26,642 nt of DNA from positions 1 to 26,642 of the IMG/VR virus record IMGVR_UViG_3300036859_000020; one strand, written 5' to 3'. Both the position numbers and the translations under genes were made by a program. Positions within the stretch are counted from its first letter, which is position 1; every line of letters starts with the position of its first letter. Below are positions 1-26,642 of the stretch, in pieces. Under the pieces are notes generated by a model that was not told the origin of the DNA, made no database searches, and saw only the letters and a program-made list of their open reading frames with translations. This stretch comes from a virus.

Positions 1-39
1 ATCATCGCAGCTTTCCAGCGCATGAATCACATGGGCTGA
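1..39 (+). CDS. C-terminal end of an upstream structural gene (partial)
   Basis: The first frame reads IIAAFQRMNHMG and then TGA at 37-39, ending 26 bases before the capsid start. Only the last 12 residues are visible. A gene directly upstream of a capsid gene is often a scaffold or protease, but nothing in this short tail identifies it. Confidence 0.4.
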   Translation: MIAAFQRMNHMG

Positions 40-65
40 GCTGCCTATGCATGAGGGAGTGACAA

Positions 66-1049
66 ATGGCTAACGCCTTTACCGGCACTGCTGCCATGGC
101 GAACCTCGTCCAGAGCGCGTACGACCGCGCTCTTGAGTTCGCCCTTCGTAAGCAGCCCCTGTTCCGTATGGTCGCCGACAAGCGACCGGTCCAGCAGGCC
201 ATGCCTGGCTCTTCGGTCGTCTTCGAGGTCTACCAGGACCTGGCTCAGAGCATCACGCCTCTGAACGAGCTGGTGGACCCGGACGCCGTCGCGGCCGGTA
301 ACCCGACCACCGTTTCGGTTACCCTCAACGAGTACGGTAACTCGATCCTGGTCAGCAACAAGCTCGACCTGTTCTCTTTCTCCGACGTTACCGCTGGCCT
401 GGTCAACCAGGTGGCGTGGAACCTGGTTGACTCCGTTGACCTTCTGGTTCAGAACGTTCTCGCCACCGGTACGCAGACCCTGCGTACTAACGGTACGATT
501 GTGGGTTACGGTTTCGGCGCCACGCCGACCAACCCGGTCGCCCTGACCGACATCGACTCGGACGCGGTGTTCACCTCGGACATGGCTCGCCTTGCGGTGG
601 CCCAGCTCCGGACGAACGCTGTCCACCCGAACAAGGGTACGTACTACACCGCGTACATCCACCCGCAGGTTGCTTACGACCTCCGGCGTGAGTCTGGCGC
701 TGCCTCTTGGCGTCAGCCGCACGAGTACTCTGCGGCCGGTAACATCTGGGCTGGCGAGATCGGCGAGTACGAGGGTGCTTGCTACATCGAGACTCCTCGC
801 GCCCAGAACACCCAGTCGGGCGCTGGTGCTGGCGCGACCCAGACCCGCGTGTTCAACACCTACTTCACCGGTCAGCAGGCTCTTGCCGAGGCTGTTGCGG
901 AGGAGTTCCACACGGTTCGCGGTCCGGTCGTCGACAAGCTCACCCGATTCCAGCCGCTCGGTTGGTACGGTGTTGCTGGTTGGAGCCTGTACCGTCCCGA
1001 GTCCCTGATCGTTGCGCAGTCGACCTCTTCGGCTCGTAACGCTGCCTGA
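66..1049 (+). CDS. Major capsid protein
   Basis: This 327-residue protein would form the capsid shell. Its size, its uniform alpha/beta composition, the lack of signal or membrane segments and its position at the head of the virion block fit a major capsid protein. The C-terminal part (about residues 275-327, with GWYGVAGWSLYRPESL) resembles the end of N4-gp56-type capsid proteins; that family assignment is from memory and tentative. The ATG at 66 is preceded by GGGAG at suitable spacing. Codon use is strongly biased to C/G-ending codons, as expected for a highly expressed gene. A GC-rich hairpin directly follows the stop. Confidence 0.85.
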   Translation: MANAFTGTAAMANLVQSAYDRALEFALRKQPLFRMVADKRPVQQAMPGSSVVFEVYQDLAQSITPLNELVDPDAVAAGNPTTVSVTLNEYGNSILVSNKLDLFSFSDVTAGLVNQVAWNLVDSVDLLVQNVLATGTQTLRTNGTIVGYGFGATPTNPVALTDIDSDAVFTSDMARLAVAQLRTNAVHPNKGTYYTAYIHPQVAYDLRRESGAASWRQPHEYSAAGNIWAGEIGEYEGACYIETPRAQNTQSGAGAGATQTRVFNTYFTGQQALAEAVAEEFHTVRGPVVDKLTRFQPLGWYGVAGWSLYRPESLIVAQSTSSARNAA

Positions 1050-1058
1050 TCCCCTCAT

Positions 1059-1080
1059 GGCGGGGCCTTCGGGCCCCGCC
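1059..1080 (+). terminator. Strong UUCG-loop hairpin after the capsid gene
   Basis: A 9-bp stem, GGCGGGGCC with GGCCCCGCC, closes a TTCG loop ten bases after the capsid stop. No T-run follows (the next bases are TCCCCCAT), so it is more likely a partial terminator, processing site or 3' stabiliser that raises capsid mRNA relative to downstream genes than a full stop. Confidence 0.6.
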
Positions 1081-1099
1081 TCCCCCATAAAGGAGGAAC

Positions 1100-1414
1100 A
1101 TGTCCGGTCTTGACAATACGTCGCTCACCGTTCGCTCGGTCACCGCGACGACCACGCTCACTCAGAACGACTTCGTTCTCCTGGCGGACCCGGCTGGCGG
1201 TGCGATCACCGTCAACCTTCCGGCTGTGGCTTCGGTCCAGCCTGGCCGACAGTACACTGTGCGGACCACGGGTACGACTAACGCCGTCACCCTCGACGGC
1301 TCTGGTGCAGAAACGATCGATGGTGCCGCGACGAAGGCTCTGGCTTCTGGCGCTATCCACGCTGCGGCCGTGATCTCCAACGGCACCGCTTGGTTTACTA
1401 TCAGCTCGTTCTGA
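1100..1414 (+). CDS. Small capsid-associated (decoration-like) protein
   Basis: A 104-residue protein rich in Thr, Ala, Val and Gly with alternating beta-type sequence. It starts at ATG 1100 behind a perfect AAGGAGG site. Its N-terminus MSGLDNTSLTVR is nearly repeated in the next gene (MSGADNTSFTVR), and both share a PGRQ segment near the middle and a W-(F/T)-I-type end, so the two are paralogues. Its position immediately after the capsid gene suggests a decoration or head-fibre role. This is inferred from context; no catalytic motif is present. Confidence 0.65.
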   Translation: MSGLDNTSLTVRSVTATTTLTQNDFVLLADPAGGAITVNLPAVASVQPGRQYTVRTTGTTNAVTLDGSGAETIDGAATKALASGAIHAAAVISNGTAWFTISSF

Positions 1415-1415
1415 T

Positions 1416-1724
1416 ATGAGTGGTGCGGACAACACTTCATTCACTGTCCGAACCAACAGCGAGCCATTCGTCATAGATCGAAGCGTGGGCGCAAACGACT
1501 ACGTGATGATCTACAACGCAAACAACTCGCAGACTGCGTACATACCCCCGGCGGACACGGTGCCGCCGGGGCGGCAGATCTACTACGTCAATGCATCGAG
1601 CAGCACACTCACGATCCTCTGCACCGAGCAGCTTGACGGAGTACCTGGTGGCAGTGTGGCGCCCACCGAGTTCGCTAGGTTCATATCCGATGGCGAGAAC
1701 TGGTGGACGATCGACGTCCTGTAG
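1416..1724 (+). CDS. Second small capsid-associated protein, paralogue of the preceding gene
   Basis: A 102-residue protein whose ATG begins one base after the preceding stop, so the two are probably translationally coupled. It shares the MSGxDNTSxTVR start, the PPGRQ segment and a final W-W-T-I block with its neighbour, but the middle has diverged strongly and its codon use is less biased. This fits an old tandem duplication. It is probably a second decoration or spike component; the function is inferred from position only. Confidence 0.6.
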   Translation: MSGADNTSFTVRTNSEPFVIDRSVGANDYVMIYNANNSQTAYIPPADTVPPGRQIYYVNASSSTLTILCTEQLDGVPGGSVAPTEFARFISDGENWWTIDVL

Positions 1725-1737
1725 GGAAGGGGCCTCT

Positions 1738-2124
1738 GTGGTCAATTGGATATTCACCACGCCTACGGTCGCAGAGGCGCCCTTCGCGTGGAACCCATTG
1801 ATGGAACGGTACCGTATGAACCGAGCCATCTCTATCTTCGAAGTAACACCAGGTGTGTATGAGCAGGTTAGGTACGACGCCTACACCAACGAGATCGGTG
1901 CGGTCAACTATCCGGTCAACCCTAACGAGAATGACACCGCGTTCTACCCCGCTCCTCGCGAAGACCTTCACTACTTTCGCGGGGGATACGAGTGGGTTGT
2001 GGACGACGCCGTCAAGGCGGCGATCATCGCATCCGACGTGGGTGTGACAGAATCAAACTTCGTCCTCGTAGCCGGGCAAGGCTTCGGTGAGGGCGGCTTC
2101 GGACAGGGAGGATTCGGGCAGTGA
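1738..2124 (+). CDS. Hypothetical virion protein with a Gly/Phe-rich tail
   Basis: A 128-residue protein starting at GTG 1738 behind a purine-rich GGGAAGGGG site; the same frame is open further upstream, but there it runs inside the previous gene. The body is aromatic-rich (WNPLMERYRMNRAISIFEV, then many Tyr). The C-terminus carries three GFG-type repeats (GFGEGGFGQGGFGQ), a flexible low-complexity tail. The stop overlaps the next GTG start. Its position suggests a virion component; I do not recognise the family. Confidence 0.6.
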   Translation: MVNWIFTTPTVAEAPFAWNPLMERYRMNRAISIFEVTPGVYEQVRYDAYTNEIGAVNYPVNPNENDTAFYPAPREDLHYFRGGYEWVVDDAVKAAIIASDVGVTESNFVLVAGQGFGEGGFGQGGFGQ

Positions 2125-2801
2125 CCTACACTCCCGTCACCGCTGGCACGCTTAACTGGGACGTGCCTGTCAATGCTGCGTTCACCGATCAGGACACCCG
2201 GATCACGACGAACGCCTCGAACATAACCTCGGTCACGAACCGAGCTACAGCGCTAGAGACTCTGACCAGCGCGCTAGAGTTCCAGGCTTCCGACCACGCC
2301 GCGAAGGCGTGGGCGTACGACCCGACTATGGCCGTGAACTCCACGGTGCTGACGTCTGGCTCGGTCCAGATGTCTAAGGTGATCCTCAGGGCTGGCGCTA
2401 CGATCAGCACGATCTACTACAACGTCTCCTCGGCTGGCGTCACACTCACCGCAGGCCAGAACTTCGTCGGCTTGTACGATGCGGCTGGCAATCAGGTTGG
2501 GGTGAGCGCGGATCAGGCCGCCAACTGGACCAGCACAGGGCAGAAGACTACCGCCCTGGTTACGCCAGCGGTTCTCGCCGCTGGCTCGTACTGTGTGGCG
2601 ATCCTGTCGAATGGAACGACTCCCCCTGGATTGGCCCGAGCTACAGGTCAGGGCACGTTCGTTAACTTCGGCCTGACGACTACGACCGCACGGTACACTT
2701 CCGCCGGAATCGGATGGACCGGGCTTACCTCGCTCCCCGCCTCCGGCAACTTCGCCAACCGAGCCCTCAGCAGCACTCCGCTGTGGTTCGCTATCGCCTA
2801 A
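2121..2801 (+). CDS. Fibre-like structural protein with N-terminal coiled coil
   Basis: A 226-residue protein starting at GTG 2121, which overlaps the preceding TGA. Residues about 9-55 (WDVPVNAAFTDQDTRI, then heptad-like ITTNASNITSVTNRATALETL) look like a short trimeric coiled coil of the kind at the base of phage fibres. The rest (about 60-226) is Ser/Thr/Gly-rich and beta-predicted, with a segment YYNVSSAGVTLTAGQNFVGL typical of beta-sandwich tip domains. A head fibre or receptor-binding accessory fibre is the likeliest role, inferred from architecture. Confidence 0.6.
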   Translation: MTYTPVTAGTLNWDVPVNAAFTDQDTRITTNASNITSVTNRATALETLTSALEFQASDHAAKAWAYDPTMAVNSTVLTSGSVQMSKVILRAGATISTIYYNVSSAGVTLTAGQNFVGLYDAAGNQVGVSADQAANWTSTGQKTTALVTPAVLAAGSYCVAILSNGTTPPGLARATGQGTFVNFGLTTTTARYTSAGIGWTGLTSLPASGNFANRALSSTPLWFAIA

Positions 2802-2810
2802 GGAGAACAG

Positions 2811-3044
2811 ATGAGTGACGTTTACCGCGACCCGGCGAAGCAGCCTGCTGACGCCAAGGCCGAGCCTCGATACGAGGACATGGAAGACTGGGGCGGCGTC
2901 CGGATGAACCAGGCTGGCCCTGGTGGTGTCAGCACGTTCACCGAACACAACGAGAAGGGCATACTCGAAGCCCAGCTCCAGAAGGTGGTTGACGGCATCC
3001 AGACCGCCGAGCTTCAGGGAAGTCACCCGAAGTGGCAGATCTGA
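2811..3044 (+). CDS. Small acidic hypothetical protein
   Basis: A 77-residue hydrophilic protein (MSDVYRDPAKQPADAKAEPR at the start) behind AAGGAGAACAG. The middle is Gly-rich and the C-terminal third is probably helical. No membrane segment or known motif is seen. It sits inside the structural operon and overlaps the next gene by 13 bases. The function is unknown. Confidence 0.6.
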   Translation: MSDVYRDPAKQPADAKAEPRYEDMEDWGGVRMNQAGPGGVSTFTEHNEKGILEAQLQKVVDGIQTAELQGSHPKWQI

Positions 3045-3214
3045 ACCCGACCCTCGAAGTCAAGCCCAACGTCCCCAAGATCAAGCTGGGGCCGGTCACC
3101 TCCGGCCCCGAAGCCCAGGCCGGAGGTAAGGGCAACGAGTTCGCAACCGTCTCGTCTAGCCACAACACCTACCGCCCCGACATCTACCGAACTAGCGAAG
3201 GATACATGAGCTAA
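3032..3214 (+). CDS. Small hypothetical protein
   Basis: A 60-residue protein starting at GTG 3032 inside the end of the previous gene and ending where the next gene begins (the A of TAA is the A of ATG). The sequence is polar and Pro/Gly-rich (PNVPKIKLGPVTSGPEAQAG), probably unstructured. The tight overlaps on both sides support that it is translated. The function is unknown. Confidence 0.55.
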   Translation: MADLNPTLEVKPNVPKIKLGPVTSGPEAQAGGKGNEFATVSSSHNTYRPDIYRTSEGYMS

Positions 3215-3435
3215 TGCCGCCTGCACAGAAGAAGACAGTAGAGCCTGAGCCGTTGCTCAAGGTGGGACAGCTCATCAACCTCGATCGAGGCGGTCGGACG
3301 CTCCAGAACCTTGAGGTTCTGGGCGTGGACGAGAACTTTCTGAAGCTTCGCTGGGACCAGCACGTTTCCCCGCAGACCGAAATCGTTCTGGTCCCGTGGA
3401 GGGAAGCCGTGATCGGCCTGGTTGGTGAGCGCTGA
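3214..3435 (+). CDS. Small hypothetical protein, SH3/OB-like beta composition
   Basis: A 73-residue protein coupled to both neighbours by one-base start/stop overlaps. After a charged N-terminus, residues about 15-70 alternate short beta segments (LINLDRGG, LEVLGVDENFLKLRW, EIVLVPWREAVIGLV), suggesting a small beta-barrel. That structural guess is mine; no family is recognised. Confidence 0.55.
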   Translation: MPPAQKKTVEPEPLLKVGQLINLDRGGRTLQNLEVLGVDENFLKLRWDQHVSPQTEIVLVPWREAVIGLVGER

Positions 3436-3713
3436 TGACGACTAAGGCGAAGCCTCGTCGTCCGAGGGCGACGGCTACCGCCGTCAGCCCGTGTAGCTCG
3501 TCCTGCCTCACAAAGGACCACAAGACCTGGGGTGAATGCATTCGGGCCAAGGGCCTGCAAGTTTCCCCCGCTATCAACGACGCCTACGGGACCAGGCAGC
3601 GAGCCTGGGACCGAGAGCTGGACAACTATGCGGCGGCTCGCGCTCAAGGCGTCGAGCCTGCTGGAACGCAGCAGCATCACATCGATGCAGCGATGAAGGA
3701 GGCTGGAGCATGA
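3435..3713 (+). CDS. Small Cys-containing hypothetical protein
   Basis: A 92-residue protein with a basic N-terminus (TTKAKPRRPRATAT) followed by C-x3-C and a third Cys ten residues on (CSSSCLTKDHKTWGEC), a possible metal site that would need a His as fourth ligand. The C-terminal half is helical and Ala-rich. Its stop overlaps the start of a 19-codon ORF. It is a recurring type in actinophage structural operons, but I cannot assign a function. Confidence 0.6.
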   Translation: MTTKAKPRRPRATATAVSPCSSSCLTKDHKTWGECIRAKGLQVSPAINDAYGTRQRAWDRELDNYAAARAQGVEPAGTQQHHIDAAMKEAGA

Positions 3714-3769
3714 CGGTCTACGCGAAGCGTGACCTCTTTGAGGTCCGCCTGAAGGGCGGTACCTCGTGA
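3710..3769 (+). CDS. 19-residue micro-ORF coupling two genes
   Basis: ATG 3710 overlaps the preceding TGA (ATGA) and its own TGA overlaps the next GTG (GTGA). The peptide is MTVYAKRDLFEVRLKGGTS. A GGAGGCTGGAGC tract precedes it. Start/stop overlaps at both ends are unlikely by chance in a non-coding spacer, so this is either a real micro-protein or a coupling device that passes ribosomes to the next gene. Confidence 0.5.
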   Translation: MTVYAKRDLFEVRLKGGTS

Positions 3770-4425
3770 GCGTAACCGATGGAACCCTTGCCGAGGTCGA
3801 CAAGGCCGAGATGACCGTCCGGATCGACGGAGTGGTTGAGACCACAAGCTCTGGCGGTAGCAGCACCGTCACCGCAAACCAAGGAACCCCTGCGGCCACC
3901 GCTAGCGCGTGGCCGGTTAAGGTCACTGACGGCACCGACGTCCTGGCGATTAGCGCTGCTGGTGCAGCCCTGATCGAGGGTGCGGTTACTGCCAACGGCG
4001 GCACCAGCCCTTCGCTGGCTAACGCGTGGAACATCAAGGTCACTGACGGCACAGACGTTGCCGATGTGGCCCTCCCTGGTCCCAACATTGGAGCTGGCCT
4101 GGTCGTGTCGACCGGCGCGATCGTGGGCACCGCATCGCTGACGGCAGCCACCACCGGCAACGGAAGCGCAGTCGACTTCGGGTCGGCCAAGGCCAACCTG
4201 ACGGCTGCTGTCACCGTGAACGGCACGGTGACAGCTGGCACGGTACGCCTGGAGGGCTCGCACAACGGAACCGACTGGATCCTTCTGAACACGTCGGCCG
4301 CTCTGGCGACCGGCGCCAATCAGGATCTAAGCAAGAGTGGCGTGGCTTATCGTCACGCTCGTGCAGCGGTGGGTACTGCCGTCGCTGGCGGCGGCTCGGT
4401 AACCGTCACCCTCATGGCTAGCTGA
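3766..4425 (+). CDS. Ala/Thr/Val-rich structural protein with internal repeat
   Basis: A 219-residue protein starting at GTG 3766. Residues about 48-66 and 85-103 contain an internal duplication around KVTDGTDV (AWPVKVTDGTDVLAIS against AWNIKVTDGTDVADVA). The C-terminal half, ending SVTVTLMAS, looks like an Ig-like beta-sandwich with LEGSHNGTDWILLNT, a pattern common in phage surface proteins. It has no Cys and no membrane segment. It is likely a virion surface or tail-accessory protein; this is inferred. Confidence 0.6.
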   Translation: MSVTDGTLAEVDKAEMTVRIDGVVETTSSGGSSTVTANQGTPAATASAWPVKVTDGTDVLAISAAGAALIEGAVTANGGTSPSLANAWNIKVTDGTDVADVALPGPNIGAGLVVSTGAIVGTASLTAATTGNGSAVDFGSAKANLTAAVTVNGTVTAGTVRLEGSHNGTDWILLNTSAALATGANQDLSKSGVAYRHARAAVGTAVAGGGSVTVTLMAS

Positions 4426-4955
4426 TGGGGCAGATGGTCACCGCCTCGTATCCTACGACTAACCCTGCCTTCAAGGGTGGATACGTGTGGAGCGCTCCCG
4501 CAGTGCCGGGCGTTGTGGCGGCCAACAACTTCCTGTCGCTGGCTAACCCTATCGGCAGCGGTAAGACGATCCTGGTTGCTGGTGTGTTTATCAGCTCGGT
4601 GATCGTCGGGGATATCGCTGCCACGGTGGACCCGTTGCGTGGATACATGGCCACCGCCGTCAGCGGTGGAACCCTTCAGGCTGCGTCAGCTATAGGCAAG
4701 GTTCGATCTACGGTGCCAGCGCCTGCCGGGGAAATCAGGACCGACAATCCAGCAGCCACGCTCGGTGCCGCATGGTTCAATTCTCCGCCTGTGATCGGAG
4801 CCTCCAAGGGCTCCTCACCTTTTGTTCATCAGGTACCGGCGACTATTCCTGCTGGCTCGATCACCCTCCTGCCCGGCGAAGGCACTGTCATCAGGACGGA
4901 GTCGGGCGACGTCGACCAGCGCTGGAACATCTCTATCGCATGGTCTGAAATCTAA
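4425..4955 (+). CDS. Hypothetical virion protein
   Basis: A 176-residue protein whose ATG shares its A with the preceding TGA. It is Gly/Ala/Val/Pro-rich, alternates hydrophobic and small residues, and lacks a signal peptide or membrane helix, consistent with a beta-rich capsid or tail surface protein. It ends shortly before the adaptor gene. No motif allows a more specific assignment. Confidence 0.55.
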   Translation: MGQMVTASYPTTNPAFKGGYVWSAPAVPGVVAANNFLSLANPIGSGKTILVAGVFISSVIVGDIAATVDPLRGYMATAVSGGTLQAASAIGKVRSTVPAPAGEIRTDNPAATLGAAWFNSPPVIGASKGSSPFVHQVPATIPAGSITLLPGEGTVIRTESGDVDQRWNISIAWSEI

Positions 4956-4964
4956 GGAGTCCAA

Positions 4965-5906
4965 GTGGCTGTCTCTTTCGATCAGCTTGTCAGCCGAGTG
5001 AAGCAGCAGCTGCTTGGCTACACCCGAGATCAAGCATCGATCTCGTATCTAGTCGCCGACATGACCGCTGGCGCCTCGACCTTCCAGGTCGACACCGACA
5101 CCGTCAAGAACATCTCCCGTGGCCTGGTGGAGATCGATGATGAGCTGATGCTTATCAAGTCTTTCGACCAGGCTTCAGGTACGGTCACCGTGATGGGCGC
5201 CTTCGGGGCGCCCGTTGCACCGATGGGGCGGGGAGTTGAGGGGACCACTGCTACCGCCCACCTGACCAACGCTCTCGTCACCGACGATCCGATGTACCCT
5301 CGCAAGCGGATCAAGGAAGCGATCAACGACACCATCCAGGCGACCTATCCGGACCTGTGGGTGTTCGACGACTACGAGTTCGCCTGGCAGGCAGCTCGCT
5401 ACGAGTACCCTCTCCCCGCTGACGCTGAAGACGTCTATAAGGTGACGGCCAACACGATCGGTCCGTCCCGAGTCTGGTTCCCGAACTCGTCTTGGAGGTT
5501 CAACCCTCAGGCTTCGACCGGCTCTCAGGCGGTCGCTGGAGCGACCGGCAAGAGTCTTCAGGTGATGCGAGACTTCATCGTCCCCGGCCGTAACGTCAGG
5601 GTGATCTACACCAAGAAGCCGACGATCCTCACCAACGGCGCCGACGACTTCGAGACGGTCACCGGGTATCCCGAGCGGTACGTAGACCTTATCACGTACG
5701 GCGCCTGCTGGCGCCTGCTTCCTGCGTACGAAGCCGCGAGGCTTCAGCAGTCGGCTATCGAGGCGACCGAGCGAGCACCTCTCGTTCCTACCGGAGCAGG
5801 CTCTCAGTCTGCGCAGTACTACATGTCGCTGTATCAGCGCCGCCTGATGGAGGAGCGCGACAGGCTGTTCCGGCTGTACGACAACTACCAGGCTTTCAAC
5901 TCCTGA
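4965..5906 (+). CDS. Head-tail adaptor/connector-like protein
   Basis: A 313-residue protein starting at GTG 4965 behind AAGGAGTCCAA. The N-terminal helix (SFDQLVSRVKQQLLGYTRD) leads into a beta-rich insertion (about 25-105, with DDELMLIKS), then helical segments including RKRIKEAINDTIQATYPDLW, a core pattern of phage adaptor proteins that sit under the portal. The C-terminus is a long helix (about 255-313) rich in Arg, Gln and Glu. The call rests on this helix-insertion-helix layout and on its place between capsid-proximal and tail genes. Confidence 0.6.
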   Translation: MAVSFDQLVSRVKQQLLGYTRDQASISYLVADMTAGASTFQVDTDTVKNISRGLVEIDDELMLIKSFDQASGTVTVMGAFGAPVAPMGRGVEGTTATAHLTNALVTDDPMYPRKRIKEAINDTIQATYPDLWVFDDYEFAWQAARYEYPLPADAEDVYKVTANTIGPSRVWFPNSSWRFNPQASTGSQAVAGATGKSLQVMRDFIVPGRNVRVIYTKKPTILTNGADDFETVTGYPERYVDLITYGACWRLLPAYEAARLQQSAIEATERAPLVPTGAGSQSAQYYMSLYQRRLMEERDRLFRLYDNYQAFNS

Positions 5907-5918
5907 TCTGGAGGAACT

Positions 5919-7484
5919 GTGGCTCAGTCCCGCTTCTACTCTTCGATCGCCCAGCAGACCACGCTGACCGGCGCGATCACGCCATCTACCACTACGATTA
6001 CGGTTGCCGCAACTGACGGCTTCCCGGGGTCGGTGCCTTACACGCTGGCCCTCGACTTCGGCTCCAGCGGCAACGAGCTGGTGGATGTCACCGGAGCGGC
6101 TGGGCTGAGCCTCACGGTCACCCGAGGGGTTGACGGCACCACCGCTTCGTCTCACAACATCGGTGCCGTGGTTCGCCACGTAGCCTCAGCTCGGGACTTC
6201 ACCGAAGCTAACGCCCATATCGGTGACACCGTAGCTCACGGCGCTACAGGCGCCGTGGTTGGCACCACCAACACCCAGACCCTGACTAACAAGACTGTTA
6301 CTAACCTTCTGGGTAGTGCTCGGAACTTCACGATGTTCAACACCGGGGCCGTTGGCATCACCCAGGTTATCGGCGACTCGACCAACACCGGAGTCAACCG
6401 GCTGGAGATCAAGGATGATGAGCTAGCCGGTAACATCATGTCGGTGTTCCGGGGCAACGGTGCGCTGTACATCTACAAGCAGACCGCAGACACCGATGCC
6501 ACGTACCGACTGAGGGTCACGGACAACGACCAGTCTACCGACCGGTTCGCCGTGCTCGCTGGCGGCACGGTCACCGCTAGGCCGACGTCGACCACGACTC
6601 AGCCTGCGTTGAACGTCGAACTCCAAGACCTGGATAGCAGCAAGAAGGCTATCCGGGTGTCGACCGCTGGCACTGATCACTTCACCGCGTGGAACGATGG
6701 ACGCGTTGACATCATCGGAACTGTCACAGGTCTGCGGGTCCTCGACGTTACTGCTGCGCCCAGCCAGTCGGCGGACATCTTCTCCGTCCGCTCTTCGGCG
6801 GACGTCGGACTCTTTATGGTGCAGAACACCGGCAGGGCGCTAGCCAACGTGGGTGCCACGGTGGCCCAGCCCGGCGTGACGTCTGGCACGGTGCTTCAGG
6901 TCGGCGGGAGTAACGCTGGCTACACCGGCAACCTCCAGACCTGGGTCAATCCGTCGAACGCGATCGTTGCTCAGGTCAGCGAGACCGGCAAGTTCACCAT
7001 CGCTGGCGGCGTCGAGATCACCTCTGGCATCGGTGAGGTCCTCTGGGCCTACAAGACTGCGGACACTGCCCGAACCACCGGCACCGGGGATGACCCTCAC
7101 CTGACGGTTCAGGTCGAGGCTAACGCGACCTACGAGGTTGAGGCGTTCCTGTCGTACCTCACCACCGACGAGGCGAACGCTGACATCGAGGTTGACTGGA
7201 CGGTGCCTGCCGGTGGCGCTGGTCGGTACATCGCTATCGGTCAGCCGTCCGGTGCCACCGGCACTGACGGCGATGTTCGTACTCCTACTACTGCTATCGA
7301 CGCCTCTCGCAACTACGGGGCTATCCTGTCTGGCTCTGGTGGTCCGATCGGCCTGATCATGCGAGGGACCCTGGTAACCGCTGGAACCGCTGGCACGTAC
7401 GCTGTTAGCTGGAACAGGACTGGAGCCTCTGGAACCCTGACCCTTCAGCAGTACTCAAGCCTGAAGCTCGTTCGCCGCGCCTGA
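5919..7484 (+). CDS. Tail fibre/spike-like protein
   Basis: A 521-residue protein starting at GTG 5919 behind TGGAGGAACT. Residues about 1-95 form a beta domain with TRGVDGTTASSHNIGAVV, a segment seen at the N-terminus of many actinophage minor tail proteins. It is followed by a TNTQTLTNKT linker typical of trimeric fibres, repeated beta-helix-like blocks (about 130-360), and a compact C-terminal beta domain (about 368-521). The layout of attachment domain, shaft and tip argues for receptor binding. Host specificity cannot be read from the sequence. Confidence 0.7.
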   Translation: MAQSRFYSSIAQQTTLTGAITPSTTTITVAATDGFPGSVPYTLALDFGSSGNELVDVTGAAGLSLTVTRGVDGTTASSHNIGAVVRHVASARDFTEANAHIGDTVAHGATGAVVGTTNTQTLTNKTVTNLLGSARNFTMFNTGAVGITQVIGDSTNTGVNRLEIKDDELAGNIMSVFRGNGALYIYKQTADTDATYRLRVTDNDQSTDRFAVLAGGTVTARPTSTTTQPALNVELQDLDSSKKAIRVSTAGTDHFTAWNDGRVDIIGTVTGLRVLDVTAAPSQSADIFSVRSSADVGLFMVQNTGRALANVGATVAQPGVTSGTVLQVGGSNAGYTGNLQTWVNPSNAIVAQVSETGKFTIAGGVEITSGIGEVLWAYKTADTARTTGTGDDPHLTVQVEANATYEVEAFLSYLTTDEANADIEVDWTVPAGGAGRYIAIGQPSGATGTDGDVRTPTTAIDASRNYGAILSGSGGPIGLIMRGTLVTAGTAGTYAVSWNRTGASGTLTLQQYSSLKLVRRA

Positions 7485-7496
7485 TAGGAGGCTGTC

Positions 7497-9437
7497 TTGA
7501 CTGACATCATCGCCGCTCTCCCGATGGCCATATCGGACTTCGGAGACGAGAGCGGGGGAAGCTACAGCCTCACCGACAACAAGTTCGACTACGCTCTCGG
7601 CGGCATCCCGTTCCTCTCGGCGACGAGGGATCAGTGGCCGTACACCGAAGGCATGGCCGAGATCCGCAAGCAGCAGTTCGACTCGTTCGCCGAGCCTGGC
7701 GAGCAGTCGCTGTACGGCTGGTGGCTCCGGTCTCAGTCGACGTTCAACGCAGGCGCAGGCCTGCTCTACCAGGATCCGGACAACGACAACCAGTTCAACT
7801 ACCGGTTCGCCGACTCGCTCGGCATAGACCCGTGGACGTCCGGTGAGATCAGCCTGCTCAGGCAGATGAACGTCCACCTGACCCCGCTGGTGAGTACCGC
7901 TAACTACGTCACCGGATACATCCAGACCGACGGCGACGACGCTGCCTACCTGGTTGATGGCGGCAACCTGTGGAACATCACTTCCGGCGGCAGCGCTGGC
8001 ATCTCGTTCGGCTCGGTCGGTTCGGCTATGGGGATAGCTGACGCAGGCCCTAGAGGCCTGGTCAGCATGACTGACGGACTGTGGAGCACCGTTGACGGCG
8101 CCGCCGCCGTGCAGATGTACACCTACCCGTCTACGCCTACGCTGTCGGCTCCTGTCGAATACGTCAAGAATCGTATCGCGGTTGGGGTTGACAGCATACT
8201 CTATCTCGCGGTCATCCGGACCGCAGCAGCTGCGGCTATCGACACCAACAACGTGTACAAGTTCGACCTGACCAACGATCCTAACTGGCGGTGGACGTCG
8301 TTCGCCGAGGGGCCTAACGCGATCTACGCGGCAGGCGCCAACACCACCCAGTCATACATCTACAAGATCGTACCGAACATCGACTCTGGTGGGGTCGAAA
8401 CGTACACCCCTGCGGTGACTGCGACGATGCCTACCGGCGAGCTGATCAATTCGATCTACGGTTACGTCGGTTCGTTCATCGGGATCGCCACCAACCGTGG
8501 CTTCAGGGTCGGTGAGATCGACGGTAACGGCGACATCTCGTATGGCCCACTACTGTTCCAGCCTACCGGCGGATGCTCCGGCATCGTGGGCTACGACAGG
8601 TTCCTGTACGTTGGGTCCACCAACGCCCATGACAGCCAGTCTGGCGTCTTCCGAGTCGACCTGGGTAACATTATCCAGGAGCAGACAACTCGGACCGTTA
8701 GATACGCGTACAGCCGGGACGCTTATGCGTCCGGCAAGACCGCAGCTATCAAGTCTGTCGCGATGCTTGGAGGGTCTAACCGCCTGATCTTCCCGGTTCA
8801 GCAGGACGCGTTGATGCTTCAGTCGGCCAGCACTCTCGTGCCGGACGGGTACCTGAAGACCGGCCGGATCAGGTTCAACACCGAAGAGCCTAAGCTGTAC
8901 AAGTTTGTGTCTCTCCGTACCCCCGCCACGCTGGCGGGGAACGTGCAGCTGTCGCTCATCTCAGAGCAGGGCAGCGAGATCCCTTACGTCACCTACGGTC
9001 CTGGGTTCAGCCCGAACGTGGGTGACGTGGCCACGCCCACCCCCGCTGGTAGACAGAACTGGATCATCCTCAAGTTCACTCTCGGTAGAGGTGCGGACAC
9101 CGCTCAAGGTGGTGTCCTGAACGGCTGGCAAGTCAAGGCTCTGCCTGGATCTATCCGGCAAAGGTTGATCAACCATACGTTCTTGCTGTTCGATGAAGAG
9201 ATGGACAAGGCCGGTCAGCGTGTCGGCACCGACGGCTACGCTCGCGAGCGGTTCGAAGACTTCAAGGGGCTAGCCCGCGAGGGCGATGTCGTGGCGTTCC
9301 AAGAGTTGATAGAGAACATCTCGACGCTGGTGATCATCGACGATTGGAAGTACACACAGCTAGCCCCTCCGGGGAGCAACGCTGCAACGCTCGGGGGTTA
9401 TCTAACTGTCGTTCTGCGCACAGTCGCAGAGAGCTAA
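7497..9437 (+). CDS. Large tail protein, possible nozzle/propeller
   Basis: At 646 residues this is the largest protein in the window. It starts at TTG 7497 with a perfect AGGAGG six bases upstream. It consists of many short beta strands with recurrent small-residue turns (YLVDGGNLWNI, GLVSMTDGLWSTV, DRFLYVGS), suggesting a beta-propeller-like body. A more helical C-terminal part carries IRQRLINHTFLLFDEEMDK. In short-tailed phages the gene after the adaptor often encodes the tail nozzle; the position and the propeller-like pattern are compatible, but this is not proved. A minor tail or baseplate protein is the alternative. Confidence 0.6.
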   Translation: MTDIIAALPMAISDFGDESGGSYSLTDNKFDYALGGIPFLSATRDQWPYTEGMAEIRKQQFDSFAEPGEQSLYGWWLRSQSTFNAGAGLLYQDPDNDNQFNYRFADSLGIDPWTSGEISLLRQMNVHLTPLVSTANYVTGYIQTDGDDAAYLVDGGNLWNITSGGSAGISFGSVGSAMGIADAGPRGLVSMTDGLWSTVDGAAAVQMYTYPSTPTLSAPVEYVKNRIAVGVDSILYLAVIRTAAAAAIDTNNVYKFDLTNDPNWRWTSFAEGPNAIYAAGANTTQSYIYKIVPNIDSGGVETYTPAVTATMPTGELINSIYGYVGSFIGIATNRGFRVGEIDGNGDISYGPLLFQPTGGCSGIVGYDRFLYVGSTNAHDSQSGVFRVDLGNIIQEQTTRTVRYAYSRDAYASGKTAAIKSVAMLGGSNRLIFPVQQDALMLQSASTLVPDGYLKTGRIRFNTEEPKLYKFVSLRTPATLAGNVQLSLISEQGSEIPYVTYGPGFSPNVGDVATPTPAGRQNWIILKFTLGRGADTAQGGVLNGWQVKALPGSIRQRLINHTFLLFDEEMDKAGQRVGTDGYARERFEDFKGLAREGDVVAFQELIENISTLVIIDDWKYTQLAPPGSNAATLGGYLTVVLRTVAES

Positions 9438-9455
9438 CACACACAGGGGTGGGGA

Positions 9456-9767
9456 ATGGACGCCAGTAACGTCTACACTATCGTGGCCGCAGTCGCCGGT
9501 ATCTTCGGGGGCTTCGTCGGAGGGCGACGGCTCGGTCAGTCAACAGCTGTGGGGACAGCTGTTGATGTAGTTGAACTCCTTCAGGTGCAGGTTGCACTGC
9601 TTACCGAGGAGAACGGCAAGAAGGACACTGTCATAGCGGACCTCCGTGCTAGAGTAGAAGTGCTCGAAGGTCTAGTTACTCAGCGAGCTGAAGTGGCTGA
9701 GGTGCACGAGGAGGTGCGCAGTGTCCGAGTCGTCATCGACAGAATCGCGCAACGGGTTGGGGCATGA
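9456..9767 (+). CDS. Membrane-anchored coiled-coil protein (lysis-region)
   Basis: A 103-residue protein. Residues about 6-24 (YTIVAAVAGIFGGFVGG) form one membrane helix with closely spaced Gly, followed by a basic stop-transfer RR and a long hydrophilic heptad region (about 38-100) predicted as coiled coil. It stands at the start of the lysis module, behind GGGGTGGGGA. A holin-accessory or spanin-like role is possible because of topology and position. No catalytic residues are seen. Confidence 0.6.
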   Translation: MDASNVYTIVAAVAGIFGGFVGGRRLGQSTAVGTAVDVVELLQVQVALLTEENGKKDTVIADLRARVEVLEGLVTQRAEVAEVHEEVRSVRVVIDRIAQRVGA

Positions 9768-9768
9768 T

Positions 9769-10017
9769 GTGAGCGACAGTGTTCCAGCGTGGTACAAGCC
9801 GCAGCCCGCAAGTCCGTGGACCGTGTACGGTCCCGGCGCGATCAAGGATATCCAGCGCACGCTTAGCGCGCCAGAGACTGGACAGATGGATCCCGGCACG
9901 GTGACCCACATCAAAGGGTTGCAGCATCTGTTCGGTCTGCGAGCTACCGGGATCATCGACGAACAGACAGCCATCCAGATCCAGAGGTTGCGAGACCGCT
10001 ATGCCATTCAAGAGTGA
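9769..10017 (+). CDS. Small peptidoglycan-binding-like protein
   Basis: An 82-residue protein. The C-terminal part (about 36-80: TVTHIKGLQHLFGLRATGII, then DEQTAIQIQRLRDRY) follows the helix-turn-helix pattern of PG_binding_1 domains found in endolysins and spore-cortex proteins. I chose GTG 9769, just after the preceding stop, over GTG 9721, which would add 16 residues and a 47-base overlap. There is no catalytic domain, so if it acts in lysis it would target or regulate rather than cut. Confidence 0.55.
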   Translation: MSDSVPAWYKPQPASPWTVYGPGAIKDIQRTLSAPETGQMDPGTVTHIKGLQHLFGLRATGIIDEQTAIQIQRLRDRYAIQE

Positions 10018-10165
10018 GGCTCAGCGAGGCTTCTTGTACGCCAACAAGCCCGCTGTCGCCAAGAAGTTCAGCAAGGATTCCTCTACGTCCTCCCGGACCA
10101 AGAGGGGTAACGCGCTGCCCAGTAAGGTGGCGAAGCCTATCAAGGGGAGAGTGAAGAAGAAGTGA
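10001..10165 (+). CDS. Small basic protein
   Basis: A 54-residue protein starting at ATG 10001 inside the end of the previous gene. It is strongly basic, with MPFKSEAQRGFLYANKPAVA followed by a Lys/Arg/Ser-rich tail ending VKKKK-like (GRVKKK). The start is a motif shared by many small phage proteins. It overlaps the holin start by four bases. It may bind nucleic acid or be virion-associated; the function is unknown. Confidence 0.6.
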   Translation: MPFKSEAQRGFLYANKPAVAKKFSKDSSTSSRTKRGNALPSKVAKPIKGRVKKK

Positions 10166-10335
10166 GCGAGTCTACTAAGGATGTCATCGAGCGGACGGTC
10201 GCAACGTTCGGCGTTGCGTTCCTGTCTGTGTTCAGCTTTGCGGACCTGAGCACCCTCAAGGGTGCTGCGATCGCCGGTGGGGCTGCGGCCCTCACCCTGA
10301 TCAAGTCCAGCCTGGTCAACTTCCTGGCTAAGTAA
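10162..10335 (+). CDS. Holin (small, r1t-like)
   Basis: A 57-residue protein starting at GTG 10162, overlapping the preceding TGA. After a polar N-terminus (SESTKDVIER) come two hydrophobic helices, about 12-26 (VATFGVAFLSVFSFA) and 33-50 (AAIAGGAAALTLIKSSLV), separated by a DLSTLKG turn, and it ends in LAK. This two-helix pattern, size and position before a strong terminator fit r1t-type actinophage holins, which form inner-membrane pores that time lysis. Confidence 0.75.
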   Translation: MSESTKDVIERTVATFGVAFLSVFSFADLSTLKGAAIAGGAAALTLIKSSLVNFLAK

Positions 10336-10347
10336 GAAACGAAAGAA

Positions 10348-10376
10348 CCCCCAGCCTTCGGGCTGGGGGCTTTTTT
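10348..10376 (+). terminator. Rho-independent terminator of the late operon
   Basis: A perfect 9-bp stem CCCCCAGCC/GGCTGGGGG with a TTCG loop is followed by C and six T. On the opposite strand the same hairpin is followed by TTCTTTCGTTTCTT, so it may also stop - strand transcripts arriving from the replication block. Confidence 0.93.
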
Positions 10377-10413
10377 GCGTTAGTGGATCTCTATCTTTAA
10401 GCGGAGCCTGCCA

Positions 10414-10635
10414 TCAGGCAGGCGCTCCACCACGACTCTCCTCACGATACCCTTCCAGCACCTGCCGAATCTCCTCGACGAACAGTGCGTAGGCTTCCTG
10501 TTCGGTGTCGATCACGTCATCGTACACGTTAGCCCAGTCGCCATCGAACACGAAGAACATGTCCACCCCTGCTGGGATGCCGTCGCTCTCGACTTCAATC
10601 CGAAGCGAGCCGTGCGGCTTTATTGCGTCGCCCAC
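10414..10635 (-). CDS. Hypothetical acidic protein
   Basis: A 73-residue protein. I chose GTG 10635, two bases after the preceding stop and behind GAAGGG, over an ATG at 10689 that would overlap the previous gene by 53 bases. The sequence alternates beta strands (SLRIEVESD, VDMFFVFDGDWANVYDD) and a C-terminal helix (EQEAYALFVEEIRQVLEGY). It is the last gene of the replication block. No family is recognised. Confidence 0.6.
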   Translation of the reverse strand: MGDAIKPHGSLRIEVESDGIPAGVDMFFVFDGDWANVYDDVIDTEQEAYALFVEEIRQVLEGYREESRGGAPA

Positions 10636-10636
10636 G

Positions 10637-10777
10637 TCAGCCCTTCGGGTGGCTCGGGCTCGGCGGAGTGCGAGTGGGAAGCTCGTCATCGTCCGGCGAG
10701 AAGTAAGGGGGATACGGTCCGGGCAGAGGGGGTCTCGGCTCGGCTGGCTTGGGTTGCTTCGGCTTCGACTTACTCAT
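10637..10777 (-). CDS. Proline-rich 46-residue protein
   Basis: ATG 10777 overlaps the stop of thyX (TGATG) and follows AGGAGAAG. Fifteen of the 46 residues are proline (PKQPKPAEPRPPLPGPYPPY), with a DDDE acidic patch, so it should be an extended, unstructured peptide. The coupling to thyX and the well-placed Shine-Dalgarno site support expression. The function is unknown. Confidence 0.55.
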   Translation of the reverse strand: MSKSKPKQPKPAEPRPPLPGPYPPYFSPDDDELPTRTPPSPSHPKG

Positions 10778-11505
10778 CACTTCTCCTGGTACTCGATGTC
10801 GGCGAACACGTCCGGGTACTCCTGCTTCAGGATGTCGAACACCCCCCAAGCGAAGAGCTGCATCTCTGCATCGGCGTGAGAACTCAGTCGCTTCTTGAGG
10901 ACGTCACGCCAGGCTCGCAGGTTGCCGGTGACCACAAGCTTAGTCTCGGTGGCGTTGGGCAGGGAGGCCCTAGCGGCCTCCCGGGACTGCTTCTTGTTCA
11001 GCCCGGCGTCCTTCAACACCTGGCTGTTGTGTTCGTACTTCCCTACGTACTCGACAGGCATCGGGATGACCTCATCCCATCCTTCGAGCTTCCGATAGGC
11101 GGGGGGAATGACGTACCGCGCATCCTCCATGTTAACGTACCGCTGAGACAGCTCGGAGAAGCTGAGGTGACGGTGCCGGATCAGCTCATGGGACAGCGAG
11201 CGGCTCACGCCTTCGACGTAGAACGTCACCGAGGCGTGCTCAAGCACGCTCTCGTGACCGAGGCTGACGATGTTGCGGATGTAGCCAGAGTTCGACTCGG
11301 TGACAGGGTTGGGCAGGTCGAACGACTCGTAGCACAGTCGACCAGCGAACTCGATCAGCTGCTGACCACCATCCTCCGAGGCCTCCATCGGGTCCCAGGT
11401 GTCATCCTGCACCCGGGCCTCGAACTCAGACCCAGCAGCCTTGCCGGGCATGCCGTCCAAGTCGAACAGGACTGCCTCAGTCTTGCCGATAAGCTTGATC
11501 TTCAC
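10777..11505 (-). CDS. thyX: Flavin-dependent thymidylate synthase ThyX
   Basis: This enzyme makes dTMP from dUMP using methylene-tetrahydrofolate and reduced FAD. The 242-residue length is normal for the family. The ThyX signature R-H-R-x7-S is complete: R110, H111, R112 and S120 within RHRHLSFSELS, preceded by the conserved SVLEHASVTFYVEGVSR block. It starts at GTG 11505 behind GGAGGA and overlaps the upstream stop. With the dCMP deaminase at 11956-12423 it would feed phage dTTP synthesis (dCMP to dUMP to dTMP). Confidence 0.95.
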   Translation of the reverse strand: MKIKLIGKTEAVLFDLDGMPGKAAGSEFEARVQDDTWDPMEASEDGGQQLIEFAGRLCYESFDLPNPVTESNSGYIRNIVSLGHESVLEHASVTFYVEGVSRSLSHELIRHRHLSFSELSQRYVNMEDARYVIPPAYRKLEGWDEVIPMPVEYVGKYEHNSQVLKDAGLNKKQSREAARASLPNATETKLVVTGNLRAWRDVLKKRLSSHADAEMQLFAWGVFDILKQEYPDVFADIEYQEK

Positions 11506-11795
11506 TTGCGATCCTCCACGGAGAGAGCGTAGGCGTACAGGATGATCGCGTAGCCAGCGAGATCCTTGTAGGTATCGAGCCGGGATTCGTTCATCGGGTC
11601 ATCGGGCAGGCCCTGAAGCCTGCCCAGCTTGATGCCGATCTGTGTGAGCATCACAGCGTCAGCGCTCATCCCCCCGCCCACTACGTCGGCGGCGTAGGAG
11701 AAGTTACTGAACTCTCCGTTGATCTTATAGTCAGCGTTCTTCTTGGCCAGCGTATCCGCCAGGTCAGCCAACGCCTTCTCTGTGTAGCTAGCCAT
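11502..11795 (-). CDS. DUF6378-like small protein
   Basis: A 97-residue helical protein. It contains DYKINGEFSNFSYAADVVGG and VMLTQIGIKLGRLQGLPDD, then LDTYKDLAGYAIILYAYAL, a conserved phage pattern I associate with DUF6378; that name is from memory. I prefer ATG 11795 (seven bases after GGAGG) to GTG 11798. It lies between thyX and the deaminase and is coupled to both neighbours. The location suggests a nucleotide-related role, but no catalytic site is evident. Confidence 0.7.
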   Translation of the reverse strand: MASYTEKALADLADTLAKKNADYKINGEFSNFSYAADVVGGGMSADAVMLTQIGIKLGRLQGLPDDPMNESRLDTYKDLAGYAIILYAYALSVEDRK

Positions 11796-11956
11796 CACCA
11801 GTCCTCCCTCTCGCCATAGCCGTAGTAGTAGCCATCCCAGTTGTCGACACCTGCGGCCCGCAGGTTCGCGAGGAACTCCGAGTCTTCCTTGAGGGACTCG
11901 TACTCATCCTTGGTGATGCTCACATAGCCGTCGTCGTCGAAATCGTCTCGCGCCAT
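11795..11956 (-). CDS. Small acidic hypothetical protein
   Basis: A 53-residue protein with N-terminus MARDDFDDDGYVSITKDEYE and a Tyr/Gly-rich end (GYYYGYGEREDW). ATG 11956 overlaps the deaminase stop and its own TGA overlaps the next start, so it is part of a continuous chain of coupled genes. It is predicted helical in the middle. I do not recognise it. Confidence 0.6.
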   Translation of the reverse strand: MARDDFDDDGYVSITKDEYESLKEDSEFLANLRAAGVDNWDGYYYGYGEREDW

Positions 11957-12423
11957 CACTCCTCCCCGACGCTGCTAGGGTGCGGAGCGTCGTGCTCCTG
12001 CGGCTCTTCGGTTGTCTGCTGGTCCTCGCCTCGCTCGTGACCCACAATCACGACCCTTCCGATCTTGGCATGCTCAATGAGGTTTGAGCACTGCTGGCAG
12101 GGCTGGGCAGTGACGTACAGTACAGCTCCTTCACACTCCGCCAAGCCTGCCTGAAGAATGGCGTTATGCTCTGCGTGAATGGCGAAACAGGGGAACTGAT
12201 TGTAATCGGCACCTGCCGGTACGTCTTGGTAACTGAGCTGCCCCCTGGGGCAACCACCGTTACTACAGTGTAGCTTTCCACTCGCCACTCCGTTGAACCC
12301 ATTGCCGATCACCTTTCTGTCTTGGACGACAACGGCCCCCACCCGACGGCGGGAGCACGTTGACATCGTAGACCACAGCTGAGCTAGCTCCAAGAAGAAG
12401 CCATCCCAGGTGGGGCGACTCAC
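11956..12423 (-). CDS. Deoxycytidylate (dCMP) deaminase
   Basis: A 155-residue zinc-dependent deaminase converting dCMP to dUMP. The catalytic H-A-E motif (H83, E85) lies in CFAIHAEHNAIL and the zinc-binding P-C-x2-C (C109, C112) in TAQPCQQCSN. Cys 53 and 58 in the preceding insertion (LHCSNGGCPRG) may form the second zinc site seen in phage dCMP deaminases. It starts at GTG 12423. The acidic C-terminal tail (about 132-155) is probably disordered. It works upstream of ThyX. Confidence 0.92.
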   Translation of the reverse strand: MSRPTWDGFFLELAQLWSTMSTCSRRRVGAVVVQDRKVIGNGFNGVASGKLHCSNGGCPRGQLSYQDVPAGADYNQFPCFAIHAEHNAILQAGLAECEGAVLYVTAQPCQQCSNLIEHAKIGRVVIVGHERGEDQQTTEEPQEHDAPHPSSVGEE

Positions 12424-12698
12424 TCCGGATACTCCCTATTGATCAGGTACCTCAGCGGCTTGGGCATGTCGCCGGACGGATAGCCTATCACGATGATACC
12501 AGCACCAGCCTGGGACTTACTCCAGCCAGGCTCGTACTCCTTGGTGTCGACGTTGTACTTCAGCTCCTCGTGAACAATCCACGGGTCGCCATTCTTGTCG
12601 AACCTGTACACCCGGCCGACCCTGAGTCGGCCGGTGGTTCCGGCCGCACTGACGATCACGTCGCCGATGTCGACCGGAACCCCGAACTTATCCTTCAC
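12420..12698 (-). CDS. Hypothetical protein, small beta-barrel-like
   Basis: A 92-residue protein from GTG 12698. Segments GVPVDIGDVIVSAAG, TGRLRVGRVYRF and AGIIVIGYPSGDMP suggest a KOW/SH3-like beta-barrel. It carries a conspicuous intragenic hairpin at 12612-12634. It overlaps both neighbours by four bases. The function is unknown. Confidence 0.6.
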   Translation of the reverse strand: MKDKFGVPVDIGDVIVSAAGTTGRLRVGRVYRFDKNGDPWIVHEELKYNVDTKEYEPGWSKSQAGAGIIVIGYPSGDMPKPLRYLINREYPE

Positions 12699-12862
12699 TT
12701 GTTGAAGTTCTCCTTGGAGTACGGGTTGTCGTCCTTGGCCTTCGACTTGTTCAGCTCGTCGTAGTCGTCGAAGTTCTTCGCCTTCGAGTCTCCGTCACGC
12801 TGCGGAGGCCAGACCAGGCGGCTCGACTGCTCGTTTGCAGGCTTACCACTGTGCTTACCCAT
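12695..12862 (-). CDS. Small hydrophilic protein
   Basis: A 55-residue, highly charged protein (GKHSGKPANEQSSRLVWPPQ, then a Lys/Asp-rich region) from ATG 12862 behind AAGGGGAACTG. Coupled starts on both sides support translation. There is no hydrophobic core, so it is probably disordered or a small interaction peptide. Confidence 0.55.
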   Translation of the reverse strand: MGKHSGKPANEQSSRLVWPPQRDGDSKAKNFDDYDELNKSKAKDDNPYSKENFNK

Positions 12863-13098
12863 CAGTTCCCCTTAGTCAGTTCCTGGATGTAGTACTCTTC
12901 GTAGTTCAGGAATTCATCATGGTCCCGCAGGCTGATCGAGGTGTCAGTCTCGCCGAGGTCCACGTGGTACGACTCTGCGATCAACCGCAGCGCATCCCAG
13001 GCGCTACCCTCGTGATCGAAGTACTTAGAGTCGACGACTTCAGAGGACCCGTCCCCGGTGACATCGGTCCACTCGTTGATGATGACGAAGACGCTCAC
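12862..13098 (-). CDS. Hypothetical protein
   Basis: A 78-residue protein from GTG 13098. It opens with the beta strand MSVFVIINEWTDVTGDGSSE and continues with the helix SAWDALRLIAESYHVDL and an acidic end, an alpha/beta pattern of small phage proteins. It is coupled to both neighbours. No family is recognised. Confidence 0.6.
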   Translation of the reverse strand: MSVFVIINEWTDVTGDGSSEVVDSKYFDHEGSAWDALRLIAESYHVDLGETDTSISLRDHDEFLNYEEYYIQELTKGN

Positions 13099-13235
13099 TT
13101 GTACTCCTGGATCTCGTAGGCACTGCGGGAGATGCTGCGAGCCACGACATCCTCAAGCAGCTCCACCAGGTACTCGAATTCCCCTTCGTCCCAGTCGTCG
13201 GGAATGTCGACCTCGATACCGATCGTGCGCTTCAC
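13095..13235 (-). CDS. Small acidic protein
   Basis: A 46-residue protein (KRTIGIEVDIPDDWDEGEFE at its start, then a helix). I chose GTG 13235, which overlaps the stop of the primase C-part; the same frame is open upstream, but there it runs antisense-like through the primase. It ends within the next gene start. The function is unknown. Confidence 0.55.
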   Translation of the reverse strand: MKRTIGIEVDIPDDWDEGEFEYLVELLEDVVARSISRSAYEIQEYK

Positions 13236-13780
13236 TTCTTGATCCTTCCGAGAAGGTATTCCTTGCCGTGCTTCACGTACATCGAGCCGGTGTCTTCCCC
13301 GTCCGGCATCCTCATACGCACAACCATCGTGTTGCTCTGGTCGACGTGCTCGGACATCGCTATCCACAGGTCCTTGCCTGCGTTGTCTCCGTCCTCAGCC
13401 AAGTATACACGACTGAAGTCCTCAAGAAGGTTTGCCCAGTGCTCCTTCCAGTTCTCTGCGCCCGGCACCGCAAGTGCCGGGACGCCCATCTGGTGCCAGA
13501 TCAGGGCGTCAAGCTCCCCTTCGGTGACGACGATCCAGTCTTCAGCCCAGGCCACAGACTGCACGCCGTACAGGTTAACGCCGCTACCCTTCTGGCGCCG
13601 GTACTTCGAGTGGTCCGGGATCTCCTTGCAGTTGTGGTCCTGGATGCACCGGAAGTTGAAGTTCACCGGACCAGCGTTGGTCAGGTACGGGATGGCCAGG
13701 TAGCCAGCCGCCGACTCGTGGCCGGGCAGCGGGTTACGAACTACGCCAAGTCCGCTTGAACGAGCGTGTTCCAGATCCAC
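13232..13780 (-). CDS. DNA primase, TOPRIM part (downstream frame)
   Basis: This is the catalytic half of a small primase that would make RNA primers at the fork. Counting from GTG 13780, E88 lies in VVTEGELDALIW and the metal-binding D-x-D (D130, D132) in YLAEDGDNAG, together a full TOPRIM signature. The frame stays open to 13885. The upstream part reads LTKERRRFLERAWEAYSPHL, then DDAAEWLAGRGVDLEHARSS, which is normal primase linker sequence, yet that stretch has no ATG, GTG or TTG. It must be reached by a frameshift from the zinc-finger frame, or the assembly lacks or gains a base. Confidence 0.85.
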   Translation of the reverse strand: MDLEHARSSGLGVVRNPLPGHESAAGYLAIPYLTNAGPVNFNFRCIQDHNCKEIPDHSKYRRQKGSGVNLYGVQSVAWAEDWIVVTEGELDALIWHQMGVPALAVPGAENWKEHWANLLEDFSRVYLAEDGDNAGKDLWIAMSEHVDQSNTMVVRMRMPDGEDTGSMYVKHGKEYLLGRIKK

Positions 13781-14138
13781 CCCGCGACCCGCCAGCCATT
13801 CGGCCGCGTCGTCCAGATGTGGACTGTACGCCTCCCACGCTCGCTCCAGAAATCTCCTGCGCTCTTTGGTTAGCTTCAGAGTAGGTCAACCCCTCGTGTT
13901 GCATCAGTACTTGGACGGCGTTGCCTTTGGGACAGTCGGCTGCGTGACAGTTGAAGACTTGTAGCTGTGCGTTGACGGACGCTGAGGCGTCCGAGTCCGG
14001 GTGGAACGGGCATCTGTAGGACTTCCATCCGTAGCCCTCAGCCACAGGCTGTCCACCGAATGACTCAAGGACGGGCCCGATGGGATAGAGCGGGAAGTCA
14101 GCTCGCCCACCAGAATCCTGCCCGCTTCGACGCCTCAC
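13734..14138 (-). CDS. DNA primase, CHC2 zinc-finger part (upstream frame)
   Basis: A 134-codon frame starting at GTG 14138 behind GAGGAG. C43, H46, C64 and C69 (CPFHPDSDASASVNAQ, then FNCHAADCPKGNA) form a CHC2-type zinc finger used for template recognition, followed by the usual helix VQVLMQHEGLTYSEANQRA. After about residue 95 the sequence turns into Gly/Arg/Ser-rich text unlike a primase, while the +1 frame carries the expected continuation. Together the two frames would give about 300 residues, a normal size for a compact phage primase. Confidence 0.82.
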   Translation of the reverse strand: MRRRSGQDSGGRADFPLYPIGPVLESFGGQPVAEGYGWKSYRCPFHPDSDASASVNAQLQVFNCHAADCPKGNAVQVLMQHEGLTYSEANQRAQEISGASVGGVQSTSGRRGRMAGGSRGGSGTRSFKRTWRSS

Positions 14139-14280
14139 GGTGCTTGCTCCTCAGGTCGCTGTAGAGTGCGATGTCGGTGCTGTCCCACCCCATCCCGCCA
14201 TCCTCGTAGTGTCGAAGCTGGTCGTCTACCTCTGCGAAGATGTCTTCGAGAACGCTCAGGTCGTCGTTACTCAGCTCCAC
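14098..14280 (-). CDS. Small acidic helical protein
   Basis: A 60-residue protein (ELSNDDLSVLEDIFAEVDDQ at the start) from GTG 14280, overlapping the upstream gene by 14 bases and the primase start by 41 bases. The predicted helices and acidic charge resemble small regulatory or DNA-mimic peptides, but nothing specific is recognised. Confidence 0.5.
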   Translation of the reverse strand: MELSNDDLSVLEDIFAEVDDQLRHYEDGGMGWDSTDIALYSDLRSKHREASKRAGFWWAS

Positions 14281-14578
14281 CTAGCAACTCCTTCAGCTTG
14301 GTTACGTCCATCACCTTCGACCAGTCGTCCAGGTTCACGCCGTACGGACGAAACTTGTCGCAGTTCGAGCACCGGATGCCCGACTCCCCACCTTCGAGCG
14401 TGACGTGATAGTCGGGTGCGTCGCAGCACGACGGCTTCCCTCCGGGGCTGTACTCTTGCGGCTTCCGGTCCGGGTGGACCGTGCGGGTTCCGTCGTCTAT
14501 CACGAACAGCGTAGTCCCCGGCGGCTTCCTGCGCACGCCGCATCGACACGTCGGGCCACCTGCGTTACTGATCGCCAT
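14267..14578 (-). CDS. Zinc-ribbon-like hypothetical protein
   Basis: A 103-residue protein from ATG 14578. Cys pairs CRC near residue 12, CC near 52 and CSNC near 70 suggest one or two zinc sites. The region between is Pro/Gly-rich (VRRKPPGTTLFVIDDGTRTV). It lies just upstream of the primase and may be a nucleic-acid-binding accessory; this is inferred only from the Cys pattern and context. Confidence 0.6.
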   Translation of the reverse strand: MAISNAGGPTCRCGVRRKPPGTTLFVIDDGTRTVHPDRKPQEYSPGGKPSCCDAPDYHVTLEGGESGIRCSNCDKFRPYGVNLDDWSKVMDVTKLKELLGGAE

Positions 14579-14750
14579 AAGCCCACCTCATCCCCGCGCA
14601 GTATACATCATGGATCATTGCCAGGATCTCAGGCTCAGCGAAGCCCGCGTCGAGCAACTTCAGCGCCACCTTGCATACATCTTCGGAGTTATCTCCGATC
14701 CAGTTTGCCACGCGAGCGGCGAACGCTCGCCGTGCATCTTCAGGCAGCAT
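14565..14750 (-). CDS. Small helical protein
   Basis: A 61-residue protein from ATG 14750 overlapping the end of the endonuclease gene. It is almost entirely helical (LPEDARRAFAARVANWIGD; CKVALKLLDAGFAEPEILA). The function is unknown. Confidence 0.55.
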   Translation of the reverse strand: MLPEDARRAFAARVANWIGDNSEDVCKVALKLLDAGFAEPEILAMIHDVYCAGMRWAYGDQ

Positions 14751-15144
14751 CAGCTTTCACCTTCCCTATCTCTCGGAACGCCGGAGGGTCGAACAGGTAG
14801 CTACTGATCCTCCACGCCGTGTCGTAGTCGTCTCGAATGTGAGCAAGCAGGGAGTTGCAAGGCCTGCAGAGCAGGCCTCGAACGTAGCCTGTCTTGTGGT
14901 CGTGGTCGACCGCCAGCTTCCGGACCTTGCCGGAGGCCCTGCGGCAGATCCAGCACACGCCTCCCTGTGCCTCATAGAGGGCCTCGTACTGCTCCGAGGT
15001 AATCCCGTAGGTCTTGAGTATGTGTCGGCCGTGAGCGGCCTCTTTGAGGGCCTTCTTGCGTGCCCTGTGACAGGTGGCGCAGCGGGGGCCGGGCGCCTTA
15101 AGCGCCCGACTCGTAGATCCGCAGTCTTTGCACGCCCTCTTCAT
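14740..15144 (-). CDS. Recombination endonuclease VII-like nuclease
   Basis: A 134-residue His-Me/HNH-type nuclease related to T4 endonuclease VII, which resolves branched DNA before packaging. An N-terminal Cys quartet (C5, C8, C22, C25) is followed by YGITSEQYEALYEAQGGVCW, a zinc site (C64, C67, C93, C96) and the catalytic LAVDHDHKTGYVRGLLC with D80-H81-D82-H83. N97 completes the beta-beta-alpha site. I chose ATG 15144, which overlaps the preceding small gene (ATGA), over GTG 15183. Confidence 0.9.
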   Translation of the reverse strand: MKRACKDCGSTSRALKAPGPRCATCHRARKKALKEAAHGRHILKTYGITSEQYEALYEAQGGVCWICRRASGKVRKLAVDHDHKTGYVRGLLCRPCNSLLAHIRDDYDTAWRISSYLFDPPAFREIGKVKADAA

Positions 15145-15278
15145 CCGGGTTGGCCGCACCTGCAAGGGTGCGGCTGTCCGCACGTGCCACAGTTCTCGAA
15201 GTAAGGCTTAGGCTCACTTGGGCGAGGAGCGCAGATACAGTGCTTGAAGCCGCAAGTAGAACACTTCTGCCCGAACAT
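15141..15278 (-). CDS. 45-residue Cys-rich double knuckle protein
   Basis: ATG 15278 to TGA overlapping the nuclease start. Eight Cys lie in two repeats of C-x2-C then C-x-C (CSTCGFKHCIC and CGTCGQPHPCRC), enough for two small zinc knuckles. It is directly coupled to the endonuclease VII gene, which has a similar Cys-rich N-terminus, so a shared role in DNA binding is plausible but unproved. Confidence 0.55.
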   Translation of the reverse strand: MFGQKCSTCGFKHCICAPRPSEPKPYFENCGTCGQPHPCRCGQPG

Positions 15279-15415
15279 CACTCGCTGCCCTGCTCCTCGT
15301 CCCACCGGTCGACGGCGTCCTCAAGAGCGACGTAGTCCCGGGTGTCAGGGACGTCCCCCGTGGACTCCTCATACGCTCGCACGGCGTTGTCCATCATCTC
15401 GTCCTTGCGTCCCAT
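15278..15415 (-). CDS. Small acidic protein
   Basis: A 45-residue protein (GRKDEMMDNAVRAYEESTGD at the start; LEDAVDRWDEEQ near the end) from ATG 15415, which overlaps the helicase stop (TGATG). It is mostly helical and acidic. It is kept because of the coupling on both sides; the function is unknown. Confidence 0.5.
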   Translation of the reverse strand: MGRKDEMMDNAVRAYEESTGDVPDTRDYVALEDAVDRWDEEQGSE

Positions 15416-16272
15416 CAGTCCTCTTCCCATGCGTTGACCTTGAGCATATCCGGTACCCCGACTCCGTCGTTGAAGAGCGGGGGGAGTGGCTGTTCCATCT
15501 CCTCGATCAGGCAGATCGCAGGCTGTGCGCTCATCTTGAAGAACTGCTTGGCCATCGCATCCTGCGGACCAAAGCGGTTCTTGACTGTGGCGACGTCCAG
15601 AGTGCCAGCGTGAGCGTCACCCCAAAGGGTGACGATCAGGGCCGGAAGCTGGTTCGCCTTACCCATGATGGCGGAACGCGGAGGCGGACTGCCAGCCTTC
15701 GCCGACTCGCTGGTGTGATGAACGATCGTGATCGCAGTCTCTTGCTCACGGGCCATGTCCTTCAACTCGGCCATCAGTGCCCAGTAGTTCTGTTCCCCCG
15801 CCCCCTCGTAGTCGATGTCCATCATGATATCGATCACGGTGTGGTGCGGGTACTCGCCGTTCAGCTCGGCGAACGCCTCCGCTTCACGCCACATGTGCTC
15901 CAGTGTAGGACTGGACCGGAACGACCAGCGGATGTGGTCCATGTCCTTGAGGACGTCGTAAGCCAGTTGCTTCTGGCCCATAACCCACAGCTCCGTCTCC
16001 TCGGACGGCGTGCCTGTGAGCATAGACAGCGTGCGGCTGGCCATGGTGAAGTCGTCGGAGTCGGACGAGTGGTACAGCGTGGGGACGTCAGGCCCCATCT
16101 GCTTGACCAGGTTCAGGGCAAGCACGGTCTTCATGCTGCCGGGCGGACCGGCGACCATCGAGAGCGAGCCTCGCCGGAAGGTTATCTTCTTCTCTTCGAA
16201 GATGGGCCACGGTGTAGGCAGCGGCTCCCCTGCGGAGACGCCGCGCCTAACCTGCCTGGCTAGGGTCCTCAA
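15415..16272 (-). CDS. DnaB/RecA-like ATPase, probable replicative helicase
   Basis: A 285-residue P-loop ATPase. From TTG 16272 (stop/start overlap TTGA, AGGGG upstream), Walker A is GPPGSMKT at about 42-49 and Walker B is HTVIDIMMDID with D148; a conserved SDSDDFTMASRTL block follows Walker A. The size and RecA-like core without an N-terminal domain fit compact actinophage DnaB-type helicases. The C-terminal region (about 220-285) is Pro-rich and acidic. Only a few small genes separate it from the primase, so the two probably act together at the fork. An in-frame later start at 16191 is less likely. Confidence 0.8.
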   Translation of the reverse strand: MRTLARQVRRGVSAGEPLPTPWPIFEEKKITFRRGSLSMVAGPPGSMKTVLALNLVKQMGPDVPTLYHSSDSDDFTMASRTLSMLTGTPSEETELWVMGQKQLAYDVLKDMDHIRWSFRSSPTLEHMWREAEAFAELNGEYPHHTVIDIMMDIDYEGAGEQNYWALMAELKDMAREQETAITIVHHTSESAKAGSPPPRSAIMGKANQLPALIVTLWGDAHAGTLDVATVKNRFGPQDAMAKQFFKMSAQPAICLIEEMEQPLPPLFNDGVGVPDMLKVNAWEED

Positions 16273-16439
16273 ATGTTCAGCCCCTGATTGCGAAGGTGGG
16301 CCTTGATCTGCTTCTGCATGCTCCAGGCCTCGTACTCCAGGAGATCCATCCACTCACTTGCGGTCGCGGTGACCGAGATAATCATGTCGTCCTCGTTGTC
16401 CAGGTCGAACGCCGGGTGAGGGACTCGCTCAGCCTTCAT
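16269..16439 (-). CDS. Small protein, paralogue of the next upstream gene
   Basis: A 56-residue protein from ATG 16439. Its core DMIISVTATASEWMDLLEYE aligns with GQITVTATKEEWINVIEKEL in the neighbouring gene at 16429-16617, so the pair arose by tandem duplication. The stop overlaps the helicase TTG start. It has a beta-strand followed by helices; the function is unknown. Confidence 0.6.
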   Translation of the reverse strand: MKAERVPHPAFDLDNEDDMIISVTATASEWMDLLEYEAWSMQKQIKAHLRNQGLNI

Positions 16440-16617
16440 CGTACACCCCCTGATTGATAAGCCAGTGAATCAGCTTAGAGAAGGCGTCGCGATCCCCGAG
16501 TGCCTCATCAGGAATCCACAACTCCTTCTCGATCACGTTGATCCACTCTTCCTTGGTGGCCGTGACGGTGATCTGTCCAGCCTGCTCAGGCGGGTACCCG
16601 AGACGCATAGCTTCCAC
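16429..16617 (-). CDS. Small protein, paralogue of the next downstream gene
   Basis: A 62-residue protein from GTG 16617 behind GAAGGGTGG. It shares the I-(S/T)-V-T-A-T-x2-E-W core with the following gene and has a longer helical C-terminus (FSKLIHWLINQGVYDEG). It overlaps that gene by 11 bases. The function is unknown. Confidence 0.6.
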   Translation of the reverse strand: MEAMRLGYPPEQAGQITVTATKEEWINVIEKELWIPDEALGDRDAFSKLIHWLINQGVYDEG

Positions 16618-16694
16618 TACTTACCACCCTTCGTCTCGGCGAACCGCTTCGCCATCTCGTCGAGTTCCTTCTGCTGCTCTTCTGTGAGTGTCAC
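16617..16694 (-). CDS. Candidate 25-residue peptide after the tRNA
   Basis: GTG 16694 starts two bases after the 3' end of the tRNA-like gene. The peptide is helical and charged (TLTEEQQKELDEMAKRF) and its TAG overlaps the next GTG. No Shine-Dalgarno site fits because the tRNA occupies that space, so translation would need a leaderless-type end created by tRNA 3' processing. Low confidence. Confidence 0.35.
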   Translation of the reverse strand: MTLTEEQQKELDEMAKRFAETKGGK

Positions 16695-16695
16695 G

Positions 16696-16772
16696 CGAAT
16701 GGAGAGGGACTCGAACCCTCAACGACCAGTCACCAGTAGACCGGCGCTCTTGTCCGGTTGAGCTATCCATCC
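16696..16772 (-). tRNA. Full cloverleaf tRNA-like gene with 9-nt anticodon loop
   Basis: Read on the - strand: a 7-bp acceptor GGATGGA/TCCATTC (one G-U), spacer TA, a D-stem GCTC/GAGC with loop AACCGGACAA containing the conserved GG, an anticodon stem CCGGT/ACTGG, a 9-nt loop CTACTGGTG, a 5-nt variable loop TCGTT, and a T-arm GAGGG-TTCGAGT-CCCTC. CCA is not encoded. With U at the expected position the loop could present ACU, or an enlarged four-base anticodon. A 6-bp stem with a 7-nt loop TACTGGT also folds but puts A at position 33. The amino-acid identity is therefore left open. Confidence 0.75.
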
Positions 16773-16793
16773 TGGCCCCGGGTGGGCGGCAAA

Positions 16794-16821
16794 CTTATCG
16801 CTGGTGCATGTGCCTAGTCAA
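16794..16821 (-). promoter_or_regulatory. Candidate sigma-70-type promoter for the tRNA and helicase segment
   Basis: On the - strand TTGACT (16821-16816) is followed after 16 bases by GATAAG (16799-16794), or after 18 bases by TAAGTT. The start point would be near 16785, about 12 bases before the tRNA. A 7-bp inverted repeat GGGTGGG/CCCACCC (16780-16786 and 16824-16830) frames it and could be an operator. Confidence 0.45.
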
Positions 16822-16840
16822 TACCCACCCAGGGAGTACG

Positions 16841-17308
16841 TCAGCCCTGCGGAACAACCTTGAAGGAGTGCTCCTTCTTGTTGCCGTTGCGCTTGTCCAG
16901 CTTCTTGCCGAGCACGTCGCCCTCTTCGATGTTGCCACCGGCCTCTTCGACCGCAGCCTTGAACTTGGCCCGCTCGTCAGCCGAGCCGGTCACGGTGACC
17001 CGAGCCTCGGTCAGGTCAGCAGGCTTGCCGTCCCACTCGCCGACGACGTCGGACAGGTGAACCTCGACCTGGTGCACCGGCCGGAGGCCAGCACGCTCAG
17101 CCTCGTCCTTCGGCACGCCCTTCGGCTTGCCATCCACCCAGAACTTCTGAAGGCCAGGCTTGTTGTTGGTCACGTCCCACTCGGAGACGGTGGCCTCGGT
17201 GTCGATCTTGGTGACGACACCCTTGATGAACTCACCCGGGTTCTTCAGGTTGACGAACTTCGGGCCGTAGGTACCGCCGCCACCGAAGAGGTCATTCAGA
17301 GTAGCCAT
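16841..17308 (-). CDS. Hypothetical replication-block protein
   Basis: A 155-residue protein. From ATG 17308 it reads MATLNDLFGGGGTYGPKFVN, then an OB-like beta-rich region (about 25-85: FIKGVVTKIDTEATVSEWDV) and a C-terminal alpha/beta part ending KKEHSFKVVPQG. The frame extends upstream to GTG 17389 through a Gln/Glu-rich helix; that start would close a 90-base gap but has no better ribosome site. The beta-rich core beside replication genes could indicate a single-strand DNA-binding function, but I do not recognise the family. Confidence 0.6.
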   Translation of the reverse strand: MATLNDLFGGGGTYGPKFVNLKNPGEFIKGVVTKIDTEATVSEWDVTNNKPGLQKFWVDGKPKGVPKDEAERAGLRPVHQVEVHLSDVVGEWDGKPADLTEARVTVTGSADERAKFKAAVEEAGGNIEEGDVLGKKLDKRNGNKKEHSFKVVPQG

Positions 17309-17398
17309 ATTGTCTAGTATCTCCTTGAGTTGCTCGTCTTGTTCTTGTCGTTGCTGTTGCGTCATGGTGCTCAGTCGCTTGAACGCCACAGGTCTAGC

Positions 17399-17881
17399 TT
17401 ACCATCCGGAGTCAAGCTTCGGCGCCGCCTTGGTAGGCGGCTGCTCCCACGGCTTCTTCACTGCCGCAGTAGGCTTGGTCCACGGGGCGTCGTCCGACTC
17501 CTCGGCCTTGGCAAGGTCGTCACCCACGTCGGTAACAGTCACATCCTCGTCCACCTCGGTGGCACCAAGCTCGTTCTTGATGAGCTGGGCAGCCATCTCG
17601 TTAGATTCGTCCACCGTGCGTGGTGGCTTGCCCTCTGCCAGCCTATCAGCAGCCGCCTGGGGGTTACCAGGGGGAGCCTCCTGCGAGGCGCCCTGAGGGG
17701 CGCTCACGTCCATTGCAGCACCAGTCTTGAACCCCTGAGAGAACAGGTTCAGGTAGACCGCAGCTGCCACGCCGAGCGCGTGAGCGTCGGCGGCAGACTC
17801 AAGCCCGAACTCTTCGGGACTGGCGGTCAGCTTCACGTTGCCGTACTGTACGGTCGGCAGGGTGATCTCGATCTCAGCCAT
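17399..17881 (-). CDS. Hypothetical protein with long disordered acidic tail
   Basis: A 160-residue protein from ATG 17881. The folded N-terminal part (about 1-55: EIEITLPTVQYGNVKLTASP) is followed by a Pro/Ala/Glu-rich linker and a Trp-containing tail (APWTKPT, KPWEQPP) ending in LDSGW. Conserved folded head plus acidic linker plus short hydrophobic tip is the layout of single-strand-binding or hub proteins. This is inference from shape and neighbourhood. Confidence 0.6.
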   Translation of the reverse strand: MAEIEITLPTVQYGNVKLTASPEEFGLESAADAHALGVAAAVYLNLFSQGFKTGAAMDVSAPQGASQEAPPGNPQAAADRLAEGKPPRTVDESNEMAAQLIKNELGATEVDEDVTVTDVGDDLAKAEESDDAPWTKPTAAVKKPWEQPPTKAAPKLDSGW

Positions 17882-18050
17882 GCTTGTAAATCCTTGTCAG
17901 GTCGTCGAGTTCAACGGCTTCGGACTGGCAGTCATCGCACAACCACTCGCCCTCCTCGTCATCGTAGCACATGTCCGAGCCTTCGTGCTTGTGGCACTCA
18001 GCCTCAGCGTACTTGGTGTTCCAGTAGTCGTCATCAGAACGGGAACCCAT
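17874..18050 (-). CDS. Small zinc-finger-like protein
   Basis: A 58-residue acidic protein. C, H, C and C-x2-C (AECHKHEGSDMC, then WLCDDCQSE) could bind one zinc. I prefer ATG 18050, eight bases after AGGAG, to GTG 18059. It overlaps the nuclease stop by 17 bases. The function is unknown. Confidence 0.55.
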   Translation of the reverse strand: MGSRSDDDYWNTKYAEAECHKHEGSDMCYDDEEGEWLCDDCQSEAVELDDLTRIYKHG

Positions 18051-18840
18051 CGTCCTCACTCCTGTCGTAGTACACGGCCCTCTGCGTCATGCCCTGCTGG
18101 ACCAGGCAGTTGTCCTGCTGGAAGCAGAACTTACAGTTGAACGAAGCCTTCGCCTCGTAGTGCTTGCCTTCGATCCTCTCCACCACAGCCTGGTACTTCT
18201 TGCCGACCTCCCTAGGGTCGACCTTCGAAAGGTCGACGTACCTGGTGTTGGCTGAGCCTGGAGCCAGCATGACATACCTGCCACGGAAGCCGGGGTAGTT
18301 CAGGGCTGGGTCCTTGTGGTTGTTGCTCATCAGTAGGGCCGCATACGTCTCTAGCTGGAAGTTGCCAGGCTTGGTGCTGCCGCTCTTCCAGTCGAGAATC
18401 ACCGGGCCCTTCTTCTTGTGCTCGCCGATGATGTCGACGAACGCCTTGATAGGCACCGACAGGCCTGGAAGCCTGCCTGAGGCGTCGTACTCCACCTCCC
18501 ATACGTCGATGTCCTCCAGCTCCTGCAAGGCCTTCTCGTAGCACTCTACGGCCCTCTGAAGGGCCTTCTCGTGCGTGATAGGGGCGGCCTCGGGGCCGCC
18601 TGCCAGCCACTGAGACAGGTCGGGCTCGATCTCCATCTGCCTAGTGACCAGCGGATAGAAGTATGCCTCCATCGGCTTGTCCGGGACGCCCCTTAGGGCG
18701 TCCTCAATTTTGCCATGTACGGCACTACCGATTGGGATGTACCAACTCTGTAGCTCCTGACCCTGTCGCACCTTGCTCAGGTACCAAGAGCGGGGGCAGC
18801 GAGTGTAGGTGTTGTACTGAGAGTACGAGATATGTTCCAT
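18034..18840 (-). CDS. RecB/Cas4-like PD-(D/E)xK nuclease with Fe-S cysteines
   Basis: A 268-residue exonuclease-type protein. Motif order: C15 in YTRCPRSWYL; H42 in IGSAVHGKIEDAL; D136 in AFVDIIGE; D150 and K152 in VILDWKSGS; Q162 and Y166 in FQLETYAALL; then C236, C239 and C245 in NCKFCFQQDNC. One N-terminal plus three C-terminal Cys is the 4Fe-4S layout of AddB/Cas4 nucleases. A role in phage recombination or end processing is likely. The last residues, EDDGFPF, resemble an SSB C-terminal tip. The start codon lies in a perfect inverted repeat at 18827-18845. Confidence 0.88.
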   Translation of the reverse strand: MEHISYSQYNTYTRCPRSWYLSKVRQGQELQSWYIPIGSAVHGKIEDALRGVPDKPMEAYFYPLVTRQMEIEPDLSQWLAGGPEAAPITHEKALQRAVECYEKALQELEDIDVWEVEYDASGRLPGLSVPIKAFVDIIGEHKKKGPVILDWKSGSTKPGNFQLETYAALLMSNNHKDPALNYPGFRGRYVMLAPGSANTRYVDLSKVDPREVGKKYQAVVERIEGKHYEAKASFNCKFCFQQDNCLVQQGMTQRAVYYDRSEDDGFPF

Positions 18841-18845
18841 ATCTC
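18827..18845 (-). promoter_or_regulatory. Inverted repeat enclosing the nuclease start codon
   Basis: GAGATATG-GAA-CATATCTC is an 8-bp perfect inverted repeat with a 3-base spacer. The start ATG (18840-18838) is in its left arm. In RNA it would sequester the start; in DNA it could be an operator. It is AT-rich compared with the surroundings. Confidence 0.45.
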
Positions 18846-18865
18846 AATGATACCAGCGGGGGAAA

Positions 18866-19360
18866 CTACAGGAAGCGAGCCTTGTTGGCAAGTCGCTTGC
18901 ACTCACCACAGTACCGCTTGCCATCCTTCCTGGTGATCCAGGCGTCGTGGTTCTTCGCACAACGAACCTGCATAGCTCGCTTGCCAGGTACCACAGTAGC
19001 CTTACGAGGCCCCTCAAGGGGCCTCTTGCTATCCTGGAACAGCCCCTCAGGGGGCTGTCCACCACGAGTGGTCCAGTACCTGTCGTACTCATTAGAATTT
19101 CTCTTGCACTCCTGCCTGACGGGGCAGGATGCACAGACCTTCAAGCCCTCAGCTATGCGAACTTCCTGTTCTCCCCGCTGAGTCTTGTTCAACCTAGTAA
19201 GTACCTCGTCAAGCTCCCACAGGGAAGGGTCCTTGCCGTTGCAAGAGGCTTCATCCTTCCAGTCAGGATAGGCAGGCCCCCCTGAAGGGGGCCTATAGCT
19301 AGCCACCTGAGGCCCCGTGTAAGGGATGTAGACCGGGTTACCTGCGTACTCTGATTCCAC
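18866..19360 (-). CDS. WhiB-family Fe-S transcription factor with extra C-terminal zinc-finger-like domain
   Basis: A 164-residue protein from GTG 19360. The Wbl core is at about 33-105: C40 (DEASC), then C76, C79 and C85 (CASCPVRQEC) as [4Fe-4S] ligands, and YWTTRGG in place of the usual GxWGG turn. Residues about 130-160 add C134, H138, C151 and C154 (CAKNHDAW, then RYCGEC), a second metal site not usual in Wbl proteins. Phage Wbl proteins can bind the host primary sigma factor and alter promoter choice; here that is inferred. Three GC-rich palindromes lie in frame at low-complexity Pro/Gly segments. Confidence 0.85.
   Translation of the reverse strand: MESEYAGNPVYIPYTGPQVASYRPPSGGPAYPDWKDEASCNGKDPSLWELDEVLTRLNKTQRGEQEVRIAEGLKVCASCPVRQECKRNSNEYDRYWTTRGGQPPEGLFQDSKRPLEGPRKATVVPGKRAMQVRCAKNHDAWITRKDGKRYCGECKRLANKARFL
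19274..19294. repeat. 21-bp GC-rich palindrome, copy 1 (inside the whiB-like gene)
   Basis: It is identical over 21 bases to the copy at 19392-19412: AGGCCCCC arms around a CTGAA-type loop. It encodes RPPSGGP in frame in the WhiB-like protein. Confidence 0.8.
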
Positions 19361-19391
19361 TTAGGTTCCTTAGTTACTAGTTAACTTCTGT

Positions 19392-19412
19392 AGGCCCCCC
19401 TGAAGGGGGCCT
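19392..19412. repeat. 21-bp GC-rich palindrome, copy 2 (leader)
   Basis: An exact copy of 19274-19294, 32 bases upstream of the whiB-like start. As RNA it folds into a stem of at least 8 bp just before the ribosome site. Confidence 0.8.
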
Positions 19413-19464
19413 TACAAGTAGCTACTTAACCTCTAAAGGCAGTATAACCTGAGGTGTCTTAGTA

Positions 19465-19509
19465 GGGAGTCCTCCCTGGGGGTCGGCCTCCCAACTTCCC
19501 ATTGCGCTA
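19465..19509 (-). repeat. Structured leader repeat, copy A
   Basis: On the - strand: AGCGCAA, a short spacer, then arms GGGAG/CTCCC enclosing CCGACCCCCAGGGAGG. The core is shared with copy B, whereas the arms differ but still pair. Confidence 0.6.
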
Positions 19510-19521
19510 TCGGGTGTACTT

Positions 19522-19569
19522 GAACGACCCTCCCTTGGGGTCGGTTCGTTCGATCACAACGTTGCGCTA
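19522..19569 (-). repeat. Structured leader repeat, copy B
   Basis: On the - strand: AGCGCAA, a spacer, then arms GAACGA/TCGTTC enclosing CCGACCCCAAGGGAGG. Compensated arm changes relative to copy A suggest selection on the fold. Confidence 0.6.
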
Positions 19570-19656
19570 CTGACTAACCTATACAGGAAACACTTTGATC
19601 ATGCTGTTTCATTCCCGGTTTCCCCGGAAAAATCCTGATAGTTTTTGTGACGTGGG

Positions 19657-19857
19657 TCACACCTCCTGTCGGGCACGCTGCATGGCGTGCCTGTAGTACT
19701 CGGCCAGCTTGTGTACTGCGTCCTGCACTACGTCGGTCGCGGATGTCATGCGCTGACAGGCCATGATCAGGTTGAGATCCTTGGCGAACTGGTCTGTCAT
19801 ACGTGCTGTCACCTGCTTCTTTTCCCTCATGTCAGGGTGTGTCTTACGATCCGCCAT
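19657..19857 (-). CDS. Ribbon-helix-helix-like small regulator
   Basis: A 66-residue protein from ATG 19857 behind GAGG. The strand KKQVTARMTDQFAKDLNLIM, a turn and the helix TSATDVVQDAVHKLAEYY fit the CopG/Arc beta-alpha-alpha plan. It is divergent from the + strand trio with only 29 bases between start codons, so it could control both directions. A 14-bp inverted repeat (19648-19661) lies at its 3' end. Confidence 0.6.
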   Translation of the reverse strand: MADRKTHPDMREKKQVTARMTDQFAKDLNLIMACQRMTSATDVVQDAVHKLAEYYRHAMQRARQEV

Positions 19858-19874
19858 ACAGGGATCCTCTCGTG

Positions 19875-19880
19875 TATTAT
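19875..19880 (+). promoter_or_regulatory. Candidate -10 element for a leaderless transcript
   Basis: TATTAT ends six bases before the ATG at 19887, so transcription would begin at or next to the start codon. No good -35 is seen (CGCCAT at the 17-base spacing). Confidence 0.4.
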
Positions 19881-19886
19881 GAGGGT

Positions 19887-20657
19887 ATGGCAAAGACCAA
19901 GTCAACCCTCATCCTGCCGGACATCCAGTATCCGTATCACGACGACGTTGTACTACAGAAGCTCATCAACGTAGCACGTGACAGGCAGCCTGACCAGATC
20001 ACTCAGATCGGGGATGGCATCGACTTCCCTACCGTATCACAGTGGAGCAAGGGTACGGCAGGCGAGTACGCTGACACCCTACAGGAGCACATAGACGGCT
20101 ATCGTGCGGACGTTCTTGGTCCCCTGCGGGAAGCCTGCCCAGAAAGCCGGATCACCTGGCTTGAAGGTAATCACGACCTCCGGGTACGTGACTTCGTCAA
20201 GAAGTACGCGGCGCCCCTTGGGCCACTTCGGGCACTGGAAGTGCCATCCCTCTTCGCCCTTGACGATCTCGCCATCGATTACGTACGCGGTCCCCTTCGG
20301 GTGGCGACCAACACACTGGCCGTCCACGGACACGAGGCGGGCGGGTACTGTGCTTCCGCTAGCGCCTGGGATGCGAAGTTCGCCAAGCGATACGGGAGCG
20401 ATAAGAACTTCGTGTTCGGTCATACTCATCAGCCTTTCCTGATCACTCGTGCGTTCGGTTACTCCGGCAAGGTCTCCCCGCGATTCACGATGAACGTGGG
20501 AAGTATCATGGACCCCGTGGCTGCGACGTACGTTAAGGACGGAGCCGTGTCCTGGCAACAGTCATTCGCATGGCTGGAGGACGACGGGAAGAGGGTGTGG
20601 CCGGAGCTGGTTACGCTGGTCGACCGGCTGGGCTACTTCAAGGGGGAGCGCATCTGA
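19887..20657 (+). CDS. Calcineurin-like metallophosphoesterase
   Basis: A 256-residue enzyme. Family motifs in order: PDIQYPYHD (D12, with Q14 where D-x-H is usual), IGDGID (D43), GNHD (94-97), VHGHE (H147, H149) and FGHTHQP (178-181). These bind two metals and hydrolyse phosphomonoesters or diesters; the substrate is unknown. I chose ATG 19887 because the upstream in-frame sequence overlaps the divergent gene. It heads a three-gene operon with tight overlaps. Confidence 0.9.
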   Translation: MAKTKSTLILPDIQYPYHDDVVLQKLINVARDRQPDQITQIGDGIDFPTVSQWSKGTAGEYADTLQEHIDGYRADVLGPLREACPESRITWLEGNHDLRVRDFVKKYAAPLGPLRALEVPSLFALDDLAIDYVRGPLRVATNTLAVHGHEAGGYCASASAWDAKFAKRYGSDKNFVFGHTHQPFLITRAFGYSGKVSPRFTMNVGSIMDPVAATYVKDGAVSWQQSFAWLEDDGKRVWPELVTLVDRLGYFKGERI

Positions 20658-20776
20658 TGGGCGCCTACCTGATAGCGGCACTGCTGGTGCCGCTCTTCCT
20701 AAACCAGCTAGACACACTGGTAGGCAAGCTGATGACCTTGAGGGCGGCGCTCAAGCGCCGGAAGTGGAGCCGTTGA
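20657..20776 (+). CDS. 39-residue single-pass membrane peptide
   Basis: ATG 20657 overlaps the phosphoesterase stop (ATGA) and the TGA overlaps the next ATG (TGATG). Residues 3-17 (AYLIAALLVPLFLNQ) form one membrane helix, followed by a strongly basic tail (LKRRKWSR). It could tether or regulate its neighbours at the membrane. Confidence 0.6.
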   Translation: MGAYLIAALLVPLFLNQLDTLVGKLMTLRAALKRRKWSR

Positions 20777-21480
20777 TGCTGAACTACGAACTGCTGACTC
20801 CGGCTGTCGATCGGGCAGCCGAAGCCGTTACATCCAAGTTCCCTGCACACCACGACATCGCCGACGTCAAGCAGGCTATGTGGGTGTGGATCATGGAGAA
20901 TAAGAACACGGTCTCCAGAATCCTCGCCGACTCAGAAGGCACGACAGTCGCTGTTGAGAACTTGCTCGCGAAGGCGGGCAACTCTTACCTCAAGACAGAG
21001 GATGCTGCGACGTACGGCTACGGCGAAGAGGACCAGTTCAACTTCTCGATCGACCTGATCAAGAGCATTCTTGAGGTTGTCTTCAGGCACGAGGACTGGC
21101 AGTCGTTCGCTATCGCAGCATCCGACGGCCAGCCCCGAGCTAAGTCCAACCCGGCCACGGCTGGCAACAACCTTGCCAGCTACGCGGACGTCTCTAGGGC
21201 GGTCGCCCAGCTTTCGGACGACCAGTACAACCTACTGGTCTGGCGGTACAAGTATCAGTACACGTTTGACCAGATCGGTGCGGAGCAGGGCGTTACCAAG
21301 CAGACCGCGACGAACCGTCACACGTCCGCTCTCAGCGCCATTCAGAAGTACCTTGGCAAGGCGGACCTGGCGAGGCTTCGCGAAGGCTACGACTGGCGCA
21401 CAGCGGATGCTGTGACCGTCGGGCGAGTGACTGGCAACGTGAACGGACAGGCCGTTGTTAACCGAGACTACAACGGCTGA
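20776..21480 (+). CDS. Sigma-factor-like protein
   Basis: A 234-residue protein from ATG 20776 (GTGGAG upstream). Residues about 142-194 (AVAQLSDDQYNLLVWRYKYQ, then YTFDQIGAEQGVTKQTATNR) match the helix-turn-helix of sigma-70 region 4. The N-terminal FPAHHDIADVKQAMWVWIME resembles a degenerate region 2. The total size is near that of ECF sigma factors. It may direct host RNA polymerase to phage promoters. The 40 C-terminal residues are Gly/Asn/Val-rich and unexplained. A terminator follows. Confidence 0.7.
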   Translation: MLNYELLTPAVDRAAEAVTSKFPAHHDIADVKQAMWVWIMENKNTVSRILADSEGTTVAVENLLAKAGNSYLKTEDAATYGYGEEDQFNFSIDLIKSILEVVFRHEDWQSFAIAASDGQPRAKSNPATAGNNLASYADVSRAVAQLSDDQYNLLVWRYKYQYTFDQIGAEQGVTKQTATNRHTSALSAIQKYLGKADLARLREGYDWRTADAVTVGRVTGNVNGQAVVNRDYNG

Positions 21481-21490
21481 GGCACAGGGC

Positions 21491-21543
21491 GGGTGAGAGG
21501 GGATTCGAACCCCTTAGTAACCGATCCAATATCAGTCCCACCC
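21491..21543 (-). ncRNA. D-armless tRNA-like element (TLS-b)
   Basis: A 53-nt element on the - strand: 7-bp acceptor GGGTGGG/CTCACCC, no D-arm, stem ACTGA/TCGGT with 7-nt loop TATTGGA, 5-nt variable loop, T-arm AGGGG-TTCGAAT-CCCCT. It is the most downstream element of the - strand arm and lies between two convergent transcription units, partly shared with the terminator region of the sigma-like gene. Confidence 0.65.
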
Positions 21544-21548
21544 TAGGG

Positions 21549-21580
21549 GCCCCGGCCGGGAAGCCGGGGCTTCTTGCTTT
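21549..21580 (+). terminator. Terminator after the sigma-like gene
   Basis: An 8-bp stem GCCCCGGC/GCCGGGGC with a 6-base loop is followed by TTCTTGCTTT. The imperfect T-run suggests moderate efficiency. Confidence 0.75.
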
Positions 21581-21704
21581 AGCCGACCAGGAAGCCGACG
21601 AGGAACGCGACCACCAGCAGGTGCCAGGTGCGCAGGGTGTACGCCTTACCGTCGTCGTTGATCGTGATGAACTCAGACTTCAGGGACTGGATGATGTGCT
21701 TCAC
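21579..21704 (-). CDS. Small C-tail-anchored membrane peptide
   Basis: A 41-residue protein from GTG 21704 (GGAGCTGATCAA upstream). A polar N-terminal half is followed by one hydrophobic helix at the extreme C-terminus (WHLLVVAFLVGFLVG). It overlaps the preceding small membrane gene and is the last protein gene of the arm. The function is unknown. Confidence 0.55.
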   Translation of the reverse strand: MKHIIQSLKSEFITINDDGKAYTLRTWHLLVVAFLVGFLVG

Positions 21705-21808
21705 TTGATCAGCTCCGCTTTCAGTTCGTAGTACAGGGTTGAATAGGTTGCGGCCATCGCGCACAGCAGCACGATGCACCCAACCAGTATGCTTTCGGTC
21801 CAGCTCAC
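21701..21808 (-). CDS. 35-residue membrane peptide
   Basis: GTG 21808 to TGA overlapping the next GTG. Residues about 6-22 (SILVGCIVLLCAMAATY) form one membrane helix with N-out polarity unknown, followed by a short charged tail. The coupled pair of tiny membrane proteins could form a complex, by analogy with other phage envelope modifiers. Confidence 0.5.
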   Translation of the reverse strand: MSWTESILVGCIVLLCAMAATYSTLYYELKAELIK

Positions 21809-22383
21809 CAGTCGGTTCCTAGCTTGCTCTCTCGCTTATAGAACTGTGCGAGGTTCTTGTTTGTGTCGACGTTCAACACACCGGTCCCGATGTTCCTCAT
21901 CAGGACCGAGGCGGGGGAAGTGGCGATGACCTCGAAGGTGAACTCCCTTTGATGTTGGGAGATGCGGTCTCCGCACGCCCACTCCGGGTTGCTCCAGGCG
22001 TCGGCGATCTGCTCGTCGGTCATCTCTACCATCTTGTTCTTGCCGTCGATCTGGACACGTCGCTTCGGACGGAACTCCTCAGCACTCTTCCAGAAGGCGG
22101 CGTCGACCGGGCCAAGCCAGCCGTAACTACCAGCCTCGCTCACCAGCCACATCTGATCGTCGCCGACGAGCTGGACTCTGTGCACCTTGCCCGAGACGGC
22201 AGACTTGATCAGCATGCCGTCCCGAACCACGATGGCGGGAGTCCTCAGATCCCTGGTCAGCATGTCATGGAACCCATCCACAATCTCGGTGGCGATCTCC
22301 TCAAGAGATCGCCCTTCATTGCGGTCGGAGTCCAGGAACTTGGCTACCGCATCGATCTGCTGTTTACGACTCGGGAGTGCTAC
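21805..22383 (-). CDS. Hypothetical protein with apparent GTA start
   Basis: The frame reads ALPSRKQQIDAVAKFLDSD, NEGRSLEEIATEIVDGFHDM and so on to KLGTDW, clearly coding throughout. A perfect AGGAGG (22398-22393) stands nine bases before GTA at 22383, and the frame is closed by TAA just upstream. The first ordinary in-frame start is GTG 22281, without a well-spaced Shine-Dalgarno site and after 34 plausible codons. I therefore give the GTA position, about 192 residues; the conservative call is 21805-22281 (158 residues). No family is recognised. Confidence 0.6.
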   Translation of the reverse strand, partial: VALPSRKQQIDAVAKFLDSDRNEGRSLEEIATEIVDGFHDMLTRDLRTPAIVVRDGMLIKSAVSGKVHRVQLVGDDQMWLVSEAGSYGWLGPVDAAFWKSAEEFRPKRRVQIDGKNKMVEMTDEQIADAWSNPEWACGDRISQHQREFTFEVIATSPASVLMRNIGTGVLNVDTNKNLAQFYKRESKLGTDW

Positions 22384-22392
22384 GGTACACCA

Positions 22393-22398
22393 CCTCCT
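22393..22398 (-). promoter_or_regulatory. Consensus ribosome binding site lacking a normal start codon
   Basis: AGGAGG on the - strand. A GTG two bases downstream is too close and opens only eight codons; GTA follows at nine bases in the coding frame. This site decides the start of the gene at 21805-22383. Confidence 0.6.
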
Positions 22399-22404
22399 TT
22401 ACTA

Positions 22405-22965
22405 CTACTTGTAGTTGTTGCGCGGACCCTCGAACGTGAACTCGTCACCCTCATACTTAGGGCGAAGCTCCGAACCAGGCCGAGAGTACTGCTCAGCGTA
22501 CTTCACCACCGGGCCGTCGTCGAGCACGATGACAGCAGGCACGCAGGTGTAGATCGTCGGGTCGTTCGACGCGTTCTTCGCGTCGATCCGAACAGTCTGA
22601 TCACCAGCGGTGACCTCCATCGACACGCCGTACTTGTAGAACGAGCCAGTGCCGTTCGATTGGGCGGAGTATGCCCACGGAGTGATCTCCAGGATCTCGT
22701 CATCCGGGTAGATCCCGATGGTTTCGGTGGCCGTTCCAGCGCCACGTACAGCGTCACCACTATGGCGAACCGTGCCGTTCCGGCTGGTGGTGCGAGCCTC
22801 CACACCCTTGGCTCCGAACGTGGCGATAGACTCGGTGGTGCCGTCCTTGTACAGGATCTCTGCCCCCGCGTCGTAGTCCGTGGCCGCAGGCCACAGGATC
22901 CGGACACGGATAGCCCTGTCCTTAGTGAGGCGGACAGAGCCCTTTTCGAGGCTGATGTGAGCCAT
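22405..22965 (-). CDS. TerD-like calcium-binding-fold protein
   Basis: A 186-residue protein from ATG 22965. The N-terminal ISLEKGSVRLTKDRAIRVRI, the central VRHSGDAVRGAGTATETIGI and the following IYPDDEILEITPWAY follow the strand order of TerD/TerZ domains, including the H-S-G-D segment. Bacterial Ter proteins are linked to envelope stress, tellurite resistance and phage inhibition. The role in the phage is unknown. The acidic calcium ligands are only partly recognisable, so it may be a divergent member. Confidence 0.65.
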   Translation of the reverse strand: MAHISLEKGSVRLTKDRAIRVRILWPAATDYDAGAEILYKDGTTESIATFGAKGVEARTTSRNGTVRHSGDAVRGAGTATETIGIYPDDEILEITPWAYSAQSNGTGSFYKYGVSMEVTAGDQTVRIDAKNASNDPTIYTCVPAVIVLDDGPVVKYAEQYSRPGSELRPKYEGDEFTFEGPRNNYK

Positions 22966-23122
22966 GCTAGCCCTTCCCTCTCTCTCCGCTTGCTGCGGAC
23001 TGGCCTGCGCGGACGGAACATGTGGTTCGACTAGGGGCCAGACACCCCACCCACGTGGCTACTTATGTTTCGCCAGCCCGTGCAGACTAGACCGCTCAGC
23101 CCCGGAGGGCTGAGACGGAAGA
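22966..23122 (-). other. 157-base gap with hairpin
   Basis: Downstream of the gene at 23123 there is a stem CTCAGCCC-TCCG-GGGCTGAG (about 23096-23115), without a T-run. The rest is GC-rich. I found neither a coding frame with a good start nor a T-arm that pairs. Confidence 0.4.
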
Positions 23123-23602
23123 TCACTCCCCTACGGCCTTACTGACGTCGATCAGGCCTTCCCGAAGCATCCACGTAACCGCGTCATGCTCCGCCTTAAC
23201 CTGATCCCAGTCGTCTTGAGCCTTGACGTACCTGATCGACGCCTTACGGGCCGCCAGGTCCATCTTGGCCAACTCTCCGACCGAGCCTTCACCCACGTGA
23301 TAGACAACAGTCTCGAAGCGGGGAGGAAGATCCTCCTTGGCCACCAGGCCAAGCATCGCTCGAACGATCAGCATCGGATCCTCAAGATCCGTGTTGTCAT
23401 CGGTGATCACACAGTACTCACCTACGTACGTGATGATCCGAGCGTACTCAACCTCGTCGTCAAGGTAGACATCGTCCACCCTGAAGTGCGCCGGGCAATC
23501 CTCACCCTCTATGCACCCGCCTTCTTCGATCACGTCGAAGGCTGCCTCAAGGATCTTCTCGGCCTCCTTCTCCGCCGAGTTCATGCCTTCATCTTCAGAC
23601 AC
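23123..23602 (-). CDS. Hypothetical acidic protein
   Basis: A 159-residue protein from GTG 23602, overlapping the upstream gene. It is Asp/Glu-rich and mixed alpha/beta, with ARIITYVGEYCVITDDNTDL in the middle and a helical C-terminus. Two Cys near residues 30 and 36 (GGCIEGEDCPAHF) are a possible partial metal site. No family is recognised. Confidence 0.6.
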   Translation of the reverse strand: MSEDEGMNSAEKEAEKILEAAFDVIEEGGCIEGEDCPAHFRVDDVYLDDEVEYARIITYVGEYCVITDDNTDLEDPMLIVRAMLGLVAKEDLPPRFETVVYHVGEGSVGELAKMDLAARKASIRYVKAQDDWDQVKAEHDAVTWMLREGLIDVSKAVGE

Positions 23603-23732
23603 TGAGCGACTCCTTCAGGGATTGGATGTCAGAGCACGTCGCAGAACAGACGAACTCCTGAGTTCGGAATCCGCACACAGTGCAACGGGGCTCATCCATC
23701 CACTGATCGTCAGCGTCCCAGTATTCGTCCAT
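23595..23732 (-). CDS. Small zinc-ribbon-like protein
   Basis: A 45-residue protein from ATG 23732 behind AAAGGG. CTVC at 17-20 and C-x3-C at 29-33 (CSATC) would bind one zinc. The N-terminus is acidic and Trp-rich (DEYWDADDQWMDEP). It begins 25 bases after a tRNA-like element. Confidence 0.55.
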   Translation of the reverse strand: MDEYWDADDQWMDEPRCTVCGFRTQEFVCSATCSDIQSLKESLSV

Positions 23733-23757
23733 GGTATTCCCTTTCCTAGTCTTGCGT

Positions 23758-23797
23758 GGGCGCCCGGGACTCGAACCCGAGTGTATGCCATCCGCCC
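23758..23797 (-). ncRNA. tRNA-like minihelix element (TLS-c)
   Basis: On the - strand: closing helix GGGCG/CGCCC, linker GATGGCATACA, T-stem CTCGGG/CCCGGG, T-loop TTCGAGT, then A. It lies 10 bases after the stop of the kinase-like gene. Unlike its relatives it is followed by ACG rather than ACT and has no stem-loop before the next gene. Confidence 0.75.
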
Positions 23798-23807
23798 TAC
23801 TGTACCA

Positions 23808-24305
23808 CTAGCAGCCGAAGTCGACGGGCACCAGGTACCCGTCCTTGTCAACCACGCAGTTCTCGTCGTGCATGTCGAGCAACCCGAAGGCCTCTTCAAG
23901 GTCTTCGAGAAGCTGGGAAAGCTCGTGCTCGTTAGGCCCTCGGTACTGGCAAAGCATGGGGCCGTCAATGTACTCGATAGCTATCACGATCTCCTTGCCC
24001 ACGCTGAACGAGCTGAACTTGGGGAGTCGGCACATCGCGGGCGGCGTCCTCTTCCAGGCTCGCGCCAGAAGGGTGACCTCTGCCCCTGACTGCCCACCAG
24101 AGTGCTCTTTGTGGTAGTGCTCAACCTTATAGGCCACCCCCTCAGGGGATAGCCACACAGAGCGAGCCATGCCCTTGCCGACGTACTTCCAGCCTTCCGG
24201 GGCGCTCCCGTCGTAGACGCACACCGGTATATCGTAACGGTCGCCAGAGTCACGAACCCACGACAGGATCTCTTGAGCGTCGCCCTCGTTGCCGATGTTG
24301 TGCAC
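23808..24305 (-). CDS. Minimal kinase-fold protein 1 (DFG end)
   Basis: A 165-residue protein from GTG 24305 (GGAGAAGTAGC upstream). Kinase-type motifs in order: Gly-rich loop VGKGMARSVW (42-51), Lys60 in VAYKVE, Glu76 in GAEVTLL, hinge-like IVIAIEYIDGP, catalytic-loop DMHDEN (144-149, like the D-x-H-x2-N of APH/choline-kinase families) and VDFG (161-164). The chain ends one residue after DFG, so the activation segment and the rest of the C-lobe are missing. It is a paralogue of 24544-25041. The substrate is unknown. Confidence 0.7.
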   Translation of the reverse strand: MHNIGNEGDAQEILSWVRDSGDRYDIPVCVYDGSAPEGWKYVGKGMARSVWLSPEGVAYKVEHYHKEHSGGQSGAEVTLLARAWKRTPPAMCRLPKFSSFSVGKEIVIAIEYIDGPMLCQYRGPNEHELSQLLEDLEEAFGLLDMHDENCVVDKDGYLVPVDFGC

Positions 24306-24306
24306 G

Positions 24307-24456
24307 CTACTTCTCCTCAAGCCTGCGCTGAGCGTTGCGGATGACCTTGATGAACGCCTGAAGCGCTCTGTCCTCAACTTCGTAGCCAGGAGTGTACCAA
24401 TGGCTACGCTCCTCACTCTCAGCCTCTTCAGCCAGGAGTTGCAGTAGTTCATCCAT
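24307..24456 (-). CDS. Small acidic helical protein
   Basis: A 49-residue protein from ATG 24456 behind a perfect AGGAGG. It is helical and Glu-rich (DELLQLLAEEAESEERSHWY at the start; RALQAFIKVIRNAQRRLEEK at the end). Its stop precedes the kinase-like GTG by one base, so the two are coupled; it might be a partner of the kinase-like protein. In-frame codons upstream belong to the tRNA-like element and are not taken as protein. Confidence 0.55.
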   Translation of the reverse strand: MDELLQLLAEEAESEERSHWYTPGYEVEDRALQAFIKVIRNAQRRLEEK

Positions 24457-24472
24457 GATTCCTCCTGTAAGA

Positions 24473-24493
24473 AGAGCGCCGTGAGGGCGCTCT
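24473..24493 (-). promoter_or_regulatory. Stem-loop following TLS-d
   Basis: An 8-bp stem AGAGCGCC/GGCGCTCT with a 5-base loop starts three bases (ACT) after TLS-d and lies upstream of the AGGAGG of the 49-residue gene. It is near-identical to the stem at 25586-25606. Confidence 0.75.
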
Positions 24494-24496
24494 AGT

Positions 24497-24536
24497 GGGT
24501 GCCCAGGACTCGAACCTAGGTGTATGCCGTTCACCC
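24497..24536 (-). ncRNA. tRNA-like minihelix element (TLS-d)
   Basis: On the - strand: closing helix GGGTG/CACCC, linker AACGGCATACA, T-stem CCTAGG/CCTGGG (one G-U), T-loop TTCGAGT, then ACT. It begins seven bases after the stop of the second kinase-like gene. Confidence 0.8.
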
Positions 24537-24543
24537 CGTGGAG

Positions 24544-25041
24544 CTAGGCTCCCAGGTCGATCGGTACGATTTGCTTGTTGATCTCGTCCACCGCGACGTT
24601 GCTAGCGTGCATGTCGCTCAGGTTGACGGCGTTGAGCATCTCGGTCTTCGCCGTCCAGTAGTCCCGGCCGCTATCGCCGTACATCGAGAACTCGCGAAGA
24701 AGCTTCTCGAAGTACTCCATGGCGATAACAGCCTTGCCGTCCAGCCGGAAAAGCTGGTAGCGGGGGAGACGGCAGCCCTTGGGCAGCCTGGTGAACATCA
24801 GCTTGCGGATGTTCTGCGCCTCCCCCTTGTTCGACTGCCACCCGTCGCGGTAGTTGTGCTCCACCTTGTAGACCACGCTGGTTTCGACGTGAAGGTAGAC
24901 CTGCCGATAGCAACCGGCGCCGAGACGCCTCCAGCCTTCAGGGGCTTCCCTCCGGCGATCGTTGTCGCCGGAGTAGTACTCCCGCATGACGTCCAGATAC
25001 CAATCACGGATGAAGCGTGCGTTCTCTTCATTGCCGAGCAT
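24544..25041 (-). CDS. Minimal kinase-fold protein 2 (DLG end)
   Basis: A 165-residue paralogue of the protein at 23808, starting at ATG 25041 behind AGGAG. It has LGAGCYRQVYL (40-50), Lys59 in VVYKVE, Glu74 in KGEAQNI, hinge VIAMEYFEKL, DMHASN (143-148) and IDLG (161-164), and ends one residue later. Length and motif positions match protein 1 almost exactly, although sequence identity looks low, so the shortened architecture is conserved. All residues needed for nucleotide and metal binding are present; activity and target are unknown. Confidence 0.7.
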   Translation of the reverse strand: MLGNEENARFIRDWYLDVMREYYSGDNDRRREAPEGWRRLGAGCYRQVYLHVETSVVYKVEHNYRDGWQSNKGEAQNIRKLMFTRLPKGCRLPRYQLFRLDGKAVIAMEYFEKLLREFSMYGDSGRDYWTAKTEMLNAVNLSDMHASNVAVDEINKQIVPIDLGA

Positions 25042-25064
25042 GGTTTCTCCTGTAGTCCAGTTCA

Positions 25065-25085
25065 GGGGCGCCCCTCGGCGTCCCC
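25065..25085 (-). promoter_or_regulatory. Stem-loop following TLS-e
   Basis: The stem GGGG-(A)-CGCC with GGCG-CCCC and loop GAGG starts three bases (ACT) after TLS-e and is upstream of the ribosome site of kinase-like gene 2. Confidence 0.7.
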
Positions 25086-25088
25086 AGT

Positions 25089-25128
25089 GCCAGCCTGGGA
25101 CTCGAACCCAGGTGTGTGCCGCTCTGGC
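25089..25128 (-). ncRNA. tRNA-like minihelix element (TLS-e)
   Basis: On the - strand: closing helix GCCAG/CTGGC, linker AGCGGCACACA, T-stem CCTGGG/CCCAGG, T-loop TTCGAGT, then ACT. The closing helix is wholly different from TLS-d and TLS-f yet pairs perfectly, a five-position compensated change. Confidence 0.82.
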
Positions 25129-25136
25129 TGCCCATC

Positions 25137-25568
25137 TCACCACTTCGTCTCTGTCCAGCCGTCTTGGTAGGGACGGAAGAGCGGACCGAGTTCGGTGTAG
25201 TCGACGTACATGTACTGCCCGACCATCTCTGTGGTCCCCTTGGTCAGCTCGCTGGCCTCTTCGATCTTCTCGATCACCCGCTTGCGAGTCTTCCCGGACG
25301 ACACGAAGTCGTCCACAAAAACCCAGCGCTGACCAAGCTCGCCGAGAAGCCTGCCCTTGCCGTGATGGGAGTCGTCCGTCTCCTTGCGGATCAGGACGAA
25401 CTTCTTACCCATAGCGAGAGCAAGAGCAGGGATGACGACACTGCCGGAAAAGCCGGTGCCGACCAACGTGTCGAAGTCGACGCCGTACAGGTCCTTCTTC
25501 GCACGATCGATAACGCTCTCCAGGTTGAAGAGAGCGTTATCCATGTAGTACGTGCTGAACGTGGTCAT
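25137..25568 (-). CDS. Phosphoribosyltransferase-like protein
   Basis: A 143-residue protein. The PRPP-binding loop RWVFVDDFVSSGKTRKRV (about 81-98) gives the V-D-D-x3-(S/T)-G-K/x-T signature of type I phosphoribosyltransferases; an N-terminal GTGFSGSVV (37-45) is the usual pyrophosphate loop. I chose ATG 25568, six bases after GGAGG, over ATG 25583, which overlaps that site. The base or nucleoside acted on is unknown. Roles in nucleotide salvage or modification are possible. Confidence 0.75.
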   Translation of the reverse strand: MTTFSTYYMDNALFNLESVIDRAKKDLYGVDFDTLVGTGFSGSVVIPALALAMGKKFVLIRKETDDSHHGKGRLLGELGQRWVFVDDFVSSGKTRKRVIEKIEEASELTKGTTEMVGQYMYVDYTELGPLFRPYQDGWTETKW

Positions 25569-25585
25569 CGCGTTCCTCCACATAA

Positions 25586-25606
25586 AGAGCGTCCCTGCGA
25601 CGCTCT
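25586..25606 (-). promoter_or_regulatory. Stem-loop following TLS-g
   Basis: An 8-bp stem AGAGCGTC/GACGCTCT with loop GCAGG starts four bases (ACTG) after TLS-g. Compared with the stem at 24473-24493 it shows a compensated pair change (C-G to T-A). Confidence 0.75.
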
Positions 25607-25610
25607 CAGT

Positions 25611-25650
25611 GCCCGTCTACGGCTCGAACGTAGATGCCTGCCTGTCGGGC
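25611..25650 (-). ncRNA. tRNA-like minihelix element (TLS-g)
   Basis: On the - strand: closing helix GCCCG/CGGGC, linker ACAGGCAGGCA, T-stem TCTACG/CGTAGA, T-loop TTCGAGC, then ACT. It begins seven bases after the lipoprotein stop. The stems share little sequence with the other copies, but all dimensions are the same. Confidence 0.8.
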
Positions 25651-25657
25651 TACCCAA

Positions 25658-25876
25658 CTACCGCTTGCGGCTGCTGGTGGTGCCACCAAAGCTCTTCGTG
25701 GGCGCCTTGGGCGCCACGTTAGGCTTCGGGTTCGGCTTGTGTGTCTTCGAGTGCGAGCCTCCGGGTACGTGGTAGTACTTGTCTCCGTCGGTCTCGCACG
25801 CAGCGATCAGAAACACGAGCAGCACCACCACTATCACGAAGCTGATGCTGGCTACTGCTACGTTCTTCTCACTCAT
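25658..25876 (-). CDS. Small lipoprotein
   Basis: A 72-residue protein. Residues 8-26 are a hydrophobic signal (VASISFVIVVVLLVFLIAA) ending in the lipobox I-A-A-C with C27. The mature part is polar, His/Lys/Pro-rich (SHSKTHKPNPKPN) and basic at the end. I chose ATG 25876, six bases after AAAGGG, rather than ATG 25882. It would be lipid-anchored outside the membrane. Superinfection exclusion is a common job of such phage lipoproteins, but that is only a guess here. Confidence 0.65.
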   Translation of the reverse strand: MSEKNVAVASISFVIVVVLLVFLIAACETDGDKYYHVPGGSHSKTHKPNPKPNVAPKAPTKSFGGTTSSRKR

Positions 25877-25891
25877 GTCCATCCCTTTCTA

Positions 25892-25911
25892 GGCTCGGCA
25901 CTTGTCGAACC
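25892..25911 (-). promoter_or_regulatory. Stem-loop following TLS-f
   Basis: The stem GGTTCG/CGAGCC with an 8-base loop starts three bases (ACT) after TLS-f. It contains a G-U pair that exists only in the - strand RNA, which supports RNA-level function on this strand. Confidence 0.6.
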
Positions 25912-25914
25912 AGT

Positions 25915-25954
25915 GGGTGTCAAGGACTCGAACCTTGATGTATGCCGTTCACCC
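25915..25954 (-). ncRNA. tRNA-like minihelix element (TLS-f)
   Basis: On the - strand: closing helix GGGTG/CACCC, linker AACGGCATACA (identical to TLS-d), T-stem TCAAGG/CCTTGA, T-loop TTCGAGT, then ACT. The T-stem differs from TLS-d at several positions with full compensation. A separate hairpin GGGGC-GATGACTA-GCCCC lies immediately 5'. Confidence 0.82.
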
Positions 25955-26011
25955 TGGGGCTAGTCATCGCCCCTTACATCCCCCGCCAGGACAAGTCACC
26001 AGCGGGGAAAG

Positions 26012-26404
26012 CTACCAATTGATTTCGCCCTTAAGGGTCTGCTCGGCCACGCTGAGGGCATCCCCCCACGTGTGACCGCTGTCCTGCGCCCTCTGCGCCG
26101 CACGCAGAGCGTACCGAGCCCTGCTGCTCGACTTGAGCACCTCGAACCCTTCCAGGCGTTCGAGAAGCTCATCAGCGGCCACGGCAGTACCGAAGTTCGC
26201 CGAGTCGCCGAACTCAAGGTGATGCAGCTCCACCCCGAGGTTCGTCAAGAACTTCGCGACAATGCAGTCGGGCTCGCCATTCTTGACGTAAAAACAACCG
26301 CTGCCGTAGTCGGTGGCGACGCGCTGATACACGAAACCTTCACCAAACTCATCCACAACAGCCTCGAGGCCGGTGAGGACGCTGTCGGCGGTGATCTCGA
26401 TCAT
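26012..26404 (-). CDS. Hypothetical protein
   Basis: A 130-residue alpha/beta protein. I chose ATG 26404, seven bases after GGGAG; an ATG two codons upstream is too close to that site, and the frame continues further upstream only through tRNA-like and stem-loop sequence. The N-terminal half has strands (GEGFVYQRVATDYGSGCFYV) and the C-terminal half helices, with W near the end (HTWGDALSVAEQTLKGEINW). No family is recognised. Confidence 0.6.
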   Translation of the reverse strand: MIEITADSVLTGLEAVVDEFGEGFVYQRVATDYGSGCFYVKNGEPDCIVAKFLTNLGVELHHLEFGDSANFGTAVAADELLERLEGFEVLKSSSRARYALRAAQRAQDSGHTWGDALSVAEQTLKGEINW

Positions 26405-26425
26405 GTCCATACTCCCTTTTCCTAC

Positions 26426-26444
26426 GGCGTGCTTGATGCACGCC
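26426..26444 (-). promoter_or_regulatory. Stem-loop following TLS-h
   Basis: A perfect 7-bp stem GGCGTGC/GCACGCC with loop ATCAA lies seven bases after TLS-h and upstream of the AAAAGGGAG ribosome site. Confidence 0.7.
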
Positions 26445-26451
26445 TTGGAGT

Positions 26452-26500
26452 GGGCGGGGAGGGAGTTGCACCCTCCGTCAGGCTTAGAACCTGTCCGCCC
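26452..26500 (-). ncRNA. D-armless tRNA-like element with CUA-containing loop (TLS-h)
   Basis: A 49-nt element on the - strand: closing helix GGGCGG/CCGCCC, one base, stem CAGG/CCTG with 7-nt loop TTCTAAG, two bases, T-stem GGAGGG/CCCTCC and loop TGCAACT (G where position 55 is normally U). Numbered as an anticodon loop, U33 is followed by CUA, the amber-reading anticodon. It begins five bases after the preceding stop. Confidence 0.6.
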
Positions 26501-26505
26501 TGTAC

Positions 26506-26642
26506 TCAATCCTCGTAGGCACTCGCCTTGTGGCGAGTGCCGTGTAGGTAGGTGTCGCACGTCCAGCACTGTGACGTGCTGTACGGCTCGCTCTCGTCTC
26601 CCAGGAAGACCGTCAAGCCCCCTGGAATAGCTTCCAGGGGCT
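26506..26642 (-). CDS. Partial gene entering from the right edge
   Basis: An open frame of 44 codons to TGA 26508-26506, ending CWTCDTYLHGTRHKASAYED. The C-x2-C suggests a small metal site. The edge sequence is a near-perfect 11-bp hairpin (26617-26642) like the stem-loops before other genes of this arm, so the true start may lie just after it, for example at TTG in GGGGGCTTGACGG. The 5' end is not visible. Confidence 0.5.
   Translation of the reverse strand, partial: PLEAIPGGLTVFLGDESEPYSTSQCWTCDTYLHGTRHKASAYED

Follow-up and report, generated by a model that had tools for sequence, protein, structure and literature searches.

In mitochondrial tRNA punctuation, tRNAs sit between co-directional genes, right after stop codons, and are excised by RNase P and RNase Z. 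The phage element described here likewise places a tRNA-shaped RNA at such sites, but it is 40 nt long, lacks an anticodon arm and an encoded CCA, makes no tRNA, and its cleavage is something we only infer. The mascRNA-menRNA family (MALAT1/MEN beta, RF01684) also embeds a tRNA-like fold within a longer RNA and is a substrate of both RNase P and RNase Z, but it belongs to animal nuclear lncRNA, is about 60 nt long and occurs in single copy. The tRNA-like domain of tmRNA keeps only the upper half of a tRNA, with a T-arm elbow and no anticodon (PMC3929946); it differs in having a 3' CCA, being alanylated and carrying a tag reading frame, whereas the phage element has no CCA, a 5-bp acceptor and the pairs 14:29 and 15:28, and is repeated in mRNA. 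Non-tRNA sequences cut by RNase P include P1/P7 C4 RNA, M3 RNA and polycistronic mRNAs (PMC11143913), but these are individual sites, whereas the phage element is a repeated, covarying family in many phages. Plant viruses (TYMV and its relatives) likewise mimic tRNA with a pseudoknot in structures that RNase P can cleave, but these are RNA viruses whose genome 3' ends finish in CCA and whose pseudoknot is a different one.

Five elements in the window, the 26,642-nt stretch of viral DNA analysed here, form one RNA family. Each consists of a 5-bp helix, an 11-nt linker, a 6-bp T-stem and a 7-nt T-loop (TTCGAGT or TTCGAGC), followed by an unpaired R-C, and all lie on the minus strand. The initial annotation had described five elements of identical dimensions, and we found this exact geometry five times in the window, at those coordinates, whereas 300 dinucleotide shuffles of the window averaged 0.003 matches and never exceeded 1. 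Membership of the covariance model R1 was defined by the 5/11/6/7 geometry, the pairs 7:13, 14:29, 15:28 and 9:24, and the R-C, all of which the five core copies possess. They score 59–68 bits (E 1e-15 to 3e-18) while sitting among the 122 seed sequences of R1; independent support comes from the hundreds of copies that other phages carry.

The core copies follow one another along a minus-strand operon, most of them with a second hairpin downstream. The copy at 23758–23797 (feature 23755–23799; GGGCG gatggcataca CTCGGG ttcgagt CCCGGG CGCCC, with A before and ACG after) begins 10 nt past a TAG stop (23808–23810) and has an ATG 22 nt downstream (23732) with no second hairpin. The copy at 24497–24536 (feature 24494–24538; GGGTG aacggcataca CCTAGG ttcgagt CCTGGG CACCC ACT) lies 7 nt past a TAG (24544–24546) and is directly followed by the hairpin GAGCGCC-CTCAC-GGCGCTC (24474–24492), the RBS aggagg and an ATG at 24456. 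At 25089–25128 (feature 25086–25130; GCCAG agcggcacaca CCTGGG ttcgagt CCCAGG CTGGC ACT), 8 nt past a TGA (25137–25139), the hairpin is GGGGACGCC-GAGG-GGCGCCCC (25065–25085) and the ATG is at 25041. At 25611–25650 (feature 25608–25652; GCCCG acaggcaggca TCTACG ttcgagc CGTAGA CGGGC ACT), 7 nt past a TAG (25658–25660), tertiary pair 14:29 takes the G14:C29 form, and the hairpin AGAGCGTC-GCAGG-GACGCTCT (25586–25606) precedes an ATG at 25568. The copy at 25915–25954 (feature 25912–25956; GGGTG aacggcataca TCAAGG ttcgagt CCTTGA CACCC ACT) lies 57 nt past a TAG (26012–26014), with the hairpin GGTTCG-ACAAGTGC-CGAGCC (25892–25911) and an ATG at 25882 or 25876. All of these features are on the minus strand.

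The core element is not a canonical tRNA. No Rfam 15 family matches it, permissive thresholds giving chance-level matches only, and the five copies find no match to mascRNA-menRNA even at E 10. ARAGORN and Rfam RF00005 detect only a tRNA-Gln in the window (16695–16772), and the 11-nt linker is too short for an anticodon arm. The marks of an alanine acceptor or tmRNA tRNA-like domain, G3:U70 and a 3' CCA, are missing: 3:38 is G-C or C-G in 250/260 copies and CCA is absent.

Phages of Streptomyces, Mycobacterium, Gordonia and Actinomyces, together with uncultivated viral contigs, carry hundreds of copies, a wider scope than had been supposed from the window; copies are rare in chromosomes, and the plasmids searched gave no credible match. 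Many carriers are viruses of soil bacteria. Structure-preserving homologues with compensatory changes stand at gene gaps of related phages; the tRNA-mimic proposal had named their absence as one outcome that would count against it. That proposal knew of no description of such an array in phages, and we found none in the open-access literature; because the search covered open-access papers only, priority is not proved.

Covariation reaches beyond the helices into tertiary contacts. In the 122-sequence R1 alignment, 99.7% of cells are paired and compensatory cells number 512 against 150 in shuffles, with such changes in both helices, P1 and P2; the covariation score is 0.837 versus 0.19 and is lost when partners are slid by 1–3 columns. 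Pairing in P1 and P2 was used to pick copies, which leaves 7:13, 14:29, 15:28 and 9:24 as the independent tests. Pair 7:13 is paired in 97.5% of copies and 14:29 in 99%, each with all four Watson-Crick types, and 15:28 is C:G in 226 copies and G:C in 2, with further G:C copies in phage Predator. Positions 9:24 are G:U in 213 copies, A:G in 14 and G:C in 1, with A:U and G:G absent, and 12 loci contain both G:U and A:G. Positions 10:25 are G:C in 228/228 copies, although both were among the letters used for scoring. The coding strand holds 85 G-U against 11 A-C, a count partly biased because G-U, unlike A-C, qualified as a pair in the scan; the excess speaks for RNA rather than DNA.

These patterns identify an anticodon-less tRNA elbow, a cis RNA of ~43 nt with the shape of a tRNA's upper half, as indicated by the compensatory changes in the helices together with contacts 7:13, 14:29, 15:28 and 9:24. 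By sequence, P1 (5 bp) is predicted to stack on the T-arm (6 bp plus T-loop). The 11-nt linker would form a one-pair D-arm (7:13), with contacts 9:24 and 10:25 docking its YGGCA loop into the T-loop and two pseudoknot pairs, 14:29 and 15:28, tying the linker to the T-loop further. The swap at 9:24 identifies the GG/AG letters with tRNA 18–19, making 9:24 the predicted equivalent of G18-Ψ55 (18:55) and 10:25 that of tRNA 19:56; the hallmarks of a tRNA elbow, a TTCRA T-loop fold and the G18-Psi55 and G19-C56 contacts, are present as read by covariation only. The elements had been described as minihelices of acceptor on T-arm. Their tRNA likeness extends to the elbow contacts, but they are more than minihelices, because the linker folds into a mini D-arm that docks on the T-loop.

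Two further elements had been counted in a family of seven; only the five core members stand, and both others fall below R1. Element 26452 (26449–26502, minus strand), a long-D-arm variant, reads A GGGCGG, then an A CAGG TTCTAAG CCTG AC linker, then GGAGGG tgcaact CCCTCC CCGCCC ACT, giving a geometry of 6 bp, 18 nt and 6 bp with T-loop TGCAACT. Its surroundings resemble those of core copies: a TGA (26506–26508) 5 nt before, an A before the helix, ACT after, a hairpin (GGCGTGC-ATCAA-GCACGCC, 26426–26444, minus strand), an RBS and an ATG near 26410. It scores 9.1 bits against R1, and the lack of pair 15:28 is one reason for keeping it apart; given its shared context and its near-copies, we treat it as a related variant with the core architecture. 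A loose geometric scan found these near-copies, with the 6/18/6 layout, in L014 and L037; a narrower pattern written for its hairpin matched nothing in the viral contigs scanned. An amber-suppressor-like D-armless tRNA with an anticodon-like CTA was set aside because these relatives differ in loop letters but keep the AG and the TGC T-loop; the hairpin is better taken as a D-arm, with its AG in contact with the TGC T-loop. Element 21491 (21488–21545, minus strand), a possible related tRNA-like element, combines a 7-bp helix, a 22-nt linker containing the mini D-arm GAT-ATTGG-ATC, a 5-bp T-stem with loop TTCGAAT and a trailing GCC. It lies at the 3' end of the minus-strand operon after a strong hairpin, with no following gene on that strand, and no homologue of it came up incidentally. 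It scores 15.8 bits against R1, not as a member, and is sub-threshold against mascRNA-menRNA (18.7 bits versus a gathering score of 42.5).

The family keeps to gene gaps. In seven annotated phages, 42/43 copies are intergenic and co-directional with genes, more than half have a stop within 13 nt, and the distance from element to next start is 22–67 nt (mostly 30–50) with one of 81. The stop-to-element distance ranges from 3 to 43 nt, with outliers of 82 and 107. A second hairpin begins at positions 43–46 in 126/285 copies, against 19 in shuffles, leaving the R-C free. Six of the elements first listed in the window do sit between a stop codon and the gene that follows. These are real transcribed-strand RNA structures; pure punctuation, however, is complicated by an Endor2 copy (47901) upstream of the first annotated gene and by tandem arrays in L011, where copies stand ~110–120 nt apart with no long gene in between.

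RNase P cleavage appears to be the best-supported mechanism. The enzyme cuts model hairpins that combine an acceptor stem with a T-stem and T-loop, using an RCC contact, and also phage M3 and C4 RNA, mRNAs and tRNA-like structures (PMC11143913, PMC4919913, PMC12710915). The elements offer a coaxial 11–12 bp stack with G1 in 93%, R41 in 97% and C42 in 96% of copies: G1:C40 pairs in 242/260, position 41 is A or G in 277/285 and position 42 is C in 273/285. Of the RCC-like 3' flank only RC is found, because T or G usually occupies the third position and C does so in only 24/285. We consider it plausible, at slightly less than an even chance, that the element is a host RNase P cleavage signal in early polycistronic phage mRNA. 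The enzyme would read the elbow, the 11–12-bp stack and the R-C-N left unpaired past the helix, which resembles a discriminator and would pair with the enzyme's L15 loop, and would cut 5' of G1. The upstream gene's 3' end would then lie shortly past its stop codon, and the downstream leader would begin with a 5' monophosphate within the helix, followed by the second hairpin, RBS and start codon. A further cut, by RNase Z after R41, is possible and would make the second hairpin the new 5' end; no CCA is encoded and C is rare at 43, yet a hairpin follows closely. The steps we infer are that each gap is transcribed, that the cut takes place and that it affects mRNA stability or relative expression. 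A little more tentatively, this apparently undescribed RNA family of actinobacteriophages and further viral contigs may be a set of repeated cis signals that pass early polycistronic mRNA, one gene after another, to host RNase P, each gene gaining a structured leader of its own.

Several observations sit uneasily with RNase P cleavage. The common class has an 11-bp stack, a base pair fewer than canonical tRNA, and the long-D-arm class one of 12 bp; the same operons in annotated phages have gaps without a copy; and one Endor2 copy precedes the first annotated gene. Punctuation alone leaves the L011 tandem copies unexplained. The strong conservation of the elements would fit a protein-binding or stability role too.

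An unlikely though substantial alternative is an uncleaved leader block, in which fold and hairpin stop 5'-3' or 3'-5' exonucleases or insulate the RBS without any tRNA enzyme. The element-to-start distance is more regular than the element-to-stop distance, the hairpin follows in fixed register, the L011 tandems recall stacked exonuclease blocks, and the Endor2 copy ahead of the first annotated gene fits as well. A plain hairpin would do for this purpose, however, which leaves the conserved elbow (9:24, 10:25) and the R-C unexplained, and the start spacing may merely reflect room for hairpin and RBS.

The product might instead be released mini-tRNA-like small RNAs with a function in trans, such as decoys for SmpB, EF-Tu, the CCA-adding enzyme or the tRNA-targeting nucleases of defence systems or toxins. 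The L011 multi-copy arrays, with little in between, and the resemblance to tmRNA's tRNA-like domain, which SmpB and EF-Tu bind (PMC3929946), speak for this. We consider it improbable: copies are bound to gene gaps with a following hairpin and RBS, anticodon nucleases would find no anticodon loop as target, and the G-C or C-G at 3:38 and unencoded CCA do not suit alanylation. RNA-borne antitermination, with the nascent fold and hairpin modifying RNA polymerase along the early operon like phage HK022 put, is more doubtful again. Two adjacent structures do recur through the early operons, without exception on the transcribed strand, but put sites are few and near promoters, the region holds only 2 terminator-like sites, fewer than shuffles, and antitermination gives no reason for elbow contacts or R-C. 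No sigma-70 promoter in the region rises above chance.

Boundary repeats acting in DNA, promoting recombination or gene-cassette exchange, are already disfavoured and very improbable: the elements do lie between small accessory genes that vary from phage to phage, and near-identical repeats would invite homologous recombination, but compensatory covariation, G-U exceeding A-C, and fixed orientation to transcription and hairpin register indicate RNA. Decayed tRNA genes or chance, suggested by tRNA-like T-loop and D-loop letters and by a tRNA-Arg call, have a negligible probability and are refuted for the five core copies by the shuffle expectation of 0.003, the hundreds of copies of the same 40-nt length and register, and the tertiary covariation.

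The family is a compact, widespread RNA fold missing from Rfam 15, with clear tertiary covariation within 40 nt. It allows a direct test of bulk mRNA cleavage by tRNA enzymes in DNA phages, with systems at hand in Streptomyces coelicolor (Endor2 or phiCAM) and Mycobacterium smegmatis (Predator). It would supply a minimal natural elbow for RNase P structural work and, in phage annotation, mark start codons and the borders between genes. In the records seen, the family is annotated only as an occasional false tRNA; GenBank lists one Endor2 copy as tRNA-Arg.

The tRNA-like elements in the gene gaps of this phage region have a conserved RNA fold on the transcribed strand, with a tRNA elbow, a position between genes and a composite arrangement with a second hairpin. 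The window, a 26.6-kb contig of a tailed phage, is catalogued as a virus record and encodes a major head protein, a DnaB-like helicase and ThyX, with small genes in succession on the minus strand from 21.4 to 26.6 kb. The geometry given in the initial annotation, a 5-bp helix (P1), 11-nt linker, 6-bp T-stem (P2) and 7-nt T-loop, is matched exactly by an element in five gaps (starting at 23758, 24497, 25089, 25611 and 25915). With the linker fixed at 11, this core descriptor averaged 0.003 matches per shuffle when the whole window was dinucleotide-shuffled 300 times. Two genes of PHROG 28435, of unknown function (23808–24302 and 24544–25041), flank the 24497 copy on either side, and a phosphoribosyltransferase-like gene occupies 25137–25568. 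The window also encodes a regular minus-strand tRNA-Gln (ctg) without encoded CCA (16695–16772).

Covariation supports the fold. The consensus, numbered from the first P1 base as 1, is A0, then GNNNG A n Y GG CA n X C A NNNNGG TTCGAG X' CCNNNN CNNNC, then R C (T/G). Formal counts over 122 sequences gave 99.7% paired cells, far above both the shuffles and the slid controls; because the scan had demanded P1 and P2, the structural case rests on contacts that it did not demand. Pairs 7:13 and 14:29 are Watson-Crick in 254 and 252 of 260 copies, each with four pair types, and a mutual-information scan of all columns, assuming no structure, ranked both at the top with the stem pairs. At 15:28, 226 copies have C:G and 2 have G:C, with more G:C copies in phage Predator. 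At 9:24, G:U occurs in 213 copies and A:G in 14, without mixed combinations, and 10:25 is invariant. The A:G copies spread over 12 loci, each also holding G:U copies, so the switch arose repeatedly. A later pattern search found the A:G form to be common; as its pattern fixed both partners, it is left out of the covariation evidence. In tRNA numbering, 9:24 corresponds to 18:55 and 10:25 to 19:56. We read the linker as a D-arm cut down to one pair and docked in the T-loop, with loop bases 59–60 (tRNA numbering) serving two extra pairs.

The family is widespread among actinophages. Querying with the whole 5.2-kb region returned short similar stretches, mostly at elements, in 61 Streptomyces and 10 Mycobacterium phage records. 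A consensus query matched 849 places in 145 phage records (113 Streptomyces, 24 Mycobacterium, 6 Gordonia, 2 uncultured), and a variant query added one Actinomyces phage. A pattern scan of IMG/VR matched at least 119 stretches; in the loci listed, when perfect helices were required and the linker could range from 4 to 59 nt, 300 hits had a linker of exactly 11 nt and every other length had at most 11 hits. The helices were present in 129 of 144 distinct exact pattern matches, though the pattern did not demand P1. Re-searching 50 viral records with the covariance model gave matches in all of them, up to 15 per record. In bacteria, a specific pattern matched four contigs of the whole GTDB set, being tuned to the actinophage type and apt to miss, for example, TCCCG-starting copies of AT-rich contigs, and of 394 Actinomycetes genomes, in each of which only a few candidates were scored, the model matched 7. 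Given so few chromosome matches, the core family belongs essentially to phages and, probably, integrated elements. In five AT-rich contigs (L021, L050, L069, L072, L095) the copies, one or a few per contig, read TCCCGA..GGCA..CGGGA-ACA and lack the second hairpin.

Structure-preserving homologues at gene gaps, expected by the initial annotation, recur in related phages. The model gave 43 matches in Endor2, Lika, phiHau3, Izzy, Predator, xhp1 and Aleemily, and 42 of them sit in gaps of co-directional genes, counting among these one Endor2 copy that precedes the first annotated gene. The exception, at L251 14206 in Predator, has its only overlap with a start that is probably mis-set. The annotated start of Predator gp49 (14169–14627) precedes the element, and an in-frame ATG at 14292, past the hairpin, is the likelier start. 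In these seven phages the element lies 3–43 nt after the stop codon (outliers 82 and 107) and 22–67 nt before the next start (one 81). Stop codons peak 8–10 nt ahead of the element in 166 non-redundant copies, and 41 of 53 same-strand gaps of at least 60 nt hold a copy in the listed regions, which were chosen around copies. A second hairpin follows within 40 nt in 183 of 285 copies versus 70 in shuffles, starting at positions 43–46 in 126 versus 19. Just ahead of some Likavirus copies (L128 elements 45495, 46220, 47985 and 48737) lies a conserved gtgtgNNaccttcgca, possibly the R4-type stoperator of PMC10276819. GenBank annotates a 'tRNA-Arg' in Endor2 (L127 44378–44460) that is made up of one element and the sequence ahead of it; it overlaps a CDS and is probably a misannotation. 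Sitrop likewise has a tRNA-Arg annotated beneath an element match.

We infer that host RNase P would read these elements, on the strength of three features beyond shape: G1:C40, unpaired R41-C42 and the elbow contacts. The register of the second hairpin keeps R41-C42 unpaired. RNase Z is a possible second enzyme: CC can inhibit it, and the rarity of C at position 43 would avoid such a CC. Elbow contacts form a stacking surface for the RNase P specificity domain (PMC4919913). The substrates that RNase P cuts include acceptor/T-arm model hairpins as well as several phage RNAs and mRNAs (PMC11143913), and whether a pseudoknot RNA was cleaved depended on the RCC contact (PMC12710915).

Two sets of copies are left unexplained by the RNase P reading. 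Locus L011 holds four tandem copies (6616–7002) about 110–120 nt apart with no evident gene between them, their spacers GC-rich and full of GGC-type short repeats; copies in Amycolatopsis antarctica (L263 7881–8272) have the same spacing. On the Actinocatenispora rupis chromosome (L262 6639–9817), about a dozen copies occupy the gaps among very small genes, with an FtsK/SpoIIIE-like gene close by, in what is probably an integrated element.

The core family has no entry in Rfam 15, and we found no earlier description in the open-access literature, in agreement with the initial annotation, which knew of no such phage array. Each ingredient has precedent, among tRNA-like structures or in tRNA punctuation. 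What appears to be new is the family itself, together with its contacts and its repeated use in gene gaps.

Two further elements of the window fall outside the core family. Element 26452 has a 6-bp P1, 18-nt linker and 6-bp T-stem, and its inner hairpin, CAGG-TTCTAAG-CCTG, resembles an anticodon arm. That resemblance was set aside, as the 6/18/6 element recurs in loci L014 and L037 with a different inner hairpin, keeping AG in the loop and TGCAACT as the T-loop. All three are followed by a hairpin, RBS and ATG, and we take 26452 to represent a long-D-arm class. Element 21491, at the operon end, combines 7 + 5 bp with a mini D-arm; it may represent either a terminal element or a decayed tRNA.
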